Below, piece by piece: positions 1 through 64,000 of a DNA stretch of 64,000 bases. Under the pieces are notes generated by a model, which saw only the letters and a program-made list of their open reading frames with translations, was not told the origin of the DNA and made no database searches. Location of the stretch: contig NZ_CANMXB010000001.1 of assembly GCF_947501785.1 (NCBI RefSeq), positions 1,693,048-1,757,047 of the forward strand, written 5' to 3'. Both the position numbers and the translations under genes were made by a program. Positions within the stretch are counted from its first letter, which is position 1, and every line of letters begins with the position of its first letter. The DNA comes from an uncultured Litoreibacter sp. GTDB taxonomy: Bacteria; Pseudomonadota; Alphaproteobacteria; Rhodobacterales; Rhodobacteraceae.

Positions 1-270
1 ACGCTCTTCGAAGGCGGACAGGTCGGCTTCGGCCTGGCTCTGCAGCCCGACCATGGCAAAGACCTGCACCTCGAAGCCCAACGCACGGGCCTCGACCTCG
101 GCGTGATAGCCTTTGATGAAGCCGCTTTCCTCCAAAGTGCGCACCCGGCGCAGGCAAGGCGGCGCGGAGATACCGACGCGTTTGGCGAGTTCCACATTGG
201 TCATGCGACCATCCGCCTGCAGCTCTGCCAGAATTTTGCGGTCAATGTCGTCTAGTTTCGAAATGGCCAT
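1..270 (-). CDS. Lrp/AsnC family transcriptional regulator (partial, C-terminus outside window)
   Basis: Reading the reverse strand from the ATG at 270 gives 90 residues without a stop to the window edge. The start MAISKLDDIDRKILAELQ, followed by a winged helix-turn-helix with VELAKRVGISAPPCLRRVRTLEE, is the AsnC/Lrp DNA-binding domain. The beginning of the RAM ligand-binding domain (GYHAEVEARALGFEVQVF) follows. Members bind amino acids and act as feast/famine regulators or as regulators of one adjacent gene. It is divergent from trxB across about 170 bases, an arrangement I recall as common in Rhodobacterales. The ligand cannot be told from this fragment. Confidence 0.9.
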   Translation of the reverse strand, partial: MAISKLDDIDRKILAELQADGRMTNVELAKRVGISAPPCLRRVRTLEESGFIKGYHAEVEARALGFEVQVFAMVGLQSQAEADLSAFEER

Positions 271-321
271 GTCGTCCCCTTAGCTGCTCATAACTTACAA
301 AGCGACGCAGCTGCGCGCAAC

Positions 322-345
322 TTTATTTCACACCTGAGCAATAAA
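322..345. promoter_or_regulatory. AT-rich inverted repeat in the lrp-trxB divergent intergenic region
   Basis: TTTATT (322-327) and AATAAA (340-345) form 6-base arms around a 12-base spacer in an otherwise GC-rich divergent spacer. An AT-rich dyad of this size is compatible with an Lrp-type site. This is inferred only from position and symmetry. Confidence 0.25.
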
Positions 346-439
346 AAGTCAGAACAAAGAATTGAGCAGCGCCCTCTGGCACCTCCGCTCTGGGCGGCAT
401 ATATCGGTCGGGCTGCAAAATAGACCTCAGGGGACCACC

Positions 440-1381
440 ATGGCCGAGACACGTCACACCAAAGTTCTGATCATCGGCTCCGGCCCCGCGGGCTACACCG
501 CCGGCGTCTACGCCGCGCGTGCCATGGTCGAGCCGATCTTGGTGCAGGGCATCGAGCCCGGCGGGCAATTGACCACCACAACGGAAGTCGAAAACTGGCC
601 CGGCGACACCGAGGTGCAAGGCCCCGACCTGATGGTGCGGATGGAAGCCCACGCCAAGGCGATGGGCTGCGAGGTGGTGGGCGACATCATCTCCAGCATC
701 GACACCTCGAAACGTCCCTTCACATGCCAATCCGATAGCGGCACGGTTTATACCGCTGACGCGGTGATCTTGGCGACTGGCGCGCGGGCGAAATGGCTGG
801 GCCTGCCTTCGGAAGAGAAATTCAAAGGCTTCGGCGTCTCCGCCTGCGCCACCTGCGACGGCTTCTTCTATCGCGGCCAGGAAATCGTGGTGATAGGCGG
901 CGGCAACACGGCTGTTGAAGAAGCGCTGTTTCTGACCAACTTCGCCTCCAAAGTGACGCTGATCCACCGCCGCGACGAATTGCGGGCGGAGAAGATCCTG
1001 CAAGACCGCCTGTTCAAGAACCCCAAGATTGAACCTTTGTGGTTCCACCAGCTGGAAGAGGTGATTGGCACCGAGAACCCCAACTCCGTCGAAGGTGTCA
1101 AAGTCCGCAACGTGCAGACCGACGAGATCACCGAAATCCCCTGCAAGGGCGTGTTCGTCGCCATCGGCCACGCGCCGTCGAACGAGCTGGTGAAGGACGT
1201 GCTGGAAACCCATATGGGCGGCTACGTGGTGACCAAACCCGACAGCACCGAGACGTCGATCCCCGGCATTTTTGCTGCAGGCGACTTGACGGATCACAAA
1301 TACCGCCAGGCGGTAACGTCGGCGGGCATGGGCTGCATGGCGGCTTTGGAAGCGGAACGGTTCCTGGCGGGGGACGACTAA
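440..1381 (+). CDS. trxB: Thioredoxin-disulfide reductase
   Basis: Flavoprotein of 313 residues that transfers electrons from NADPH to thioredoxin in the cytoplasm. The sequence shows the FAD-binding GSGPAG (residues 13-18), the redox-active CATC (Cys136 and Cys139, in SACATCDGFFY), the NADPH-binding GGGNTAVEEA near residue 153, and a C-terminal GIFAAGD FAD-contact motif. The ATG at 440 is chosen because it follows AGGGGACC and gives the usual family length; an upstream in-frame ATG at 362 would add 26 residues unlike the family. It is divergent from the Lrp regulator, which may control it. Confidence 0.97.
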   Translation: MAETRHTKVLIIGSGPAGYTAGVYAARAMVEPILVQGIEPGGQLTTTTEVENWPGDTEVQGPDLMVRMEAHAKAMGCEVVGDIISSIDTSKRPFTCQSDSGTVYTADAVILATGARAKWLGLPSEEKFKGFGVSACATCDGFFYRGQEIVVIGGGNTAVEEALFLTNFASKVTLIHRRDELRAEKILQDRLFKNPKIEPLWFHQLEEVIGTENPNSVEGVKVRNVQTDEITEIPCKGVFVAIGHAPSNELVKDVLETHMGGYVVTKPDSTETSIPGIFAAGDLTDHKYRQAVTSAGMGCMAALEAERFLAGDD

Positions 1382-1500
1382 AGCGCCGCAGCCCGGATGA
1401 ACCGGTTCTGAACGTCCCGTCGCAGTGCAGCGATTGCGGAACACGTCACGCGCACATATGTCTGTGGTAAGCATCCGACCGTTTCAGAGAGGGCACCCCC

Positions 1501-2358
1501 ATGGCAGTCTTCAACCTATCGCGGGCCTGTCGCAGATTTGGCTGGGCGATAGCTGCCGTAACCGCAATGAGCAACGTGTCGCTGGCCGACGCGGTGCTGG
1601 ATCGCGATCTTTTCGCCGACACCATTGGCGATAAGTCGTCGAGCTTCCTTGCACTTGATCTGCAATCAGATCAACGCTGCATGTTGAGCGACAGCGACCT
1701 AGAGACCCGGCATGCCCCATGGTCCACCTTCAAAATCCCGAACATGCTGATCGCGCTTGGCACGGGGCACGCCACCGGCATTAACGACTGGAGGGATTGG
1801 GACCGGGAGCGGCGTCCACCTTTGGCCTATTGGCCCCGCGAATGGCGGCAGGGCCAGACACTGGAAAGTGCGTTCCGTCGCTCTGCCCTATGGTACTTTC
1901 AAGACATCGCGCTGGATGTTGGCGCCCCGCAATATCGCGAAACTCTGACGCAATGGGGCTATGGCAATGCCAGCGCTCCCAATGGGTCCGACAGCTTTTG
2001 GCTTGGCGGGCTGTTGGCCCTTTCCGTCAATGAACAGACGCGCTTCCTGCAGCGATTGCTGACCGGCGGTCTTACGGTTGATAAGGCCCATTTGGCGGGG
2101 CTGATGCAGGCGGCAGAAGCAGGACCCCTGGGAAATTTGACGCTTTACGGAAAAACCGGTGCAGGACCCGTTCGCGAGGGAGAATTTTCGGGGATGTTTG
2201 AAGGTTGGTATGTTGGTTGGCTTATGCATGGCGACGCCACCAAAGTTGTTTTTGCCCATCACGCCCGTGGCAGAAACTTTTCTGCGATCCGATCCTTTCG
2301 TCAGTCCTTCGCGAAGGACCTGTTGATCGCTTGTGGTTTCGCCACCGGCGCAAAATAG
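1501..2358 (+). CDS. Class D (OXA-type) beta-lactamase family protein, secreted
   Basis: Protein of 285 residues. A signal-peptide-like start (hydrophobic stretch about residues 12-29) is followed by the class D serine beta-lactamase signature set: STFK (Ser75 nucleophile, Lys78 that would be carbamylated), a SxV-position motif reading SAL (128-130), YGN (154-156), FWLGG near 166-170, and KTG (218-220). The WYFQDIA segment also fits OXA enzymes. It would hydrolyse beta-lactams in the periplasm. The start has GAGAGGG eight bases upstream. There is no BlaR/BlaI-type regulator or mobile element beside it, so I infer a resident chromosomal enzyme. A penicilloyl-sensor role is possible, but no transmembrane signalling domain is present. 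Confidence 0.85.
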   Translation: MAVFNLSRACRRFGWAIAAVTAMSNVSLADAVLDRDLFADTIGDKSSSFLALDLQSDQRCMLSDSDLETRHAPWSTFKIPNMLIALGTGHATGINDWRDWDRERRPPLAYWPREWRQGQTLESAFRRSALWYFQDIALDVGAPQYRETLTQWGYGNASAPNGSDSFWLGGLLALSVNEQTRFLQRLLTGGLTVDKAHLAGLMQAAEAGPLGNLTLYGKTGAGPVREGEFSGMFEGWYVGWLMHGDATKVVFAHHARGRNFSAIRSFRQSFAKDLLIACGFATGAK

Positions 2359-2511
2359 AGATCGTGCCTCAGATTGCACCGCGAACGCTCTTTGTCGGGG
2401 AGCAACCATCTTGGTCTGGTGCACAATGAGAATGTCATTTTTGCCATGAAGATGCGCGAGCATCGGCAAATAGACATTTTTTCTTTGAATCGAGGACAGA
2501 TTATGCAATGC

Positions 2512-2525
2512 GTTCACGCGTGAAC
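2512..2525. promoter_or_regulatory. Perfect 14-base palindrome upstream of the MarR-sulfurylase gene
   Basis: GTTCACGCGTGAAC is a perfect dyad ending 19 bases before the ATG at 2545. Its position and symmetry suit an operator for a dimeric winged-helix regulator. The gene downstream begins with a MarR-like domain, so autoregulation is an attractive but untested reading. Confidence 0.45.
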
Positions 2526-2544
2526 AAACATTGAGTCGCGCGTC

Positions 2545-4617
2545 ATGACGTCAAGACCGAAACCCATTCAAGAGGAGGAAGACCTGCGCTTCCGTCTTCT
2601 GCGCCAGTTGGATCTGGCCGCAGATGCCTCTCAGCGGGCGACGGCGGAGGCTGTGGGGGTCTCGCTGGGCAAACTCAACGCACTTCTCAGGGCGTCGACG
2701 GAGGCGGGCTTTGTCAAAATCAGCGAACGGGCTGGGTCTGACAAACGCAAGCGCTTCGCCTACTCCCTCACCACCCGCGGCGCGGCGGAAAAGAACCGAC
2801 TGACCACCGCATTCCTAGGACGCAAGTTTGCGGAATACGACGCGCTTCATGCCGAACTGACCGGCGAAAATACCGGCCTCACCCCGTTTAGTAACAGGAT
2901 TAGACAAATGGAAAACAACCTCGCCCCGATCCCGGAGCTGTATGTCTCTTATGACAGCGCGCAGAAGATGAAATCTGAGGCCGCCGAGCTGACATCCCAC
3001 GACCTGACCCCGCGCCAAATCTGCGATCTGGAGCTGCTGATGAATGGCGGGTTCAACCCGCTGAAAGGCTTCCTGTCGGAGGCGGATTACAACTCTGTCG
3101 TCGACACCATGCGCCTGACCACCGGCGAGCTGTGGCCGATGCCGATTACGCTGGACGTGTCGGAAGACTTTGCCAAGTCGCTTGAAATTGGCCAGGATAT
3201 TGCGCTGCGCGACCAGGAAGGCGTGATCTTGGGCACCATGACCGTCACTGACCGGTGGGAGCCGAACAAATCGCATGAGGCCGAGAGGGTGTTTGGCGCG
3301 GATGACAGCGCACACCCCGCCGTGAATTATCTGCACAACCAAGCGGGCAAAATCTATCTGGGCGGGCCTGTGACCGGCATCCAGCAGCCTGTGCATTACG
3401 ATTTCCGCGCCCGCCGCGACACGCCGAACGAGCTGCGCGCCTATTTCCGCAAAATGGGCTGGCGCAAGGTCGTGGCGTTCCAAACCCGCAACCCGCTGCA
3501 CCGCGCGCATCAGGAACTCACCTTCCGCGCCGCCAAAGAGGCGCAGGCCAACCTGCTGATCCACCCCGTTGTGGGCTTGACCAAGCCGGGGGATATCGAC
3601 CACTTCACCCGCGTGCGCTGCTACGAGGCGGTGCTGGACCAGTACCCCGCCTCAACCACCGCGATGAGCCTTTTGAACCTCGCCATGCGCATGGCCGGCC
3701 CCCGCGAAGCGGTCTGGCATGGCCTGATCCGCAAAAACCACGGCTGCACCCATTTCATTGTTGGCCGCGACCACGCGGGCCCCGGCCAAAACTCCGCCGG
3801 TGAAGACTTCTACGGGCCCTATGACGCGCAAGACCTGTTCCGCGAGCATCAGGACGAGATGGGCATCGAAATGGTCGACTTCAAGCACATGGTCTATGTG
3901 CAGGAGCGCGCCCAATACGAACCCGCCGACGAGATCGCGGATAAGGAAAATGTCACCATCCTCAATATCTCGGGCACCGAGCTGCGCCGCCGTTTGGCCG
4001 AAGGGCTGGAGATTCCCGAATGGTTCTCCTTCCCCGCAGTGGTTGAAGAGCTACGCAAATCCCGCCCGCCGCGCGCGCAGCAGGGCTTTACCGTGTTCTT
4101 CACCGGCTTCTCCGGCTCGGGCAAATCCACCATAGCAAACGCGCTGATGGTCAAGCTGATGGAAATGGGCGGCCGCCCGGTGACGCTCTTGGACGGCGAC
4201 ATCGTGCGCAAGAACCTGTCTTCCGAGCTGGGCTTCTCCAAGGAACACCGCGACCTCAACATCCGCCGCATTGGCTACGTGGCCTCCGAAATCACCAAGA
4301 ATGGCGGCATCGCCATTTGCGCCCCGATTGCGCCATACGCCACGACGCGCCGCGCCGTGCGCGAGGATATCGAGGCCTTTGGCGCGTTTTGCGAAGTTCA
4401 TGTCGCGACCTCCATCGAGGAATGCGAACGCCGTGACCGCAAAGGGCTCTACAAGCTGGCACGTGAAGGCAAGATCAAGGAATTCACCGGCATCTCAGAC
4501 CCTTACGACGTGCCTGAAAACCCAGAGCTGTCTGTGGAGACCGAGAATGTCGAAGTCGACAACTGCGCGCATCAGGTAATCCTGAAGCTGGAATCGATGG
4601 GGCTGATCTCGGCCTGA
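2545..4617 (+). CDS. MarR-like winged helix fused in frame to bifunctional ATP sulfurylase / APS kinase
   Basis: 690 residues in one frame. Residues about 10-110 look like the small MarR-type EPS-associated regulators: a winged helix with AVGVSLGKLNALLRAS, a wing rich in Lys/Arg, then a TTRGAAEKNRLTTAFL helix. From Met122 the protein is a complete sulfate adenylyltransferase, with QTRNPLHRAHQE near 312 and GRDHAGPG near 407. A C-terminal adenylylsulfate kinase carries the P-loop GFSGSGKST near 522-530. Together these make APS and then PAPS from sulfate and ATP. The ATG at 2908 (residue 122) has its own AGGA eight bases upstream, so a separate enzyme may also be translated. Whether the full-length fusion is the main product is open. 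Confidence 0.88.
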   Translation: MTSRPKPIQEEEDLRFRLLRQLDLAADASQRATAEAVGVSLGKLNALLRASTEAGFVKISERAGSDKRKRFAYSLTTRGAAEKNRLTTAFLGRKFAEYDALHAELTGENTGLTPFSNRIRQMENNLAPIPELYVSYDSAQKMKSEAAELTSHDLTPRQICDLELLMNGGFNPLKGFLSEADYNSVVDTMRLTTGELWPMPITLDVSEDFAKSLEIGQDIALRDQEGVILGTMTVTDRWEPNKSHEAERVFGADDSAHPAVNYLHNQAGKIYLGGPVTGIQQPVHYDFRARRDTPNELRAYFRKMGWRKVVAFQTRNPLHRAHQELTFRAAKEAQANLLIHPVVGLTKPGDIDHFTRVRCYEAVLDQYPASTTAMSLLNLAMRMAGPREAVWHGLIRKNHGCTHFIVGRDHAGPGQNSAGEDFYGPYDAQDLFREHQDEMGIEMVDFKHMVYVQERAQYEPADEIADKENVTILNISGTELRRRLAEGLEIPEWFSFPAVVEELRKSRPPRAQQGFTVFFTGFSGSGKSTIANALMVKLMEMGGRPVTLLDGDIVRKNLSSELGFSKEHRDLNIRRIGYVASEITKNGGIAICAPIAPYATTRRAVREDIEAFGAFCEVHVATSIEECERRDRKGLYKLAREGKIKEFTGISDPYDVPENPELSVETENVEVDNCAHQVILKLESMGLISA

Positions 4618-4638
4618 CACGTCCCGACATGAAGTTGA

Positions 4639-4672
4639 CAGGCGGTCCTCTCAAGAGGGCCGCCTGCCTTTC
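4639..4672 (+). terminator. Rho-independent terminator after ATP sulfurylase/APS kinase
   Basis: Arms 4639-4650 and 4655-4666 form a 12-pair stem with one G-T wobble and a TCAA loop, followed by CCTTTCG. It lies 22 bases after the stop codon. Confidence 0.75.
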
Positions 4673-4686
4673 GGCTAGGCGCAACC

Positions 4687-4728
4687 AAATCCTCGAAGAG
4701 GATTTGAACCCAGTTTCTCCTCGAGAAA
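4687..4728. repeat. Twin short hairpins (AAATCCTC/GAGGATTT and TTTCTC/GAGAAA)
   Basis: The first dyad has arms 4687-4694 and 4698-4705 with a 3-base centre. The second has arms 4714-4719 and 4723-4728. It sits between convergent genes and may stop transcription in both directions. The design resembles the pair at 23468-23516. Confidence 0.5.
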
Positions 4729-4813
4729 TTGGCCGCGCTGCTCAGGCGTGATAGCACAGAATGAGATGTCGGGGCGGGCTCATGCCGCCCCAGCCAGCGT
4801 CCGCATTGCCTTC

Positions 4814-5692
4814 CTAGAAATGGACCTCGCCAGCCATTACAATCCGACCTTGGCCTGACACCTTGACCCCCGATATTGCATCCCGCGGGCCAAGCACCTC
4901 AACCTGCGCTTGGCCAGGGCGTCCCAAATCATGGCCCTGCTGGGCCACGTAACGCGGGCGATCGATCAACCCGTGTTTCCAAAGATACGACGCCGCGCAG
5001 CCGGTGGCGGAGCCGGTGAACGGGTCCTCTGGCGGGCTGGGCGGGGCGAGAAGCAGCCTGCCGAAGCTGTCGCCTGCGTCAGTGGCCCCGCCAAGAGCCA
5101 CGAAATAGGGTTCCATCACCTGCACGCCGTTCACGGTCAGGCCCTTCTGGAACTCCGGCAGCACGTCCAAATCCAGCGTGGCTTTGCGCAGCGCGTCATG
5201 CGACTTCAGGGCGACAATGCAAAAGGGCAAACCGGTGGAGACGACCTGCGGTTGGCCGATGATGTCATCATCAGACAGGCCAGACAGCCGCGCAATAAGG
5301 CCGGGCGACACCTCATCCCCAAATACCGGCGCGTTTTGGGTCATGGTGATCAGCCCGTCGGGCGACACCTCGATCGGAACCACCCCTGCCCCGGTCTCCA
5401 ATGTCAGCGACGGGCCTTTGACCACCCCGCGCGACAGCAGCGAGGCGACCGACGCGATGGTCGGGTGCCCCGCAAAAGGAATTTCCATTGTGGGGAAGAA
5501 GTACCGCACTTTGGCATCGGCCACATCAGAGGGGCCCACAAAGGTGCATTCCACCAGACCCGTCTCCCGGGTGTATTTCAGGCAGGTTTCGACATCCACC
5601 GCGCCGCCGTCATGCACAACCGCGCAGCCATTCCCGCCGAATGGGGTATCGGTGAAGGCGTCAACCCAGTCGAAGGGAAAGCTGCGGCTCAA
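4814..5692 (-). CDS. PhzF family isomerase/epimerase-like protein
   Basis: 292 residues of the PhzF family (diaminopimelate-epimerase fold). The motifs are DAFTDTPFGGNGCAVV at the start, the conserved catalytic-glutamate segment GLVECTFVGP near residue 45, EIPFAGHPTIA, and GSATGCAASYLW near the C-terminus. Most family members outside phenazine clusters have no known substrate, and no phenazine genes are here. The start appears to be TTG at 5692, giving a TTGA overlap with the stop of the DUF1150 gene. No in-frame ATG lies upstream, so translation is probably coupled. It is the third gene of the hsp20-DUF1150-phzF reverse operon. Substrate unknown. Confidence 0.88.
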   Translation of the reverse strand: MSRSFPFDWVDAFTDTPFGGNGCAVVHDGGAVDVETCLKYTRETGLVECTFVGPSDVADAKVRYFFPTMEIPFAGHPTIASVASLLSRGVVKGPSLTLETGAGVVPIEVSPDGLITMTQNAPVFGDEVSPGLIARLSGLSDDDIIGQPQVVSTGLPFCIVALKSHDALRKATLDLDVLPEFQKGLTVNGVQVMEPYFVALGGATDAGDSFGRLLLAPPSPPEDPFTGSATGCAASYLWKHGLIDRPRYVAQQGHDLGRPGQAQVEVLGPRDAISGVKVSGQGRIVMAGEVHF

Positions 5693-5916
5693 TGGACTGT
5701 GACCGGCGCGAAGTCGTTTTCGCGCGCCAAGGCAAACGCCATGCGGCGGTTGGCCACAAGCGCCAGGCGTTCACCGTCGGGCGCGTGCACCGCATAGATG
5801 GTCTCTAAGCCTTGCGATTCCTCGCGGACTTCGGCGGGCAGGTCGGCCACGTCGACGGGCCGCACATAGACAATGCGCGCATCCATTCCGGTCTTGAGGT
5901 CAAATGGGGTGTTCAT
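5689..5916 (-). CDS. DUF1150 family protein
   Basis: A 75-residue protein starting MNTPFDLKTGMDARIVYVRP, with a C-terminal half (HAPDGERLALVANRRMAFALA) typical of DUF1150. These proteins regularly follow hsp20 in Rhodobacterales; function is unknown. The ATG at 5916 is 5 bases after the hsp20 stop. An upstream in-frame ATG at 5952 would overlap hsp20 and is less likely. Its stop overlaps the phzF start. Confidence 0.85.
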   Translation of the reverse strand: MNTPFDLKTGMDARIVYVRPVDVADLPAEVREESQGLETIYAVHAPDGERLALVANRRMAFALARENDFAPVTVH

Positions 5917-5920
5917 CGCA

Positions 5921-6334
5921 TTATCCTTTCTTGATCTGGATGGTTTGAACAATGGTGTCCGGCACTGCGCGTTCCAGGTCGATATGCAGCAACCCGTTTA
6001 CGGTCGTGGCCCCTGCCACGTCGACGCCGTCCGCCAGCACAAAGGCCTTCTGGAACTGGCGCGCGGCGATGCCGCGATGCAGGAAGACGCGGGTCTCGTC
6101 CGCCTCCGCCTGTTTGCCGCGGATCACCAGTTGCCGGTCCTCGACGGTGATCGACAGATCATCCTCGCCAAAGCCCGCCACAGCCAGCGTGATGCGGAAC
6201 GCGTTGCGGTCGGATTGCTCAATATTGAAAGGCGGGTAGCCATCATTGCCGGATTTGGCGGTCCGTTCAACGAGGCGTTCCAGCTGGTCAAACCCCAGCA
6301 GAAAGGGGTGCGATCCCAAGGTCAGTTTTGTCAT
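5921..6334 (-). CDS. Small heat shock protein, Hsp20/alpha-crystallin family
   Basis: 137 residues, an ATP-independent holdase that binds unfolding proteins in the cytoplasm. The short N-terminal arm (LGSHPFLLGFDQLERLVER) is followed by the alpha-crystallin domain from about residue 37, with PPFNIEQSDRNAFRITLAVAGF and the beta strand FLHRGIAARQFQKAF. IbpA-like in size. It leads a three-gene reverse operon and is preceded by a sigma-32-like promoter at 6400-6428, consistent with heat or oxidative stress control. Confidence 0.93.
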   Translation of the reverse strand: MTKLTLGSHPFLLGFDQLERLVERTAKSGNDGYPPFNIEQSDRNAFRITLAVAGFGEDDLSITVEDRQLVIRGKQAEADETRVFLHRGIAARQFQKAFVLADGVDVAGATTVNGLLHIDLERAVPDTIVQTIQIKKG

Positions 6335-6399
6335 GCGGCAGCCCTATGGTTTAAGCGACTATGCAGGTGCGGCCCCGAAATCGGCGGCCTTGTCTCAAA

Positions 6400-6428
6400 A
6401 GATGGGGTCAAAGGGCGCCGCGTGCAAC
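6400..6428 (-). promoter_or_regulatory. Sigma-32-like promoter of hsp20
   Basis: On the reverse strand the -35 element reads GTTGCA (6428-6423), then a 15-base spacer, then -10 CCCCATCT (6407-6400). The -10 matches the enterobacterial heat-shock consensus CCCCATNT and the spacing is in range. It lies about 65 bases upstream of the hsp20 start. Confidence 0.6.
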
Positions 6429-6434
6429 CCTTTG
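6409..6434. promoter_or_regulatory. Inverted repeat CAAAGGG-N12-CCCTTTG over the hsp20 promoter
   Basis: Seven-base arms at 6409-6415 and 6428-6434 flank a 12-base spacer and overlap the spacer and -35 of the promoter above. The geometry suits a repressor site; no cognate regulator is identified. Confidence 0.35.
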
Positions 6435-6511
6435 GCCATCTAAACAGTTGGTGGAATGACAGAATCCGCCTAATCTGAGTACTCCGCCCCGCCAAAAGGA
6501 CAAGCCAAGCG

Positions 6512-6730
6512 ATGAACAACCCGCAAAACATGAGCCATGAGGACGTTCTGCGCGTCAAATTGGAGGTTTTGCGCCGAGACCATCGCGACCTGGACGAGGC
6601 AATTGACGCCCTGCAAGAGCGCATATTGCCCGACCAGCTGACGCTGAAGCGCCTAAAAAAGCAAAAACTCGGCCTCAAAGACCGCATTCAGGCCATCGAG
6701 GACGAGTTGACGCCGGATATCATTGCGTAA
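6512..6730 (+). CDS. DUF465 / YdcH family small protein
   Basis: A 72-residue, highly charged helical protein. HEDVLRVKLEVLRRDHRDLDEAI is followed by LKRLKKQKLGLKDRIQAIEDEL, the two-helix coiled-coil pattern of the DUF465/YdcH family, whose function is not established. A second start at 6530 (MSHEDVL) is possible. It stands alone between the divergent hsp20 operon and purE. Confidence 0.85.
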   Translation: MNNPQNMSHEDVLRVKLEVLRRDHRDLDEAIDALQERILPDQLTLKRLKKQKLGLKDRIQAIEDELTPDIIA

Positions 6731-6784
6731 GGGGCGCGGGTGGCTATAGTGCCGCTTCCTTTTTAAGGCAGGGGCGCGAGAGCC

Positions 6785-7273
6785 ATGGCAGAGATCAAAG
6801 TGGGCATCATCATGGGCAGCCAGTCCGACTGGCCCACCATGAAAGAGGCGGCAGACATGCTGGACGCGCTTGGCGTGGCATATGAGACCAAGATCGTCTC
6901 CGCCCACCGCACGCCGGACCGGCTGTGGGAATATGGCAAAACCGCCGTGTCGCGTGGCCTGCAGGTGATCATCGCAGGCGCAGGCGGGGCCGCCCACCTA
7001 CCCGGCATGATGGCGTCGAAAACCCGCGTGCCGGTCATTGGCGTGCCGGTGCAAACCAAAGCCCTGTCTGGCGTGGACAGTCTCTATTCCATCTTGCAGA
7101 TGCCGCGCGGCTTCCCCGTGGCCACCATGGCCATCGGGGCTGCGGGTGCCGCCAATGCGGGCCTGATGGCGGCGGGCATTCTGGCGTTGCAGGATGACGC
7201 GTTAGCAGCGCGGCTCGATACATGGCGCAACGACCTGTCCGCCTCGATCCCGGATGAGCCAACAGATGACTAA
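6785..7273 (+). CDS. purE: N5-carboxyaminoimidazole ribonucleotide mutase
   Basis: 162 residues, class I PurE, converting N5-CAIR to CAIR in purine synthesis. The N-terminal [15 protein letters not shown], the SAHRTPDRL substrate loop, [13 protein letters not shown] and [14 protein letters not shown] are all diagnostic. It overlaps purK by eight bases, so the two are translated together. Confidence 0.97.
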
Positions 7274-8339
7274 CCCCCTTCCCACTGGCGCGACCATTGG
7301 CATTCTTGGCGGCGGCCAGCTTGGTCGCATGCTGTCGGTGGCCGCCTCCCGCCTCGGCTTCAAGACCTGCATTTTCGAGCCCGGCGGCGACTGCCCGGCC
7401 AGCCATGTGGCCAATTACCATTTCCAAAAGCCCTATGATGACCAGGAGGCGCTGCGAGCCTTCGCGTCCTCCGTCGATGTCATCACCTATGAATTCGAAA
7501 ACGTGCCCACCTCGGCACTGGATCTGCTGGAAAGTGCGGCCCCCATTCGGCCCAACCGTTTGGCGCTGTCCACCTCGCAGAACCGCATCGCGGAGAAGAC
7601 CTTTCTTGAAGGCCTCGGCCTGACGGTTGCGCCCTTTGCCGCCGTCGAAAGCCTCGCCGACCTAAAGGCAGCCGTTGCCAAAATCGGCACTCCCTCGATC
7701 CTGAAAACACAAGAACTCGGCTATGACGGCAAGGGGCAGGTTCGGCTGAAAGGCGATGACGACCTCGCGGCAGTCTGGGCGCAGATGAAGGACGCGCCAT
7801 GCGTGCTGGAAGGGTTCATCGATTTCAGCCACGAGGTGTCGGTCATCGGCGCGCGCGGCATTGACGGGCAGGTGTCCTGCTTTGACCCCGGCGAGAATGT
7901 GCACCGCGACGGCATCCTGCACACCACCACGGTTCCCGCCAACCTCAGCGGCGCGCAGCGTACTGACGCGGTGCTGATGGCGGCCCGCATTCTGAATGCG
8001 CTGGATTATGTGGGCGTTTTGGGGGTCGAGCTGTTTGTCACCGCGCAAGGCCTGATCGTCAACGAGATCGCGCCGCGGGTGCACAATTCCGGCCACTGGA
8101 CGCAGAACGGCTGCGTCATCGACCAGTTCGAACAGCATATCCGGGCCGTGGCAGGTTGGCCCTTGGGCGACGGCGCACGCCATGCCGATGCGGTGATGGA
8201 GAACCTGATCGGGGATGACATGGACCGCGTACCGGCCCTGTCAGCCGACGCGGACGTCGCGCTGCACCTTTACGGCAAGGCGGATGCCAAACCGGGCCGC
8301 AAAATGGGGCATTTCAACCGGGTTTCGCCAAAGAGCTGA
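7266..8339 (+). CDS. purK: 5-(carboxyamino)imidazole ribonucleotide synthase
   Basis: 357 residues, an ATP-grasp enzyme making N5-CAIR from AIR, bicarbonate and ATP, the substrate of PurE. N-terminal [12 protein letters not shown], the central [17 protein letters not shown] loop, and C-terminal [18 protein letters not shown] support this. The ATG at 7266 (MTNPLPTG) is preferred over one at 7254, which would overlap purE more deeply. It is convergent with the lipase-like gene six bases away. Confidence 0.97.
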
Positions 8340-8345
8340 CGCCCC

Positions 8346-9149
8346 CTATTCGGTCACGCTGTTGATGGTCTCGGTCACGGTCTCAGACACGTCTTCGGCA
8401 ACCTCGCCAACGGCCTCGCCCACCTCCTCCGCCACGTCAGTGACGATGTCGGCCAGCGTCAGGGTCCGGTCAAACTGACCGTTTTGCAAAAACCTGACGG
8501 TCTGCCCGACAACCAGCGGGGCGTTCATCATGAATGTATGCGTCACGTTAAACACCATATGATCGGCCATGCCTTCCACACGGGTGCTGGCGACGGACAC
8601 TTTGCCGTCATCCGCCCCCGGAATGATGGTGGAATAGACAAGGTTCAACGTCTTGGTGCCCGCCAAAACGCCCAGCTCAAAGTCGACCGGCCCCAGTTGC
8701 CGCGGCACCGAGTCAGGCCCTGTGCCCAATTGCAAGCCGGCGGGGCCGTTCACCCATTCAAACGGGTCAAGATCCGCCAGCTCATCCACCAGTTCCGAGC
8801 CCTGGTTGGGCGGGGCCAGCATCACAACGCGGCCCAGCGTCGGCAGATCGTGTTCCGCCAGCCACGCCCGCACCAGGATGCCGCCCATGGAATGGGTCAC
8901 GAAATGAATGGGCGTGTTCTGGTCGCATTCCGCGATCGCCGCCGGAATAGTGGCCGCCGCCAGATCATCAATCGTGTCGCTGGTTGACGGGTAGTCGGGG
9001 TTCACGGTTTGGTAGCCGTTCGCCTCAAGGCTTTCTTCCATCACGCTCAACGAAAACGATGTGCGCGCCAACCCATGCAGCAGCACCACGCAATCCGCCA
9101 TGGCGGTGGTGGGCAGCAGTAGCAGCAAGAAGGCGATCACGTAGCGCAT
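8346..9149 (-). CDS. Secreted alpha/beta hydrolase, lipase-like
   Basis: About 267 residues. A signal peptide ([18 protein letters not shown]) is followed at once by a core strand [14 protein letters not shown]. Next come the nucleophile elbow THSMGG and a late [10 protein letters not shown] acidic region, so the fold is an extracytoplasmic triacylglycerol-lipase-like hydrolase. The last 35 or so residues are an acidic, valine-rich quasi-repeat of short V-x-E-x-V units, probably an amphipathic tail. The start at 9149 is chosen for the signal peptide; in-frame starts at 9167 and 9191 exist. Substrate unknown. Confidence 0.8.
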
Positions 9150-9250
9150 GGAGAAGAACCTAAGCATGACAGGTAACGAAATCATCACCAAACACGATCA
9201 ACCTTACGTCACTTTTTCGCCCGTTGCCGCAGGCCATTTGCCGCGCCCTG

Positions 9251-9278
9251 TTGACATCCCCTGCCGTCGCGCCACATG
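9251..9278 (+). promoter_or_regulatory. Candidate topA promoter
   Basis: A perfect -35 TTGACA at 9251-9256 is followed after 18 bases by a weak -10 (CATGTA). It lies about 60 bases before the topA ATG. The -10 is poor, so this is a tentative call. Confidence 0.35.
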
Positions 9279-9317
9279 TATCGCCGCCAGAGCAGTCAGT
9301 TGAATCAGAGGTAATTT

Positions 9318-11909
9318 ATGCCCGTTGTTGTTGTTGAATCCCCGGCTAAGGCCAAGACTATCAACAAATATTTGGGCGATAACTACACCGTTTTGGCGTC
9401 CTACGGGCACGTGCGCGACCTGCCGCCAAAAGACGGATCGGTTGACCCCGACAACGAGTTCGAGATGCTGTGGGAGGTCGCCTCCGACAGCAAAAAGCAC
9501 GTCAAAGCCATTGCCGACGCCCTGAAAGACGACAACGAACTGATCCTCGCAACCGACCCCGACCGCGAGGGGGAGGCGATCAGCTGGCATCTTGAGGAAG
9601 CTCTGCGCAAACGCAAATCCATCAAGAAGGACACGCCGGTCAGCCGCGTGGTGTTCAACGCCATCACCAAAGCCGCGGTGACCGAGGCCATGAAGAATCC
9701 GCGCCAGGTGGATGAGCCGTTGGTGCATGCCTATCTGGCCCGCCGCGCGCTGGACTATCTGGTGGGCTTCAAGCTGTCGCCCGTCCTATGGCGCCGCCTG
9801 CCCGGCGCGAAATCTGCGGGCCGCGTGCAGTCCGTCTGCCTGCGCCTCATCGTCGAGCGCGAGATGGAGATCGAGAAATTCAACGCGCAGGAATATTGGT
9901 CCGTCAAAGCCATGCTGACCACCCCGCGCGGCAAAGAATTCGAGGCACGGCTGACCATGCTTGCGGGCGACAAGCTCGACAAATTCGATCTGGCCAACGA
10001 GACAGCCGCCGAGCTGGCCGTGCAAGCCATCAACTCCCGCGACCTGACCGTCAAATCGGTCGAGGCGAAGCCCGCCTCCCGTAACCCCTCCGCGCCGTTC
10101 ATGACGTCTACCCTGCAGCAGGAAGCCAGCCGCAAATTCGGCATGGGCGCGCGCCAGACCATGAGCGCCGCGCAAAGGCTCTACGAGGCGGGCCACATCA
10201 CCTATATGCGGACCGACGGCATCGACATGGCGCCAGAGGCCGTGCACGGCGCGCGCGACGCCATCAAGGCGAAGTTCGGCGACAATTACGTCCCCTCCAG
10301 CCCGCGCATGTACAAAAACAAAGCCAAGAACGCGCAAGAAGCACACGAATGTATCCGACCCACCGACATGATGGCCGACGCGGACAAGCTGAAGATCATG
10401 GATAAGGACCAGCACCGGCTCTACGACCTGATCTACAAACGCACCATCGCGTCGCAGATGGAAGCGGCGCGCATGGAACGCACCACCGCGATCATTGGCT
10501 CTGCCGACGATCAGGTGGAACTGCGCGCCTCCGGCCAGGTGATGCTGTTCGACGGTTTCCTGCGTGTCTACGAGGAAGGCCGCGACGACGCGGTGCTCGA
10601 TGACGACGACAAGTCCCTGCCCCAGATCAATCAGGGCGAGGACGCAAGCAAGAAGTCCGTCACGCCGGAACAGCATTTCACCCAGCCCCCGCCCCGCTAT
10701 ACCGAGGCCACGCTGGTCAAGAAGATGGAAGAGCTGGGCATCGGGCGTCCGTCCACCTATGCCTCGATCGTGACCACCATTCAGGACCGCGACTACGTCC
10801 GCAAAGAGAAGAACCGCCTGATCCCCGAGGACAAAGGCCGGTTGGTCACGGTCTTCCTGACCAATTTCTTCCGCAAATATGTGGGCTACGAATTCACCGC
10901 CAATCTGGAGGCGGAGCTGGACGACGTCTCCGCCGGGGACCGCAACTACAAAAACGTGCTCGACCGGTTCTGGCGTGACTTCGCCGTGGCCATCTCGGAA
11001 GCCATGGACCTGTCCATCACCGAGGTGCTGGAAAAAATCAACGACGCGCTTGCGCCGCATATCTTCCCGCCCAACGAGGACGGCACCGACCCGCGCCTTT
11101 GCCCGAACTGTGGCGAAGGCAGGCTTAGCATGCGCACCGCACGCGCGGGCGGGGCCTTCATCGGCTGCTCCAACTATCCAGAATGCCGCTACACCCGCGC
11201 CTTCGGCCCGCCCGGCGGGGATGAGGACACCGGCATCCCGCCAGAGGGCAAGATGCTGGGCATGGACGCGGACGACAAGATCTGGATCCACAAAGGCCGT
11301 TTCGGGCCATATGTGCAGCGCGGCGACGTCACCGAGGACAACAAGAAGCCGCCCCGCCAGTCGGTGCCCAAGGACTGGCCGGAGGAAGGCTTCGCGCTGG
11401 AAGATATCGACCTGGAACATGCGCTGAAGCTTCTGTCCCTGCCCCGCAAGATCGGCGACCACCCCGAGGACGGCGTGGCGGTCTGGGCCAATATCGGCCG
11501 GTATGGGCCTTACATCAAACACGCGGAATCCACGTCCGAGCGTGGCGGCACCAACGCCAACCTTGAGAATTTCGAGGAGGTGTTCACCGTCGGCATGAAC
11601 CGCGCGGTGGAACTGATCGCGCAGAAGATTGCGTCCCGTGGAGGTCGCGGAGCCGCCGCAAAACCGCTGAAAGAACTGGGCGACCACCCCGACAGCGGCG
11701 GCCCCGTCAGCATAATGGAGGGTCGCTATGGCCCGTATGTAAAGTGGGAAAAGGTTAACGCCACGTTACCAAAAGACATTGATCCCAATGATTTAACCAT
11801 GGATCAGGCCGTTTTGCTGATCGAAGAGAAAGCCGCCAAGGGCGGGCGCAAACGCAAAACGCCCGCGAAGAAGAAAACCACCAAGAAAAAGGCCGCCGCC
11901 AAGAAATGA
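9318..11909 (+). CDS. topA: DNA topoisomerase I (type IA)
   Basis: 863 residues; relaxes negative supercoils through a 5'-phosphotyrosine intermediate. The Toprim domain starts at the N-terminus (VVVESPAKAKTINKYLG) with DPDREGEAISWHLEEAL near 78-92. The active-site Tyr296 lies in HITYMRTDGIDM. A C4 zinc motif (CPNCGEG ... CSNYPEC) sits near 595-625. Downstream GRFGPYVQ/GRYGPYIK repeats are the RPT-type C-terminal modules usual in alphaproteobacteria. The tail is rich in lysine and alanine. Probably monocistronic. Confidence 0.97.
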   Translation: MPVVVVESPAKAKTINKYLGDNYTVLASYGHVRDLPPKDGSVDPDNEFEMLWEVASDSKKHVKAIADALKDDNELILATDPDREGEAISWHLEEALRKRKSIKKDTPVSRVVFNAITKAAVTEAMKNPRQVDEPLVHAYLARRALDYLVGFKLSPVLWRRLPGAKSAGRVQSVCLRLIVEREMEIEKFNAQEYWSVKAMLTTPRGKEFEARLTMLAGDKLDKFDLANETAAELAVQAINSRDLTVKSVEAKPASRNPSAPFMTSTLQQEASRKFGMGARQTMSAAQRLYEAGHITYMRTDGIDMAPEAVHGARDAIKAKFGDNYVPSSPRMYKNKAKNAQEAHECIRPTDMMADADKLKIMDKDQHRLYDLIYKRTIASQMEAARMERTTAIIGSADDQVELRASGQVMLFDGFLRVYEEGRDDAVLDDDDKSLPQINQGEDASKKSVTPEQHFTQPPPRYTEATLVKKMEELGIGRPSTYASIVTTIQDRDYVRKEKNRLIPEDKGRLVTVFLTNFFRKYVGYEFTANLEAELDDVSAGDRNYKNVLDRFWRDFAVAISEAMDLSITEVLEKINDALAPHIFPPNEDGTDPRLCPNCGEGRLSMRTARAGGAFIGCSNYPECRYTRAFGPPGGDEDTGIPPEGKMLGMDADDKIWIHKGRFGPYVQRGDVTEDNKKPPRQSVPKDWPEEGFALEDIDLEHALKLLSLPRKIGDHPEDGVAVWANIGRYGPYIKHAESTSERGGTNANLENFEEVFTVGMNRAVELIAQKIASRGGRGAAAKPLKELGDHPDSGGPVSIMEGRYGPYVKWEKVNATLPKDIDPNDLTMDQAVLLIEEKAAKGGRKRKTPAKKKTTKKKAAAKK

Positions 11910-12091
11910 TCAAGGCGATTGCTATCTTTTTTGGCCTCTTCTTTTGTCTGGTTGCCCTGCTCTTCTGGGTCAAAACAGCACCTGCAAACGCGGACGTCAT
12001 CGGCATCACTGTTTTACAAATACCTAAAACCCTGCCCCTGCCAGACACACCAACGCAGGGCTGCCTGACGCGCGCCCACAATAAGAGCTGA
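11906..12091 (+). CDS. Possible small membrane or secreted peptide overlapping the topA stop
   Basis: A 61-codon frame begins with an ATGA overlap of the topA stop. It encodes a hydrophobic N-terminal helix (MIKAIAIFFGLFFCLVALLFW) and a short proline-rich tail. The only ribosome-binding candidate is AAAAAGG within the topA tail, about 14 bases upstream. No family is recognised. It may be an uncharacterised small protein or chance. Confidence 0.3.
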   Translation: MIKAIAIFFGLFFCLVALLFWVKTAPANADVIGITVLQIPKTLPLPDTPTQGCLTRAHNKS

Positions 12092-12191
12092 CCAAAATAG
12101 AAATAGCGGCGCGGCACGCGCCCCAATAAGGTCATGCCCCTTGAAGACGCACGCCGAATGCCCGACATAAAGCGCAACGAGAGGGAGCTTT

Positions 12192-12770
12192 ATGCCTGAG
12201 ACCAACCAAGCGGCGCTTGATTTTCTGCTGACGCGCCGGTCGCGCCCGGCCAAGACGCTAACCACCCCCGCCCCGGACGCTGATGCGCTGATGACCCTGC
12301 TCACCGCCGCAGCGCGCACGCCGGATCACGGGAAACTGGAGCCCTGGCGCTTCATTGTGCTGCAGGATCAGGCCCTCATACGTCTGGGTGAGGCCGCCGC
12401 GACGCGCGGCAACGCGCTCGGGCTGGAGCCCGACAAGATTGACAAAATCGCCCAGATGTTTGCCAATGCACCGCTGTCAGTTGCCGTCATTGCCGCCCCC
12501 AAACCCAGTGACAAAATCCCGCAGATTGAACAGACGCTCTCCGCAGGTGCGGTCTGTCTGGCGCTGCTCAATGCCGCTTTGGCCGCCGGGTGGGGGGCCA
12601 ATTGGCTGACCGGCTGGACCGCCTTCGACCGCCCCTTCCTGACGGAGGCGCTGGGCCTCGCAGAGCATGAATTTGTCGCGGGCTTCATTCATCTGGGGAC
12701 CGAGACGTCAACCCCCCCCGACCGGCCTCGCCCCGACATCGCCGCCATCACCGATTGGGTCGCCCAATGA
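12192..12770 (+). CDS. Nitroreductase family protein
   Basis: 192 residues of the FMN-dependent nitroreductase fold, closest in layout to the short YdjA-type. It shows LLTRRSRPAKTL near the N-terminus (Arg-Arg-Ser for FMN phosphate), RTPDHGKLEPWRFIVL, an AAGWGANWLTGW segment, and GFIHLGT near the C-terminus. It would reduce nitro or quinone compounds with NAD(P)H; the physiological substrate is unknown. An ATGA overlap couples it to the EI24-domain gene. Confidence 0.9.
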   Translation: MPETNQAALDFLLTRRSRPAKTLTTPAPDADALMTLLTAAARTPDHGKLEPWRFIVLQDQALIRLGEAAATRGNALGLEPDKIDKIAQMFANAPLSVAVIAAPKPSDKIPQIEQTLSAGAVCLALLNAALAAGWGANWLTGWTAFDRPFLTEALGLAEHEFVAGFIHLGTETSTPPDRPRPDIAAITDWVAQ

Positions 12771-13456
12771 TTATCGCGGCCTACCTTAAAGCGCTGGCCC
12801 AGATCACCGATGCCCGCTTCCTGCGGGTGCTGGCGCTGGGTGTCGGGCTGACAATTGCGCTGCTCTTTGCCTTCACGGTCGCTTTTGCATGGACCGTGGG
12901 GCTTATTGTCCCCGACAGCTTCTCCCTGCCCTGGATCGGCGAAATCACATGGGTCGACAATCTCGCTTCATGGGCGGTGGTCCCCGTGATGATCTTCGCG
13001 TCGATCTTTTTGATGATCCCCGTGGCCTCCGCCTTCACCGGCATCTTCCTCGACCAGGTCGCCGACGCGGTCGAGGCCAAACACTATCCCGGCCTGCCGC
13101 CCGTCGCACATGTGCCCTTTAGCGAAAGCATTGGCGAGACGCTGAAATTTCTGGGGCTGCTGCTCTGCGTCAATATCGTGGCGTTGATCCTGGCGCTGAT
13201 CTTTGCGCCTTTTGCGCCCCTGATTTTCTGGGGCGTCAATGGGGTGATGCTGGGCCGCGAATACGCAACGCTGGTGGCCCGCCGCCGCCTGCAGCCGGAG
13301 GAGGTGCGCAGCTTTCGCAAGCGCCACTCCACAACTTTCTGGATCGCAGGCGTCTGCATGGCGATCCCGCTGACGATACCGGTGATGAACCTGGTGGTGC
13401 CGATCCTGGGCGTGGCGGGCTTCACCCACCTTTTCCACAGGCTCAATCAGGCTTAA
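12767..13456 (+). CDS. EI24 domain / CysZ-like integral membrane protein
   Basis: 229 residues with long hydrophobic segments at about 22-45, 65-95, 130-160 and 195-220. The GVNGVMLGREYATLVARRRL stretch between helices is typical of the EI24/CysZ family. CysZ imports sulfate in enterobacteria, but many alphaproteobacterial members are uncharacterised, so transport is inferred only from family. The start at 12767 overlaps the nitroreductase stop. It converges on DUF1467. Confidence 0.8.
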   Translation: MIIAAYLKALAQITDARFLRVLALGVGLTIALLFAFTVAFAWTVGLIVPDSFSLPWIGEITWVDNLASWAVVPVMIFASIFLMIPVASAFTGIFLDQVADAVEAKHYPGLPPVAHVPFSESIGETLKFLGLLLCVNIVALILALIFAPFAPLIFWGVNGVMLGREYATLVARRRLQPEEVRSFRKRHSTTFWIAGVCMAIPLTIPVMNLVVPILGVAGFTHLFHRLNQA

Positions 13457-13465
13457 CGCTTTGGC

Positions 13466-13741
13466 CTAGCTATCTGGCCCAAACCGTTTGAACAGGTCGA
13501 TCTGGTCCACGGTGATCAACTGGTAGTTGATCACCAGGATCACCGGCACCGCGATCAGAATGGCCACGATGGTGGTAATCTTGAACTTGCGGCGCATTAC
13601 GTAGCCCGACGGTGCGGATGCAGGTGTGCCGGCCTCCACCTTGCCCGTATCGCCCTGCGACTTCGCGCCCAGCGGCAGCACCACGAACAGGGTCATGAAC
13701 CAGATCACCGCGAAAACAACGCCCATAGAGGTGATGGCCAT
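13466..13741 (-). CDS. DUF1467 family membrane protein
   Basis: 91 residues with two transmembrane helices (VVFAVIWFMTLFVVLPLG and TTIVAILIAVPVILVINYQLI) and the family hallmark segment SGYVMRRKFKITT between them. It is conserved in alphaproteobacteria and typically found beside methylmalonyl-CoA epimerase; function unknown. The ATG shares one base with the mce stop (TAATG), so translation is coupled. Confidence 0.9.
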   Translation of the reverse strand: MAITSMGVVFAVIWFMTLFVVLPLGAKSQGDTGKVEAGTPASAPSGYVMRRKFKITTIVAILIAVPVILVINYQLITVDQIDLFKRFGPDS

Positions 13742-14145
13742 TACGCTTGCTCCAGCTCAACCAATGTGCCGGTGAAATCCTTGGGGTGCAAAAACAGCAC
13801 CGGCTTGCCATGGGCGCCGATCTTCGGCTCGCCCGAGCCCAGCACCCGCGCGCCGCTGTCTTTCAACTGATCGCGCGCCGCCAGAATGTCGTCCACCTCG
13901 TAGCAGATATGGTGGATGCCGCCGGATGGGTTCTTTTCCAGAAAACCGTTGATCGGGCTGTCCTCGCCCAGCGGGTGCAGCAGCTCGATCTTGGTGTTGG
14001 GCAGTTCGATGAAAATCACGGTCACGCCGTGGTCCGGCTCGGGCTGCGGGTCGCCCACATTGGCGCCCAAAGTGTTGCGGTATTGGTTGGCGGCGGCGTC
14101 AAGGTCCGGCACGGCAATGGCCACGTGGTTGAGGCGTCCAATCAT
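13741..14145 (-). CDS. mce: Methylmalonyl-CoA epimerase
   Basis: 134 residues, vicinal-oxygen-chelate fold with two beta-alpha modules. RLNHVAIAVPDLDAAANQYR carries the first metal-binding His; IELLHPLGEDSPINGFLEKN, GGIHHICYEVDD and a C-terminal TLVELEQ match the epimerase consensus. It interconverts (S)- and (R)-methylmalonyl-CoA in propionate catabolism. It is first of the mce-DUF1467 pair. Confidence 0.95.
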   Translation of the reverse strand: MIGRLNHVAIAVPDLDAAANQYRNTLGANVGDPQPEPDHGVTVIFIELPNTKIELLHPLGEDSPINGFLEKNPSGGIHHICYEVDDILAARDQLKDSGARVLGSGEPKIGAHGKPVLFLHPKDFTGTLVELEQA

Positions 14146-14341
14146 GTTCTGTCGTCCTGTTAGATGGTGCGTTGCGCCCTTATGCGACGCCGCGCGGCGC
14201 TTGCAAAGGGGATGCGGTGCCGCAGGGCGGACCCGCTGGCGGCACCGGCGATTGGGGCGGCATTTACGATCTATTAGGCAAGATAAGGCAATGCTGATGC
14301 CCGGAAGGCGACTCGCCCCGCCGTTTTTAGGAGAAGCTGCT

Positions 14342-15064
14342 ATGCCCGAAGACCTTGGATACCTGTCAATGAACGTTCACCCGACCGCGATGCGCCCCCT
14401 CCTGGGGTTAACGGTGCTGGTCGTGGAAGACAGCCGGTTCGCGTCCGAGGCCGTCAGGCTCCTTTGCATCCGCTCCGGCGCGCGGATCCGGCGCGCCGAC
14501 AGCCTGACCGCGGCGCATCGCCACTTGCAGCTCTATCGCCCGTCGGTGGTCATCGCCGATATTGGGCTGCCCGACGGGTCGGGCATTGATCTGATCGCCG
14601 ATCTGGCCAAAGCGTCGAAGGATGACCGCCCCGTGATCATCGCCACCACCGGCGCAGATGGCGAAGATCAACAGGCCCGCGCGTTGGAGGCAGGCGCGGA
14701 CGGGTTCCTGCCCAAGCCGATCGACACGGTCAGCGCGTTCCAGCAGGCCATTTTGGAGCACCTGCCCAAAGACATGCGCCCGACCGGCCCCCGCCTGCTC
14801 AGTGACGAGGTGATCCAACCCGACACGCTGTCGCTGCGCGAGGACCTGTCGCATCTCGACGAGCTACTGAAGTCGGAGCCGGAGTCGCTGGGCTATGTCG
14901 CGCCTTTCTTGCAAGGCCTCGCCCGGCTCGCCGGGGATCAGGCGCTGAAAACCGCGTCCGACAAACTGTCAGATGCCTTTTCCAAAGGCGCCGATCTGAA
15001 AAAGCCCGTGGCCAAAATCCGCGATCTGATCCGCGAACGGCTGGCAGTCAAGGAACCGGTCTAG
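14342..15064 (+). CDS. Response regulator with N-terminal receiver domain and no DNA-binding output
   Basis: 240 residues. The receiver domain occupies about 21-145, with Glu29-Asp30, phospho-acceptor Asp73 (VIADIGLPDGSG), Thr103 (ATTGA) and Lys125 (FLPKP). The remaining 95 residues are helical and acidic, with no recognisable helix-turn-helix or enzyme motif. It could act in a phosphorelay or by protein contact. TAGGAG lies about 8 bases before the ATG. No histidine kinase is adjacent, so the partner is unknown. Confidence 0.88.
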   Translation: MPEDLGYLSMNVHPTAMRPLLGLTVLVVEDSRFASEAVRLLCIRSGARIRRADSLTAAHRHLQLYRPSVVIADIGLPDGSGIDLIADLAKASKDDRPVIIATTGADGEDQQARALEAGADGFLPKPIDTVSAFQQAILEHLPKDMRPTGPRLLSDEVIQPDTLSLREDLSHLDELLKSEPESLGYVAPFLQGLARLAGDQALKTASDKLSDAFSKGADLKKPVAKIRDLIRERLAVKEPV

Positions 15065-15067
15065 CCC

Positions 15068-15781
15068 TTACAACATGGGGTCATCGGCCACCCGCACCAG
15101 CCGGGTCAGCGATGCGAGGCTTTCGATCTGGCGGCCCTGCGGGTCAAAATTCGACGGGTCAAACCAGGCGCGGTAGGCTTCGCGCAGCGCAGGCCACTCG
15201 GTGTCGATGCAGGCGAACCACGCCGTGTCGCGGTTGCGCCCCTTGTATACGGTCGCCTGCCGGAACACCCCTTCATAACTGAACCCAAACCGCTGCGCCG
15301 CGCGGCGCGACGCCACGTTCAGCGCGTCACACTTCCATTCAAACCGACGGTAGCCCGCCTCGAACGCCCATTCCATCATCAGATAAATGGCCTCCGTCGC
15401 CCCGGCTGTGCGCTGCAGTTCGCGCGCAAAATTGATATGACCCACCTCGATGCTGCCCGCCTCAGGCGTGATGCGCAAATAGCTGGCCACGCCGCCGCAA
15501 TGCCCGGTGGACAGGTCGCGCACGGCCCAGAAATACGGGTCATCCCCGGCGGTGATGTCGCGCACCCAGCGGTGGAAACTGGCGGCGGATGTAAACGGCC
15601 CGTAGGCCATGTAATCCCAAATCGCGTCATCGGCAGAGTTGGCGCGGTGCAAATCCGCGGCATGGGTGTCGGCCTGAAGCGGCTCAAGGCTCACAAGCCG
15701 TCCTTTGAGCGGCCCGCCACCCGGCCGCGGAGGCGCCTTCCAATCGGGCAAAGCCGCCCCGAAACTTTTGTCCATCGTCAT
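15068..15781 (-). CDS. GNAT family N-acetyltransferase (RimJ/RimL-like)
   Basis: 237 residues. The core runs GRLVSLEPLQADTHAADLHR, then GVASYLRITPEAGSIEVGHINF (motif A strands). YRRFEWKCDALNVASRRAAQRFGFSYEGVFRQ follows, the acetyl-CoA and substrate end of RimJ/RimL-type acetyltransferases. It acetylates an unknown amine, possibly a protein N-terminus or small molecule. ATG 15781 has GAGG upstream; an ATG at 15796 is also in frame. Confidence 0.87.
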   Translation of the reverse strand: MTMDKSFGAALPDWKAPPRPGGGPLKGRLVSLEPLQADTHAADLHRANSADDAIWDYMAYGPFTSAASFHRWVRDITAGDDPYFWAVRDLSTGHCGGVASYLRITPEAGSIEVGHINFARELQRTAGATEAIYLMMEWAFEAGYRRFEWKCDALNVASRRAAQRFGFSYEGVFRQATVYKGRNRDTAWFACIDTEWPALREAYRAWFDPSNFDPQGRQIESLASLTRLVRVADDPML

Positions 15782-15962
15782 GTGCGCCCGCCTCAAAATC
15801 CATGACTACACGCCATGATTGTTTCAATTGCATCTAAAATGGGCCTGAAATCACCCATAGTCGAGCGCGAAAACGGCACATTCCTGCCTTCTTTCGTGGC
15901 CATAAGTACCCCATGGGCGGCGACGAAACGCCCATTGTGAACGCAAGATGCGGAGAGTGAAG

Positions 15963-16151
15963 ATGAAAAATGCAGTACTGACGTTCCTGGCGAACGAAGA
16001 CGGGGCATCCGTGGTTGACATGACCATGTTGATGGCTGCGCTTTGCGGATTGGCCCTGGCGATTACCGCGCAGGTGTCCAACGGTGCAGAAGATGCATCT
16101 GCCGATTTGAGCGACGCGGTTACCGCAGTGGGCGTTGGCCCCGCCTGGTAA
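15963..16151 (+). CDS. Small Flp-type pilin-like membrane peptide
   Basis: 62 residues: a short basic start (MKNAVLTFLANEDGASVVD), one hydrophobic helix (MTMLMAALCGLALAITAQV) and an acidic tail. The FxxDExGAsxVD-then-helix layout resembles short Flp-like pilins widespread in Rhodobacterales. No tad/cpa assembly genes are nearby, so pilus function is inferred from shape only. GGAGAG precedes the ATG at 15963. Confidence 0.65.
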   Translation: MKNAVLTFLANEDGASVVDMTMLMAALCGLALAITAQVSNGAEDASADLSDAVTAVGVGPAW

Positions 16152-16169
16152 ACTGATCGCGCAAGCGAT

Positions 16170-17390
16170 TTACGACAGAACTCCCGGATCGCGGCCCAGC
16201 TGCAAGCCCGGGAATACGGCTGTCTGCAGGGTGGCGGCGCTTATGCCGAACAGCCCTTGCATCATCCACGCGGGATAAGCCCGCACATCTGCCGTGGGCA
16301 TCAGGTCACGGCGGGCATAAAGATCGGCCTCGGCAAGCCCCGGCCACTCCCCGAAAACTCTTCCACCCCGAATAGCGCCACCGGCCATCACCAGCGCGCC
16401 ACCAGTGCCATGATCGGTGCCCAATGTCCCGTTTTCTCGTGCCGTGCGGCCAAATTCGGTGACGGCGACGACGGCCGTGCGGTCCCAATTTGCGCCAAGC
16501 TCCGACTTCAACGTCAAAATTGCGCTTTGCAACTTGCCCAGCGCCCGCGCCATGCCCGCGCGCTGCCGGCCATGCGTGTCCCAGCCCGATAGGGAAAACG
16601 CCGCGATCCGCGAATTTTCGTTCAACCGAGTGGCGGCGAACCGTGCCAGAACGTCGGCCTCACCGGCTTGCGAGGAGGTTTTCAGCTGCTCGCGCAGCAC
16701 TTTCGCGGACACCCCGAAACTGTCTGCACTGGCCACGCCAAGGCTCTCGGCAATGGCTATCGCCTCTTGGCCGGCAGCCCGAAACAGTGGGTCGTCATGA
16801 TACACCTCATCCAGCAGCAGACGCGCCTGCGGGGACATATCCAGCCGCCCATCCGGCGACCAGCTTGAAACAGCGGCGCGACCTGATAGCAGCTTCATCT
16901 CTTCGCGCCCCACGGCAAATGCGGTCTCGGATGTCACGCCGGGCATGGCCTGCAACAACCGGTTCAGCCAGCCATCCCGGACCGCCCCCACATCCGCGCC
17001 GGTGCCTGCTTCCAGCAGGTCCTGGCCGTCAAAATGGCTGCGTTTGTCGCGGTAGGGCGTTGAAACCGCTTGTGCAAATCCCAGCTCGCCCTTGCGCCAC
17101 AAGGGCATCAGATCCGACAAGGCCGGGTTCAACGCATAAAACCCGTCCAGATCCAGCCCGTCATCCGCGATGCCATGCGCCAGGGTGGGGCGATAAGTCT
17201 CCAAAAGTGGGTCGCCATAGGGCCGGATCACGTCCAGCCCGTCCATGGCACCGCGCAAGATGATCACGACCAGCCGGTTTTCGCCGCCGGTCGCCGCAAA
17301 GGTCACAGGCGTCAGCAAAGGGCTGGCCGCCAGCGAGCAGCCCAGCGCGCCGCCCTTCAGCAGGAACCCGCGTCTGTTGAGATCGGTCAT
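16170..17390 (-). CDS. DUF1501 domain-containing protein (Tat-exported)
   Basis: 406 residues starting MTDLNRRGFLLKGGALG, a twin-arginine type signal (NRRGFL) followed by a hydrophobic stretch. The body has VVIILRGAMDGLDVIRPYGD, FSLSGWDTHGRQ, VTEFGRTARENGTLGTDHG and GGALVMAGGAIRGGRV, the metal-site pattern of DUF1501, related to sulfatases and alkaline phosphatases. Substrate unknown. It lies 4 bases after the DUF1800 gene, with which such proteins are nearly always paired. Confidence 0.92.
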   Translation of the reverse strand: MTDLNRRGFLLKGGALGCSLAASPLLTPVTFAATGGENRLVVIILRGAMDGLDVIRPYGDPLLETYRPTLAHGIADDGLDLDGFYALNPALSDLMPLWRKGELGFAQAVSTPYRDKRSHFDGQDLLEAGTGADVGAVRDGWLNRLLQAMPGVTSETAFAVGREEMKLLSGRAAVSSWSPDGRLDMSPQARLLLDEVYHDDPLFRAAGQEAIAIAESLGVASADSFGVSAKVLREQLKTSSQAGEADVLARFAATRLNENSRIAAFSLSGWDTHGRQRAGMARALGKLQSAILTLKSELGANWDRTAVVAVTEFGRTARENGTLGTDHGTGGALVMAGGAIRGGRVFGEWPGLAEADLYARRDLMPTADVRAYPAWMMQGLFGISAATLQTAVFPGLQLGRDPGVLS

Positions 17391-17394
17391 GGCG

Positions 17395-18771
17395 TCATCT
17401 CCTCTGGAATGCGGGTGACGCGAGGACCAGCCCCACGCCTTCCCGCCGTGTTTCAGCGCTTTGGGCGGCAAAAATGACCCGTTGATCTGCAATATCGCCC
17501 AGCGCAAGGCCCACAAAGTCGCGCGGGTCCGGCAGGCTGCGATACACAACTGACGGCATGGACAGTGACCATTGCAGCCGCGCTGCCAAACCTTGCGGTG
17601 TGATCCAGTATTCCGCCTCCTCCGGCCAACCGTCCGGGCCGTTTGGCGCGAAAATGGGCTGCCCCATCGCCGCCATCGGCTGGCCCAGATAGCTGCGCAG
17701 CTGGTTGCGGTTCAGCTGCAGCAGAGAATTCGCCGGTACCGCCAGAACCCGCATGGAAGACAGAGCAAGATCAATGGGTTGCTTGACCTTCTGCCCAAAG
17801 CTATCCCAGGTAAACGGATGCTCCAGCAGCGCCTGATAGACCGGCATCAGCGCGCCGGAATTGGCCATGTAGGCCTCCGTCATGGATTGGATCAGCCCCG
17901 CGTCGGGCGTGTCGGAGGTGAAATGCACCGCCAACTTGCGCGCCACATGACGCGCCGTATCAGGGTGGGCGGCCAAGTCATCCAAGGCCGCATGGATGTC
18001 GGCAATCGCCGGTTTCCCGCCGCCATAGGTCTTGCCCAAAATGGTCTCCGCCCCCGGCTCCGCGCGTTTGGGCGCAAATATGAAGCCGCGTTGCAAATTG
18101 GCGGTCAGCCCGGTCAACAGCTCTGACAGCTGGCGCACATCGGTTTGGCTGTAGCCCGCGCCGACCCCCATCGTGTGCAGCTCGATCAGCTCCCGCGCCA
18201 GGTTCTCGTTCAGCCCCCGCCGCCCCCGCGCGGCCGGGGAATTCGGCCCGAAGGATTGGATTTGGTCAAGGTATTGCAGCATCATCGGATGCAGCACAGC
18301 GGCTTTCAGCAGGTCGCTGAACCGCCCCGCAATGTTGGGGCGGATCGCCTCTTCTATGTAATGCGGCACCGCGTGGCGGATGATCGCGTTCTTGCCAATG
18401 ACGGTGAAATGATCCGCCCAAAACCGGGTCAGCCGCTCGCGAAACGGGGCCTGCGTCCGGATGGAGCGGGCCAGCATATGTTTCAGGTCCGTTTCCTGCA
18501 CCTTCCGTGCCGCGCCCCGCGCGTCCGCATAGGCCTTCTGGGTGGCTGCAGCGTCCGCCGTGCCCCGCGCCTGCCGGTAGATGCGGCGCAGCTGGTCCAC
18601 CTTGGCCAATCTGGGGCGCAATGTTTCAAAATGGGGGACGGGATGCGCTTTTGCCGCGTCGTCGCGCGAGGTCAGCTCGTCCAGCAACGCCGCGACCGAC
18701 CGCGGGGCCGCCACGTCGGGTGACAACCCCTCGCCAAACCGTATTGCTGCCACTTCGGGGCTGAAGCCCAT
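17395..18771 (-). CDS. DUF1800 domain-containing protein
   Basis: 458 residues. LTRFWADHFTV, IRPNIAGRFSDLLKAAVLHPMML, LNENLARELIELHTMGVGAGYSQTDV and the late WPEEAEYW are landmarks of DUF1800. The family is usually co-encoded with DUF1501 and of unknown function, probably acting on extracellular or cell-surface material. First gene of the pair. No classical signal peptide is visible. Confidence 0.92.
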   Translation of the reverse strand: MGFSPEVAAIRFGEGLSPDVAAPRSVAALLDELTSRDDAAKAHPVPHFETLRPRLAKVDQLRRIYRQARGTADAAATQKAYADARGAARKVQETDLKHMLARSIRTQAPFRERLTRFWADHFTVIGKNAIIRHAVPHYIEEAIRPNIAGRFSDLLKAAVLHPMMLQYLDQIQSFGPNSPAARGRRGLNENLARELIELHTMGVGAGYSQTDVRQLSELLTGLTANLQRGFIFAPKRAEPGAETILGKTYGGGKPAIADIHAALDDLAAHPDTARHVARKLAVHFTSDTPDAGLIQSMTEAYMANSGALMPVYQALLEHPFTWDSFGQKVKQPIDLALSSMRVLAVPANSLLQLNRNQLRSYLGQPMAAMGQPIFAPNGPDGWPEEAEYWITPQGLAARLQWSLSMPSVVYRSLPDPRDFVGLALGDIADQRVIFAAQSAETRREGVGLVLASPAFQRR

Positions 18772-18852
18772 GACCGATCTCCTGCTGTCTCAAGCGTTAC
18801 ACGCGCGGCGCGCCGCTTTCCGTCGCAGAATAACCCAGCTGGGCCGAAAGAG

Positions 18853-20628
18853 TTAGTCCTGCGGGATCACCCGCAGCCCCAATTCCATCAATTGGTCGCT
18901 CAAAGGCTCGGATGGGGCGTCCATCATCAGGTCCTCGGCGCGTTGGTTCATCGGGAACAGGATCACCTCGCGGATGTTGGCCTCGTCGGCCAGCAGCATC
19001 ACGATGCGGTCGATCCCGGCCGCGCAGCCGCCGTGCGGAGGTGCCCCGTATTTGAACGCGTTCACCATGCCGCCAAAGCGCTTGCGCACCTCGTCTTCGC
19101 CGTAACCCGCCAGTTCAAACGCCTTGAACATGATCTCCGGCTTGTGGTTCCGAATGGCCCCCGAAATCAGCTCATAGCCGTTGCAGGCAAGGTCATATTG
19201 GTAGCCCAGAACGTCCAGCGGGTCGCCCTCCAGCGCCGCCATACCGCCCTGCGGCATAGAGAACGGGTTATGCGAAAAGTCGATCTTGCCGCTTTCCTCA
19301 TCCGCCTCATACATCGGGAAATCCACGATCCATGCGAAGGCAAACCGGTCCAGATCGGTCAGCTTCAGCTCATTGCCAATCTCGACACGCGCGCGCCCCG
19401 CGACGCCTTCAAAGGCGGACGGCTTGCCCCCAAGGAAGAAGGCCGCGTCGCCAACCTCAAGACCCAGCTGCTGACGGATCGCTTCCGTCCGCTCAGGCCC
19501 GATATTTTTGGCCAGCGGCCCTGCGGCTTCCATCCCCTCGCCCTGATCGCGCCAGAAGATGTAGCCCATCCCCGGCAGCCCCTCTTTCTGGGCAAAAGCG
19601 TTCATCCGGTCACAGAATTTGCGCGACCCGCCACCCGGTGCCGGGATCGCACGAATTTCCGTGCCATCCTGCTCCAGAATCTTGGCAAAGATCGCAAAGC
19701 CCGAGCCCGCAAAATGCTCTGACACAACCTGCATCTTGATCGGGTTGCGCAGGTCCGGCTTGTCGGTGCCGTACCACAGGGCTGCGTCCTTGTAGGAAAT
19801 CTGCTCCCACGTCTCGTCAACCTTGCGGCCGCCGCCAAATTCTTCGAACACGCCCGAAATCACCGGCTGGATCGTGTCAAACACGTCCTGCTGGGTGACA
19901 AAGCTCATCTCTAGGTCAAGCTGATAAAAGTCAGTGGGCGAGCGGTCGGCGCGCGGGTCTTCGTCGCGGAAACACGGCGCGATCTGGAAATATTTGTCAA
20001 AGCCCGACACCATCAACAGCTGCTTGAACTGCTGTGGGGCCTGCGGCAGCGCGTAGAATTTGCCGGGATGCAGGCGCGAGGGTACCAAAAAGTCGCGCGC
20101 GCCTTCAGGCGAAGACGCGGTGATAATCGGCGTCTGGAATTCGCGGAATTCACGGTCCCACATCCGCTTACGCATTGACGCCACCACGTCCGAGCGCAGC
20201 GTCATGTTGCGCTGCAGCTTCTCGCGGCGCAGGTCCAGGAAGCGGTATTTCAGCCGGGTTTCTTCAGGGTATTCCTGATCGCCAAACACCATCAACGGCA
20301 GCTCGTCCGCGCTGCCCAGCACTTCGATATCGCGGATAAACACCTCGATCTCACCGGTGGGGATCTTGGGGTTCACAAGGCTCTCGTCGCGCGCCATGAC
20401 GTTGCCGTCGATGCGAATGCACCATTCGCTGCGCACCTTTTCGATCTCGGCAAACACCGGGCTGTCGGGGTCGGCCATCACTTGGGTGATGCCGTAATGG
20501 TCGCGCAGGTCGATGAACAGCAACCCGCCATGGTCGCGCACACGGTGCACCCAGCCGGACAGACGCACGGTGTCGCCCACGTTGGATTTGTTCAGATCAG
20601 CACAGGTATGGGTGCGGAATTCGTGCAT
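18853..20628 (-). CDS. aspS: Aspartyl-tRNA synthetase
   Basis: 591 residues, the long bacterial type with GAD insertion. The N-terminal OB fold has [23 protein letters not shown]. Class II motif 2 is [19 protein letters not shown], and motif 3 is [13 protein letters not shown] near the end. It charges tRNA-Asp. Whether it is discriminating or also charges tRNA-Asn cannot be decided here; no gatCAB genes are in the window. The start is the ATG at 20628. Confidence 0.97.
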
Positions 20629-20813
20629 GTTTCGACCTCGAAAACGTCAGATTGATAAGTTTGGTCCGATACACATGCACAACCCTTGGAAGTCAAGGCG
20701 GGCAACAGCCGGTTGCGGGTGATATCGCCGCTTTCCTTTGCATAACAGCGCATTTTTGGCAAAAATCGTTAACGCGGATAAATTGACTGGGAATGTTGGC
20801 CAGGAATACGAGT

Positions 20814-22028
20814 ATGTGGGAACGCGTTTTGGTGGCGGTTCTGAACCGCTTTTTTACGGTCGGCAGGGTGGAATTGACGCTGGCCAACGGCAACACCCAC
20901 AGCTTCGGCGACCCGACAGCCCCGCCATTTCACGTACACTTCCACGATGATGCGCTGATCCGCGAAGTCATCATCAACGCCGACATGGCCATGGGCGAAG
21001 GCTACATGGACGCCCGCATGACCCTTCAAGATGACGATCTGGACGCCTTCATGTCGCTGCTTGTGCGCAATCGCGACAAGGCCAAGGGACATTTTTTCAT
21101 GAAGCTGCGCAAGCTGCGTCACATCCTGCGGCAGATCACGTTGCGCAATCCGATTGGGCGGGCGCAAGACAACGTGGCCCATCATTACGATTTGCAGGCC
21201 GACCTGTACGCGCTGTTTCTGGACGCTGACAAACAATATTCCTGCGCCTATTTCGAATATCCCGGCCAGTCGCTGGAAGACGCGCAGGCCGCCAAAAAGC
21301 ATCACATCGCCCGAAAGCTGCGCATCAAGAAAGGCATGCGCGTGCTCGATATTGGCTGCGGCTGGGGCGGCATGGCGCTGACGCTGGCGCGTGACTACGG
21401 CGCACAGGTCACTGGCGTCACGCTCAGCCGCGAACAGCACAAGATCGCCGTGGACCGGGTGGCCGAGGCCAGGTTGCAAGACAAGATCGACATCCGCCTG
21501 CAAGACTATCGCCATGTATCTGAACAGTTTGACCGCGTCGTCTCCGTTGGCATGTTCGAACATGTGGGCCCGGCCCATTACGGCGAATACTTCAAAACCG
21601 TCGACAAACTGTTGAAGCCCGACGGGGTCGCGCTGATCCACACGATCGGCGGCTCCGGCCCGCCGCAGCTGACCTCCACCTGGATCACCAAATACATCTT
21701 CCCCGGCGGCCATATCCCGGCCCTTTCCGAGATCGCGCCGCATGTGGAACGCACCGGGCTGAACCTGACCGATCTCGAAATCCTGCGCCTGCATTACGCC
21801 GACACGCTCAGGGCGTGGCTGGACCGGTTCATGGCCAACCGCGACGCAGCCGCAGCCCTTTATGACGCGCGGTTCGTGCGCATGTGGCGGTACTACTTGC
21901 TCGCCTCCGAGATGACGTTCCGCCACGGCGATCAGGTCGTGTTTCAGCTACAATTGTCCAAGAGCAACGAGATTGTACCCACCACGCGGGGTTATCTCTA
22001 CGAACAGCCGCTGATAGAATTGACCTGA
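20814..22028 (+). CDS. Cyclopropane-fatty-acyl-phospholipid synthase family methyltransferase, copy 1
   Basis: 404 residues. An N-terminal lipid-binding domain (MAMGEGYMDARM) precedes a SAM-dependent methyltransferase domain with HHYDLQADLYALFLD, YSCAYFEYP, the SAM-binding VLDIGCGWGGMALTLARDYG, GVTLSREQ, and VSVGMFEHVG. These fit CFA-synthase enzymes that add a methylene to unsaturated acyl chains at the membrane, although related desaturases and methyltransferases share the motifs. The ATG at 20814 matches the start of the neighbouring paralogue (MWxxVxVA) and has AGGA nine bases upstream. Confidence 0.92.
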   Translation: MWERVLVAVLNRFFTVGRVELTLANGNTHSFGDPTAPPFHVHFHDDALIREVIINADMAMGEGYMDARMTLQDDDLDAFMSLLVRNRDKAKGHFFMKLRKLRHILRQITLRNPIGRAQDNVAHHYDLQADLYALFLDADKQYSCAYFEYPGQSLEDAQAAKKHHIARKLRIKKGMRVLDIGCGWGGMALTLARDYGAQVTGVTLSREQHKIAVDRVAEARLQDKIDIRLQDYRHVSEQFDRVVSVGMFEHVGPAHYGEYFKTVDKLLKPDGVALIHTIGGSGPPQLTSTWITKYIFPGGHIPALSEIAPHVERTGLNLTDLEILRLHYADTLRAWLDRFMANRDAAAALYDARFVRMWRYYLLASEMTFRHGDQVVFQLQLSKSNEIVPTTRGYLYEQPLIELT

Positions 22029-22177
22029 CGTTCAAAAAATCGCAGAACGACCCCGCTTAGTAAGTTTTCATTAATGATTTTAGGCTGTCCGCCGCGCGAA
22101 ATAAACGCGCGTCAATTTCTTTGGGAAGAACTGCGCGGTCAAGCGCGGCAAATGCTACGACGGGAAGACGACGACAT

Positions 22178-23431
22178 ATGTGGGACAAGGTTTTTGTGGC
22201 GATGCTCCGCCACCTCCTGAAAACGGGCAATCTGACGCTGCGCATGCCCTCGGGCGAGGTGGTCCACGCAGGCGACGGCACCGCGCCCTCCGTCACCGTC
22301 ACGCTGCATGACGCCGCCCTGCCCCGCAAGCTGCTCTTGAACCCAGAACTCGCCATGGGCGAGGCCTATATGGACGAACGCCTGACCATCGAAGGCGACG
22401 ACGTGCGCGGCTTTCTGACGCTGATCGTCAGCAATTTCCAGCAAGGCAACCTGCCGCTCTCCCAGAAAATTGCCCGCCAATTGCGCATCGCCAAACGGGT
22501 CTGGGACCAGTGGATCCCGCTCAAGACCGCCAAACAAAACGCCGAGCATCACTACGACATCTCGACGCCCTTCTACTACCTCTTCCTCGACGAGGATAAG
22601 CAATACACCTGCGCCTATTTCAAGGACCCGTCCTTCACGCTGGAACAAGCCCAGGAGGCCAAGAAGGCCCATCTGGCCGGCAAGCTGCTGATCAAACCCG
22701 GCATGCGGATCCTCGATATCGGCTCGGGCTGGGGCGGGCTGGCGATCACGCTGGCCAAGGATTACGGCGCGCAGGTCGTGGGCGTGACCCTGTCTGACGA
22801 ACAGCGCAAAGCCGCCACTCTGCGCGCCGAGGAGGCTGGCGTCTCCCATCTCGTCGAATTCCGCCTGCAAGACTACCGCGACGTGACCGAGCAGTTTGAC
22901 CGCATCGTCTCCGTCGGCATGCTGGAACATGTGGGCCAACCGCAATACCCCACCTATTTCAAGCAGATCGAGAAGAACCTCAAAGAGGACGGCATCGCGA
23001 TGATCCATTTCATCGGCCGCACCGGCCCGCCCGGCAACCTCAGCCCTTGGTTCCAGAAATTCATCTTCCCCGGCGGCTACACCCCATCCATGTCAGAGGT
23101 GCTGAAGGTCACCGAAAAGACGTCGCTGGAACAAGCCGATATCGAGGTCTGGCGCACCCATTACGACCGCACGCTATATGAATGGCTGATCCGGTTCGAG
23201 GACCGCTTGGACGAGGTCCGCGCCATGGGCTACGACGAACGCTTCATCCGCATGTGGCGCTACTACCTCATCGCCTCCGAGCTGTCGCTGTCGCACATGC
23301 CGCACGTGCTGTTCCACCTGCAGCTGCACAAGCACCAAACGACCGTGCCCATCACCCGCGACTACCTCTATGTCGACGGCGCGCCGGAGCCGCACAGCTC
23401 TTTCCCTGCGGATTTTGTGCCCCGCAAGTAG
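22178..23431 (+). CDS. Cyclopropane-fatty-acyl-phospholipid synthase family methyltransferase, copy 2
   Basis: 417 residues, the same architecture as the gene upstream: MGEAYMDERLTIEG, EHHYDISTPFYYLFLDEDKQ, YTCAYFKDP, ILDIGSGWGGLAITLAKDYG, GVTLSDEQRKAATLRAEEAG, and IVSVGMLEHVGQP. The pair is a tandem duplication that has diverged clearly in the N-terminal and C-terminal thirds. One may act on a different acyl position or lipid. It ends before the twin hairpins at 23468-23516. Confidence 0.92.
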   Translation: MWDKVFVAMLRHLLKTGNLTLRMPSGEVVHAGDGTAPSVTVTLHDAALPRKLLLNPELAMGEAYMDERLTIEGDDVRGFLTLIVSNFQQGNLPLSQKIARQLRIAKRVWDQWIPLKTAKQNAEHHYDISTPFYYLFLDEDKQYTCAYFKDPSFTLEQAQEAKKAHLAGKLLIKPGMRILDIGSGWGGLAITLAKDYGAQVVGVTLSDEQRKAATLRAEEAGVSHLVEFRLQDYRDVTEQFDRIVSVGMLEHVGQPQYPTYFKQIEKNLKEDGIAMIHFIGRTGPPGNLSPWFQKFIFPGGYTPSMSEVLKVTEKTSLEQADIEVWRTHYDRTLYEWLIRFEDRLDEVRAMGYDERFIRMWRYYLIASELSLSHMPHVLFHLQLHKHQTTVPITRDYLYVDGAPEPHSSFPADFVPRK

Positions 23432-23467
23432 CTTCTCATGTTGTGAAAATACTCCCGCCGGAGGCAC

Positions 23468-23516
23468 AAAACTCTTCGACGAAGAGTTTTCTCGCAGAGT
23501 TTTCGACGAAAACTCT
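23468..23516. terminator. Twin mirrored hairpins between convergent genes
   Basis: The first dyad has 11-base arms at 23468-23478 and 23480-23490 (AAAACTCTTCG and its complement). The second has 10-base arms at 23496-23505 and 23507-23516 (AGAGTTTTCG and its complement). The arms of one can also pair with the arms of the other. The position between convergent genes suggests a bidirectional terminator. It follows a GC-rich dyad (CCCGCCGGAGG) at about 23453. Confidence 0.6.
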
Positions 23517-23522
23517 TACACC

Positions 23523-24167
23523 TCAGAATGGACGAACCACATTCCCTGAATAGAAATACGTCCCCATCCCCACGGCAAACAGCACCACGCCCGCCACCGA
23601 ATGTGCCACCACCGCCTCCGGGAAGTTCCCCCGCCGCTCATAGCTCCACGCAAATAACAGCCCACCGAAAAAGGTCATCACCGCGACGACCCAGCTCCAA
23701 TACATCAGATGCGCCAATGAAAATATCGCCGCGTTGATCCACAGCCCGCCACCCGAAAACAGCGCCCCGTAGCGGCGGAAAAACAGCGGCCTGAACACAA
23801 TCTCCTGCGGCAGGGCTGATACAAACGGGTAGAACAGCGCGATCACCCAGATCACCGAATACCCGCCCCACATGCGCGGCGCGCCATCGCCAAACAACTG
23901 GAACAGCCGCTCCGGCGCGAACCACCACAACACGGCGTAGCTGGCCACAAAGGTCGCAATTGCGACCCCCAAAATCAGCCCCCACGATATGCGCGACCAG
24001 CCTTCCAGCAGCGACCGCCACCGGAAACCGGACGTAAACCCCAGCAAAACCAGCCCCACAAAGGTCACCGCAAACAGCGCCGGGAACATCATCGACGGCG
24101 GCAGCAGCACCGCGATGCCCACGGGAACCCCCACAAAGAAAACAAGAAATTCGGCCCAGCGCAGCAT
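23523..24167 (-). CDS. CPBP family intramembrane protease-like protein
   Basis: 214 residues with six to eight hydrophobic helices. The CPBP/Abi (CAAX-protease-like) motifs are present: ALPQEIVFRPLFFRR (Gln121-Glu122 and Arg126 where EExxxR is typical), an FSLAH motif with His153, and a late AHS with His189. The first glutamate of the usual pair is replaced by glutamine. It would be a membrane glutamate endopeptidase or a related non-proteolytic protein; the substrate is unknown. Confidence 0.82.
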   Translation of the reverse strand: MLRWAEFLVFFVGVPVGIAVLLPPSMMFPALFAVTFVGLVLLGFTSGFRWRSLLEGWSRISWGLILGVAIATFVASYAVLWWFAPERLFQLFGDGAPRMWGGYSVIWVIALFYPFVSALPQEIVFRPLFFRRYGALFSGGGLWINAAIFSLAHLMYWSWVVAVMTFFGGLLFAWSYERRGNFPEAVVAHSVAGVVLFAVGMGTYFYSGNVVRPF

Positions 24168-24302
24168 GCGTATCCTTTCAGTCAGAACCCTTCACATAGA
24201 TGCTTCAAAAAGATTCTCAACTCCCCGCCACACATCGACTTGCACCCCTAGGTCGGACTCCTTAAACCCACGATAATTTGCGCGAACTTGGGGACTGAGA
24301 TC

Positions 24303-27300
24303 ATGCCAAAAAGAACCGATATCAACTCGATCATGATCATCGGCGCCGGTCCCATCATTATCGGCCAGGCCTGCGAGTTCGACTACTCCGGCGCACAAGC
24401 CTGCAAGGCCCTGCGCGAGGAAGGCTACCGGGTCATCTTGGTCAACTCCAACCCCGCCACGATCATGACCGACCCCGAGATGGCGGATGCCACATACATC
24501 GAGCCGATCACGCCAGATGTCGTCGCCAAGATCATCGAAAAAGAACGCCCCGACGCACTTCTGCCCACCATGGGCGGGCAGACCGGCCTGAACACCTCGC
24601 TGGCGCTCGAAGAAATGGGCGTGCTCGAAAAATTCAACGTGGAAATGATCGGCGCGACCCGCGAAGCCATTGAAATGGCTGAAGATCGCAAGCTGTTCCG
24701 CGAAGCCATGGACCGCTTGGGCATTGAGAACCCGAAAGCCACCATCGTCACCGCGCCCAAAGACGCGCACGGCAAATATGACGTCAAGGAAGGCGTCAAA
24801 ATCGCCCTCGACGCGCTGGAAGAAGTGGGCCTGCCGGCCATCATCCGCCCTGCCTTTACCATGGGCGGCACCGGCGGCGGCGTCGCCTACAATCGCGACG
24901 ATTATGAAGCGATCTGCCATTCCGGCCTCGACGCCTCCCCCGTGGGACAAATCCTTGTGGATCAATCTCTTCTGGGCTGGAAAGAATATGAGATGGAGGT
25001 CGTTCGCGACCACGCCGACAACGCCATCATCGTCTGCGCCATCGAAAATGTGGACCCGATGGGCGTGCACACAGGCGATTCCATCACCGTCGCACCCGCC
25101 CTGACGCTGACCGACAAAGAATACCAGATCATGCGCAACCACTCCATCGCCGTGCTGCGCGAAATCGGGGTGGAAACCGGCGGCTCCAACGTGCAATGGG
25201 CCGTGAACCCCGCCGATGGCCGCATGGTCGTGATCGAGATGAACCCGCGCGTCTCCCGCTCCTCCGCGCTGGCCTCCAAGGCCACAGGTTTCCCTATTGC
25301 CAAGATCGCCGCCAAACTCGCCGTGGGCTACACGCTAGACGAGCTGGACAATGACATCACCAAGGTCACACCCGCCTCGTTCGAGCCGACAATCGACTAC
25401 GTCGTCACCAAAATCCCCCGCTTCGCGTTCGAGAAATTCCCGGGCTCCGAGCCCTATCTGACAACGGCGATGAAATCCGTGGGCGAGGCCATGTCCATCG
25501 GCCGCACCATCCATGAGAGCATGCAAAAGGCGCTCGCCTCCATGGAAACCGGCCTGACCGGTTTCGACGAAATCGACATCGACGGCATGCCCGGCGTTGA
25601 CGCCGTCACATGGGGCCCCGCCGCCGAAGGCGACATCATCCCGCGCATCGTGGTGGGCAAGGATGCAACCGCGCAGGAAGCCATCGACAAGACGCTCACC
25701 CGCGAACTGTCCAAGCAAACCCCGGACCGGCTGCGCGTCATCGCCCACGCCATGCGCTTCGGGTTCAGCAACGATGAAATCAACGAGATCAACCAATTCG
25801 ACCCATGGTTCCTTGCCCGCATCCGCGAAATCATCGCCGCCGAGGCGACCCTTGCCAAAGACGGGTTGCCTATGACGGAAGACGGCCTGCGTGAGCTGAA
25901 AATGCTGGGCTTCACCGACGCCCGCCTCGCCAAACTCACAGGTCGCAACGAAAACGACGTCCGCAAGGCCCGCCACAACCTGGGCGTCACAGCCTGCTTC
26001 AAACGCATAGACACCTGCGCCGCCGAATTCGAGGCGCAGACCCCCTACATGTACTCCACCTACGAGGCCCCGATGATGGGGGAGGTCGAATGCGAGGCCC
26101 GCCCCACCGACCGCAAAAAGGTCGTCATCCTCGGCGGCGGCCCCAACCGCATCGGCCAGGGGATCGAATTCGACTATTGCTGCGTGCACGCCTGCTACGC
26201 CCTGACCAAGGCGGGCTACGAGACGATCATGATCAACTGCAACCCGGAAACCGTGTCGACCGACTACGACACCTCTGACCGGTTGTACTTCGAGCCTTTG
26301 ACCTTCGAACACGTCATGGAAATCCTCCGCGTGGAACAATCCCGCGGCGAGCTGCACGGCGTCATCGTACAATTCGGCGGTCAAACGCCCCTGAAGATCG
26401 CCCAGGCCCTGCAAGACGAAGGCATCCCCATCCTCGGCACCACCCCCGACGCCATCGACCTTGCCGAAGACCGCGAGCGCTTCCAGCAGCTCGTCCAATC
26501 CCTCGGCCTCAAACAACCCCACAACGCGCTCGCCCATTCCGACGCTGAAGCCTTTGAAAAAGCAAAAGAAATCGGCTTCCCCCTCGTCATCCGCCCCTCC
26601 TACGTCCTCGGCGGTCGCGCCATGGAAATCGTGCGCGATCAGGCCCAGCTGGAACGCTACATCTCCGAGGCCGTCGTCGTCTCCGGCGACAGCCCGGTGC
26701 TCTTGGACAGCTACCTCTCCGGCGCGGTCGAGCTTGACGTCGACGCGCTCTGTGACGGCACCCAGGTCCACGTCTCCGGCATCATGCAGCATATCGAGGA
26801 AGCCGGCGTGCATTCCGGCGACTCAGCCTGCTCCCTGCCGCCCTACTCCCTCGACGCGGACGTCATCACTGAAATCCGCCGCCAGACCGAGGCGCTGGCA
26901 AAAGCCCTCAACGTCGTGGGCCTGATGAACGTGCAATACGCCATCAAATCAGGCGAAATCTTCCTGATCGAGGTCAATCCTCGTGCATCAAGAACCGTCC
27001 CCTTCGTCGCCAAGGCCGTCGGCTCCCCCATCGCCGCCATCGCGGCCCAAGTTATGGCCGGGGCCAAGCTCAAAGACTTCGACCTCGTCGACCCGATGAT
27101 CGACACCTTCGCGGTGAAAGAGGCCGTCCTCCCCTTCGCCCGCTTCCCCGGCGTCGATACGATCCTCGGCCCCGAAATGCGCTCCACCGGCGAAGTCATG
27201 GGCTCCGACCCCACCTTCGCGCGCGCCTTCCTCAAGGCGCAGATGGGCGCAGGCACGGAATTGCCGCAAAACGGCACCGGCAAGGTCTTCATCTCCATCC

Positions 27301-27665
27301 GCAACGAGGACAAGACCCCCGCCATGCTGCAGGCCGTGAAAACGGTTCACGCGCTCGGCCATAAGCTGCTCGCCACCCGCGGCACCGCCGCCTGGCTGAC
27401 CGAAGCAGGTCTGGATGTAGAAACGGTAAACAAAGTCTACGAGGGCCGTCCTTCGGTGGTCGATCAGCTCAAGGACGGGCTCATCTCACTGGTCTTCAAC
27501 ACCACCGAGGGCGCCCAGGCGGTCGAAGACAGCCGCGACATCCGCTCCATCGCGCTCTACGACAAAATCCCCTACTACACGACCGCCGCCGGCTCCCAAG
27601 CCGCCGCCATGGCCATGCAGGCAAGGGTTGAGGGGGAATTTGAGGTTAGGGCGTTGCAGGGGTGA
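24303..27665 (+). CDS. carB: Carbamoyl-phosphate synthase large subunit
   Basis: 1120 residues; two homologous ATP-grasp halves that make carbamoyl phosphate for arginine and pyrimidines. The N-half begins [30 protein letters not shown] in outline, and the second half restarts with [22 protein letters not shown]-terminal MGS-like allosteric domain ([26 protein letters not shown]) would bind nucleotide and ornithine effectors. The ATG at 24303 is used; one at 24288 adds five atypical residues. It marks the left edge of the accessory patch that follows. Confidence 0.98.
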
Positions 27666-27710
27666 CGTTGGGCTCTTGAAAGGCTTGTCGATTACTCCCA
27701 ATTGTTAGGG

Positions 27711-28112
27711 ATGGGAAGCGAACCAAAATCTCAAGCATACTCAGAACGCTACGCGACTTGGCGTCACCTTGATGGAATCAGATATCAAATAATTCAGCTT
27801 TCGATTGCTTTTATTGGCGCAGTCGTAATTCTTACAGACATTGGTGACGGTTCGTTCCCACCTTGGATGTATTTTCTAATCGGTCTTGTCTACCTCGCAC
27901 TTTGGGGCGTCTTGGCAAAAGTAAATTCCGCCATTCGTGGAAATGGGGCCGCCCTGCGCGAATTTGGAAAGACTATAGGTGACGATAAACTACCCGACGT
28001 TTCTCAAAAAGAACGATCCGTCTTCTTCTACATTGAGCTTGGCTATTTCTTGTTAGGCGCAACCTTCTTACTAGCAGCAATTCTATCAACCTTTGGAACA
28101 ATAGAGATTTAA
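27711..28112 (+). CDS. Three-helix small membrane protein, putative effector of a TIR defence module
   Basis: 133 residues from the ATG at 27711; a TTG at 27702 is the only other in-frame start after the carB stop. A polar, aromatic N-terminal helix (SERYATWRHLDGIRYQIIQ) leads into hydrophobic segments at about 27-43, 50-71 and 103-127. A charged loop (residues 71-102) lies between the second and third. The shape recalls SLATT-like membrane effectors of nucleotide-signalling defence systems, but I cannot assign it to that family. The gene is much more AT-rich than carB. Its TAA overlaps the next ATG (TAATG), so it is co-translated with the TIR gene. Function inferred. Confidence 0.75.
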   Translation: MGSEPKSQAYSERYATWRHLDGIRYQIIQLSIAFIGAVVILTDIGDGSFPPWMYFLIGLVYLALWGVLAKVNSAIRGNGAALREFGKTIGDDKLPDVSQKERSVFFYIELGYFLLGATFLLAAILSTFGTIEI

Positions 28113-28753
28113 TGTTCAACGTTTTTACCAGCTATCACCATCATTTGGATCAGGACTTCAAAGAGGATTTTGTAACTTGGGGCACGCGGTGCGGTCTCAT
28201 CAACGATTACTCAGTTAACACTGGGGAAATTGACGAAACCTTACCAAACGAAACAATAAGGCAAACTATCCGTGACTACTATTTGCGAGACTCAGAAGTA
28301 ACCGTCCTTCTTTGTGGTAAGGAAACGCGTTTTCGAAAACATGTAGATTGGGAACTGAAGTCAACAATGATCAACGGGGCGAAGAACAAAAAATCTGGGA
28401 TATTGGTAATAGACTTACCCACATCAGATTCGTTTAGTTGGCATACATCTTACTTTGGTGAAAAGGAGCTAATTTATCCAGAAAAGACAACTGGTTGGTT
28501 TTCCATCGATACTGAAGAAGACTGGAAAAGCCGCTTCCCGAACCTTCCTAGGCGAATAATCGAAAATATGAGAAAATGGGACGTTAATATTTCTATCGTT
28601 CCATGGGAAAGAGTCTACGGCCATCCGGATCGGCTGAAGTTTTTGCTTTCTGAAACGGCTAAGTCAGGAAAGACGAACAATTACGATACCTCGCGAATAA
28701 TGCGTACTAAGAACTACAATCCTAAAACCGACTTCTTCGACCAACGTACATAG
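28112..28753 (+). CDS. ThsB-like TIR domain protein (DUF1863 / MTH538 type)
   Basis: 213 residues. The first 100 follow the TIR-like fold of DUF1863 proteins and Thoeris ThsB: opening strand FNVFTSYHHHLDQDF, SEVTVLLCGKETRFRKHVDWELKSTM (strand, loop, helix), then SGILVIDLP. Glu81 in the WEL motif aligns with the Glu of the RRWVRYEI segment I recall in ThsB and is the candidate catalytic residue for NAD breakdown. Residues 130-213 form an extension ending NNYDTSRIMR, which I recall in other stand-alone DUF1863 proteins. Sampled lines are about 33-37 percent GC, far below the flanks. It is coupled to the membrane protein upstream; no ThsA is present. Confidence 0.8.
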   Translation: MFNVFTSYHHHLDQDFKEDFVTWGTRCGLINDYSVNTGEIDETLPNETIRQTIRDYYLRDSEVTVLLCGKETRFRKHVDWELKSTMINGAKNKKSGILVIDLPTSDSFSWHTSYFGEKELIYPEKTTGWFSIDTEEDWKSRFPNLPRRIIENMRKWDVNISIVPWERVYGHPDRLKFLLSETAKSGKTNNYDTSRIMRTKNYNPKTDFFDQRT

Positions 28754-28883
28754 ATACTTCCAAATGAATGGGCTGTTGAGCGGATCGTTCTGCGCCGGTG
28801 GCGCATGGTCCACCCAAATCACCTCCGCAAAACCTCAAATCCATGCTCAACTCCCCGACATTACCCACCAAAGGAGTTTGCCC

Positions 28884-28967
28884 ATGTTACGCCCATTGAT
28901 CCCCCTCGCCGCGCTCACCTTCACCTCCTGCGCCCAACAAGAACCCGTCTCCGGCACCACGCGGTGA
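28884..28967 (+). CDS. Very short predicted lipoprotein
   Basis: 27 residues: MLRPLIPLAALTFTSCAQQE and a short tail. It has a basic-hydrophobic start and a lipobox-like LTFTSC, giving an acylated Cys16 and a mature peptide of about 12 residues, similar in form to entericidin-like peptides. AAAGGAG lies eight bases upstream of the ATG. No homologue is recognised. Confidence 0.5.
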   Translation: MLRPLIPLAALTFTSCAQQEPVSGTTR

Positions 28968-29053
28968 CCGATCCTTGACACCCCGTGCGCCCTCCCCCTA
29001 CGCTTATCGTCATTTAGACGACCCTCGATTTTAGACCAAAAGGACTTTTGAAA

Positions 29054-29395
29054 ATGACCGATACATCCACCACCCGTTTGTCCATCAACCTGAGCGCCGG
29101 CAGCATCGAGGCCGAGGGGAGCGAGGAGTTTGTCTCCGCCGTTTACGAAGATTTCCGTGACAATCTGGAAGCCTACCAGCCGCGCACGGCGACCAAGGTG
29201 AAGCCTATGCCGTTCAAGCGACCACATATCATGCCCAAGCCCACCGGCCTGCCGAAACGGCCCGAGATGAAGGACGCCGTGGCGGATGCCAAGAAGAAGG
29301 CCGCCGCCGCGAAAGCTGCCGCTGCAAAGGCCGCCGCCGAAAAGAAGCGGGCCGCCGCGAAGAAAGCCGCCGCTGCCGCAAAAGAGAAGGCGTAG
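29054..29395 (+). CDS. Protein with small alpha/beta N-domain and lysine/alanine-rich tail
   Basis: 113 residues. Residues 8-40 (RLSINLSAGSIEAEGSEEFV, then a helix) look like a strand-strand-helix unit. A proline- and lysine-rich linker (about 45-70) follows, then about 40 residues of almost pure K/A/E repeats predicted as a helix like histone-H1 tails. The tail could bind nucleic acid or act as a stalk. I do not recognise the family. AAGGA precedes the ATG; a TTG at 29048 is in frame. It is convergent with the antitoxin-like gene across a strong hairpin. Confidence 0.65.
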   Translation: MTDTSTTRLSINLSAGSIEAEGSEEFVSAVYEDFRDNLEAYQPRTATKVKPMPFKRPHIMPKPTGLPKRPEMKDAVADAKKKAAAAKAAAAKAAAEKKRAAAKKAAAAAKEKA

Positions 29396-29407
29396 CAGCC
29401 AAGGTTG

Positions 29408-29425
29408 GGCGGGGTTCACCCCGCC
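29408..29425. terminator. Hairpin between convergent genes
   Basis: GGCGGGG and CCCCGCC form a perfect 7-pair stem with a TTCA loop, 13 bases after the upstream stop. There is no strong T-run on either side, so termination is likely but not certain. Confidence 0.55.
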
Positions 29426-29453
29426 TCCCCCCGCCTCCCCCTGCGCATCCCGC

Positions 29454-29870
29454 CTACTCCCGCTCCCGCCGCGTCACCTGCGCGACGTCGCGCTCGAAAT
29501 CTCCCACCGCGGGCCGGCGCTCGTAATCGCCGCCGTCGACATAGGTCTCGTACCGGCTGCCATCCTCGATCATGCCCGACAGCCGCGCATGCATGAAGGC
29601 GCGCAGCACGTCGTTCATGCGGGTCTGAAACCCCTGCCCGGTGCTGCGGAAAAACTTGGCCACATCTCTGTCGATGCGGATGGTCATCCGCTCCTTGCCG
29701 GGGCTGTCTTTGCGGTCTGCAATTTCCTGCCATTCAGGCGGCAGCGCAAAGATGCCCGCTTCCAGCTGGTGATGCAGGTCGTAGGTCAGCTCCCGCATCA
29801 GATCGATCAGGAAATAATGGTGTCTTTTTTGCCGCGTCGACATCTGCGCGCGGACGGTCTTCTGGCCCAT
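29454..29870 (-). CDS. Orphan BrnA-type antitoxin family protein (DUF4415-like)
   Basis: 138 residues. The segment KERMTIRIDRDVAKFFRSTG followed by GFQTRMNDVLRAFM is the ribbon-helix-helix pattern of BrnA/DUF4415 antitoxins. It is preceded by an unusual 60-residue N-terminal part (STRQKRHHYFLIDLMRELTY and a QLEAGIFALPPEW helix). BrnA normally follows a BrnT toxin of about 90 residues, but no such gene is adjacent on either side. It may be a solitary regulator. ATG 29870 has AAGGGGGG upstream; the ATG at 29891 is less well placed. Confidence 0.75.
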   Translation of the reverse strand: MGQKTVRAQMSTRQKRHHYFLIDLMRELTYDLHHQLEAGIFALPPEWQEIADRKDSPGKERMTIRIDRDVAKFFRSTGQGFQTRMNDVLRAFMHARLSGMIEDGSRYETYVDGGDYERRPAVGDFERDVAQVTRRERE

Positions 29871-30022
29871 TTCGGCCCCCCTTTCATGCACCCGGGAAAG
29901 AGGAAGCCATACCCAAATAAGGTTAACGTGCCGTGACGACAGCCCGTCGGTACGCGCGGTGCACGGGATGTGTACAGGGTGTGTACGCGCTTTTTGCTGG
30001 ACTTTGAGGTTAGGTTAACGCC

Positions 30023-30493
30023 TCAGCCCATGCCGGTTGGATGCGCTGTTTCGTCTTCCAGATGCAGCTTCATCTCGACCAGCACCTTCTGCAAAGCAAG
30101 GGTTTCGCTGAGCATCCGCTTGGCCTCGTTCGCAGTGATCACCCCATCCTCGATGGACATGTTGTATTCGCTCATCAGCATCGCGAATCGCTGCGCCAAC
30201 GCCACGATATCCGCGTTCACACTGGCCGAGTTTCGGGTCGCATTATCGTTTGCTTCCAACGTGTTACCGTTGATTTCCGCCAAGGCCGTGGTGACATGCG
30301 GGTAGCTTGACACCGCCTCCAACGACACCACCGCATCGATGGGCATATAGCGTTCCGCATGTTCGGGATTGTCGGAATAATACCGCCCCAACGTCGCCTT
30401 TGAACGCCCCGTCAACTCACACGCCACCTCGATGCCCACGTCTTTGACGAGCGCCTCGGTGTGCTTTTTCAGATATTTGAATTTTGCTGTCAT
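30023..30493 (-). CDS. Phage-like helix-turn-helix regulatory protein
   Basis: 156 residues. The N-terminal third (KKHTEALVKDVGIEVACELT, then GRSKATLGRYYSDN) reads as a helix-turn-helix with the recognition helix near residues 28-40. The rest is helical, with a conserved-looking C-terminal segment NEAKRMLSETLALQKVL. It resembles phage CII-like regulators found in alphaproteobacterial genomes, but I cannot assign a family firmly. AAGGA precedes the ATG, and its promoter region carries an inverted repeat, suggesting autoregulation. Confidence 0.65.
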   Translation of the reverse strand: MTAKFKYLKKHTEALVKDVGIEVACELTGRSKATLGRYYSDNPEHAERYMPIDAVVSLEAVSSYPHVTTALAEINGNTLEANDNATRNSASVNADIVALAQRFAMLMSEYNMSIEDGVITANEAKRMLSETLALQKVLVEMKLHLEDETAHPTGMG

Positions 30494-30531
30494 CCCCGGT
30501 CCTTTGACGCAATACTAACGACGTTTCACAG

Positions 30532-30556
30532 GGGGAAAACCCCATAATGTTTCCCC
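30532..30556. promoter_or_regulatory. Inverted repeat GGGGAAA-N11-TTTCCCC upstream of the HTH gene
   Basis: Seven-base arms at 30532-30538 and 30550-30556. It sits between the putative promoter and the start of the HTH gene, about 40-60 bases upstream of the ATG, where a bound dimer would block transcription. Confidence 0.45.
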
Positions 30557-30572
30557 TACCCCAAGGTCACTT

Positions 30573-30600
30573 TTATCATAAGATACAGGGAGTTCCGCAA
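30573..30600 (-). promoter_or_regulatory. Candidate promoter of the HTH gene
   Basis: On the reverse strand TTGCGG (30600-30595), a 16-base spacer, then TGATAA (30578-30573). The downstream dyad at 30532-30556 lies in the expected 5' untranslated region. Confidence 0.35.
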
Positions 30601-30636
30601 TTATTTCGCGGACGAGGTGACAAAAACCGTAATTGC
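30597..30636. promoter_or_regulatory. Long-range inverted repeat GCAATTA ... TAATTGC
   Basis: Seven-base AT-rich arms at 30597-30603 and 30630-30636 lie 26 bases apart in the 287-base gap between the HTH gene and tdk. The first arm overlaps the putative -35 of the HTH promoter. The remainder of this gap holds no recognisable gene. Confidence 0.25.
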
Positions 30637-30780
30637 TGTCATCCGGGTGAGGTCGCTTCGCGATTGCGCAGCATCCCTCGAAGTAGCTGCATCCCCCAGT
30701 CGCACACCAACCAGCGCCCTCACCCGACCCAGCCCAGACACCGGTTGTACCCCCGATGAAGGAGCGCTAAATCCGGGTCC

Positions 30781-31359
30781 ATGGCCAAGCTTTACTTCCA
30801 CTACTCCACCATGAACGCCGGCAAATCGACCCTGCTTTTGCAGGCCGCGCATAACTACCAGGAAATGGGCATGGACACGTTCCTGCTGACTGCCGATTTC
30901 GACAGTCGGTCGGGCGAAGGGAAAATCGGCAGCCGCATAGGTTTTGCCAAGAAAGCAACGACTTACGGCGCGGATGACGACCTTTTTCAGCTGATATCAA
31001 ACCGGCTGGCCAAGGGCGATATCGCCTGCGTGATGGTGGATGAGGCCCAATGGTTGAGCAGCGATCAGGTCTGGCAACTTGCCCGCGCGGCCGACGATCT
31101 GGGCGTGCCCGTCATGTGCTACGGGCTGCGCGTCGACTTCAGGGGGGAGCTGTTCCCGGGCTCCGCAACATTGCTGGCATTGGCCGATGACTTGCGCGAG
31201 GTTCGCACCATTTGCCATTGCGGCCGCAAGGCCACGATGGTGATCCGCAAAGGGGCTGACGGGAAGGCTGTCACCGATGGCGACCAAGTTGTTGTGGGCG
31301 GCAATGAGACCTATTTGTCGCTATGCCGGAAGCATTGGCGTGAGGCTGTTGGCGGCTAA
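30781..31359 (+). CDS. tdk: Thymidine kinase (type II)
   Basis: 192 residues; phosphorylates thymidine to dTMP with ATP in the salvage pathway. P-loop STMNAGKST (residues 9-17), DEAQW (87-91), GLRVDFRGELFPGS (115-128), and zinc-ligand cysteines at 145/147 (CHC) and 182 (LCRKH) are present. It is the right edge of the accessory patch. An ATP-grasp or nucleotide gene is not co-transcribed with it. Confidence 0.96.
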   Translation: MAKLYFHYSTMNAGKSTLLLQAAHNYQEMGMDTFLLTADFDSRSGEGKIGSRIGFAKKATTYGADDDLFQLISNRLAKGDIACVMVDEAQWLSSDQVWQLARAADDLGVPVMCYGLRVDFRGELFPGSATLLALADDLREVRTICHCGRKATMVIRKGADGKAVTDGDQVVVGGNETYLSLCRKHWREAVGG

Positions 31360-31392
31360 ACCGCGCCAAGGCCCCATCAGGCGCAAGACCCG

Positions 31393-32343
31393 CTAAACCA
31401 AATTTGGCGGCTGCTTCCCGTCGAAAAAGGCGTTCACATTCGCAAGCGCCATCATCCCCATGCCTTCCCGCACATCGAGCGCAGCCGTCCCCAGATGGGG
31501 CAGCAACGTGACATGTTCCATATCGATCAATGCCTGAGGAACAACAGGTTCCTCCTCGTAGACATCCAAACCCGCCCCCGCCAACTGGCCCTCCTGCAGC
31601 GCGGATACGAGCGCAGCCTCGTCAATCACATCGCCCCGCGAAATGTTCACCAAAATGGCGTGGGACTGCATCGCGGTTAGGAAATTTCGGTCGATCAGGT
31701 GCCGAGTTTGCGCCCCGCCCGGGGTGGCCACGACAACGACATCGGCTATACGCGCGACATCCTCGGGGCTGGCAAGCTGCTGCGCACCGTTGACCACTTT
31801 CGTGGACCGGTTGGCAAAGACGATTTTGCAGCCAAACCCAGCCTTGCACCGATGGGCAATGGCTTGCCCGATGCGACCCATGCCGATGATCCCTACGGTC
31901 TTGCCGGAGACATGCAGGCCTAGCATCTGGGTTGGCTGCCAGCCGGTCCACTTGCCGGCACGCACCAAGCGCTCCCCCTCGCCAGCACGGCGGGCGGTCA
32001 TCAAGATCAAGGTCATCGCGATGTCGGCCGTGGCATCTGTTACTGCGCCCGGGGTGTTGCTGACCGCTATGCCACGGGCTTTGGCCGTTTCTACGTCGAT
32101 GTGGTTATATCCGACCCCAAAATTGGCGATCACTTTGCATCGCACGACGTCGCAGGCACGTATGGCATCGCCCGTGAACTGATCTCCCAAAGTTGGGAGG
32201 ATGGCGTCATAGGCCCCAAGCGCCGAGGTCACTTCCACCTCGGTCATCGAGGCCTCGGTGTCGCGCAAAGTGACGTCGTATCGATCCGCCGCTGCACGTA
32301 ATACGCTGTCTGGAAGTTTCTTCGAAATCAGAAGGTTAGGCAT
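31393..32343 (-). CDS. D-isomer 2-hydroxyacid dehydrogenase (glyoxylate/hydroxypyruvate reductase type)
   Basis: 316 residues. The NAD(P)-binding Rossmann motif is GKTVGIIGMGRIGQAIAHRC. Substrate and catalytic elements include NFGVGYNHIDVETAKARGI, the Arg-containing TPGGAQTRHLI, NISRGDVIDEAAL, and the catalytic-His segment LLPHLGTAALDVR. It would reduce glyoxylate or hydroxypyruvate, or oxidise D-2-hydroxyacids. The ATG at 32343 overlaps the csaA stop (TGATG), so the two are coupled. Precise substrate not determinable. Confidence 0.92.
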   Translation of the reverse strand: MPNLLISKKLPDSVLRAAADRYDVTLRDTEASMTEVEVTSALGAYDAILPTLGDQFTGDAIRACDVVRCKVIANFGVGYNHIDVETAKARGIAVSNTPGAVTDATADIAMTLILMTARRAGEGERLVRAGKWTGWQPTQMLGLHVSGKTVGIIGMGRIGQAIAHRCKAGFGCKIVFANRSTKVVNGAQQLASPEDVARIADVVVVATPGGAQTRHLIDRNFLTAMQSHAILVNISRGDVIDEAALVSALQEGQLAGAGLDVYEEEPVVPQALIDMEHVTLLPHLGTAALDVREGMGMMALANVNAFFDGKQPPNLV

Positions 32344-32681
32344 CAATACATTCTTCCACCAATCGGAACGCCTTTGTCCGGCACCAGCAGCACCACCTCG
32401 CCGTCCTCATCTGGCACGCCCAACACCAAAACCTCTGACATCACCGGTCCGATTTGGCGCGGCGGAAAGTTCACGACCGCCAGTACGCGTTTGCCGGGCA
32501 AGCCCTCAGGCGAATAATGTTTTGTGATCTGCGCCGAGCTCTTTTTCTCGCCCAACTCCGGGCCAAAATCGACCCAAAGCTTGATCGCGGGTTTGCGTGC
32601 CTCAGGAAACGGCTCCGCCCTCACGACTTGGCCGACGCGGATGTCGACTTTCATGAAGTCGTCAAAGGTTATGTCTGACAT
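32343..32681 (-). CDS. csaA: CsaA-type tRNA-binding protein
   Basis: 112 residues forming a single tRNA_bind OB fold. TFDDFMKVDIRVGQVVRAEP, KLWVDFGPELGEKKSSAQIT, GKRVLAVVNFPPRQIGPVMS and the C-terminal KGVPIGGRMY match CsaA. The family binds tRNA and has been described as having an export-related chaperone activity. It is co-translated with the downstream dehydrogenase and lies 3 bases after proC. Confidence 0.92.
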   Translation of the reverse strand: MSDITFDDFMKVDIRVGQVVRAEPFPEARKPAIKLWVDFGPELGEKKSSAQITKHYSPEGLPGKRVLAVVNFPPRQIGPVMSEVLVLGVPDEDGEVVLLVPDKGVPIGGRMY

Positions 32682-32683
32682 GG

Positions 32684-33493
32684 CTACTCTCTCAATTCCC
32701 GGCTGCGGTCCGTCGCGGCCTTCACCGCCCGTTTCAAAAGATCCGGGAACCCGCGCTCTTCGTCCATCAAGACCTCAAGCGCGGCTTGTGTTGTCCCGTT
32801 CGGGCTGGTCACGTTAATGCGCAGTTGCGATGGGCTTTCCTCTGCCTGCTCTGCAAGATGTCCGGCGCCGCCAACCGTGGCCTTTGCAAGCTGCATTGCC
32901 AGCTCCGGGGAAAGGCCTTGCGCTTCACCGGCGGCTGCCAACGTCTCGATCAGATGAAACACATAGGCCGGGCCTGACCCCGACACGCCAGTGACCGCGT
33001 CAATCTGATCTTCGTTTTCCAGCCTGACGACCTGCCCAACCGCCGCAAGCAGCGCTTCCGCCAAATCCAGATCAGCGGGGGTCGCGTTTGCGTTACCAAT
33101 GATGGCTGTGATCCCGCGACCAATAGCAGCTGGCGTGTTAGGCATCGACCGAATGACCCGGCTCTCCTTGCCAAAAACGTCTTCAAACGCGGAAATCGGG
33201 GTGCCTGCGGCGATGGACAGAAAAACCGTCTCTCCCGCGAGGCGTTGCAAAGCTCCCAATGCGTCGCCCATCATTTGTGGCTTAACTGCAATCAATGCAA
33301 TGGCCGGAGACGACGGCAGGTCCGAGTTCACCTGAACCCCTTGCGCGTTCAACCAATCGGATGGGTGCGGATCAATGACATGAACGGCATCTGGTGACAC
33401 GCCTTGCGCCAGCCATCCTTGAAGCAAGGCCGAGCCCATTTTGCCGCATCCCAGTAAGACCAGCCCGCGCGCGTTTATGTCCGTCAAATCCAT
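32684..33493 (-). CDS. proC: Pyrroline-5-carboxylate reductase
   Basis: 269 residues; last step of proline synthesis, NAD(P)H-dependent. LVLLGCGKMGSALLQGW near the start is the dinucleotide-binding loop; RSMPNTPAAIGRGITAI and VTGVSGSGPAYVFHLIETL are the signature regions. C-terminal LRINVTSPNGTTQAAL fits. ATG 33493 follows GGGGGC; the ATG at 33508 would add five residues. First of the proC-csaA-dehydrogenase run. Confidence 0.95.
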   Translation of the reverse strand: MDLTDINARGLVLLGCGKMGSALLQGWLAQGVSPDAVHVIDPHPSDWLNAQGVQVNSDLPSSPAIALIAVKPQMMGDALGALQRLAGETVFLSIAAGTPISAFEDVFGKESRVIRSMPNTPAAIGRGITAIIGNANATPADLDLAEALLAAVGQVVRLENEDQIDAVTGVSGSGPAYVFHLIETLAAAGEAQGLSPELAMQLAKATVGGAGHLAEQAEESPSQLRINVTSPNGTTQAALEVLMDEERGFPDLLKRAVKAATDRSRELRE

Positions 33494-33523
33494 CAAAGCC
33501 CCCGGCATATTCAGGGGCAGAGA

Positions 33524-34027
33524 TTAGGCGCGCCCGTAGGCCTCCGCAATGGCAACCTGCATGGCTTCGGCAGGTGTTCGGTCGCCCCAGCACACAAGTT
33601 GAAAAGCGGGGTAGAAACGCTCGGATGCCAGCACCGCTGCGCTGAGCATACGATCAATTTGATCCGCACCCGCGCCTGCACCGCCCGACAGCAGCAGCCC
33701 GTAGCGGTAGACCATCAATTTTTGCGCGCGCCAGTAGCTGAATGCGCCTGTCCAACAGGTGTCATTGGCCCGGTTGAGAACATCATAAAGCGCCGGCAAA
33801 CGCTCTTCCGGTGGCTCCATCTCGAAGGTGGACACCATTCTGAGCGTTTCGTCGTAGTTGGACCAAGCCAGCGTGATGGAATAGGTCCGCCACTGCCCCT
33901 CGATCGCCATGGCTATCTGATCTTCCGCGATGCGGTCGAAGTCCCATTCGTGATGTTCAGCAAGGGTTTCCACCAAATCAATCGGGTGAAGATCCTCGGT
34001 TTCAAGGTAATGTTCCAGCTGCGACAT
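33524..34027 (-). CDS. YbjN domain-containing protein
   Basis: 167 residues beginning MSQLEHYLETEDLHPIDLVE. It is acidic, with a YbjN-type (T3SS-chaperone-like) fold pattern: EWDFDRIAEDQIAMAIEGQW, LPALYDVLNRANDTCWTGAF and an AVLASERFYPAFQLVCW helix. In alphaproteobacteria this gene is commonly next to proC. No enzymatic motif; role unknown. It lies just upstream of proC and may share its transcript. Confidence 0.85.
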   Translation of the reverse strand: MSQLEHYLETEDLHPIDLVETLAEHHEWDFDRIAEDQIAMAIEGQWRTYSITLAWSNYDETLRMVSTFEMEPPEERLPALYDVLNRANDTCWTGAFSYWRAQKLMVYRYGLLLSGGAGAGADQIDRMLSAAVLASERFYPAFQLVCWGDRTPAEAMQVAIAEAYGRA

Positions 34028-34201
34028 GTGCGGCCCCTGTCTGCTCTGGTGCCTGAGGCGTTGATCGCCGCTAAGCACTGGGTCCCAATCAAAGGGTCGT
34101 CTTTTTACGGTCAACCCTTACAACATATGGTGTGCCGGAACGCGGAGTCTGTAAAGAGTTTATTTGGAATTACCCACAACAGAGTGGGTCGGGCGGGATA
34201 A

Positions 34202-34222
34202 AACCTCCGGATTCCGAAGGTT
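34202..34222 (-). terminator. Terminator of the coaBC-dut-thiF operon
   Basis: On the reverse strand a 9-pair imperfect hairpin (AACCT with AGGTT outside, CGGA with TCCG inside) overlaps the thiF-like stop codon and runs into TTTTATC. Confidence 0.5.
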
Positions 34223-35264
34223 ATCCACCGCTCCCACAGATCTCGCAATCTGCACGCCGACTGACCTTGATGGTTCGCGTCTCGGCGTAAAGCGCGTCGT
34301 AGATGGTAAGCCGGTTTTTCAGCGTCTGCCCTGCGCCGGTGATGTGTTTTGTGGCCTCTGCCGCCATCATCGCCCCCAACACCCCCGGCAACGCGCCGAT
34401 CACGCCGGCCTCGGCACAAGTTGGCACCAACTCGCGCGTGGGCGCCTTTGGAAATACGCAGGCGTAGCATGGGCCATCGGTTGCCGGATCGAAAAGGCTG
34501 ATCTGCCCTTCCCACTGCGTAATCGCAGCCGAGATCAGCGGCACCTTGCCCGCCACGCAAGCCGCATTGACCAAATAGCGGGTCTCGAAATTGTCCGATC
34601 CGTCAAGCACCAGATCGTAGTCGGCCACGAGATCGTTCGCGAAGTCCGCCTCTAACCGGCGGTTGTAAGGTTTGACCGTGACAAATGGGTTTTGTGCTGC
34701 GATCGCATCGGCGGCAGACTGCACTTTCGGGCGGCCGACATCGCTGTCACTGTGGATGACCTGCCTCTGCAGATTGCTGACGGAGACGACATCGTCATCA
34801 ATAATGCCGATCGTGCCCACGCCCATTGCAGCGAGGTATTGCAATGCGGGTGCACCCAATCCGCCTGCACCAACGACCAAGACCTTGGCGGCTTTCAACT
34901 TCTTCTGACCGGGACCGCCCACCTCTCTAAGGATGATGTGACGCGCATATCGATCCAATTCAGCATCGGAAAATGCACCTGTCTTTGCGGGTGCCGGAGC
35001 CTCAGAATTGTCGTGCCTGGCCTTGAGGAGCATCAATCCCTGACGGTAAACCAACACCACTGCCGCTACCCCGATCAGGAGAAACCAGTTTGCGGCGCTG
35101 CCGCCGGTCGCCTCCTTCAGCGTGTTGCCGGCTGGAAGGGTCAGTTGAATGGCCAGAACGGCGACCAATACGACCCCCGGCAACAGCAATCGGGCGTGGG
35201 GCGACACTCGCATGTACCCGCCTGCCCAATAAAGCCCGATCAGAACCAAAAGAACGACGGCCAT
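34221..35264 (-). CDS. Membrane-anchored MoeB/ThiF family adenylyltransferase
   Basis: 347 residues. Three hydrophobic helices (about 2-17, 26-44 and 59-74) precede a cytosolic E1-like domain from about 95. That domain has KVLVVGAGGLGAPALQYLAA, DDDVVSVSNLQRQVIH (catalytic Arg), DLVLDGSDNFETRYLVN, and two CxxC pairs (CYAC and CEIC) for zinc. It would adenylate the C-terminal Gly of a sulfur-carrier protein (MoaD or ThiS) for molybdopterin or thiamine synthesis. It directly follows dut. The membrane anchor is unlike the standard soluble MoeB. Confidence 0.88.
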   Translation of the reverse strand: MAVVLLVLIGLYWAGGYMRVSPHARLLLPGVVLVAVLAIQLTLPAGNTLKEATGGSAANWFLLIGVAAVVLVYRQGLMLLKARHDNSEAPAPAKTGAFSDAELDRYARHIILREVGGPGQKKLKAAKVLVVGAGGLGAPALQYLAAMGVGTIGIIDDDVVSVSNLQRQVIHSDSDVGRPKVQSAADAIAAQNPFVTVKPYNRRLEADFANDLVADYDLVLDGSDNFETRYLVNAACVAGKVPLISAAITQWEGQISLFDPATDGPCYACVFPKAPTRELVPTCAEAGVIGALPGVLGAMMAAEATKHITGAGQTLKNRLTIYDALYAETRTIKVSRRADCEICGSGG

Positions 35265-35723
35265 TTAGCTGGACCCGGTGGAGCCAAACCCACCTGCGCC
35301 GCGGTCGGTATCGTCCAGCGACTGCGCCACCTTGAACTGTGCCTGAACGACCGGAGCCACGATCATCTGGGCAATGCGGTCTCCGTGGGCCACCGTGAAA
35401 GGGGCATCACCTAGGTTGATCAAAATTACACCCAGCGGTCCCCGATAGTCGCTGTCTATGGTTCCTGGCGTGTTCGGCAAAGACACGCCATGTTTCAGCG
35501 CCAAGCCCGAACGTGGCCGAATTTGCGCCTCAAACCCGTCCGGGATTGCGATGCGCAGGCCGGTCGGGATCAGCGCCCGCGCACCTGCTGCAATGGTTAT
35601 TGAGCTGCGATCTGGCAGGTTTGCCCGCAAATCCGCGCCAGCCGCGCCGGACGTCTCATACGAAGGAAGCCCTAACCCGGCATCCGCATCCTCGGTCCAC
35701 ATCATTCGGATGACGGGCGTCAC
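35265..35723 (-). CDS. dut: Deoxyuridine 5'-triphosphate nucleotidohydrolase
   Basis: 152 residues, trimeric dUTPase, hydrolysing dUTP to dUMP. Motifs in order: [53 protein letters not shown] and the C-terminal arm [12 protein letters not shown]. The start is GTG at 35723, overlapping the coaBC stop (GTGA). That gives translational coupling of two nucleotide/cofactor genes, an order I recall as common in alphaproteobacteria. Confidence 0.96.
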
Positions 35724-36913
35724 TTCAACGCCTCAGAGATGCGCGCGGCGATGCGGCTGGCAACCTGCGACTTGCTCATCCTGGGCCATTCTTCAACGTC
35801 GGCTTCCTCAATCACGGTGACGGCGTTCTCGGACCCACCCATGATGCCTGTCGACGGGCTGACATCGTTGGCAACGATCCAGTCGCACCCTTTGCGCTTG
35901 CGCTTGGCTGTTGCGTTCGCGATGACGTCATCCGTTTCAGCTGCAAATCCGACCACCAAACCGGGGCGACCCTTTTTCATCTGTGACACGGTGGCAAGGA
36001 TGTCGGGGTTTTCGGCAAACTCCAGCGACGGCGTGCCGTCTTTTCCCTTCTTGATCTTGCTGTCGGAGGCGGTCGTAACGCGCCAGTCGGCGACAGCAGC
36101 AGCAAATACGGCAGCGTCAGCGGGGAGCGCGTTTTGCACGGCCTCCAGCATCTCGCGGGCCGTCTGAACCTTCACGACATCGACACCTGCAGGCGGCGGC
36201 GCGTCAGCCGGACCGGTGACAAACGTCACCCGTGCGCCCAACGCAGACAATGACCGGGCGATCGCAGTGCCTTGCGCGCCAGAAGACCGGTTGGCGATGT
36301 ATCGAACCGGGTCAATGGGTTCGTGCGTTGGTCCGGATGTGACAAGAACATGCTTCCCCTTCAGCGGCCCGTCGAGCAGCGCGTCTTCAACGGCGGCAAC
36401 AATGACCAAAGGCTCAGACATGCGGCCAGGCCCATACTCGCCGCAGGCCATGTCGCCTTCATCTGGTCCCACGAACAGGATGCCGTCACTCTTTAGGGTG
36501 GCGGCGTTGCGTTGCGTTGCTGGATGCTCCCACATCCGTACATTCATGGCGGGCGCGACAAGCACGCGCTTATCTGTTGCCATCAATAGGGTGGAGGCCA
36601 GGTCATTTGCATGGCCACCCGCCATTTTGGCCATCAAGTCCGCCGTCGCCGGGGCGACCACGACCAAATCAGCTGCGCGGGACAGCTCGATATGACCCAT
36701 TTCCGCCTCGTCCGTCAGATCAAACAGATCGCGGTAGACTTTTTGTGCAGCCAAGGCAGAGGCGCTCAGCGGGGTAACAAATTCTTCGGCCGCTTTGGTC
36801 AGGACCGGGGTCACGGTTGCACCCCGTTCGCGCAGCCTGCGGATCAGGTCCAGCGACTTAAATGCGGCTATCCCGCCACCAATGATAAGCAGCACGTGCT
36901 TCCCAGCCAGCAT
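35720..36913 (-). CDS. coaBC: Bifunctional phosphopantothenoylcysteine decarboxylase / phosphopantothenate-cysteine ligase
   Basis: 397 residues. The N-terminal flavin decarboxylase domain (CoaC) has [40 protein letters not shown] with the active-site His, and [13 protein letters not shown]. The C-terminal synthetase (CoaB) has [28 protein letters not shown] and KIKKGKD. It converts 4'-phosphopantothenate and cysteine to phosphopantetheine for CoA. GAAGGAG precedes the ATG. First gene of the coaBC-dut-thiF operon. Confidence 0.96.
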
Positions 36914-37063
36914 TTTCGGCTCCTTCGCCCTTCAACCCCTTGATAAGTAGGGGGTGTTGCGCGCGGGGGCAATCACTTGCTGTTCAGCTAAGGCATAGGC
37001 ACGCACACAATGGGCCCGTACCTGCAGGCCTTGCGTCGCCGTTCATTGGATCATCAGCCTGGG

Positions 37064-37945
37064 TTAATGCCCCAAAAATTCGTGAATTTCGGTGGCCTCG
37101 GCCTCCAGCGATTTGCGCATTTTGGCAAACGCTGCCGCCTCCAATTGGCGGACACGTTCCTTGCTGAGACCAAGTTCGTTGCCAAGGTCTTCCAAGGTGC
37201 GTGGGGTGTCGCGCATCTTGCGCTCGCGCACGATGAACTGCTCGCGCTCGTTGAGCTTTGTCATGGCGTCGACCAACCAGCCGCGCAGCGCGTCAATGTC
37301 ATGCTGATGCGCCACTGTCTCGGCAGCCTGCGGTGCGTCATCCTCGAGCGCGTCAATCCATTCGCGCCCTTCGTCTTCGGTCGACTGCGTCGCATTGAGC
37401 GAAAAGTCGGACCCCGACAGCCGCCCTTCCATCATTTCGACATCGTGAAGAGGGACGCCGACTTCGGTGGCGATCATCTCGCGCAATTGGTACCGGTCCA
37501 GCGGCTCACCACGCGAGGCAGCTTCGCGTTCCAGTCGCGCCTGCACCCTGCGCATGTTGAAAAACAGCGACTTCTGGGATGACGTGGATCCGGTGCGCAC
37601 CATGGACCAGTTTCGCATCACATGGTCCTGGATGGAGGCCTTGATCCACCAAACCGCATAAGTCGAGAAGCGCACTCCGCGATCCGGGTCAAACTTGTCT
37701 GCGGCCTTCATCAATCCCAGCCCGGCCTCTTGGATCAGGTCATTCATCGGCGCGCCGTAGCGTTTGAATTTTGCGGCCATGGAAATGGCGAGACGCATGT
37801 AAGCGGTGATCAAGCGGTGAAGCGCTTCTTCGTCACGCTCGTCCCGCCAGGCATAGGCCAACTTCAGTTCGGTCTCAGCGTCCAGCAGCTCCGCCTTCAT
37901 TGCCGTCCTCGACAAGGTCCGATCGTAAGGTCCATCTAGCGCCAT
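37064..37945 (-). CDS. rpoH2: Alternative sigma factor RpoH, group II type
   Basis: 293 residues, sigma-70 family. Region 2 reads RLAISMAAKFKRYGAPMNDL, then KFDPDRGVRFSTYAVWWIKASIQD. An RpoH-box-like QKSLFFNMRRVQARLE follows, and region 4 has RTLEDLGNELGLSKERVRQLE. The RYGAPMNDL segment and the altered RpoH box differ from the RpoH-I sequence I recall (QKKLFFNLR) and suit RpoH-II, which in Rhodobacter sphaeroides directs oxidative and singlet-oxygen responses downstream of RpoE. The upstream RpoE-like promoter supports this reading. Confidence 0.88.
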   Translation of the reverse strand: MALDGPYDRTLSRTAMKAELLDAETELKLAYAWRDERDEEALHRLITAYMRLAISMAAKFKRYGAPMNDLIQEAGLGLMKAADKFDPDRGVRFSTYAVWWIKASIQDHVMRNWSMVRTGSTSSQKSLFFNMRRVQARLEREAASRGEPLDRYQLREMIATEVGVPLHDVEMMEGRLSGSDFSLNATQSTEDEGREWIDALEDDAPQAAETVAHQHDIDALRGWLVDAMTKLNEREQFIVRERKMRDTPRTLEDLGNELGLSKERVRQLEAAAFAKMRKSLEAEATEIHEFLGH

Positions 37946-37996
37946 TTGTTCACCCCCGGAGCTGTAAAAGTCGTAGCCTTTTATTGGTTGTCGTGC

Positions 37997-38026
37997 TTGA
38001 TACGGTTGAAATCTCGAACTGGATCA
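37997..38026 (-). promoter_or_regulatory. RpoE (ECF sigma)-like promoter of rpoH2
   Basis: On the reverse strand TGATCC (38026-38021), an 18-base spacer, then TATCAA (38002-37997). The -35 matches the TGATC element I recall for Rhodobacter RpoE-ChrR promoters; the -10 is a looser match to TAAGA. It overlaps the ribosome-binding area of the divergent cobU gene. Confidence 0.5.
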
Positions 38027-38039
38027 AAGGAAGTTCCCC

Positions 38040-38582
38040 GTGGGCAAGCTGCCTTCCCTGACATTAGTGATAGGCGGTGCCGCCTCTGGCAAATCAGATT
38101 TTGCTGAACACCTTGTGATCAAGGAACGGGCGACCCGAGTTTATCTGGCGACCGGGCAGGCCTTTGATGACGAGATGGCTGACAAGATTGCTCGCCACAA
38201 ACGCGCGCGCGCCGGGGACGGCTGGCAAACGGTTGAGGAACCGACCAACCTGAAAGGGGCGTTGTCGAGCCTTCCAGCCGGGGCCGCCACGCTTTTGGAC
38301 TGTGCCACCATGTGGCTCACGAACCTGATCATGGATGGCGCCGATATTGCCGTCGAGACGGGCGAATTGCTCGCCGCATTGTCGCAAGTGCGCGGGCCGG
38401 TTGTTATTGTCAGCAACGAGACCGGCCATGGCATCGTTCCGGACAACAAACTGGCGCGCAGGTTCAGACAGGAACAAGGGCAGCTCAATCGACAACTGGC
38501 GGCGCAAGCCGACCTTGTGGTTCAGGTGACGGTCGGTTTGCCACGCGTTCTGAAAGGCGCATTGCCGGGGGACGATATATGA
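38040..38582 (+). CDS. cobU: Adenosylcobinamide kinase / adenosylcobinamide-phosphate guanylyltransferase
   Basis: 180 residues (also called cobP). P-loop LVIGGAASGKSDFAEHLV, RVYLATGQAFDDEMADKIARH with the guanylylated His region, ATLLDCATMWLTNLIM, and VIVSNETGHGIVPDNKLARRF are diagnostic. It phosphorylates and then guanylylates adenosylcobinamide in nucleotide-loop assembly of cobalamin. GTG start with AAGGAAG seven bases upstream. ATGA overlap with the following phosphatase gene. Confidence 0.95.
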   Translation: MGKLPSLTLVIGGAASGKSDFAEHLVIKERATRVYLATGQAFDDEMADKIARHKRARAGDGWQTVEEPTNLKGALSSLPAGAATLLDCATMWLTNLIMDGADIAVETGELLAALSQVRGPVVIVSNETGHGIVPDNKLARRFRQEQGQLNRQLAAQADLVVQVTVGLPRVLKGALPGDDI

Positions 38583-39154
38583 CCCGATGGTGGTGGGTCC
38601 GGCATGGCCCAACCCATCAGAAGACGTTCACCGGTTGGCGGGACGTCCCGGCAGACCTGTCAGACACCGCGCGGATAGAAAGGCTTAGCGCATACCTCCC
38701 AGATGACGCGGTGCTGATCACGTCCGACCTGCAACGCGCCGTCAAAACGGGCGACGCCATACAAAGCGGCCGGGTCAGGCTGCCTCATGTTCAGGCATTG
38801 CGGGAATTCGACTTCGGGGACTGGGACGGGCTACATTTCAGCGAAGTTGCCGAGAAAGACGCAGACCTGTCGCGCGCCTACTGGGAAACACCGGGAAACG
38901 TCACCGCCCCCAACGGTGAAAGCTGGAACGACGCAGCATCCCGGGTTCGCCCCGTGGTTGACGGGATGAACAACGCCAACCACCGTGACATCGTCGTCGT
39001 GGCGCATTTCGGTATCATATTGACGCAATTGCAACGCGCCTGGGGCAAGTCGGCCTATGACGTGCTGGCCCAAACAATAGAGCCTTTATCTGTGACGCAA
39101 CTGACCCATGACGCCGGCAAATGGGATGTTGGCGTGGTCAATCACAGCCCTTGA
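38579..39154 (+). CDS. Histidine phosphatase family protein, probable alpha-ribazole phosphatase
   Basis: 191 residues. The RHG motif is VRHGPTHQKTFTGWRDVPADL, with substrate-side LREFDFGDWDGLHFSEV and the second catalytic His in VVVAHFGIILTQL. Translational coupling (ATGA) to cobU suggests the CobC-type role of removing the 5'-phosphate in cobalamin nucleotide-loop assembly. That function is an inference from context, since the superfamily is broad. Confidence 0.85.
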   Translation: MTRWWWVRHGPTHQKTFTGWRDVPADLSDTARIERLSAYLPDDAVLITSDLQRAVKTGDAIQSGRVRLPHVQALREFDFGDWDGLHFSEVAEKDADLSRAYWETPGNVTAPNGESWNDAASRVRPVVDGMNNANHRDIVVVAHFGIILTQLQRAWGKSAYDVLAQTIEPLSVTQLTHDAGKWDVGVVNHSP

Positions 39155-39212
39155 TGCACTTTCTCACTTTTTTGCATTTCCCCTGAGATATCGCCGCATC
39201 TACGCTGGGGCC

Positions 39213-40088
39213 ATGACATATGATCTTTACCTAGGCGACCGCAGCTATTCCAGCTGGTCGCTACGTGGCTGGCTGCTGTTTGAGAAATTCGACATCCCGG
39301 TCCGATCCCACTTTGTGAATTTCGCCGATCCCGCGGGCGTCGGCGCGCAAATGGCAGAGGTGGCACCGGCCAAAACCGTTCCGACCCTCAAATGCGCCGA
39401 CGGGGCGGTGGTTTCTGAGTCATTGGCCCTAGCGGAAGAATTGGCGTCTCGCGAGCCTGGCAAGAACCTTTGGCCCGAAGATCCCGTAGGTCGGGCCGTC
39501 GCCCGAAATCTCGCCTCGGAAATGCATGCCGGTTTCGGGCCGCTGCGTGAATTTTGCCCAATGAACCTCAGGGTTGCCTATCGCAATGTCGCGGTTCCCG
39601 ATGATGTGACGGCAGATTTGCGCCGGCTGGAAGCGATCTGGTCCCACGCACGCGCCACCGCCTCTCCTGGGGGCCCGTGGCTTGCTGGCGACTATTCTAT
39701 CGCGGATGCGTTTTACGCCCCGGTCGCTGCGCGCATTGCGGGCTACGGCTTAGCCGTAGATGCCGATGCAAAGGCTTATGTGGCGGCCCACCTCTCCGAC
39801 CCTGCATTCCGCCGCTGGCGTGCGATGGGGTTTGCAGCCGGGCAAGAGCTGCCGTGGTACAAGCGCGACTTTGACCAGACCGAATGGCCGGGACCTGAGC
39901 CCATGACCGCAACTGCAGTTTCCGAAGGAACTGCAGAGAACGAGATGTGCCCGTATTCCGGGAAGCCTATCACCCATCTGGGGTCATTTGACGGCCGCAT
40001 CTTTGGCTTCTGCAACGCGTTTTGCCGTGACAAAACCGTGGCCGACGCGGAAGCTTGGCCAGCCTTCATGGCAATTTACCAATCATAA
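39213..40088 (+). CDS. Glutathione S-transferase with C-terminal YHS/TRASH-like cysteine domain
   Basis: 291 residues. The N-terminal thioredoxin-like domain (YLGDRSYSSWSLRGWLLFEK, then PAKTVPTLKCADGAVVSESLAL) and helical C-domain (WLAGDYSIADAFYAPVAARI) make a standard GST of about 225 residues. The last 46 residues (from about 246) carry CPYSGKPIT, then FDGRIFGFCNAFCRDKTV. These match the CxxxGK ... FCxxxCxxxF layout of YHS/TRASH metal-binding domains. I infer a metal- or thiol-related function coupled to GST activity. ATG 39213 is used; no strong Shine-Dalgarno is visible. Confidence 0.85.
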   Translation: MTYDLYLGDRSYSSWSLRGWLLFEKFDIPVRSHFVNFADPAGVGAQMAEVAPAKTVPTLKCADGAVVSESLALAEELASREPGKNLWPEDPVGRAVARNLASEMHAGFGPLREFCPMNLRVAYRNVAVPDDVTADLRRLEAIWSHARATASPGGPWLAGDYSIADAFYAPVAARIAGYGLAVDADAKAYVAAHLSDPAFRRWRAMGFAAGQELPWYKRDFDQTEWPGPEPMTATAVSEGTAENEMCPYSGKPITHLGSFDGRIFGFCNAFCRDKTVADAEAWPAFMAIYQS

Positions 40089-40136
40089 ACCTTCCTCCCT
40101 TAGCCGTTAACCATGGTTACGGCCGGAGGGAGCGAC

Positions 40137-41639
40137 ATGGTATCGCGCACATATACTGTCGCATTTGAAGGGATCGACGCGCGCATGGTCGAGGTCCAAT
40201 GCGCCGTCACGCCGGGACTCCCGTCATTCTCCATCGTGGGGCTGGCGGACAAGGCGGTGTCCGAGGCACGCGACCGGGTGCGCAGTGCGTTGACGTCATT
40301 GTCGATCGCCATGCCCTCCAAGCGGATCACAGTAAACCTGTCACCCGCAGACATGCCGAAGGAAGGGTCGCATTTTGACCTGCCGATTGCGCTCTCATTG
40401 TTGGCCGCACTTGATATCCTACCAAATGACGAGGTTCAGCGCACCGTCTCGTTGGGAGAATTGTCGCTCGACGGGTCTCTGGTCCCCGTGATCGGAACTC
40501 TGCCAGCGGCGCTCGCTGCAGCCGAAGAAAATTGCACGCTACTGTGTCCCGAAGCTTGCGGGGCGGAAGCCGCTTGGGTCGATGCCACGGAGGTCCTCGG
40601 CGCACCATCCTTGCATGCCTGCATCCAGCATTTTACCGGGCAATCACCGATTTCCGCCGCGCGCCCCGGCGAGGTTGCGCCCAAGCCGCTCGCCAAATGC
40701 CTGCGAGACGTCAAAGGTCAGGAGCGCGCGAAACGGGCCTTGGAAATTGCCGCCGCCGGGCGCCATCACCTGTTGCTGGTTGGGACACCGGGGTCCGGAA
40801 AGTCGATGCTTGCGGCCAGATTGCCCGGCATCTTGCCCCCGTTGATGCCAGAGGAAGCGCTGGAAACGTCGATGATCCACTCGCTTTCCGGCCTGCTGGA
40901 TGAAGGCGGCATTTCAAGGGACCGGCCGTTCCGCACGCCCCATCATACCGCATCCATGGCCGCGATTGTTGGCGGCGGGCGCGGGGCAAAGCCTGGCGAG
41001 ATTTCGTTGGCCCATAACGGCGTGCTGTTCATGGACGAATTTCCTGAATACCCCCGCGCGGTGCTGGAAACTCTGCGCCAACCGATCGAGACGGGCGACG
41101 TCGTGGTCGCGCGCGCAAATGCCCATGTGAAGTATCCCTGCAAATTTATGCTGATCGCGGCGGCCAACCCCTGCCGGTGCGGCTACATGACCGACCCCGG
41201 GCGGGCCTGCCCACGCGCGCCAAGTTGCGGGGACGATTACATGGGGCGCATATCTGGCCCGTTGATGGACCGGTTCGACCTGCGCATCGACGTCCCGCCC
41301 GTCGCGTTCACCGACCTGGACCTGCCCGCAAGCGGCGACACGTCCGAGGAGATATCACAAAGGGTCACGGCGGCCCGCGACATTCAAACTGCACGATTTA
41401 GGGATCACCCCGAGATCCGCGTCAACGCCGATATGGAGGGGGAATTGCTCAAGGGTTTTGCAACCCCCGATCAGGAAGGCGCGGATCTGCTGACACGCGC
41501 AGCCGAACATTTTCGGCTATCTGCGCGCAGCTACCACCGCATTTTACGTGTCGCGCGCACGGTCGCTGATCTGGCTGGCTCGGAGCGGGTCCTAGCGAAC
41601 CATGTGGCCGAGGCCGTCAGCTACCGCGTTGCCGCCTAG
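40137..41639 (+). CDS. comM: YifB/ComM family Mg-chelatase-like AAA+ ATPase
   Basis: 500 residues. A Lon-like N-terminal domain ([21 protein letters not shown]) precedes an AAA+ module with Walker [19 protein letters not shown], Walker [14 protein letters not shown], and a zinc-type [18 protein letters not shown]. The ComM branch is a helicase promoting branch migration during natural transformation. The same family is often annotated YifB. ATG 40137 has GGAGGG upstream. It is convergent with gshB, overlapping by four bases at the stops. Confidence 0.92.
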
Positions 41640-42577
41640 CTGCGCTTTGCTTCGATCACTTCCCAGATTTTCTGGGTGATGTTTACGCCGTCAAACCGTT
41701 CCAGTTCCTGAATGCCCGTGGGGGAGGTCACGTTGATTTCTGTCAGCCAGCCGCCGATGATGTCGATGCCCACGAAGACCTGCCCGTGATCTTTCAAATC
41801 CTTGCCGATCCGTGCGCAAATCTCCAAATCGCGGGCCGTTAGCTCGGTTTTCTCGGGCCTGCCGCCAACATGCATATTCGACCGGGTTTCGCCTTTGGCA
41901 GGCACGCGGTTGATACCGCCAACCGGCTCCCCATCAATGAGGATGACCCGCTTGTCGCCCTTCGCCACGTCCGGCAGAAATTTCTGCATGATCAGCGGCT
42001 CGCGATTGATGCCGGTGAAAAGCTCATGCAGGGAATTCAGATTGCGGTCTTCCCTGGTCAGCTTGAAAACACCGGCGCCACCATTGCCGTAGAGCGGCTT
42101 GAGGATCACGTCGCCATGCGCCTCTTTGAACGACTTCAGAGCCTCCAAGTCGCGCGCAATGGCGGTCGGCGGCGTCAGGTCGGGGTAATCCAGCACCTTC
42201 AGCTTTTCCGGCCAATTGCGCACCCAGGTTGGGTCGTTCACGACCAGCGTATCGGGGTGAATACGGTCCAGAATATGCGTCGTCGTAATATAGCCCATGT
42301 CAAAGGGCGGGTCCTGGCGCAGCCACACAACGTCCCAATCGGCCAGGTCAATCTCGGCAGGCTCACCAAGCGTAAAATGGTTGCCCTTCTCCCGACGCAC
42401 GGTCAGCGGCCAGCCTTTCGCCAGAACGCGGCCTTCGCGGTAGGACAATTGGTCGGGGGTGTAGAAAAACAGCTCATGCCCGCGCGCCTGCGCTTCCTCC
42501 GCAATGCGGAAGCTGCTGTCGCCGTCGATATCAATCGCGTCGATCGGGTCCATCTGGATTGCGACTTTAAGGGCCAT
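41636..42577 (-). CDS. gshB: Glutathione synthetase
   Basis: 313 residues, ATP-grasp ligase joining gamma-glutamylcysteine and glycine. [20 protein letters not shown] at the start, [32 protein letters not shown], and [17 protein letters not shown] near the end are characteristic. The ATG at 42577 is chosen because GGAG lies eight bases upstream. gshA is not in the window. Confidence 0.97.
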
Positions 42578-42668
42578 ATCGGTCACTCCTGCACGTTGAA
42601 GCTTCTACATGACGTGAAGTTGCCGGACAGGCAATGTAGATCGGCGCAGAGGTGCTGCGCGCAATTGC

Positions 42669-43022
42669 CTAGGCGGCTAGAACATTCTCGATGATTTCAA
42701 CGCGTCCGGACCCGTCCACCAGCCCAATATCAATACGGCAATCTGTCTCCTGACCATTTGGTTGTGACGCCAGGAATTCCGATGCGGTCTCAAAAATTCT
42801 GGCCAGCTGCCGCTGGGAAACCCGTTCTGCCGCGCGGGCGACGTTTCGGCTTTTCTTCACCTCAACGAAGACAAAGGCGTCATCCTTTTGGACGATCAGG
42901 TCCACCTCCCCCGACTTTGTGCGAAACCGCTGCGCCGCGACGCGAAAGCCGCGCTCCGAATAATGTCGGGCGACGGTTTCTTCCGCGCTGAGCCCCGAGT
43001 GATAACTAACCGATCCCGTCAA
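42669..43022 (-). CDS. YraN family (UPF0102) putative endonuclease
   Basis: 117 residues with the Holliday-junction-resolvase-like core GEVDLIVQKDDAFVFVEVKK (Glu-Asp ... Glu-x-Lys), typical of YraN. Family function is unproven. Its start overlaps the rsmI stop (ATGA), the usual genomic order. Confidence 0.92.
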   Translation of the reverse strand: MTGSVSYHSGLSAEETVARHYSERGFRVAAQRFRTKSGEVDLIVQKDDAFVFVEVKKSRNVARAAERVSQRQLARIFETASEFLASQPNGQETDCRIDIGLVDGSGRVEIIENVLAA

Positions 43023-43882
43023 TTTCGCTTGTTTAGCTCCAACGCCAGTTGATAAATCCGCCGCCTCGGCAGGCCTGTATCCTGAACAACTTGTGCTACT
43101 GCATCCTTAACGCTCGCCCCTTCGAGCTCTTCTGCCAGCATCTTTTCAATATCGGCGTCGTCAAAGCTATCTTGCGTTCCACGCGCGACCAGCAGCACAA
43201 CCTCGCCTTTGATGGTCTGTTCAGACAGGTTCTGAGCCAATTCGGACACCGTCCCGCGCTGCACTTCTTCAAACTTCTTGGTCAGTTCCCGCGCCATGGC
43301 CGCCTGACGGTCGCCGCCGAAGATTGCCTCCATATCGCGCAGGGCCTTGGCCGTCCGGTTCGGCGACTCGTAGAACACAAGGGTGCCCGGGATATCGACC
43401 AGCGTTCGATAATAGGCTTGCCTCTGGCCCGTGCTGTTCGGCGCAAACCCCGCGAAGAAGAAGCTATCCGTCGGCAATCCGCTGATCGACAACGCGGCCA
43501 ACACGGCCGACGGGCCAGGCGCGGACGTAACCAAATGACCGGCTTCAGAGGCCGCCCGCCCGAGCTGGTATCCGGGATCCGCGATCAAAGGTGTCCCTGC
43601 CTCGGACGCGTAGGCCATGGACTGGCCTTCCTCCAATTGCGCCAACAGCCGGTCGCGATGCGTGGCCTTGGAATGGTCATGATAGGCAACCACCGAACGG
43701 CCCTCCAAGGCGATTCCATGAATGTCCATCAAACGTCGCAATGCACGGGTGTCTTCCGCCACCAACACGTCCGCTGACGCCAAAATATCCAGCGCCCTCA
43801 ACGTGATGTCGCGGGCCGTGCCGATCGGTGTGGCCAGAAAATATAGCCCGGGGGCCAGTTTTACGCGGTTTGCAGCCGTCAT
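43019..43882 (-). CDS. rsmI: 16S rRNA (cytidine(1402)-2'-O)-methyltransferase
   Basis: 287 residues, tetrapyrrole-methylase fold. LYFLATPIGTARDITLRALD, DVLVAEDTRALRRLM, SEAGTPLIADPGYQL and APGPSAVLAALSISGLP are its motifs. It 2'-O-methylates C1402 of 16S rRNA with SAM. The ATG at 43882 gives the family length; upstream in-frame sequence lacks homology. Divergent from the LpoA-like gene. Confidence 0.96.
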   Translation of the reverse strand: MTAANRVKLAPGLYFLATPIGTARDITLRALDILASADVLVAEDTRALRRLMDIHGIALEGRSVVAYHDHSKATHRDRLLAQLEEGQSMAYASEAGTPLIADPGYQLGRAASEAGHLVTSAPGPSAVLAALSISGLPTDSFFFAGFAPNSTGQRQAYYRTLVDIPGTLVFYESPNRTAKALRDMEAIFGGDRQAAMARELTKKFEEVQRGTVSELAQNLSEQTIKGEVVLLVARGTQDSFDDADIEKMLAEELEGASVKDAVAQVVQDTGLPRRRIYQLALELNKRN

Positions 43883-43991
43883 GGGATATTGCCCGCCCTT
43901 CACATTTACTTGACCCGCCAGACCGAATAGTTTGACCGCAATTATGCTGGGCCAAAACCTCTGGTCCGGTGGGGAGCAAGGAGTTTTTTGT

Positions 43992-45164
43992 ATGTTCAAC
44001 GTTTTGGGATTCGCGCGCAAGGGCGCGCGTATGGTGGTGGCGCTCGGCTTCGCGGCGGGCCTGGCCGCTTGTGATGTTACGCTTCCCACTGTCGGGGCAG
44101 GCAGCGGCGACAAGCTGAGCGGCGACACAGTCACCGTGGCGCTGCTGGTGCCATATGGGTCGCCTTCGCCGGGTGACGAGGGTTTGGCACGCTCGCTTGA
44201 GAATGCGGCCCGCCTTGCGGCGGCCGATCTCGGTGGCAAGGTTGATATCAAGGTGTATCGTACCGCAGGTCAGGCCGGAACGGCGGCGGCGGTCGCAGAT
44301 CAGGCTATTGCAGAGGGCGCGCAGGTTATTGTTGGCCCGCTCCGGTCAGACGCGGCAAATGCCGCGGCGGTTGCCGCGCGCGATGACGGGGTTAACGTGC
44401 TGGCCTTCTCGAACAACACGTCGATTGCCGGTGGGAACCTGTTTGTTCTGGGCAACACTTTCGACAACATTGCATCGCGACTGATGGGCTATGCCGGCGC
44501 GCAAGGGCGCTCCCGCGTGGTTGTGGTTTACCCGCGCACGCCGGTCGGGCAGATCGCCCGGTCCGCCGTGGTCAAGGCCACTGCCGGAACCAACGTACAA
44601 ATTGTGGGCGACGGGTCTTTTGAATTCAGCGAAGAAGGCATCGCTAGCGCAGTTCCGGTGATCGCGCAGACAGTTGCGTCATCTGGCGCGACCGCCGTCA
44701 TGTTGACGGATGACAGCGCTGGGGCCCTGCCACTTCTGGCACAGCTTCTGCCCGAGCGCGGCGTAGACCCTTCGGTGGTAAAATCGCTGGGGCTGACCCG
44801 TTGGGATGTTCCGCCGCAAACGCTCGCCCTGCCCGGTCTGCAGGGCGGCTGGTTTGCGCTGCCTGACCCATCGCTATCGGCAAAATTCAACGCTCGCTAC
44901 CAAGGTGCATATGGCCAAGCGCCGCACCCATTGGCTGGCTTGGCTTATGACGGCGTGGCTGCGGTTGGCGCATTGGCGGCCAAGAACCTGAAGGCAACGG
45001 CAGGCAATCTGACGCAATCCTCTGGTTTCGCTGGCGTAAACGGGGTATTCCGCCTGAAAGGCGACGGCACGATCCAACGTGCTTTGGCAATCGCCCAAGT
45101 GACCAATTCACGGGTGCAGATCGTTGACCCAGCTCCAAAATCCTTCAGCCGTGGCGGCTTCTAA
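43992..45164 (+). CDS. LpoA-like penicillin-binding-protein activator lipoprotein
   Basis: 390 residues. A signal peptide ends in LAAC (lipobox) near residue 27, so this is a lipoprotein. A periplasmic-binding-protein (leucine-binding) fold follows: VTVALLVPYGSPSPGDEGLA, GAQVIVGPLRSDAANAAAVA, and VNVLAFSNNTSIAGGNLFVL. Such proteins, encoded divergently from rsmI, are the counterpart of LpoA, which activates PBP1A. Activation of peptidoglycan synthesis is inferred by family and synteny. Its 3' end overlaps the glnD reading frame. Confidence 0.87.
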   Translation: MFNVLGFARKGARMVVALGFAAGLAACDVTLPTVGAGSGDKLSGDTVTVALLVPYGSPSPGDEGLARSLENAARLAAADLGGKVDIKVYRTAGQAGTAAAVADQAIAEGAQVIVGPLRSDAANAAAVAARDDGVNVLAFSNNTSIAGGNLFVLGNTFDNIASRLMGYAGAQGRSRVVVVYPRTPVGQIARSAVVKATAGTNVQIVGDGSFEFSEEGIASAVPVIAQTVASSGATAVMLTDDSAGALPLLAQLLPERGVDPSVVKSLGLTRWDVPPQTLALPGLQGGWFALPDPSLSAKFNARYQGAYGQAPHPLAGLAYDGVAAVGALAAKNLKATAGNLTQSSGFAGVNGVFRLKGDGTIQRALAIAQVTNSRVQIVDPAPKSFSRGGF

Positions 45165-47946
45165 GCCAACGACTGCAGTGACCGAAGTCGAAACGCCGGG
45201 CGAGTTGATTTGCCCGGCGTCACTTATTTTTGACGACGCCGATGTTTTTGCAAAGCTGGACGCGCAGATCGCTGGGGCGGCGGACGCAAAGGCGATCAGA
45301 GCGGCGACCGTCGAAACGCTGAAAGCGGCACAGGCAACAGGGCGTGCGACCATCGCCGACGCGTTTGCCAAAGACCCATTTGCGGCCTACCCCCTGACAA
45401 AGAGCTATACCTACCTCACCGACGGGCTGGTCCGCGCGGCGCTATACGTTGCAAAGACGCATCTTCATCCGCTGCCGACGCCAACCGAGTCTGAGCGGCT
45501 GGCCCTGCTGGCAGTTGGTGGGTATGGGCGCGGCGAGATGGCCCCGTTTTCTGACGTCGACCTCCTTTTTCTCACGCCTTACAAAATTACCGCATGGGCG
45601 GAGAGCGTGATCGAATCCATGCTCTACATCCTTTGGGATCTGAAGCTGAAAGTGGGACATGCATCCCGCACCGTCAAAGACTGCCTCCGGCTGGGGCGGG
45701 AAGATTTCACCATTCGCACAGCGCTGCTCGAACAACGGTTCATCGCGGGTCATCAACCGCTCGCCGAGGAGCTGGATGCGCGGCTTTGGAAGGAGCTGTT
45801 CAAAAACACGGCCCGCGAATTCGTCGAGGCCAAGCTGGAAGAACGCTCTGACCGCCTCAAACGGCATGGCGGGCAACGCTATCTGGTGGAACCCAACGTC
45901 AAGGAAGGAAAAGGCGGGCTGCGCGACCTGCAGTCCCTGTTTTGGATCGCCAAATACACCCGCCGGGTAAAAACCGTGGCAGCGCTGGTGGATGCAAAAG
46001 TGTTCACCGAAGAGGAGCGCGACGACTTCGCCGCCGCCGAAAACTTCCTGTGGGCGGCCCGGTCACATTTGCACCTTGTCGCCAACCGCGCCAACGAGGT
46101 GCTCAGCTTCGACATGCAGGTCGAGGTGGCCGACCGCATGAACTACCGCGACCATGACGGCCGCCGCGCGGTTGAGCATTTCATGCAGGACTACTTCCGC
46201 CACGCCACCCGCGTGGGCGAGCTGACCCGCATTATCCTGACCGACCTGGAAGCGCAGCACGTCAAGCAAGAGCCCTCGATCGTGACCATGCTGCGCAATG
46301 CCCGGCGCAAGAAGCTGAAACCCGGCTACAAATTGCGGCAAAACCGGCTGGATGTTGCGGGCAAGAAAACCTTTCTGAGGGACCCTCTCAACCTGCTGCG
46401 CGTTTTTGAAGAGGCACTGCGCACCGGCTATCTGATCCACCCGGATCTGATGCGGCTAATCGATGCAAACCTGCATTTGCTCGATGAGAAGACGCGTTGG
46501 AACAAAGACGCGTCCAAGATTTTCCTCGACACGCTGCTCAAGCACGGCAACCCGGAACGCGCCCTGCGCCGGATGAACGAGCTGGGCGTTTTGGGGGCGT
46601 TCATCCCCGAATTCGGCAACATCATCGCGATGATGCAATTCAACATGTATCACAGCTACACGGTGGACGAGCACACCATCCAGACGATCTCGGTTCTGGC
46701 GCAGATCGAGCGCGCGGAACTGGTCGAGGAGCTGCCGATTGCGTCCTCCATCCTCAAGGAAGGTATCAACCGGCGCATCATCTACGTGGCGCTGCTGGTG
46801 CATGATCTCGGCAAGGGCCAAAAGGAAGACCACTCCATCTTGGGCGCGAAATTGGCCCGTCAGATCGCGCCGCGGTTGGGCCTGAATTCCGAGGAATGTG
46901 AAACCGTTGAGTGGCTGGTGCGCTACCATCTGTTGATGTCTGATATGGCGCAGAAACGCGATATCGCGGACCCTCGAACGGTGCGCGACTTTGCAAAGGC
47001 GGTAAAGACGGTGAAGCGGCTGGACCTGCTGTGCGTGCTGACCGTCTGCGATATCCGCGGGGTCGGGCCCGACACCTGGAACAATTGGAAAGCATCGTTG
47101 ATCCGCGCGCTCTACCGCCAAACGCGGCGTGGGCTGGAGAACGGCATGGAGGCGCTGAACCGCGAAGAACGCGGATCGGAAGCCAAGAAGAACCTGCGCG
47201 CGGCCTTGCCGGATTGGGAAGCAAAGGCCCTTCGGGCCGAAACCACGCGTCACTACCCCCCCTATTGGCAGGGCCTGCATGTGACTGCGCATGTTGATTT
47301 TGCAATCCTGCTGCGCGGGCTAGATACAGACGAGGTGCGCACCGAACTGACGCCTGATGAGGATCGCGATGCCACCCGCGTTTGTTTCGCCATGGCCGAC
47401 CATCCCGGGATTTTCTCACGCATGTGCGGGGCGCTCGCCCTCGTAGGGGCCAACGTGGTGGATGCGCGCACCTACACCACCAAGGACGGCTTCGCGACCG
47501 CCGCGTTTTGGATCCAGGATTCTGAGGGCAGCCCCTACGAGGCGGCAAAACTGCCCCGCCTGAAGGGCATGATTGAGAAGACCCTCAAAGGAGAGGTGGT
47601 CGCCCGTGACGCGCTGAAATCCCGCGACAAGGTCAAAAAGCGCGAGGCGCAATTCAGGGTTCCGACATCCATCACCTTCGACAATGAGGGGTCGGAAATT
47701 TACACCATTGTCGAAGTCGACACGCGAGACCGGCCGGGCCTTTTGTTCGATCTCACCCGCACTCTGGCAAACGCCAATATCTACATCGCCTCCGCCGTCA
47801 TCGCGACCTACGGCGCGCAGGTCGTCGATACGTTCTACGTAAAAGATATGTTCGGGCTGAAATTTCATTCCAAATCCAAACAGGCCGGAATCGAACGAAA
47901 GCTGCGGACCGCGATCAGCCAAGGCGTCGAAAGGGCACAGAAATGA
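45124..47946 (+). CDS. glnD: [Protein-PII] uridylyltransferase / uridylyl-removing enzyme
   Basis: About 940 residues. The nucleotidyltransferase motif is GGYGRGEMAPFSDVDLLFL; a GlnD helical domain follows. The HD phosphohydrolase has VHDLGKGQKEDHS near 560, and two ACT domains lie at the C-terminus (CFAMADHPGIFSRMCGALAL and VEVDTRDRPGLLFDLTRTLA). It modifies PII proteins in response to glutamine. The start is uncertain: the frame opens with TTG at 45124 inside the upstream gene, and GTG codons at 45151 and 45178 are alternatives. Its stop overlaps murJ (ATGA). Confidence 0.95.
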   Translation: MTQLQNPSAVAASKPTTAVTEVETPGELICPASLIFDDADVFAKLDAQIAGAADAKAIRAATVETLKAAQATGRATIADAFAKDPFAAYPLTKSYTYLTDGLVRAALYVAKTHLHPLPTPTESERLALLAVGGYGRGEMAPFSDVDLLFLTPYKITAWAESVIESMLYILWDLKLKVGHASRTVKDCLRLGREDFTIRTALLEQRFIAGHQPLAEELDARLWKELFKNTAREFVEAKLEERSDRLKRHGGQRYLVEPNVKEGKGGLRDLQSLFWIAKYTRRVKTVAALVDAKVFTEEERDDFAAAENFLWAARSHLHLVANRANEVLSFDMQVEVADRMNYRDHDGRRAVEHFMQDYFRHATRVGELTRIILTDLEAQHVKQEPSIVTMLRNARRKKLKPGYKLRQNRLDVAGKKTFLRDPLNLLRVFEEALRTGYLIHPDLMRLIDANLHLLDEKTRWNKDASKIFLDTLLKHGNPERALRRMNELGVLGAFIPEFGNIIAMMQFNMYHSYTVDEHTIQTISVLAQIERAELVEELPIASSILKEGINRRIIYVALLVHDLGKGQKEDHSILGAKLARQIAPRLGLNSEECETVEWLVRYHLLMSDMAQKRDIADPRTVRDFAKAVKTVKRLDLLCVLTVCDIRGVGPDTWNNWKASLIRALYRQTRRGLENGMEALNREERGSEAKKNLRAALPDWEAKALRAETTRHYPPYWQGLHVTAHVDFAILLRGLDTDEVRTELTPDEDRDATRVCFAMADHPGIFSRMCGALALVGANVVDARTYTTKDGFATAAFWIQDSEGSPYEAAKLPRLKGMIEKTLKGEVVARDALKSRDKVKKREAQFRVPTSITFDNEGSEIYTIVEVDTRDRPGLLFDLTRTLANANIYIASAVIATYGAQVVDTFYVKDMFGLKFHSKSKQAGIERKLRTAISQGVERAQK

Positions 47947-49484
47947 GCGAGCAAAACCGCCTGATGCGGGGCTTTGCCACGGTTGGGGTCTGGACCTTGC
48001 TGAGCCGGGTATTGGGGTTCATCCGCGACGTTCTGATTGCCGGCTTTCTTGGGTCAGGGCCGGTTGCCGAAGCGTTTTTGATCGCGTTCTCCCTGCCCAA
48101 CATGTTCCGCCGTTTCTTCGCAGAAGGCGCGTTCAACATGGCTTTTGTGCCGATGTTCTCCAAGAAGGTGGAATCGGGCGAAGGCCCGCTGGAATTTGCC
48201 CGCGACGCGTTCACGGGCCTTGCCACGATCCTGATTGTGTTCACTGCCATAGCGCAGGTCTTCATGCCCGCGCTCGTGCTGCTGATGGCATCCGGCTTTG
48301 CCGCTGATGACAGGCTGGATCTGGCCACGCTCTTTGGTCGCATTGCGTTTCCCTACATTCTTTTCATTTCGCTCGCGGCCTTGCTCTCTGGGGTGCTGAA
48401 CTCCACTGGCCGGTTTGTGGCAGCGGCAGCGGCGCCGGTGCTGCTGAACGTGCTGTTCATTCTCGCCGTGACGCTTGCGTATTATGCGCGATGGGATATC
48501 GGGCTGACGCTGGCGTGGGCGGTGCCCATTGCCGGTATCGCGCAACTTGCATTGGTCTGGTCGGCCGCGGCGCGGGCTGGCTACAGGCTGGTCCCGACCA
48601 TTCCGCGCCTGACGCCAGAGCTGAAGCGCCTGGCCATCATCGCAGCGCCCGCCGCGCTCGCAGGCGGGGTGGTGCAGATCAACCTGTTGGTGGGCCGCAA
48701 CGTGGCCAGCTGGACCGAGGGCGCGATTGCGTGGGTCAACTATGCCGACCGCCTCTACCAACTTCCGCTAGGTGTCGTTGCCATTGCCATCGGTGTGGTG
48801 CTGCTGCCCGAGCTGTCGCGCCGTCTTCAGGCGAATGATGACAAAGGCGGGCAAGACGCGCTCAGCCGCGCGGCGGAAGTAGCACTTATCCTGACGATAC
48901 CTTGCGCAATCGCGTTGGTGGTCATCCCGCTGCCGATGATTTCGGTCCTGTTCGAGCGCGGCCAATTCACGTCCCAAGATGCCGCCGCAACGGCGCTTGC
49001 CGTCGCGGTCTATGGGTTGGGTCTGCCCGCCTTCGTGCTGCAAAAGATATTCCAACCAATTTACTTTGCGCGGGAGGACACCAAGAGCCCCTTCAAATTC
49101 GCTCTGGTTTCGATGCTGGTCAACGCGGGCATTGCCGTGGGGCTGTGGTTCTATCTCGACTACATCGCCGCTGCATTGGCGACGTCGCTGGCAGGCTGGA
49201 CCATGGCGTGGCTGCTTTGGCGGTACTCCCGCAAATTCGGGCCGGCCGCCGAACTGGACGCCCGGTTCCGCACCCGGCTGCCAAGAATCATTGCGGCGTC
49301 TCTCATGATGGGGGCCGTGCTCTATGTGCTGCATTTGGTGCTGGGGCCGCTGCTGAGCACTGATGGATGGCGCTACGCCGCGCTTGCACTGCTTCTCGTC
49401 GCCGGCGGGGCGTCTTACGGCCTGTTTGGCCGCCTGACAGGGGCGTTCAAACCCTCTGAACTAACGGCCGCGCTGCGCCGTTAG
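47943..49484 (+). CDS. murJ: Lipid II flippase MurJ
   Basis: 513 residues with about 14 transmembrane helices. The N-terminal LLSRVLGFIRDVLIAGFLGS, AFLIAFSLPNMFRRFFAEGA (with the conserved Arg-Arg-Phe) and AFNMAFVPMFSKK are hallmarks of MurJ/MviN. It flips lipid II across the inner membrane for peptidoglycan assembly. Start codon overlaps the glnD stop. The stop overlaps that of the convergent rhomboid-like gene by four bases. Confidence 0.96.
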   Translation: MSEQNRLMRGFATVGVWTLLSRVLGFIRDVLIAGFLGSGPVAEAFLIAFSLPNMFRRFFAEGAFNMAFVPMFSKKVESGEGPLEFARDAFTGLATILIVFTAIAQVFMPALVLLMASGFAADDRLDLATLFGRIAFPYILFISLAALLSGVLNSTGRFVAAAAAPVLLNVLFILAVTLAYYARWDIGLTLAWAVPIAGIAQLALVWSAAARAGYRLVPTIPRLTPELKRLAIIAAPAALAGGVVQINLLVGRNVASWTEGAIAWVNYADRLYQLPLGVVAIAIGVVLLPELSRRLQANDDKGGQDALSRAAEVALILTIPCAIALVVIPLPMISVLFERGQFTSQDAAATALAVAVYGLGLPAFVLQKIFQPIYFAREDTKSPFKFALVSMLVNAGIAVGLWFYLDYIAAALATSLAGWTMAWLLWRYSRKFGPAAELDARFRTRLPRIIAASLMMGAVLYVLHLVLGPLLSTDGWRYAALALLLVAGGASYGLFGRLTGAFKPSELTAALRR

Positions 49485-50158
49485 TCCCGCCGCAGCTTCT
49501 CCAATACACGGGACCAACCACCGGGGCTGAGGACGAAGGACAACCCGAAACCGGCGACAAACGCAGCGATATCAGCGATCCAATCCAGCCCTGCACCAAA
49601 CAAAATTCCGAAGACCAACTGAATTCCCAGCAACACCCCGATCAGGGAAAAGGCGCGCATCGAGTTCGCGCCGACCGCCGCAAGATTGACCCAAAGCAAG
49701 AAGGTGAATGCGCCGATAAGCCCATATGCGCCGGGATAGCCCCCGATGAGGGGCGCGTTAACCGACACAAGGGTGCCATAGACCACGGCCCCGAACACCG
49801 ATGACAGGAAGAACACCGCCAGGAAAGCGACAGAACTGAATATTTCGCCAACGGCCTTACCGATTGCCAACACGATCACAATGGCAAAGGCCGCATGGGT
49901 GAAGGAGCCGTGGATAAACGGGAAGGTGATGAACCGCATCAAATGCTCCAAGGGGAACTGCCCCCGGGTGATCATGAATTCCCAAACCGCCGGACGGAAG
50001 GCGTAGTCCTCGAAGAATATGATGCGCGGCGGAACACCGAACATGCCTCGGTCGCCCGCCTGTAGCACCAGCTCATTGACCCCCATGATAAGCGCCAGCA
50101 CCACCACGACGGGCGGCAGGGCGTTGAACGGGCTTTCGTCGGCGTGTGGGTCGTACAT
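49481..50158 (-). CDS. Rhomboid-family membrane protein lacking the catalytic Ser and His
   Basis: 225 residues with about six to seven transmembrane helices. The rhomboid landmarks [17 protein letters not shown] (His83, His88) and [13 protein letters not shown] are visible. In the GxSG position the sequence is GAYG (Tyr145 replaces the nucleophile). In the HxxG helix it reads AAFVAGF (Phe200 where His is expected). I infer a pseudoprotease (derlin/iRhom-like use of the fold) with a possible role in membrane protein handling. It is divergent from trpS. Confidence 0.83.
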
Positions 50159-50234
50159 CTGGCTGCTCCGGTTGACCTCGGTTTTGCACCTAGGTAAGCG
50201 AAGTGACGCTTTTTATCCAGATGGAGCGCCTGAC

Positions 50235-51248
50235 ATGGCCACCGAATTCACACCGCGCGTCTTTTCCGGCATCCAGCCGTCCGGCGGGCTGACGCTGGGC
50301 AACTATCTGGGCGCGATCAAGCGTTTCGTGGACATGCAGGCGGCCGAGTTTGAGACCATCTACTGCATGGTCGATCTGCACGCGATCACCGTCTGGCAGG
50401 ACCCAGGCGATCTGCGCAAGAACACGCGCGAGCTGTGCGCGGGCTTCATCGCGTCGGGCATCGACCCTGAACAGTCCATTTTGTTCAATCAAAGCCAGGT
50501 GCCCGAGCACACCCAGCTGGCATGGATTTTCAACACCGTGGCCCGCATGGGCTGGTTGAACCGCATGACGCAGTTCAAGGACAAGGCCGGCAAGAACCGG
50601 GAGAATTCCTCCGTAGGGCTGTTCGCCTACCCTGCCCTGATGGCCGCCGACATTCTGGTCTACCACGCCACCCATGTGCCGGTCGGCGACGACCAGAAAC
50701 AGCATGTGGAGCTGACGCGCGACATTGCCGCCAAGTTCAACCACGATTACGGCGTGGATTTCTTCCCGATCACCGAGCCGGTGATTGAAGGCGCCGCCAC
50801 CCGCGTGATGAGCCTGCGCGACGGGTCCAAGAAGATGTCCAAGTCCGACCCCTCGGATATGAGCCGGATCAACATGACCGACGATGCCGACGCTATTGCC
50901 CAGAAAATCCGCAAGGCCCGCACCGACCCCGACGCGCTGCCTTCCGAGGCTGACGGCCTGAAAGACCGGGCTGAGGCACGCAATCTGGTCAACATCTACG
51001 CAGCTCTTGATGACAGCACCGTCGATCAGGTTCTGACGGATGTGGGCGGCAAGCAATTCTCGGAATTCAAGCCGATGCTGGCGGATTTGGCCGTGGCCAA
51101 GCTGTCGCCCATCTCGGGCGAGATGGCGCGGTTGATGGGCGAGCAGGCCGAGATCGACAAGATCCTGGCCCGTGGCGCGGAACGCGCCCGCGACGTGGCG
51201 GCCCCCGTCCTGAAGAAAACCTACGAGATCGTGGGCATGGTCAGCTGA
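50235..51248 (+). CDS. trpS: Tryptophanyl-tRNA synthetase
   Basis: 337 residues, class [21 protein letters not shown] carries the HIGH-equivalent (TLGN), [18 protein letters not shown] lines the Trp pocket, and [12 protein letters not shown] is the KMSKS loop. It charges tRNA-Trp. ATG 50235 gives the family length; a long upstream in-frame extension overlaps the rhomboid gene in antisense and is not used. Confidence 0.97.
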
Positions 51249-51656
51249 CCGACCCCGTTGCGCAAAACGCGCCGCTGCGCACGATTGGTTAACCACCTGT
51301 TACAAAACGGCCTGTAGAACCGCCCCCGGATATCCAATCCCACACGGCCCTCGCGAAATGGGCGGTCTTGTGGAACATATTGCGGCTGCAGGGTGGTGAC
51401 GCGCCCAACCGGTCTCGCGCATCATACTGGTCCGGCGGCAACATCCGCTGGTGCAGGGCCGCATCTTTGGCGGGCCCGCCTTCTCTATCCTTCGTGCCCC
51501 TGAATGGCACCGACCACAGACACCACCGAGACACGCCGTCACCGATAAAGGTGGACGGGACACGCGCCAGGCATTCCGGTCCTGCCCGCCCGTGTCTGCG
51601 TCTGGACGCCCGACCCGACGCGGCCTAGGGTTGCCCCATGCTCAAGGGAGAACGTG
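51249..51656. other. Intergenic stretch without recognised gene
   Basis: About 408 GC-rich bases between trpS and ilvE. A reverse-strand frame of 81 codons (51289-51534) ends in AVWDWISGGGSTGRFVTGG but has no ribosome-binding site or recognised family. I see no tRNA or clear promoter. Confidence 0.5.
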
Positions 51657-52526
51657 ATGGCGACCGGCACCAATATCAAAACCTATTTCGAAGGCCGCTG
51701 GCATGACGGAGACGTCCCCATCATCAACGCCGCCGATCACGGCGCTTGGCTTGGAACCTCCGTCTTTGACGGCGCGCGTTATTTCGAAGGTGTCGTCCCT
51801 GATCTGGAGGCGCATTGCGCCCGCGTCAACCGCTCCGCCGAGGCGCTGATGATCACCCCCACTATGGAAACCGCCGACATTGTCGAAGCCGTCCGCGAAG
51901 GCCTGCAGATGTATGCCAAGGACGCGACGGTCTATATCCGGCCCATGTATTGGGCGTTGGATGGCGGTGACCTGGGCGTGGACCCGAAACCCGGCGCCAC
52001 TGGCTTCACCATCTGCCTTGAAGAAATTCCGATGGCCCCGAAAGGCAAGGCCACGACGTTGACCACTACACGGTTCCGCCGCCCCGTCATGGAAGACGCG
52101 GTGGTCAATGCCAAGGCGGGATGCCTCTATCCCAACAACGCGCGGATGCTGATCGAGGCCCGCAACAAGGGCTACGGTAACGCGTTGGTGGCGGATGCTT
52201 TGGGCAACGTGGCGGAGACGGCAACCGCCAACATCTTCATGGTGAAAGACGGCGAGGTTTTCACGCCGGTTCCAAACGGCACCTTCCTGGCAGGTATCAC
52301 CCGCGCCCGGCACATGAAGAACCTGCGCGACAATGGGATCAAGGTGCATGAGGAGGTGCTCGGTTTCGACGATTTCCGCGCCGCCGACGAGGTGTTCATG
52401 TCCGGCAACATGATGAAGGTCACGCCAGTGACCGAGTTTGACGGAACGCACTACCAGCAAGGGCCTGTGACGTCCCAAGTCCGCGACATGTATTGGGACT
52501 GGGCCCTGTCCGAGGGCGCGCTTTGA
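51657..52526 (+). CDS. ilvE: Branched-chain amino acid aminotransferase family protein
   Basis: 289 residues, fold-type IV PLP enzyme. YFEGRWHDGDVPIINAADHG, GTSVFDGARYFEG, IRPMYWALDGGDLGV, AKAGCLYPNNARMLIEARNK (with the PLP-lysine) and ETATANIFMVKDGEVFTPV match BCAT-like proteins. It transaminates branched-chain amino acids with 2-oxoglutarate. D-amino-acid aminotransferase relatives share the fold, so the substrate is less sure than the class. ATG 51657 has GGGAG upstream. Its stop overlaps the start of the micropeptide below. Confidence 0.9.
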   Translation: MATGTNIKTYFEGRWHDGDVPIINAADHGAWLGTSVFDGARYFEGVVPDLEAHCARVNRSAEALMITPTMETADIVEAVREGLQMYAKDATVYIRPMYWALDGGDLGVDPKPGATGFTICLEEIPMAPKGKATTLTTTRFRRPVMEDAVVNAKAGCLYPNNARMLIEARNKGYGNALVADALGNVAETATANIFMVKDGEVFTPVPNGTFLAGITRARHMKNLRDNGIKVHEEVLGFDDFRAADEVFMSGNMMKVTPVTEFDGTHYQQGPVTSQVRDMYWDWALSEGAL

Positions 52527-52606
52527 CCGGCGCGATCTTCTGGATCGTATTGTCGCTGGCGCTGTTTGTCGGCCTCTACATCGTCGCGTTCAGACGCAGG
52601 GGCTAG
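52523..52606 (+). CDS. 27-residue single-helix membrane micropeptide
   Basis: TTG start overlapping the ilvE stop (TTGA), then GAIFWIVLSLALFVGLYIVA followed by FRRRG and TAG at 52604. A single transmembrane helix with a positive C-terminal end. The next gene starts with GTG at 52608, one base after its stop. Translational coupling on both sides argues that it is expressed, but no family is recognised. Confidence 0.5.
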   Translation: MTGAIFWIVLSLALFVGLYIVAFRRRG

Positions 52607-52607
52607 G

Positions 52608-53303
52608 GTGAAGGCGCTGCTCCTGCCCGGGCTGGACGGCACGGGCGCGTTGCATGACGATTTCTGTCGCGCGCTGGGCCTCGACTGCGAGGCTCTGCGC
52701 TACCCTAAAAATATGGCCCGCTACGGTGATCTCGGCCGACATGTGGCGGAGCACTTGCCGACAGACCCGTTCGTGATCATCGCCGAATCCTTCTCCGGCC
52801 CGCTTGCCATCCAGGTCGCGGCATCCCGCCCGGCCAAGTTACGCGCCATAGTGTTCGTCGCCAGCTTCGCGCGGGCACCGCGCCCTGCCCCGGCCTTTGC
52901 GGCTAAGGCCCTGCAATGGATGCCGATGAAATCCCGTTTGGCCTGCCAGATGATGCAACCTGCGGTGATGGGCCGGTGGGCCAACCGCAAGTTCACAACC
53001 ACGCTTTGGGCGGCGCTGAAAACTGTCCCCGCCAAGACCTTGGCGGCGCGGCTGGACCAGGTGCTGCGGGTGGACGAAACGGCGACATTCGGCGCGATTG
53101 ACGTCCCGATGCTTTACTTGCGCGCGACCTCGGACCGGTTGGTGCCCAAGGCAGCCGCAAGGCCATTCGAAGCCGCTGGCGCCAGCGTTCAAAACATCGA
53201 CGGCCCGCATTTTCTTTTGCAGGCGCAACCCGATGCTGCAGCGGCCGCCATACGCAGCTTTGTGACAGCCCTTGGGGTGGAAGCCGCCCCCGCGTCTGAC
53301 TAA
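52608..53303 (+). CDS. Alpha/beta fold hydrolase
   Basis: 231 residues starting (GTG) MKALLLPGLDGTGALHDDFC, an oxyanion-hole strand. The nucleophile elbow IAESFSGPLA has Ser in xSFSG, the acid loop is YLRATSDRLVP, and the catalytic His is in NIDGPHFLLQ. A small serine hydrolase; substrate unknown. An ATG at 52566 is in frame but lies inside the micropeptide. Confidence 0.85.
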   Translation: MKALLLPGLDGTGALHDDFCRALGLDCEALRYPKNMARYGDLGRHVAEHLPTDPFVIIAESFSGPLAIQVAASRPAKLRAIVFVASFARAPRPAPAFAAKALQWMPMKSRLACQMMQPAVMGRWANRKFTTTLWAALKTVPAKTLAARLDQVLRVDETATFGAIDVPMLYLRATSDRLVPKAAARPFEAAGASVQNIDGPHFLLQAQPDAAAAAIRSFVTALGVEAAPASD

Positions 53304-53337
53304 CTATTGCTCAAGACCAACCGAAAGGACCCAAGAG

Positions 53338-53712
53338 ATGAAAACCGCAAAAGATTACATGGCAGCAGCGAATGCCGCCGTGACCCGCATTCCGGGGGCT
53401 GACGCAATTTCCAAGCATGGCACCGGTGCCGTCTTCGTGGACGTGCGCGATTCAAGCGCCGTGGCCAAATCCGGCACCATCGAAGGCGCTGTTTGGGTGC
53501 CGCGCGGGATGCTTGAATTTATGGCAGATGCCGACAACCAATATCACAACCCTGCCCTGCAAAAGGATGCCGAATTGTATCTGGTCTGCGGCGCGGGCGG
53601 TCAGGCCGCATTGGCGGGAAAGACCCTGCAGGACATGGGCTTTACCAACGTGACTAACATTGGCGGCATCGGCGAATGGAAAGAGGCCGGCGGGCCGATG
53701 CAAGACGGCTGA
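53338..53712 (+). CDS. Rhodanese-like domain protein
   Basis: 124 residues, a single rhodanese domain: VFVDVRDSSAVAKSGTIEGA, WVPRGMLEF, then the active-site loop LYLVCGAGGQAALAGKTLQD with catalytic Cys and GFTNVTNIGGIGEWKEAGGP. It could transfer sulfane sulfur. GGAC lies upstream of the ATG at 53338. Confidence 0.93.
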   Translation: MKTAKDYMAAANAAVTRIPGADAISKHGTGAVFVDVRDSSAVAKSGTIEGAVWVPRGMLEFMADADNQYHNPALQKDAELYLVCGAGGQAALAGKTLQDMGFTNVTNIGGIGEWKEAGGPMQDG

Positions 53713-53792
53713 CCGCATAGATACGTTCGCGGTTGCGCGGGCCGGGGCCATGCTCCATGATCAGCGATGCCGCGATCATGGGGAGGCAAACG

Positions 53793-54245
53793 ATGCGTAA
53801 GTTTTTGGTGGTGCTGGATGACAGCAGAGAGTGCCTCAACGCGATGCGCTTCGCCTCCATGCGGGCCGCGCGCACGGGCGGCGGCGTCGAGGTTTTGGCC
53901 GTCATCCCGCCCGAGGAATTCAACCACTGGATCGGCGTCGGCGACATCATGCGCCAGGAGGCCCGCGAACGGATCGAGGCGCATTTCGAGGTCTTCGCCA
54001 AATGGATGCGCGACAAGCAGGGCATCGACCCCGAACTGGTGATCCGCGAGGGCGAGCCCGTCGTCGAAATTTTGGCGCAGGTCACGGATGACCCGGAGGT
54101 GGGCGTGCTGGTGCTTGGCGCGGGCACAGATAGCGGGCCCGGCCCGCTGGTGACGGAAATGACCCGCCGCTCCGGCTCCCTGCCAATGCCGATCACGATT
54201 GTGCCCGGCGACATGAGCAAGGAACGGCTGGAAGCGATTAGTTGA
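53793..54245 (+). CDS. Universal stress protein (UspA family)
   Basis: 150 residues. RKFLVVLDDSRECLNAMRFA opens the fold; VLVLGAGTDSGPGPLVTEM resembles the GxxG ATP-binding loop, and C-terminal PITIVPGDMS closes it. GGGAGG lies six bases before the ATG at 53793. Members bind ATP or act as stress-responsive proteins; the specific role is unknown. Confidence 0.9.
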   Translation: MRKFLVVLDDSRECLNAMRFASMRAARTGGGVEVLAVIPPEEFNHWIGVGDIMRQEARERIEAHFEVFAKWMRDKQGIDPELVIREGEPVVEILAQVTDDPEVGVLVLGAGTDSGPGPLVTEMTRRSGSLPMPITIVPGDMSKERLEAIS

Positions 54246-54293
54246 CCATTCCGGTGCGCGTAGTACTCTATCCGCGGGTGGTTAGGGCAGGTT

Positions 54294-55712
54294 GTGCAAA
54301 ATTCAATTCTCTGTATACGGCTGATTTGCATCGCGCTGGTCTTTGGCTGGATGCCAACATCACTTACGGCACAGGTGCCGGCGGCATCTGAGTTAACGCA
54401 GGCCGAAATAAGATCAATGCAAGCCGCGTTAAGCTTTGATGGAAGTTACCTCGGTAGGTTGGATGGTAAGTGGGGGGCAGGTACGGCTGCTGCTCTGTCT
54501 CAAAGCCTTTCGCAGCGACAGCAGACGAAAACACATGCGTTCGCCAATCTACTTAAGAATTGGCAAATGGAACACGAACGCATGAATTGGAACGTGCTTA
54601 ATCCAGAGGCTGGGATAAGCGTAGCATACCCGTCCGCGTTGCTCGCGCGAGAGACCTCCGCATCTGATGTCTTCTCACTTGCAAGCTCTTCACGCTCGCT
54701 GGTTTTCAGGGTGATCTTCGGAACCGCCTCCGATGCGGCAGAAATGCACATTTGGTTGAAAGAAAGGCACGTCGGCCCGTCCGAGTTCTATCAAGTGGAA
54801 CGGGATTGGTTTTGGGTTTCAAATGGAACGCTTCGAAGTGGGAAACAGGTCTATCTAAAGACATATCTCATTGATGGCGTGTATATGACTGCGCTCGTCC
54901 AGTCCGAGAGGTCTCAGCGCGCACGCGCGCAAGTCATGATAGCAAGCTTAAGTGCTGGTTGGGGCGGGCTTATATCAATCCCCCTAAGTGGGGCGCTACG
55001 ACAGGCAATGCTTTATGACGAGCAGCCAAATGCCTCAACCGGAGAAAGCGTAAATGTCATTCAAGCGGCTCCTGAGCAAGAAAAGGACGAAGCCCCCTCT
55101 CGTTCGGGGAGCGGCACTGGCTTCTACGTAAATAACACTGACGTTTTGACCGCGGCGCATGTCGTAGATGGTTGTGGACGGCTCTCACTTGAAGACGGTT
55201 CGCCGCTCCGCCTCATCAATCATAATGAGGTGTTGGATGTCGCACTACTGTCCGCTGTAACAAGATCGAAAGTTTGGTTGCCTATTCAAAAAGAAGTCGC
55301 CCCAAAACTAGGCGAGAAAGTGTATGCGCTTGGTTTCCCGTATTTGGGCCTTTACGATCAGGGGCTATCGGTGACTGGTGGCAATGTAAGCGCACTTCCG
55401 AATACCTTGCAAGATAACGCCCGTGTCATGGTTTCTGCCCCAATTCAGCCGGGAAACAGTGGAGGTCCATTGATTAATGAACAAGGAGAAGTCATTGGTA
55501 TCGTTGTATCTCGCGCAAATGACATAGGCGTTCTAGGATTGACGGGAACTATCCCTCAAAACATGAACTTCGTTACTTCGGTGCAATCGATCCAAAAGTT
55601 TCTTTCTGATAACAATGTCGTTCTTCCCACATCTCATACGGCATTCGGTTCCATGGAAAACGGAATCCCAGAGAGTATCCAAGACGCAACTGTTGTTGTC
55701 TTATGCCACTAG
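54294..55712 (+). CDS. Secreted trypsin-like serine protease with N-terminal peptidoglycan-binding-like repeat
   Basis: 472 residues with a signal peptide (about 1-26, cleaved near LTAQV). A short helical unit (ELTQAEIRSMQAALSFDG, YLGRLDGKWGAGTAAALSQ) resembles a PG_binding_1 motif. The C-terminal trypsin-2 domain (from about 270) has TAAHVVDG (His), DVALLS (Asp) and QPGNSGGPLINEQGEVIG (Ser). The catalytic triad looks intact, as in periplasmic DegP-like proteases without a PDZ domain. GTG start. It is noticeably more AT-rich than its neighbours, suggesting transfer. Target unknown. Confidence 0.85.
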   Translation: MQNSILCIRLICIALVFGWMPTSLTAQVPAASELTQAEIRSMQAALSFDGSYLGRLDGKWGAGTAAALSQSLSQRQQTKTHAFANLLKNWQMEHERMNWNVLNPEAGISVAYPSALLARETSASDVFSLASSSRSLVFRVIFGTASDAAEMHIWLKERHVGPSEFYQVERDWFWVSNGTLRSGKQVYLKTYLIDGVYMTALVQSERSQRARAQVMIASLSAGWGGLISIPLSGALRQAMLYDEQPNASTGESVNVIQAAPEQEKDEAPSRSGSGTGFYVNNTDVLTAAHVVDGCGRLSLEDGSPLRLINHNEVLDVALLSAVTRSKVWLPIQKEVAPKLGEKVYALGFPYLGLYDQGLSVTGGNVSALPNTLQDNARVMVSAPIQPGNSGGPLINEQGEVIGIVVSRANDIGVLGLTGTIPQNMNFVTSVQSIQKFLSDNNVVLPTSHTAFGSMENGIPESIQDATVVVLCH

Positions 55713-55796
55713 CGATTTTTAGAATTATTCTAAACTCTTGACGAATGGCCGCTCGAGGCGCATATTAAAATCCTGACAGAAAAGGTTGGCCACGCC

Positions 55797-56354
55797 ATGT
55801 TCATTCAAACCGAATCCACTCCGAACCCCGCGACCCTGAAGTTCCTGCCCGGCCAGGAAGTGCTGGAGGTAGGCACCGCAGATTTCCCGACGCCAGACAC
55901 GGCAGGGTCGTCGCCTTTGGCCACACGCATTTTTGCTGTGGAGGGCGTGACAGGGGTGTTCATGGGCTTGGATTTTGTGACCGTCACCAAGGCGGATGGC
56001 GTCGAATGGGATCACATCAAACCAGCGATCCTCGGCGCGATCATGGAGCATTACCAATCGGGGGCGAAGGCGGTTGAAGGCGAAGCCTCCTCCGGCCACG
56101 CGGAACATACCGGCGAGGACGGCGAGATTGTCGGCCAGATCAAAGAGCTGTTGGACACCCGCGTGCGCCCTGCCGTGGCCCAAGATGGCGGCGACATCAC
56201 CTTCCACGGCTTTGACCGCGGCGTGGTTTACCTGCACATGCAAGGCGCCTGCGCCGGTTGCCCGTCATCCACATTGACGCTGAAAATGGGCATCGAGAAC
56301 CTGCTGCGCCACTACATCCCAGAGGTGTTGGAAGTGCGTCCCGTGGCTGCATAG
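55797..56354 (+). CDS. NifU-like Fe-S cluster carrier (NfuA/Nfu type)
   Basis: 185 residues. The N-terminal Nfu domain (MFIQTESTPNPATLKFLPG, FAVEGVTGVFMGLDFVTVTK) is followed by a C-terminal NifU domain (VRPAVAQDGGDITFHGFDRG) with the CxxC cluster ligands in ACAGCPSS. It carries 4Fe-4S clusters to target proteins. Common beside tsaB-rimI in alphaproteobacteria. It follows the protease gene by 84 bases. Confidence 0.94.
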   Translation: MFIQTESTPNPATLKFLPGQEVLEVGTADFPTPDTAGSSPLATRIFAVEGVTGVFMGLDFVTVTKADGVEWDHIKPAILGAIMEHYQSGAKAVEGEASSGHAEHTGEDGEIVGQIKELLDTRVRPAVAQDGGDITFHGFDRGVVYLHMQGACAGCPSSTLTLKMGIENLLRHYIPEVLEVRPVAA

Positions 56355-56364
56355 GCGCCGCCTG

Positions 56365-56784
56365 ATGGCACGCGCTGCCCGGTGCTATTGCGGCACGGCC
56401 ACGCTGGCCTTCACCGCTGAGCCCGTACAAACCATCTATTGCCATTGCGAGGATTGCCGTCGCTGGACCGGCGCTGCGGCGCCCGTGTTTGCGGCCTTCG
56501 CCGATGACGCAGTGTCGGGGTTGTCCGAATTGGGGCAAGGTCGCTCATTCGCTGAAGGCGTCAACCGCTGGAACTGCACAGATTGCGGCTCGCCCCTACT
56601 GGGGCGGTTTGACTATGTGCCGGGCCAATCCTGGGTGCCTCTGGGCGTGATTGAGGACGCATCGGGGCTGGAGCCCACATTCCATTGCTTCGCCGACCGC
56701 AGGCATGCGTGGGTCCCGGATGGCGGGCTTCCCGGCTCATCAGGGACCGGGCGCGATACGTTGAATGCTGCCAAAGATGGCTGA
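56365..56784 (+). CDS. GFA/CENP-V family zinc protein
   Basis: 139 residues. Cysteines in CYCGTATLAF, CHCEDCRRWTG and NCTDCGSPLL form the zinc sites of the glutathione-dependent formaldehyde-activating (GFA) fold. Enzymatic activity is unproven for most members. It lies 10 bases after the NifU gene and overlaps tsaB by 8 bases. Confidence 0.9.
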   Translation: MARAARCYCGTATLAFTAEPVQTIYCHCEDCRRWTGAAAPVFAAFADDAVSGLSELGQGRSFAEGVNRWNCTDCGSPLLGRFDYVPGQSWVPLGVIEDASGLEPTFHCFADRRHAWVPDGGLPGSSGTGRDTLNAAKDG

Positions 56785-57427
56785 TCGCGTGATCCTTGGG
56801 TTTGACACGTCGGGCCCCTATTGCAGCACCGCGGTGTTTGCAGGCGGCGACGTGATCGCCGCACGCAGCGAAGACATGGTGAAGGGGCAGGCCGAGGCCT
56901 TGATGCCCTTCATCGAAGGAACGCTTGCGGATGCTGGCCTGTCCTATGGCGACCTTACGCAAATTGGTGTCGGCGTCGGCCCCGGGAATTATACGGGCAT
57001 TCGCGTCGCGGTCTCCGCCGCGCGCGGCTTGAGCCTGTCGCTGGGCATTCCTGCGACCGGCGTCACCCTGTTTGATGCGCTCACCGTCGCTGCCCCCCTT
57101 CCCATCCTTGCGACGCTGCAAGCGTCACGCAACGATGTCTATGTCAGCGAAATCCACCACAACTGGCGGTCCGAGCCGCAACAAATGGCCGTTGAGGACA
57201 TTGCAACGCCCAAGGCTGGTAACTGCGTGTGCATCGGGCACCGGTCGCATGATGTGGCCGGTCATCTTGGGCTCACCGCACAAAGGGCAACCTATGCTCC
57301 CGCCTCGGCGATTGTGCGCTACGTGGCCGCGAAGAAGGATATCCCGGAAGAGCGCCCAACGCCCTATTACCTGCGCCCTGCCGATGCCGCGCCGCCGCGC
57401 GACCCGGCCCCGGTGATACTGGATTGA
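56777..57427 (+). CDS. tsaB: tRNA threonylcarbamoyladenosine biosynthesis protein TsaB
   Basis: 216 residues, an ASKHA-fold partner of TsaD. VILGFDTSGPYCSTAVFAGG opens the fold; GVGVGPGNYTGIRVAVSAAR is the signature. It assists t6A37 modification. The start is placed at 56777 (MADRV); 56765 would add four residues. It is coupled to rimI (TGATG). Confidence 0.94.
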   Translation: MADRVILGFDTSGPYCSTAVFAGGDVIAARSEDMVKGQAEALMPFIEGTLADAGLSYGDLTQIGVGVGPGNYTGIRVAVSAARGLSLSLGIPATGVTLFDALTVAAPLPILATLQASRNDVYVSEIHHNWRSEPQQMAVEDIATPKAGNCVCIGHRSHDVAGHLGLTAQRATYAPASAIVRYVAAKKDIPEERPTPYYLRPADAAPPRDPAPVILD

Positions 57428-57822
57428 TGGCGCTCACCCTCACGCAAATGGCGGCGCTGCACCGCCTATGCTTCACAACCCCCCGCCCTTGGTCAGAGGC
57501 GGAGTTGGCACAGTTGGTGCACGCACCCGGCGTTATTGATTTGCGCAAGAACAACGGCTTTCTGCTGGGCCGGGTCATCGCGGATGAGGCGGAATTGCTG
57601 ACGCTCGCCGTGCACCCGTCTGCGCGCCGGTCCGGCGAGGGTCGCGCGCTGGTCTCTGACTTCCTCCATGCCTGCCGCGATGCGGCCTCTGTCTTTCTGG
57701 AGGTTGCTGCCGACAATGATCCGGCCATCCAGCTCTATCTCGATTTTGGCTTCGAGCAGGCCGGGCTGCGAAAATCCTACTACGGGAAAACCGACGCGAT
57801 CGTCATGTCGCGAAAAATCTAG
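57427..57822 (+). CDS. rimI: Ribosomal protein S18-alanine N-acetyltransferase (RimI-like)
   Basis: 131 residues, GNAT fold: FTTPRPWSEAELAQLVHAPG, AELLTLAVHPSARRSGEGRA (acetyl-CoA loop), SVFLEVAADNDPAIQLYLDF, and YYGKTDAIVMSRKI at the end, all RimI features. Its position directly after tsaB supports the assignment. The acetyl-CoA loop is slightly unusual (RRSGEGRA, where RRxGxG is expected). Confidence 0.9.
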   Translation: MALTLTQMAALHRLCFTTPRPWSEAELAQLVHAPGVIDLRKNNGFLLGRVIADEAELLTLAVHPSARRSGEGRALVSDFLHACRDAASVFLEVAADNDPAIQLYLDFGFEQAGLRKSYYGKTDAIVMSRKI

Positions 57823-58023
57823 GCGTGCCGCCGGGTAACCCTCTGAAAACGCGTCGATGCCAGCCGAAACCAGACAAGAATCGGTTGCCCTCCCCGTCTT
57901 CCTGCCGCTTAATGCGGAATGATCTGAGACATATCTCTGCTCAAACAAACACCGGGGGGACGGCCCCGGACCTGCATGGGAACCAAAACCAAGCGGGCAA
58001 ACAAAACATCTGGGAGACCAATA

Positions 58024-59019
58024 ATGACCCTCATGAAATCCTTTATGGGCGCTGCCGCGACCATCGCATTGACCGCAGGCGCCGCGCTTGCCGACCCCGC
58101 GATCATCTTCGATCTGGGCGGCAAATTCGACAAATCCTTCAACGAAGCAGCTTACAACGGCGCCAAGAAATGGGCGGATGAGACCGGCGGCTCATTCAAA
58201 GAGATCGAGATGCAGTCCGAAGCTCAGCGCGAGCAGGCCCTGCGCCGCTTGTCGGAAGCTGGCTCCAACCCTGTTGTGATGACCGGCTTTGCGTTTGGCA
58301 ACGTGCTGGACGAAGTGGCACCAGACTACCCTGACACGGATTTCGTGATCATCGACATGGTCGTGGACCAGCCCAACGTCACCTCGGTGGTCTTCACCGA
58401 GCATGAGGGATCCTATCTTGTGGGCTACATGGCCGCGCAGACGTCGAAAACCAACACCGTTGGCTTCATCGGCGGCATGGATATCCCGCTGATCCGTCGT
58501 TTCGCATGCGGCTACGCGCAAGGCGCGAAAGCGGCCAACCCTGACACCACGGTAATTTCCAACATGACGGGCACCACGCCTGCGGCTTGGAACGACCCGG
58601 TGAAGGGCGGCGAGCTGACCAAAGCGCAAATCAGCCAAGGCGCGGACGTTGTGTACGCAGCGGCTGGCGGCACCGGTGTTGGCGTTCTGCAAGCGGCCGC
58701 TGACGGTGGTGCGCTGTCGATCGGCGTGGACAGCAACCAAAACGGCCTGCACCCGGGCAAGGTTCTGACCTCGATGATGAAGCGCGTGGACGTGGCCGTT
58801 TATGACGCGTTCAAGCGCGGCACCGAGCAGCCTGGCGGCTTCTCGGTTCTGAACCTGGCGTCGAACGGCGTGGGCTATGCAATGGACGAAAACAACGCCG
58901 AGCTGGTCTCCGACGAGCTGAAAGGCGCTGTGGACGCGGTTGCGGCCAAGATCGTCGACGGCTCGATCACCGTGCATGACTACATGTCCGACGAAAGCTG
59001 CCCGGCTCTGTCCTTCTAA
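58024..59019 (+). CDS. BMP-family ABC transporter substrate-binding protein
   Basis: 331 residues with a cleavable Sec signal (MKSFMGAAATIALTAGAALA, AxA site). The mature part starts PAIIFDLGGKFDKSFNEAAY, the basic-membrane-protein fold; VNFxD-equivalent GVDSNQNGLHPGKVLTSMMK and RRFACGYAQGAKAA follow. Family members bind purine nucleosides, or hydrophobic ligands in some cases; the ligand here is inferred as nucleoside-like from the transporter partners. GGGAG precedes the ATG. A strong hairpin follows the stop. Confidence 0.93.
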   Translation: MTLMKSFMGAAATIALTAGAALADPAIIFDLGGKFDKSFNEAAYNGAKKWADETGGSFKEIEMQSEAQREQALRRLSEAGSNPVVMTGFAFGNVLDEVAPDYPDTDFVIIDMVVDQPNVTSVVFTEHEGSYLVGYMAAQTSKTNTVGFIGGMDIPLIRRFACGYAQGAKAANPDTTVISNMTGTTPAAWNDPVKGGELTKAQISQGADVVYAAAGGTGVGVLQAAADGGALSIGVDSNQNGLHPGKVLTSMMKRVDVAVYDAFKRGTEQPGGFSVLNLASNGVGYAMDENNAELVSDELKGAVDAVAAKIVDGSITVHDYMSDESCPALSF

Positions 59020-59037
59020 GGAGCTGAGCTGACAATC

Positions 59038-59070
59038 GGGACCACGCCTGAAAAGGGGCGTGGTCCCTTT
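59038..59070 (+). terminator. Strong hairpin between the binding-protein gene and the transporter genes
   Basis: GGGACCACGCC (59038-59048) pairs perfectly with GGCGTGGTCCC (59057-59067) across an 8-base loop, followed by TTTC. It probably reduces readthrough into the downstream transporter genes, as in many binding-protein operons. Confidence 0.75.
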
Positions 59071-59089
59071 CGCTTTGCGGGGGGCGCAC

Positions 59090-59455
59090 ATGGCCAATTC
59101 AATTGATACCTTTTTCGACGCTTGGGGCATGGCGGATGACGCCGCGCGCGCTACGGCAATCTCTTCTGTGTATGCCGCTGACGGCACCTATGCCGATCCG
59201 CGCAGCGACGGGATCCTGACCGGGGCAGAGACTATTGCCGCCTATGTCAATATGTTCAGCGCAAGCGCTCCGGGGTGGACCGCCAAGGTGGTTAAATCCG
59301 ACGACAGCGCCGGGGTAACCCGCGCCACCGTCGCCTTTGGCGGCAAGGGCCCGGACGGCCAGGAGATGGTCCAGCATGGACAATACTTCGTTGAAACCGA
59401 CGGCGCGCAGATCACCCGCATGGTTGGGTTTGTCGGCACCGGAGCACCTGAATGA
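59090..59455 (+). CDS. SnoaL/NTF2-like domain protein
   Basis: 121 residues with the cone-shaped NTF2-like pattern: SIDTFFDAWGMADDAARATA, YAADGTYADPRSDGILTG, and VQHGQYFVETDGAQITRMVG. Unknown ligand. It overlaps the ATP-binding-cassette gene (ATGA), so it is part of the transporter transcript and may act in nucleoside metabolism or be incidental. Confidence 0.82.
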   Translation: MANSIDTFFDAWGMADDAARATAISSVYAADGTYADPRSDGILTGAETIAAYVNMFSASAPGWTAKVVKSDDSAGVTRATVAFGGKGPDGQEMVQHGQYFVETDGAQITRMVGFVGTGAPE

Positions 59456-60996
59456 CCGACGTAGCGCCAGCCATTGAGCTGAAAGGCATCTCCAAGGCTT
59501 TCGGGCCGGTGCAGGCCAACAAAGACATCTCCATCCGGGTAACGCCCGGCACCATCCACGGCATCATCGGGGAGAACGGCGCGGGCAAATCCACCCTGAT
59601 GTCGATCCTCTATGGCTTCTACAAGGCCGATGCGGGTGAGGTGTTCATCTCCGGCCAGAAAACCGCGATACCTGATAGCCAGGCCGCCATTGCCGCAGGC
59701 ATCGGGATGGTGTTCCAGCACTTCAAGTTGGTGGAAAACTTCACCGTGCTGGAAAACGTGGTTCTCGGGGCGGAAAGCGGCGCGCTGCTTGGCCCCTCGC
59801 TGGCGCAGGCCCGCAAAGAGCTGACCCAGCTGGCCGCAAATTACGAATTGAACGTCGACCCTGACGCGCTGATCGAAAATATCGGTGTCGGTATGCAGCA
59901 GCGTGTGGAAATCCTCAAAGCGCTCTACCGCCAAGCCGACATCCTGATCCTTGACGAGCCGACGGGCGTGCTGACCCCCGCCGAGGCCGACCACCTGTTC
60001 CGCATCCTTGAAGGGCTGAAGGCGCAGGGCAAAACGATCATCCTGATCACCCACAAGCTGCGCGAGATCATGGAGGTGACCGACACCGTGTCGGTCATGC
60101 GGCGCGGCGAGATGACGGCGACCGTCAAGACGTCCGAGACCTCGCCGCCGGAACTGGCAGAGCTGATGGTCGGCCGCAAAGTGCTGCTGCGCGTCGACAA
60201 AACCCCGGCCCAGCCCAAAGACATGGTATTGGACGTGCAAAACCTCGAAGTCACTGATGGCAAAGGGGTAAAGCGGCTCAAAGGTGTGTCGCTCAACGTC
60301 CGTGCCGGCGAAATTTTGGGCATCGCGGGTGTTGCTGGAAACGGCCAGTCGGAACTGCTGGAGGTGCTGGGTGGCATCCAAACTGCGACCGGCACAATCA
60401 CCGTGAATGGGCAGGAAATCGACCTGACCGGCAAGCAATCCGACGGGCGCTCCCGCCGGGCGCGCGGCATCGCACATGTGCCCGAAGACCGGCAGCGAGA
60501 GGGCCTGATCATGGACTTCCGCGCCTGGGAAAACGTGGCCTTCGGCTACCACCATGAGGAGGAGTACAACTCCGGCATGCTCATGGATCAGGCCGCCATC
60601 AAGGCAGACGCCGCGGGCAAGTTTGAACGCTTCGATGTGCGGCCTGACAATCCGCTGTTGGAGGCAAAGAACTTTTCCGGCGGCAACCAGCAAAAGATTG
60701 TTCTGGCGCGCGAGATTGAACGCAACCCTGACCTGCTGCTGGTGGGCCAACCCACTCGCGGGGTCGACATCGGCGCAATTGAGTTCATCCACCAACGCAT
60801 CGTGGAGCTGCGCGACGCGGGCAAGGCGATCTTGCTTGTCTCGGTCGAGCTGGAGGAAATCCTGTCGCTGTCAGACCGCATCGCCGTGATCTTTGACGGG
60901 CAAATCATGGGCGAGCGCCTCCCATCCGAGACCGACGAGAAAGAGCTTGGATTGATGATGGCCGGCATGTCTGGCCTAGAAAAGAAGGCGTCCTGA
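59452..60996 (+). CDS. ABC transporter ATPase (two ATP-binding domains), nucleoside-type
   Basis: 514 residues. Two ABC domains in tandem: the first has GIIGENGAGKSTLMSILYG and LILDEPTGVLTPAEADHLF; the second has IAGVAGNGQSELLEVLGG, signature FSGGNQQKIVLAREI and LLVGQPTRGVDIGAIEFIHQ. The second Walker A (GVAGNGQS) lacks the Lys, as is usual in this ribose/nucleoside ATPase group. It powers import with the two permeases. Confidence 0.95.
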   Translation: MTDVAPAIELKGISKAFGPVQANKDISIRVTPGTIHGIIGENGAGKSTLMSILYGFYKADAGEVFISGQKTAIPDSQAAIAAGIGMVFQHFKLVENFTVLENVVLGAESGALLGPSLAQARKELTQLAANYELNVDPDALIENIGVGMQQRVEILKALYRQADILILDEPTGVLTPAEADHLFRILEGLKAQGKTIILITHKLREIMEVTDTVSVMRRGEMTATVKTSETSPPELAELMVGRKVLLRVDKTPAQPKDMVLDVQNLEVTDGKGVKRLKGVSLNVRAGEILGIAGVAGNGQSELLEVLGGIQTATGTITVNGQEIDLTGKQSDGRSRRARGIAHVPEDRQREGLIMDFRAWENVAFGYHHEEEYNSGMLMDQAAIKADAAGKFERFDVRPDNPLLEAKNFSGGNQQKIVLAREIERNPDLLLVGQPTRGVDIGAIEFIHQRIVELRDAGKAILLVSVELEEILSLSDRIAVIFDGQIMGERLPSETDEKELGLMMAGMSGLEKKAS

Positions 60997-60997
60997 T

Positions 60998-62092
60998 ATG
61001 CAAGCAATGCCAAAATGGGCAGATCTGGTGTTGGTGCCGGTTGTAGGCCTGATCATGGCCTTCATCTGCTCGGGTCTGATGATCGTTGTCACCGGCCATG
61101 ACCCCGTGGAAGCGGTGACCTTGATGGTGCAAGGCTCTGTTGGGTCAACCTACGCGTGGGGCTTTACGCTCTATTACGCGACCAACTTCATCTTCACCGG
61201 GCTCGCTGTGGCCGTCGCATTCCATGCCGCGATGTTCAACATCGGTGGCGAGGGGCAAGCGGCCCTTGGCGGATTGGGCGTCGCGCTGGTCTGCCTCTTC
61301 ATCCCCTGGCCGCATTGGACCCTCGCGCTTCTGGGCGCAACAATGGCGGGCGCGGCGTTTGGCGCGCTTTGGGCCACCCTGCCCGCATGGTTGCAGGCCC
61401 GGCGCGGCAGCCACATCGTGATCACCACAATCATGTTCAACTTCATCGCCGCCGCGCTTTTGAACTACGTGCTGGTCAACGTGCTGCGCCCTGCCGGCGC
61501 GATGGATCCGGCCACGGCGAAATTCCCGGAGCCCACCCATTTGCCGCTGCTCAGCGACTGGCTGAACGCGGTCGGCATCCCGTTTGCGGCCCGCACGCCG
61601 GCCAATGTGACCTTGCTCATAGCGCTTCTGGCCTGTGTCTTCGTCTACCTTCTGATCTGGCGCAGCAAGCTGGGGTTCGAAATCCGGTCGCTCGGCAAGT
61701 CGGAGTCCGCGGCGGTCTATGCAGGCATTTCGCCCGCAAAGATCATCATGATCTCCATGATGATCTCGGGCGGGCTGGCAGGGCTCATGGCCATCAACAA
61801 CGTGATGGGCGAGGCTGAACGGCTGGTCCTGAACTCGGTCGAGGGCGCGGGGTTCATCGGCATTGCGGTCGCGCTTATGGGCCGGTCTCACCCGATTGGC
61901 ATTGTCTTCGCCGCGCTGCTCTTTGGCGCGCTTTATCAAGGCGGCGCCGAGCTTGGCCTTTGGACCCAAATCCCGCGCGAGCTGGTGGTCGTCATTCAGG
62001 CGCTGGTCATCTTGTTCACGGGTGCGTTGGACCAGATGATCCGCATGGCGGTGCAGCGGTTGTTCTTCTCCAAACGCAAGGCGGGGGCGTAA
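60998..62092 (+). CDS. ABC transporter permease, BMP/nucleoside-type
   Basis: 364 residues with about ten hydrophobic helices. FHAAMFNIGGEGQAALGGLG and RSLGKSESAAVYAGISPAKI are conserved in permeases of BMP-family systems. It starts two bases after the ATPase stop. Confidence 0.94.
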   Translation: MQAMPKWADLVLVPVVGLIMAFICSGLMIVVTGHDPVEAVTLMVQGSVGSTYAWGFTLYYATNFIFTGLAVAVAFHAAMFNIGGEGQAALGGLGVALVCLFIPWPHWTLALLGATMAGAAFGALWATLPAWLQARRGSHIVITTIMFNFIAAALLNYVLVNVLRPAGAMDPATAKFPEPTHLPLLSDWLNAVGIPFAARTPANVTLLIALLACVFVYLLIWRSKLGFEIRSLGKSESAAVYAGISPAKIIMISMMISGGLAGLMAINNVMGEAERLVLNSVEGAGFIGIAVALMGRSHPIGIVFAALLFGALYQGGAELGLWTQIPRELVVVIQALVILFTGALDQMIRMAVQRLFFSKRKAGA

Positions 62093-62095
62093 CAC

Positions 62096-63214
62096 ATGGA
62101 CTTTCTGACAATCCTGCAAATCCTCGACTCAACCGTGCGGCTTGCAACCCCGCTGCTGCTGGCTTGCCTGGCAGGTCTCTATTCGGAACGAGGCGGCATC
62201 TTCGACATCGGCCTCGAAGGCAAGATGCTCGCGGCGGCATTTGCCTCCGCCGCCGTGGCGTTTTTGACCGGCTCCGTCTGGATAGGCCTGCTCGCTGGCA
62301 TCGGTGCGTCGGTCATGCTGTCCATATTGCATGGCCTCGCCTCCATCACATTCCGCGGCAATCAGCTGATCTCGGGTGTTGCAATCAACTTCTTGGCCTC
62401 CGGTCTCACCGTCGTTGTCGGGCTATCAATTTTCCGCTTGGGGGGACGCACACCTGCGCTCACTGACGGCGCAAGGTTTGAAAGCGTGTCGCTGCCATTC
62501 TCCGGATTGCTTGGCGACGTGCCGCTTTTCGGCCCCATCTATGTGGAGCTTCTGTCCGGCCACACCATGCTGGTTTACGTGGCCATGCTCTGCGTGCCGC
62601 TCAGCTGGTTCGTGCTGTTTCGCACCCGGTTCGGGCTGCGGTTGCGCGCCGTGGGGGAGAACCCGGCCGCGGTCGACACGGCCGGTATCTCGGTCATCCG
62701 GCTGCGCTACACGGCGGTCATCATCTGTGGGGTCCTCTGCGGCATTGCGGGGGCCTATCTGGCCACCGGGCTTGCGGCTGGCTTCGTCAAGGAAATGAGC
62801 GCCGGCCGCGGCTTCATCGCGCTTGCCGCGCTGATCTTTGCCAAATGGCGGCCGGTACAGGCGCTGGGGGCGACACTGCTGTTCGGCCTCCTCGAGGCGA
62901 TCTCGAACCGCTACCCCAACATCGATATCCCGGCCTCCATGCTGATCATCATCCTGGTGCTGCTCGCCGCGGGGCTGCTGTACGCGGGGCGCAAGTCCCG
63001 TCTGGATCTGGCGGTGTTGGGCGGGTTGGCTGCCCTGCTGATCGGGGCGGCGGTCTCGGTCTTTGTGTCATCCGGTCTGTCGGGGACGGCAACATTGCCC
63101 AGCCAATTCATGCAGGCGCTGCCCTATATACTGACGGTGGTGATTCTCGCGGGGTTCGTTGGCAAGGCGGTTCCTCCGCGCGCCGGTGGGCAACCCTACG
63201 TCAAAGAGCGCTAA
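62096..63214 (+). CDS. ABC transporter permease, BMP/nucleoside-type
   Basis: 372 residues. LLACLAGLYSERGGIFDIGL is the N-terminal hallmark, then helices with LRAVGENPAAVDTAGISVIR and AGRGFIALAALIFAKWRPVQ. It is the second of the paired membrane subunits, starting four bases after the first. Confidence 0.94.
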   Translation: MDFLTILQILDSTVRLATPLLLACLAGLYSERGGIFDIGLEGKMLAAAFASAAVAFLTGSVWIGLLAGIGASVMLSILHGLASITFRGNQLISGVAINFLASGLTVVVGLSIFRLGGRTPALTDGARFESVSLPFSGLLGDVPLFGPIYVELLSGHTMLVYVAMLCVPLSWFVLFRTRFGLRLRAVGENPAAVDTAGISVIRLRYTAVIICGVLCGIAGAYLATGLAAGFVKEMSAGRGFIALAALIFAKWRPVQALGATLLFGLLEAISNRYPNIDIPASMLIIILVLLAAGLLYAGRKSRLDLAVLGGLAALLIGAAVSVFVSSGLSGTATLPSQFMQALPYILTVVILAGFVGKAVPPRAGGQPYVKER

Positions 63215-63317
63215 GCTCGGTCCCAGTTTTCGTCAACGCTGCGCTGCAGCAAGTATTTGCGGCTGGACCTATCAATTGGCATTGCCCTGACCATCTGGAC
63301 GGGTCTAAGGGAGGCAT

Positions 63318-64000
63318 ATGCAAATCTACCTGCCCATAGCCGAGGTCTCGGTCAACGCGTTCCTGTTGCTGGGGCTGGGCGGGCTTGTGGGCATCTTGTC
63401 CGGCATGTTTGGCGTCGGCGGCGGCTTCCTGATGACGCCGCTGTTGTTCTTCATCGGCATTCCCCCCGCCGTGGCCGTGGCGACCGAGGCGAACCAGATC
63501 GTGGCGTCCTCATTCTCCGGTGTGCTGGCGCATCTCAGGCGGAAGTCGGTGGATCTCCGAATGGGCACGGTCCTCCTGATCGGAGGGCTGGTTGGCGCGG
63601 CCCTCGGGGTCCAGTTGTTCGCCGCCCTGCGCGAGATGGGCCAGGTCGATCTGCTGGTGAAGCTTTGCTACGTGGTTTTTCTGGGCATTATCGGCGGGTT
63701 GATGTTCTTCGAAAGCCTTAAGGCCATTCGCCGCGCCAAGGGCGCGCATACGGTGCCCGCCCGCAAAAAACACGGGTTGGTCCACGCGTTGCCGCTCAAA
63801 ATGAAATTCCGCACCTCGGGGCTGTATATCTCTGTCATCCCGCCGGTGCTGGTCGGCGTCTTTGTGGGCATTCTGGCGGCCATTATGGGCGTCGGCGGCG
63901 GCTTCATTATGGTGCCTGCGATGATCTACTTGCTGGGCATGCCCACCAAGGTGGTGGTTGGTACATCGCTGTTCCAGATCATCTTTGTGACCGGCTTCAC
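63318..64000 (+). CDS. TauE/SafE family sulfite exporter (partial, runs off the window)
   Basis: From ATG 63318 (TAAGGGAGG seven bases upstream) the frame is open to the window edge, at least 227 residues. GVGGGFLMTPLLFFIGIPPA in the first half and IMGVGGGFIMVPAMIYLLGM in the second form the internal repeat of the TauE/SafE fold. It is predicted to be an inner-membrane anion exporter (sulfite or sulfoacetate in some members). Missing C-terminus. Confidence 0.92.
   Translation, partial: MQIYLPIAEVSVNAFLLLGLGGLVGILSGMFGVGGGFLMTPLLFFIGIPPAVAVATEANQIVASSFSGVLAHLRRKSVDLRMGTVLLIGGLVGAALGVQLFAALREMGQVDLLVKLCYVVFLGIIGGLMFFESLKAIRRAKGAHTVPARKKHGLVHALPLKMKFRTSGLYISVIPPVLVGVFVGILAAIMGVGGGFIMVPAMIYLLGMPTKVVVGTSLFQIIFVTGF

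Follow-up and report, generated by a model that had tools for sequence, protein, structure and literature searches.

A two-gene pair of a three-helix membrane protein and a ThsB-type TIR protein as a probable compact anti-virus alarm in Litoreibacter

Within a stretch of 64,000 nucleotides of Litoreibacter DNA (hereafter the window), two overlapping genes were found that encode a small membrane protein and a TIR protein and that together are probably a compact anti-virus alarm. On balance, we read the pair as a two-gene Thoeris-like anti-phage module: the TIR protein would generate an NAD-derived signal, in answer to which its partner would damage the membrane. The data show a ThsB-like TIR fold with a conserved Phe/Glu pair, its recurrent genetic linkage to a protein with three predicted membrane helices, the place of that protein in the effector slot and a variable chromosomal site whose cargo is partly defence-like, and from these we infer the phage trigger, the NAD-derived signal, the activation of the membrane protein and the resulting membrane damage. 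The features referred to throughout are as follows.

24288..27665, + strand: carB, large chain of carbamoyl-phosphate synthase, forming the upstream edge of the site (start codon provisional)
27666..28774, no strand: cargo segment, from the carB stop codon to the resumed similarity to sister genomes
27711..28112, + strand: gene for the three-helix membrane protein, 133 aa from an ATG start
27735..27797, + strand: polar N-terminal helix, residues 9-29, best-conserved part of the membrane family
28112..28753, + strand: ThsB-type TIR gene, 213 aa, assigned by PF08937, AlphaFold2 model and ThsB structure matches
28124-28126, + strand: codon of Phe5, partner of Glu81, invariant in aligned homologues
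28352..28354, + strand: codon of candidate catalytic Glu81, invariant in aligned homologues

The gene pair and its products

Both open reading frames proposed in the initial annotation were recovered on the + strand, and they overlap as described there in a TAATG junction, the TAA of the membrane gene (28110-28112) and the ATG of the TIR gene (28112) sharing one base; an alternative in-frame TTG start at 27702 would yield a membrane protein of 136 aa. The upstream gene is taken to be carB from its sequence. GC content amounts to 44.0% in the membrane gene and 41.7% in the TIR gene compared with 62.1% in carB and 60.4% in the whole window, while GC3 values are 39%, 46% and 82% for the membrane gene, the TIR gene and carB, respectively. 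The 33-37% GC given earlier for the TIR gene may hold for the sampled lines only and does not apply to the gene as a whole.

The assignment of the second product to the DUF1863/ThsB-type TIR proteins was confirmed by its match to PF08937 (ThsB_TIR; E 6.4e-15, 55.8 bits at a cut-off of 21.2), and its AlphaFold2 model (pLDDT 89.1) shows a genuine TIR fold, the lack of which would have told against the initial proposal; the five best solved-structure matches (ranks 1-5) are all ThsB. Glu81, proposed from the outset as candidate catalytic residue, and Phe5 are both invariant in 30/30 aligned homologues (30 of 120 listed, compared by sequence only). Glu81 is also kept in 16/16 TIR proteins of the pair comparison described below and lies within the stretch aligned to the solved ThsB structures 6lhy and 9b7d, where it stands opposite their Tyr-Glu in the alignment. 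Staphylococcal ThsB2 is reported to need such a Phe/Glu pair (PMC12578639). Plasmid records matching the TIR protein number 143 in all; among TIR relatives, one at 41% identity is encoded on the Klebsiella plasmid NZ_CP034763.1 (~5 kb, L094), which carries no annotated membrane partner.

For the 133-aa protein, three long helices (residues 4-44, 51-89 and 104-127) were predicted with a mean pLDDT of 88.8 from 74 sequences, in line with the three hydrophobic helices first noted. A profile search returned 294 relatives at E <= 1e-3, and a single-sequence search 6 proteins, itself included; together with 171 relatives of the TIR protein at E <= 1e-3, these numbers indicate that the observation is not due to chance. 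The protein reached no Pfam or NCBIfam cut-off and matched no PADLOC entry, no recognised nucleotide-binding domain was detected with these three resources, its model had no PDB (Foldseek) or viral model match at E <= 0.001, and a scan with six close members retrieved no relative from viral contigs. Among publications surveyed mostly at title and abstract level, a scope that excluded subscription papers and most preprints, none was recognised as describing this family.

An assignment to the SLATT or 8xMP families was considered and rejected, as sequence matches were weak and profile comparisons negative. Across 18 family members, SLATT_1 matched 13 at E <= 1 (best 1.1e-3), 8xMP (PF24838) matched 7 at E <= 1 (best 0.012) and the PADLOC 4TM effector profile matched 2 (best 3.1e-4), with plainly unrelated families scoring equally in the same tables (e.g. 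Neurensin, 0.0058). The window protein itself matched neither SLATT_1 (family cut-off 41 bits) nor PF24838 (Pfam cut-off 30 bits) at E <= 1, and the SLATT_1 scores of the other members presumably fall under the 41-bit cut-off as well. Profile comparison by hhalign gave 0.3% against SLATT (three reference proteins, one of them over the SLATT cut-off) and 0.7% against 8xMP (seven true 8xMP proteins), although the SLATT and 8xMP reference sets gave no profile match to each other either.

Conservation within the family is concentrated in residues 9-29, with a mean top-residue frequency of 0.90 compared with 0.58, 0.56 and 0.44 for the three membrane segments, and Y10, R13, Y14, T16, R18, D21, Q26 and Q29 are invariant across 74 family rows. 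The charge distribution suggests a topology with the N-terminus inside and the C-terminus outside, and the conserved Tyr/Arg/Gln-rich helix, predicted to be cytoplasmic, would be suited to bind either a charged ligand or the TIR protein.

Recurrence of the pair and partners of the TIR subfamily

Association of the two families, which the initial annotation had made a test of its proposal, was evident from both directions. A TIR-based scan of reference genomes yielded 329 confirmed loci, the best 80 of which, together with 2 from viral contigs, were analysed as a set of 82 that includes a few near-copies of one another. A relative of the membrane protein adjoins a TIR protein of the window's TIR family in 14/82 loci, upstream of it in 12 (including L011, which has broken frames), whereas the remaining two comprise a single open frame with the TIR (L057) and a membrane gene beside a second TIR copy (L036). 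In the fetched stretches of the other 68 loci, some of which end near the TIR gene, the membrane family was not found, suggesting that the TIR often works with another partner. In the reverse direction, overlapping sets of 398 phylum, 385 class, 390 order and 394 family genomes were searched, with at most 10 candidates scored in most genomes, and the membrane family was detected in 9 genomes (window included), in 7 of which a TIR gene adjoins it.

One of these 7 paired genomes is that of the window, and three (G591, G386 and G484) correspond, judged by scores, to loci L015, L023 and L076 already found through the TIR, so that G566, G805 and G975 represent the new pairs. The TIR gene of G566 is split by a transposase, which we take by eye to be IS630-like. 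G539 and G608 contain fragments of the membrane family only, with no TIR on the fetched contigs. Locus L023, titled Enemella evansiae, was not relied on as an actinobacterial member: 400 checked bases including the membrane gene are identical to those of G386, which belongs to the same family as the window, and hence the title or the assembly of this record may be wrong.

The distance matrices of membrane and TIR proteins from 16 pairs correlate at 0.79 in a Mantel test (0/10,000 permutations as high), a value partly inflated by the shared ancestry of related hosts. Partner labels were further mapped on a TIR tree with 83 rows, from which the partial rows L009, L078 and L083 had been dropped; ten labels were set by hand (L011, L049, L051, L057, L065, L077 and four added rows) and that of L036 was fixed as SLOG. 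The membrane-partner label requires 5 changes on this tree, at least 3 of them forced by starred branches, compared with 15.6 for shuffled labels (0/500 shuffles as low), with the reservation that branch support comes from SH-aLRT only, that near-copies push the result towards clustering and that L076 forms a long branch. The partnership thus appears clustered but not single in origin.

In L057, the TIR follows helix 3 of the membrane protein in one continuous open frame. As L057 retains the GGGAGG and TTG that occur in the separate genes of L036, two proteins may still be made, and a true gene fusion was rejected. Were the two fused, the positive-inside topology (N-in, C-out) would place the TIR outside, which counts against our preferred reading.

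A survey of three genes either side of the TIR in the same 82 loci revealed a variety of partners, clustered as connected components, by which the SLOG cluster also came to hold TIR_2 proteins: this mixed SLOG/TIR cluster is present in 36/82 loci, a second TIR in 35/82 and a helical family in 24/82. In 2/82 loci, a SIR2-STALD ThsA-type gene lies 4 bases upstream of the TIR: in L049, from Microvirga flavescens, its product matches PADLOC ThsA1 at E 1.4e-191, and in L051, from Methylobacterium sp. MAG, it was assigned through its shared cluster with L049. In L065, this place next to a related TIR is taken by an 8xMP protein (PF24838, 2.4e-10). Since the TIR subfamily adjoins ThsA, SLOG proteins and 8xMP, the membrane protein stands in the effector slot, and this variety is the strongest argument for regarding it as the effector component of a Thoeris-like module. 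With ~130 residues, it is far smaller than the ThsA proteins met in this survey.

Several arrangements deserve separate mention. At L049:6563-9294 and L051:6566-9266, the ThsA-type gene, the subfamily TIR and a second TIR stand in a row in a Thoeris-type arrangement, while the island at L036:4663-8615 combines two pairs, one membrane-TIR and one SLOG-TIR, with a TIR_2 protein of 391 aa. The helical family (~160-230 aa; L003, L004, L006, L020, L033, L044, L053 and others) has one hydrophobic N-terminal segment in its longer members, and the two proteins scanned from it matched neither Pfam nor PADLOC at E <= 0.01.

The variable site behind carB

The C-terminal 254 residues of carB were matched in 21/21 genomes of the genus (own included), and the interval behind it forms a variable cargo site in the genus (window 27666-28774; L101-L105, L110-L125). 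Similarity to the sister genomes G892 and G900 of the same genus resumes at window positions 28775 and 28787, respectively, and each carries one different low-GC gene in the same interval. The cargo of G892 is a DUF4062 protein (3.3e-9), a group recently reported as TIR-like antiphage NADases (PMC13174449), and that of G900 has sub-threshold matches to AbiJ_NTD4 (0.0035) and PDC-S32 (8e-5). Mean GC over the first 600 bases behind carB (bins averaged) is below 50% in 15/21 genus genomes, own included.

Of the 20 other genus genomes, 12 were sampled with one hand-picked cargo ORF each; a PADLOC match at E <= 1e-3 was obtained for 8/12 ORFs, a proportion that has no random-gene baseline, and none for the other 4. 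The matches include dCTPase (1.1e-125), DruM2 (6.5e-105, which also fits general type II methylases), PDC-S60 (3.7e-33, the G892 protein), PDC-M68A (3e-27) and RmrA (4e-18); 4/8 are weak or reflect common motifs, namely RmrA and capP (metallopeptidase/HTH), E2 (SEC-C) and PDC-S32. Partly defence-like cargo at the same site in sister species therefore lends support, within the limits of that missing baseline, to the defence context proposed for the pair. Overall, the cargo kinds encountered are dCTP deaminase-, DruM2/type II methylase-, DUF4062-, HNH- and ImmA/IrrE-like.

Beyond the genus, the pair itself lies within ~0.5 kb behind carB in G566 and G975, which belong to two other genera of the same family. 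In the remaining 20 genus genomes, the 1.5 kb behind carB (605 bases in L117) yielded neither of its two families. L120 (G1373) has a 209-aa gene behind carB and, next to it, a gene for a membrane protein of 212 aa that matches 8xMP below threshold (0.0013); the two may form a further two-gene cassette with a membrane effector at this site. The idea that all cargo rides on carB transcription was discarded, as the ORFs in L113, L116, L118 and L123 lie on the opposite strand. An inverted repeat with arms of 21 nt at 27627-27647 and 28831-28851 (imperfect, 81%) flanks the cargo; its left arm lies within the end of carB, and it may have arisen by chance. If the defence reading of the pair is true, the site behind carB would be a place to seek further defence genes in the genus.

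Proposed function and comparison with known systems

In the mechanism we propose, infection would lead the TIR protein to convert NAD+ to an ADP-ribose-type messenger, and either this messenger or the TIR protein in its activated state would bind the conserved Tyr/Arg/Gln-rich head of the membrane protein that is predicted to be cytoplasmic. The bound membrane protein might then oligomerise and permeabilise or depolarise the inner membrane, whereby the infected cell would be stopped. Against this mechanism weigh the results that the membrane protein matched neither a recognised nucleotide-binding domain nor a solved structure, and that the membrane family did not turn up in 68/82 loci of the TIR. 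A bolder and more tentative version of this reading, which we regard as possible, would make the pair a further Thoeris type, in which a three-helix protein of ~130 residues reads a TIR-made ADP-ribose messenger directly and opens the membrane without a separate ligand-binding domain, the candidate reader being the cytoplasmic helix Y-x-x-R-Y-x-T-x-R-H-x-D-x-x-R-x-Q-x-x-Q. If our main reading is true, one TIR lineage would have been fitted with SIR2, SLOG proteins and two small membrane proteins without detectable sequence relation, and its membrane version would be small enough for full dissection. It would also provide a direct test of the prediction made in 2022 that small TIR-adjacent membrane proteins answer ADP-ribose derivatives.

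The main rival, which we consider unlikely, is a membrane-anchored TIR NADase: the TIR itself would kill by NAD cleavage, and the membrane protein would serve as anchor or phage sensor that restrains it and releases or clusters it upon membrane disturbance. Adjacency and correlated distances suit a protein-protein complex, the best-conserved predicted cytoplasmic helix could be a docking surface, both genes share one open frame in L057, and a recently described TIR-like system is reported to act as a direct NADase (PMC13174449). The subfamily, however, also adjoins SIR2-STALD ThsA and SLOG proteins, which come from systems where the signal is reported to be TIR-made. That the two genes are ordinary passengers, serving housekeeping or signalling and having nothing to do with phage, appears improbable; the membrane family was found in only 7/394 sampled genomes of the taxonomic family, as passengers might be, yet the patchy distribution, the foreign composition and the same-site exchange with partly defence-like cargo argue otherwise. 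We give still less credence to a toxin-antitoxin-like pair for stability or stress, in which the TIR would neutralise a toxic membrane protein with no phage trigger. Two small overlapping low-GC genes at a variable site resemble such a pair, but an antitoxin would not need the Glu81 kept in all aligned homologues, and very different proteins would have to fill the toxin slot.

Returning to the Thoeris-like module, the effectors are reported to be SIR2-SLOG proteins in type I, TM-macro proteins in type II and caspase-like proteins in type IV. The pair shares with type I Thoeris a ThsB-fold TIR with its Phe/Glu pair and an adjacent, co-inherited partner gene as putative effector, and in L049 and L051 the subfamily TIR even follows a ThsA-type gene at a distance of 4 bases, whereas the local partner, a membrane protein of 133 aa, contains neither SIR2 nor SLOG/STALD. 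The earlier description of the pair as lacking ThsA accordingly stands for the locus; for the rest of the genome, no STALD match was obtained in a search that had no positive control, as it matched no control genome either. With type II Thoeris (TM-macro ThsA; His-ADPR), for which an ADPR-type signal and membrane perturbation as outcome are reported (PMC11204291, PMC12847820), the pair would share membrane perturbation after an ADPR-type signal as proposed outcome, but its partner has no macro domain and consists of only three helices in 133 aa. It also differs from type IV in that this partner has no protease domain.

Among systems with small membrane proteins, a 2022 paper in Viruses reports that in phages of Firmicutes TIR genes adjoin 2TM SLATT genes, which its authors predict to encode a membrane effector regulated by ADPr derivatives (PMC9503650); a 2020 paper notes that systems with TIR effectors include SLATT genes (PMC7159879). 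The pair resembles these in that a small membrane gene adjoins a TIR gene, and differs in the weak SLATT match of its membrane family, its ThsB-type TIR and the lack of a viral-contig relative. To 8xMP (PF24838), it is similar as a small membrane protein of comparable length, and a true 8xMP fills the same slot in L065, in contrast to the scattered sub-cut-off matches and negative profile comparison reported above. The SLATT protein of DRT10 is reported to be a membrane partner required for phage defence (PMC12632851), although it is paired with a reverse transcriptase and a non-coding RNA instead of a TIR. As TIR-SLATT pairing has been in print since 2022, together with a predicted effector role, the coupling of a TIR to a membrane protein is less new than first claimed and its principle is already known; what appears new here is a membrane family outside Pfam and NCBIfam that is paired with a ThsB-type TIR.
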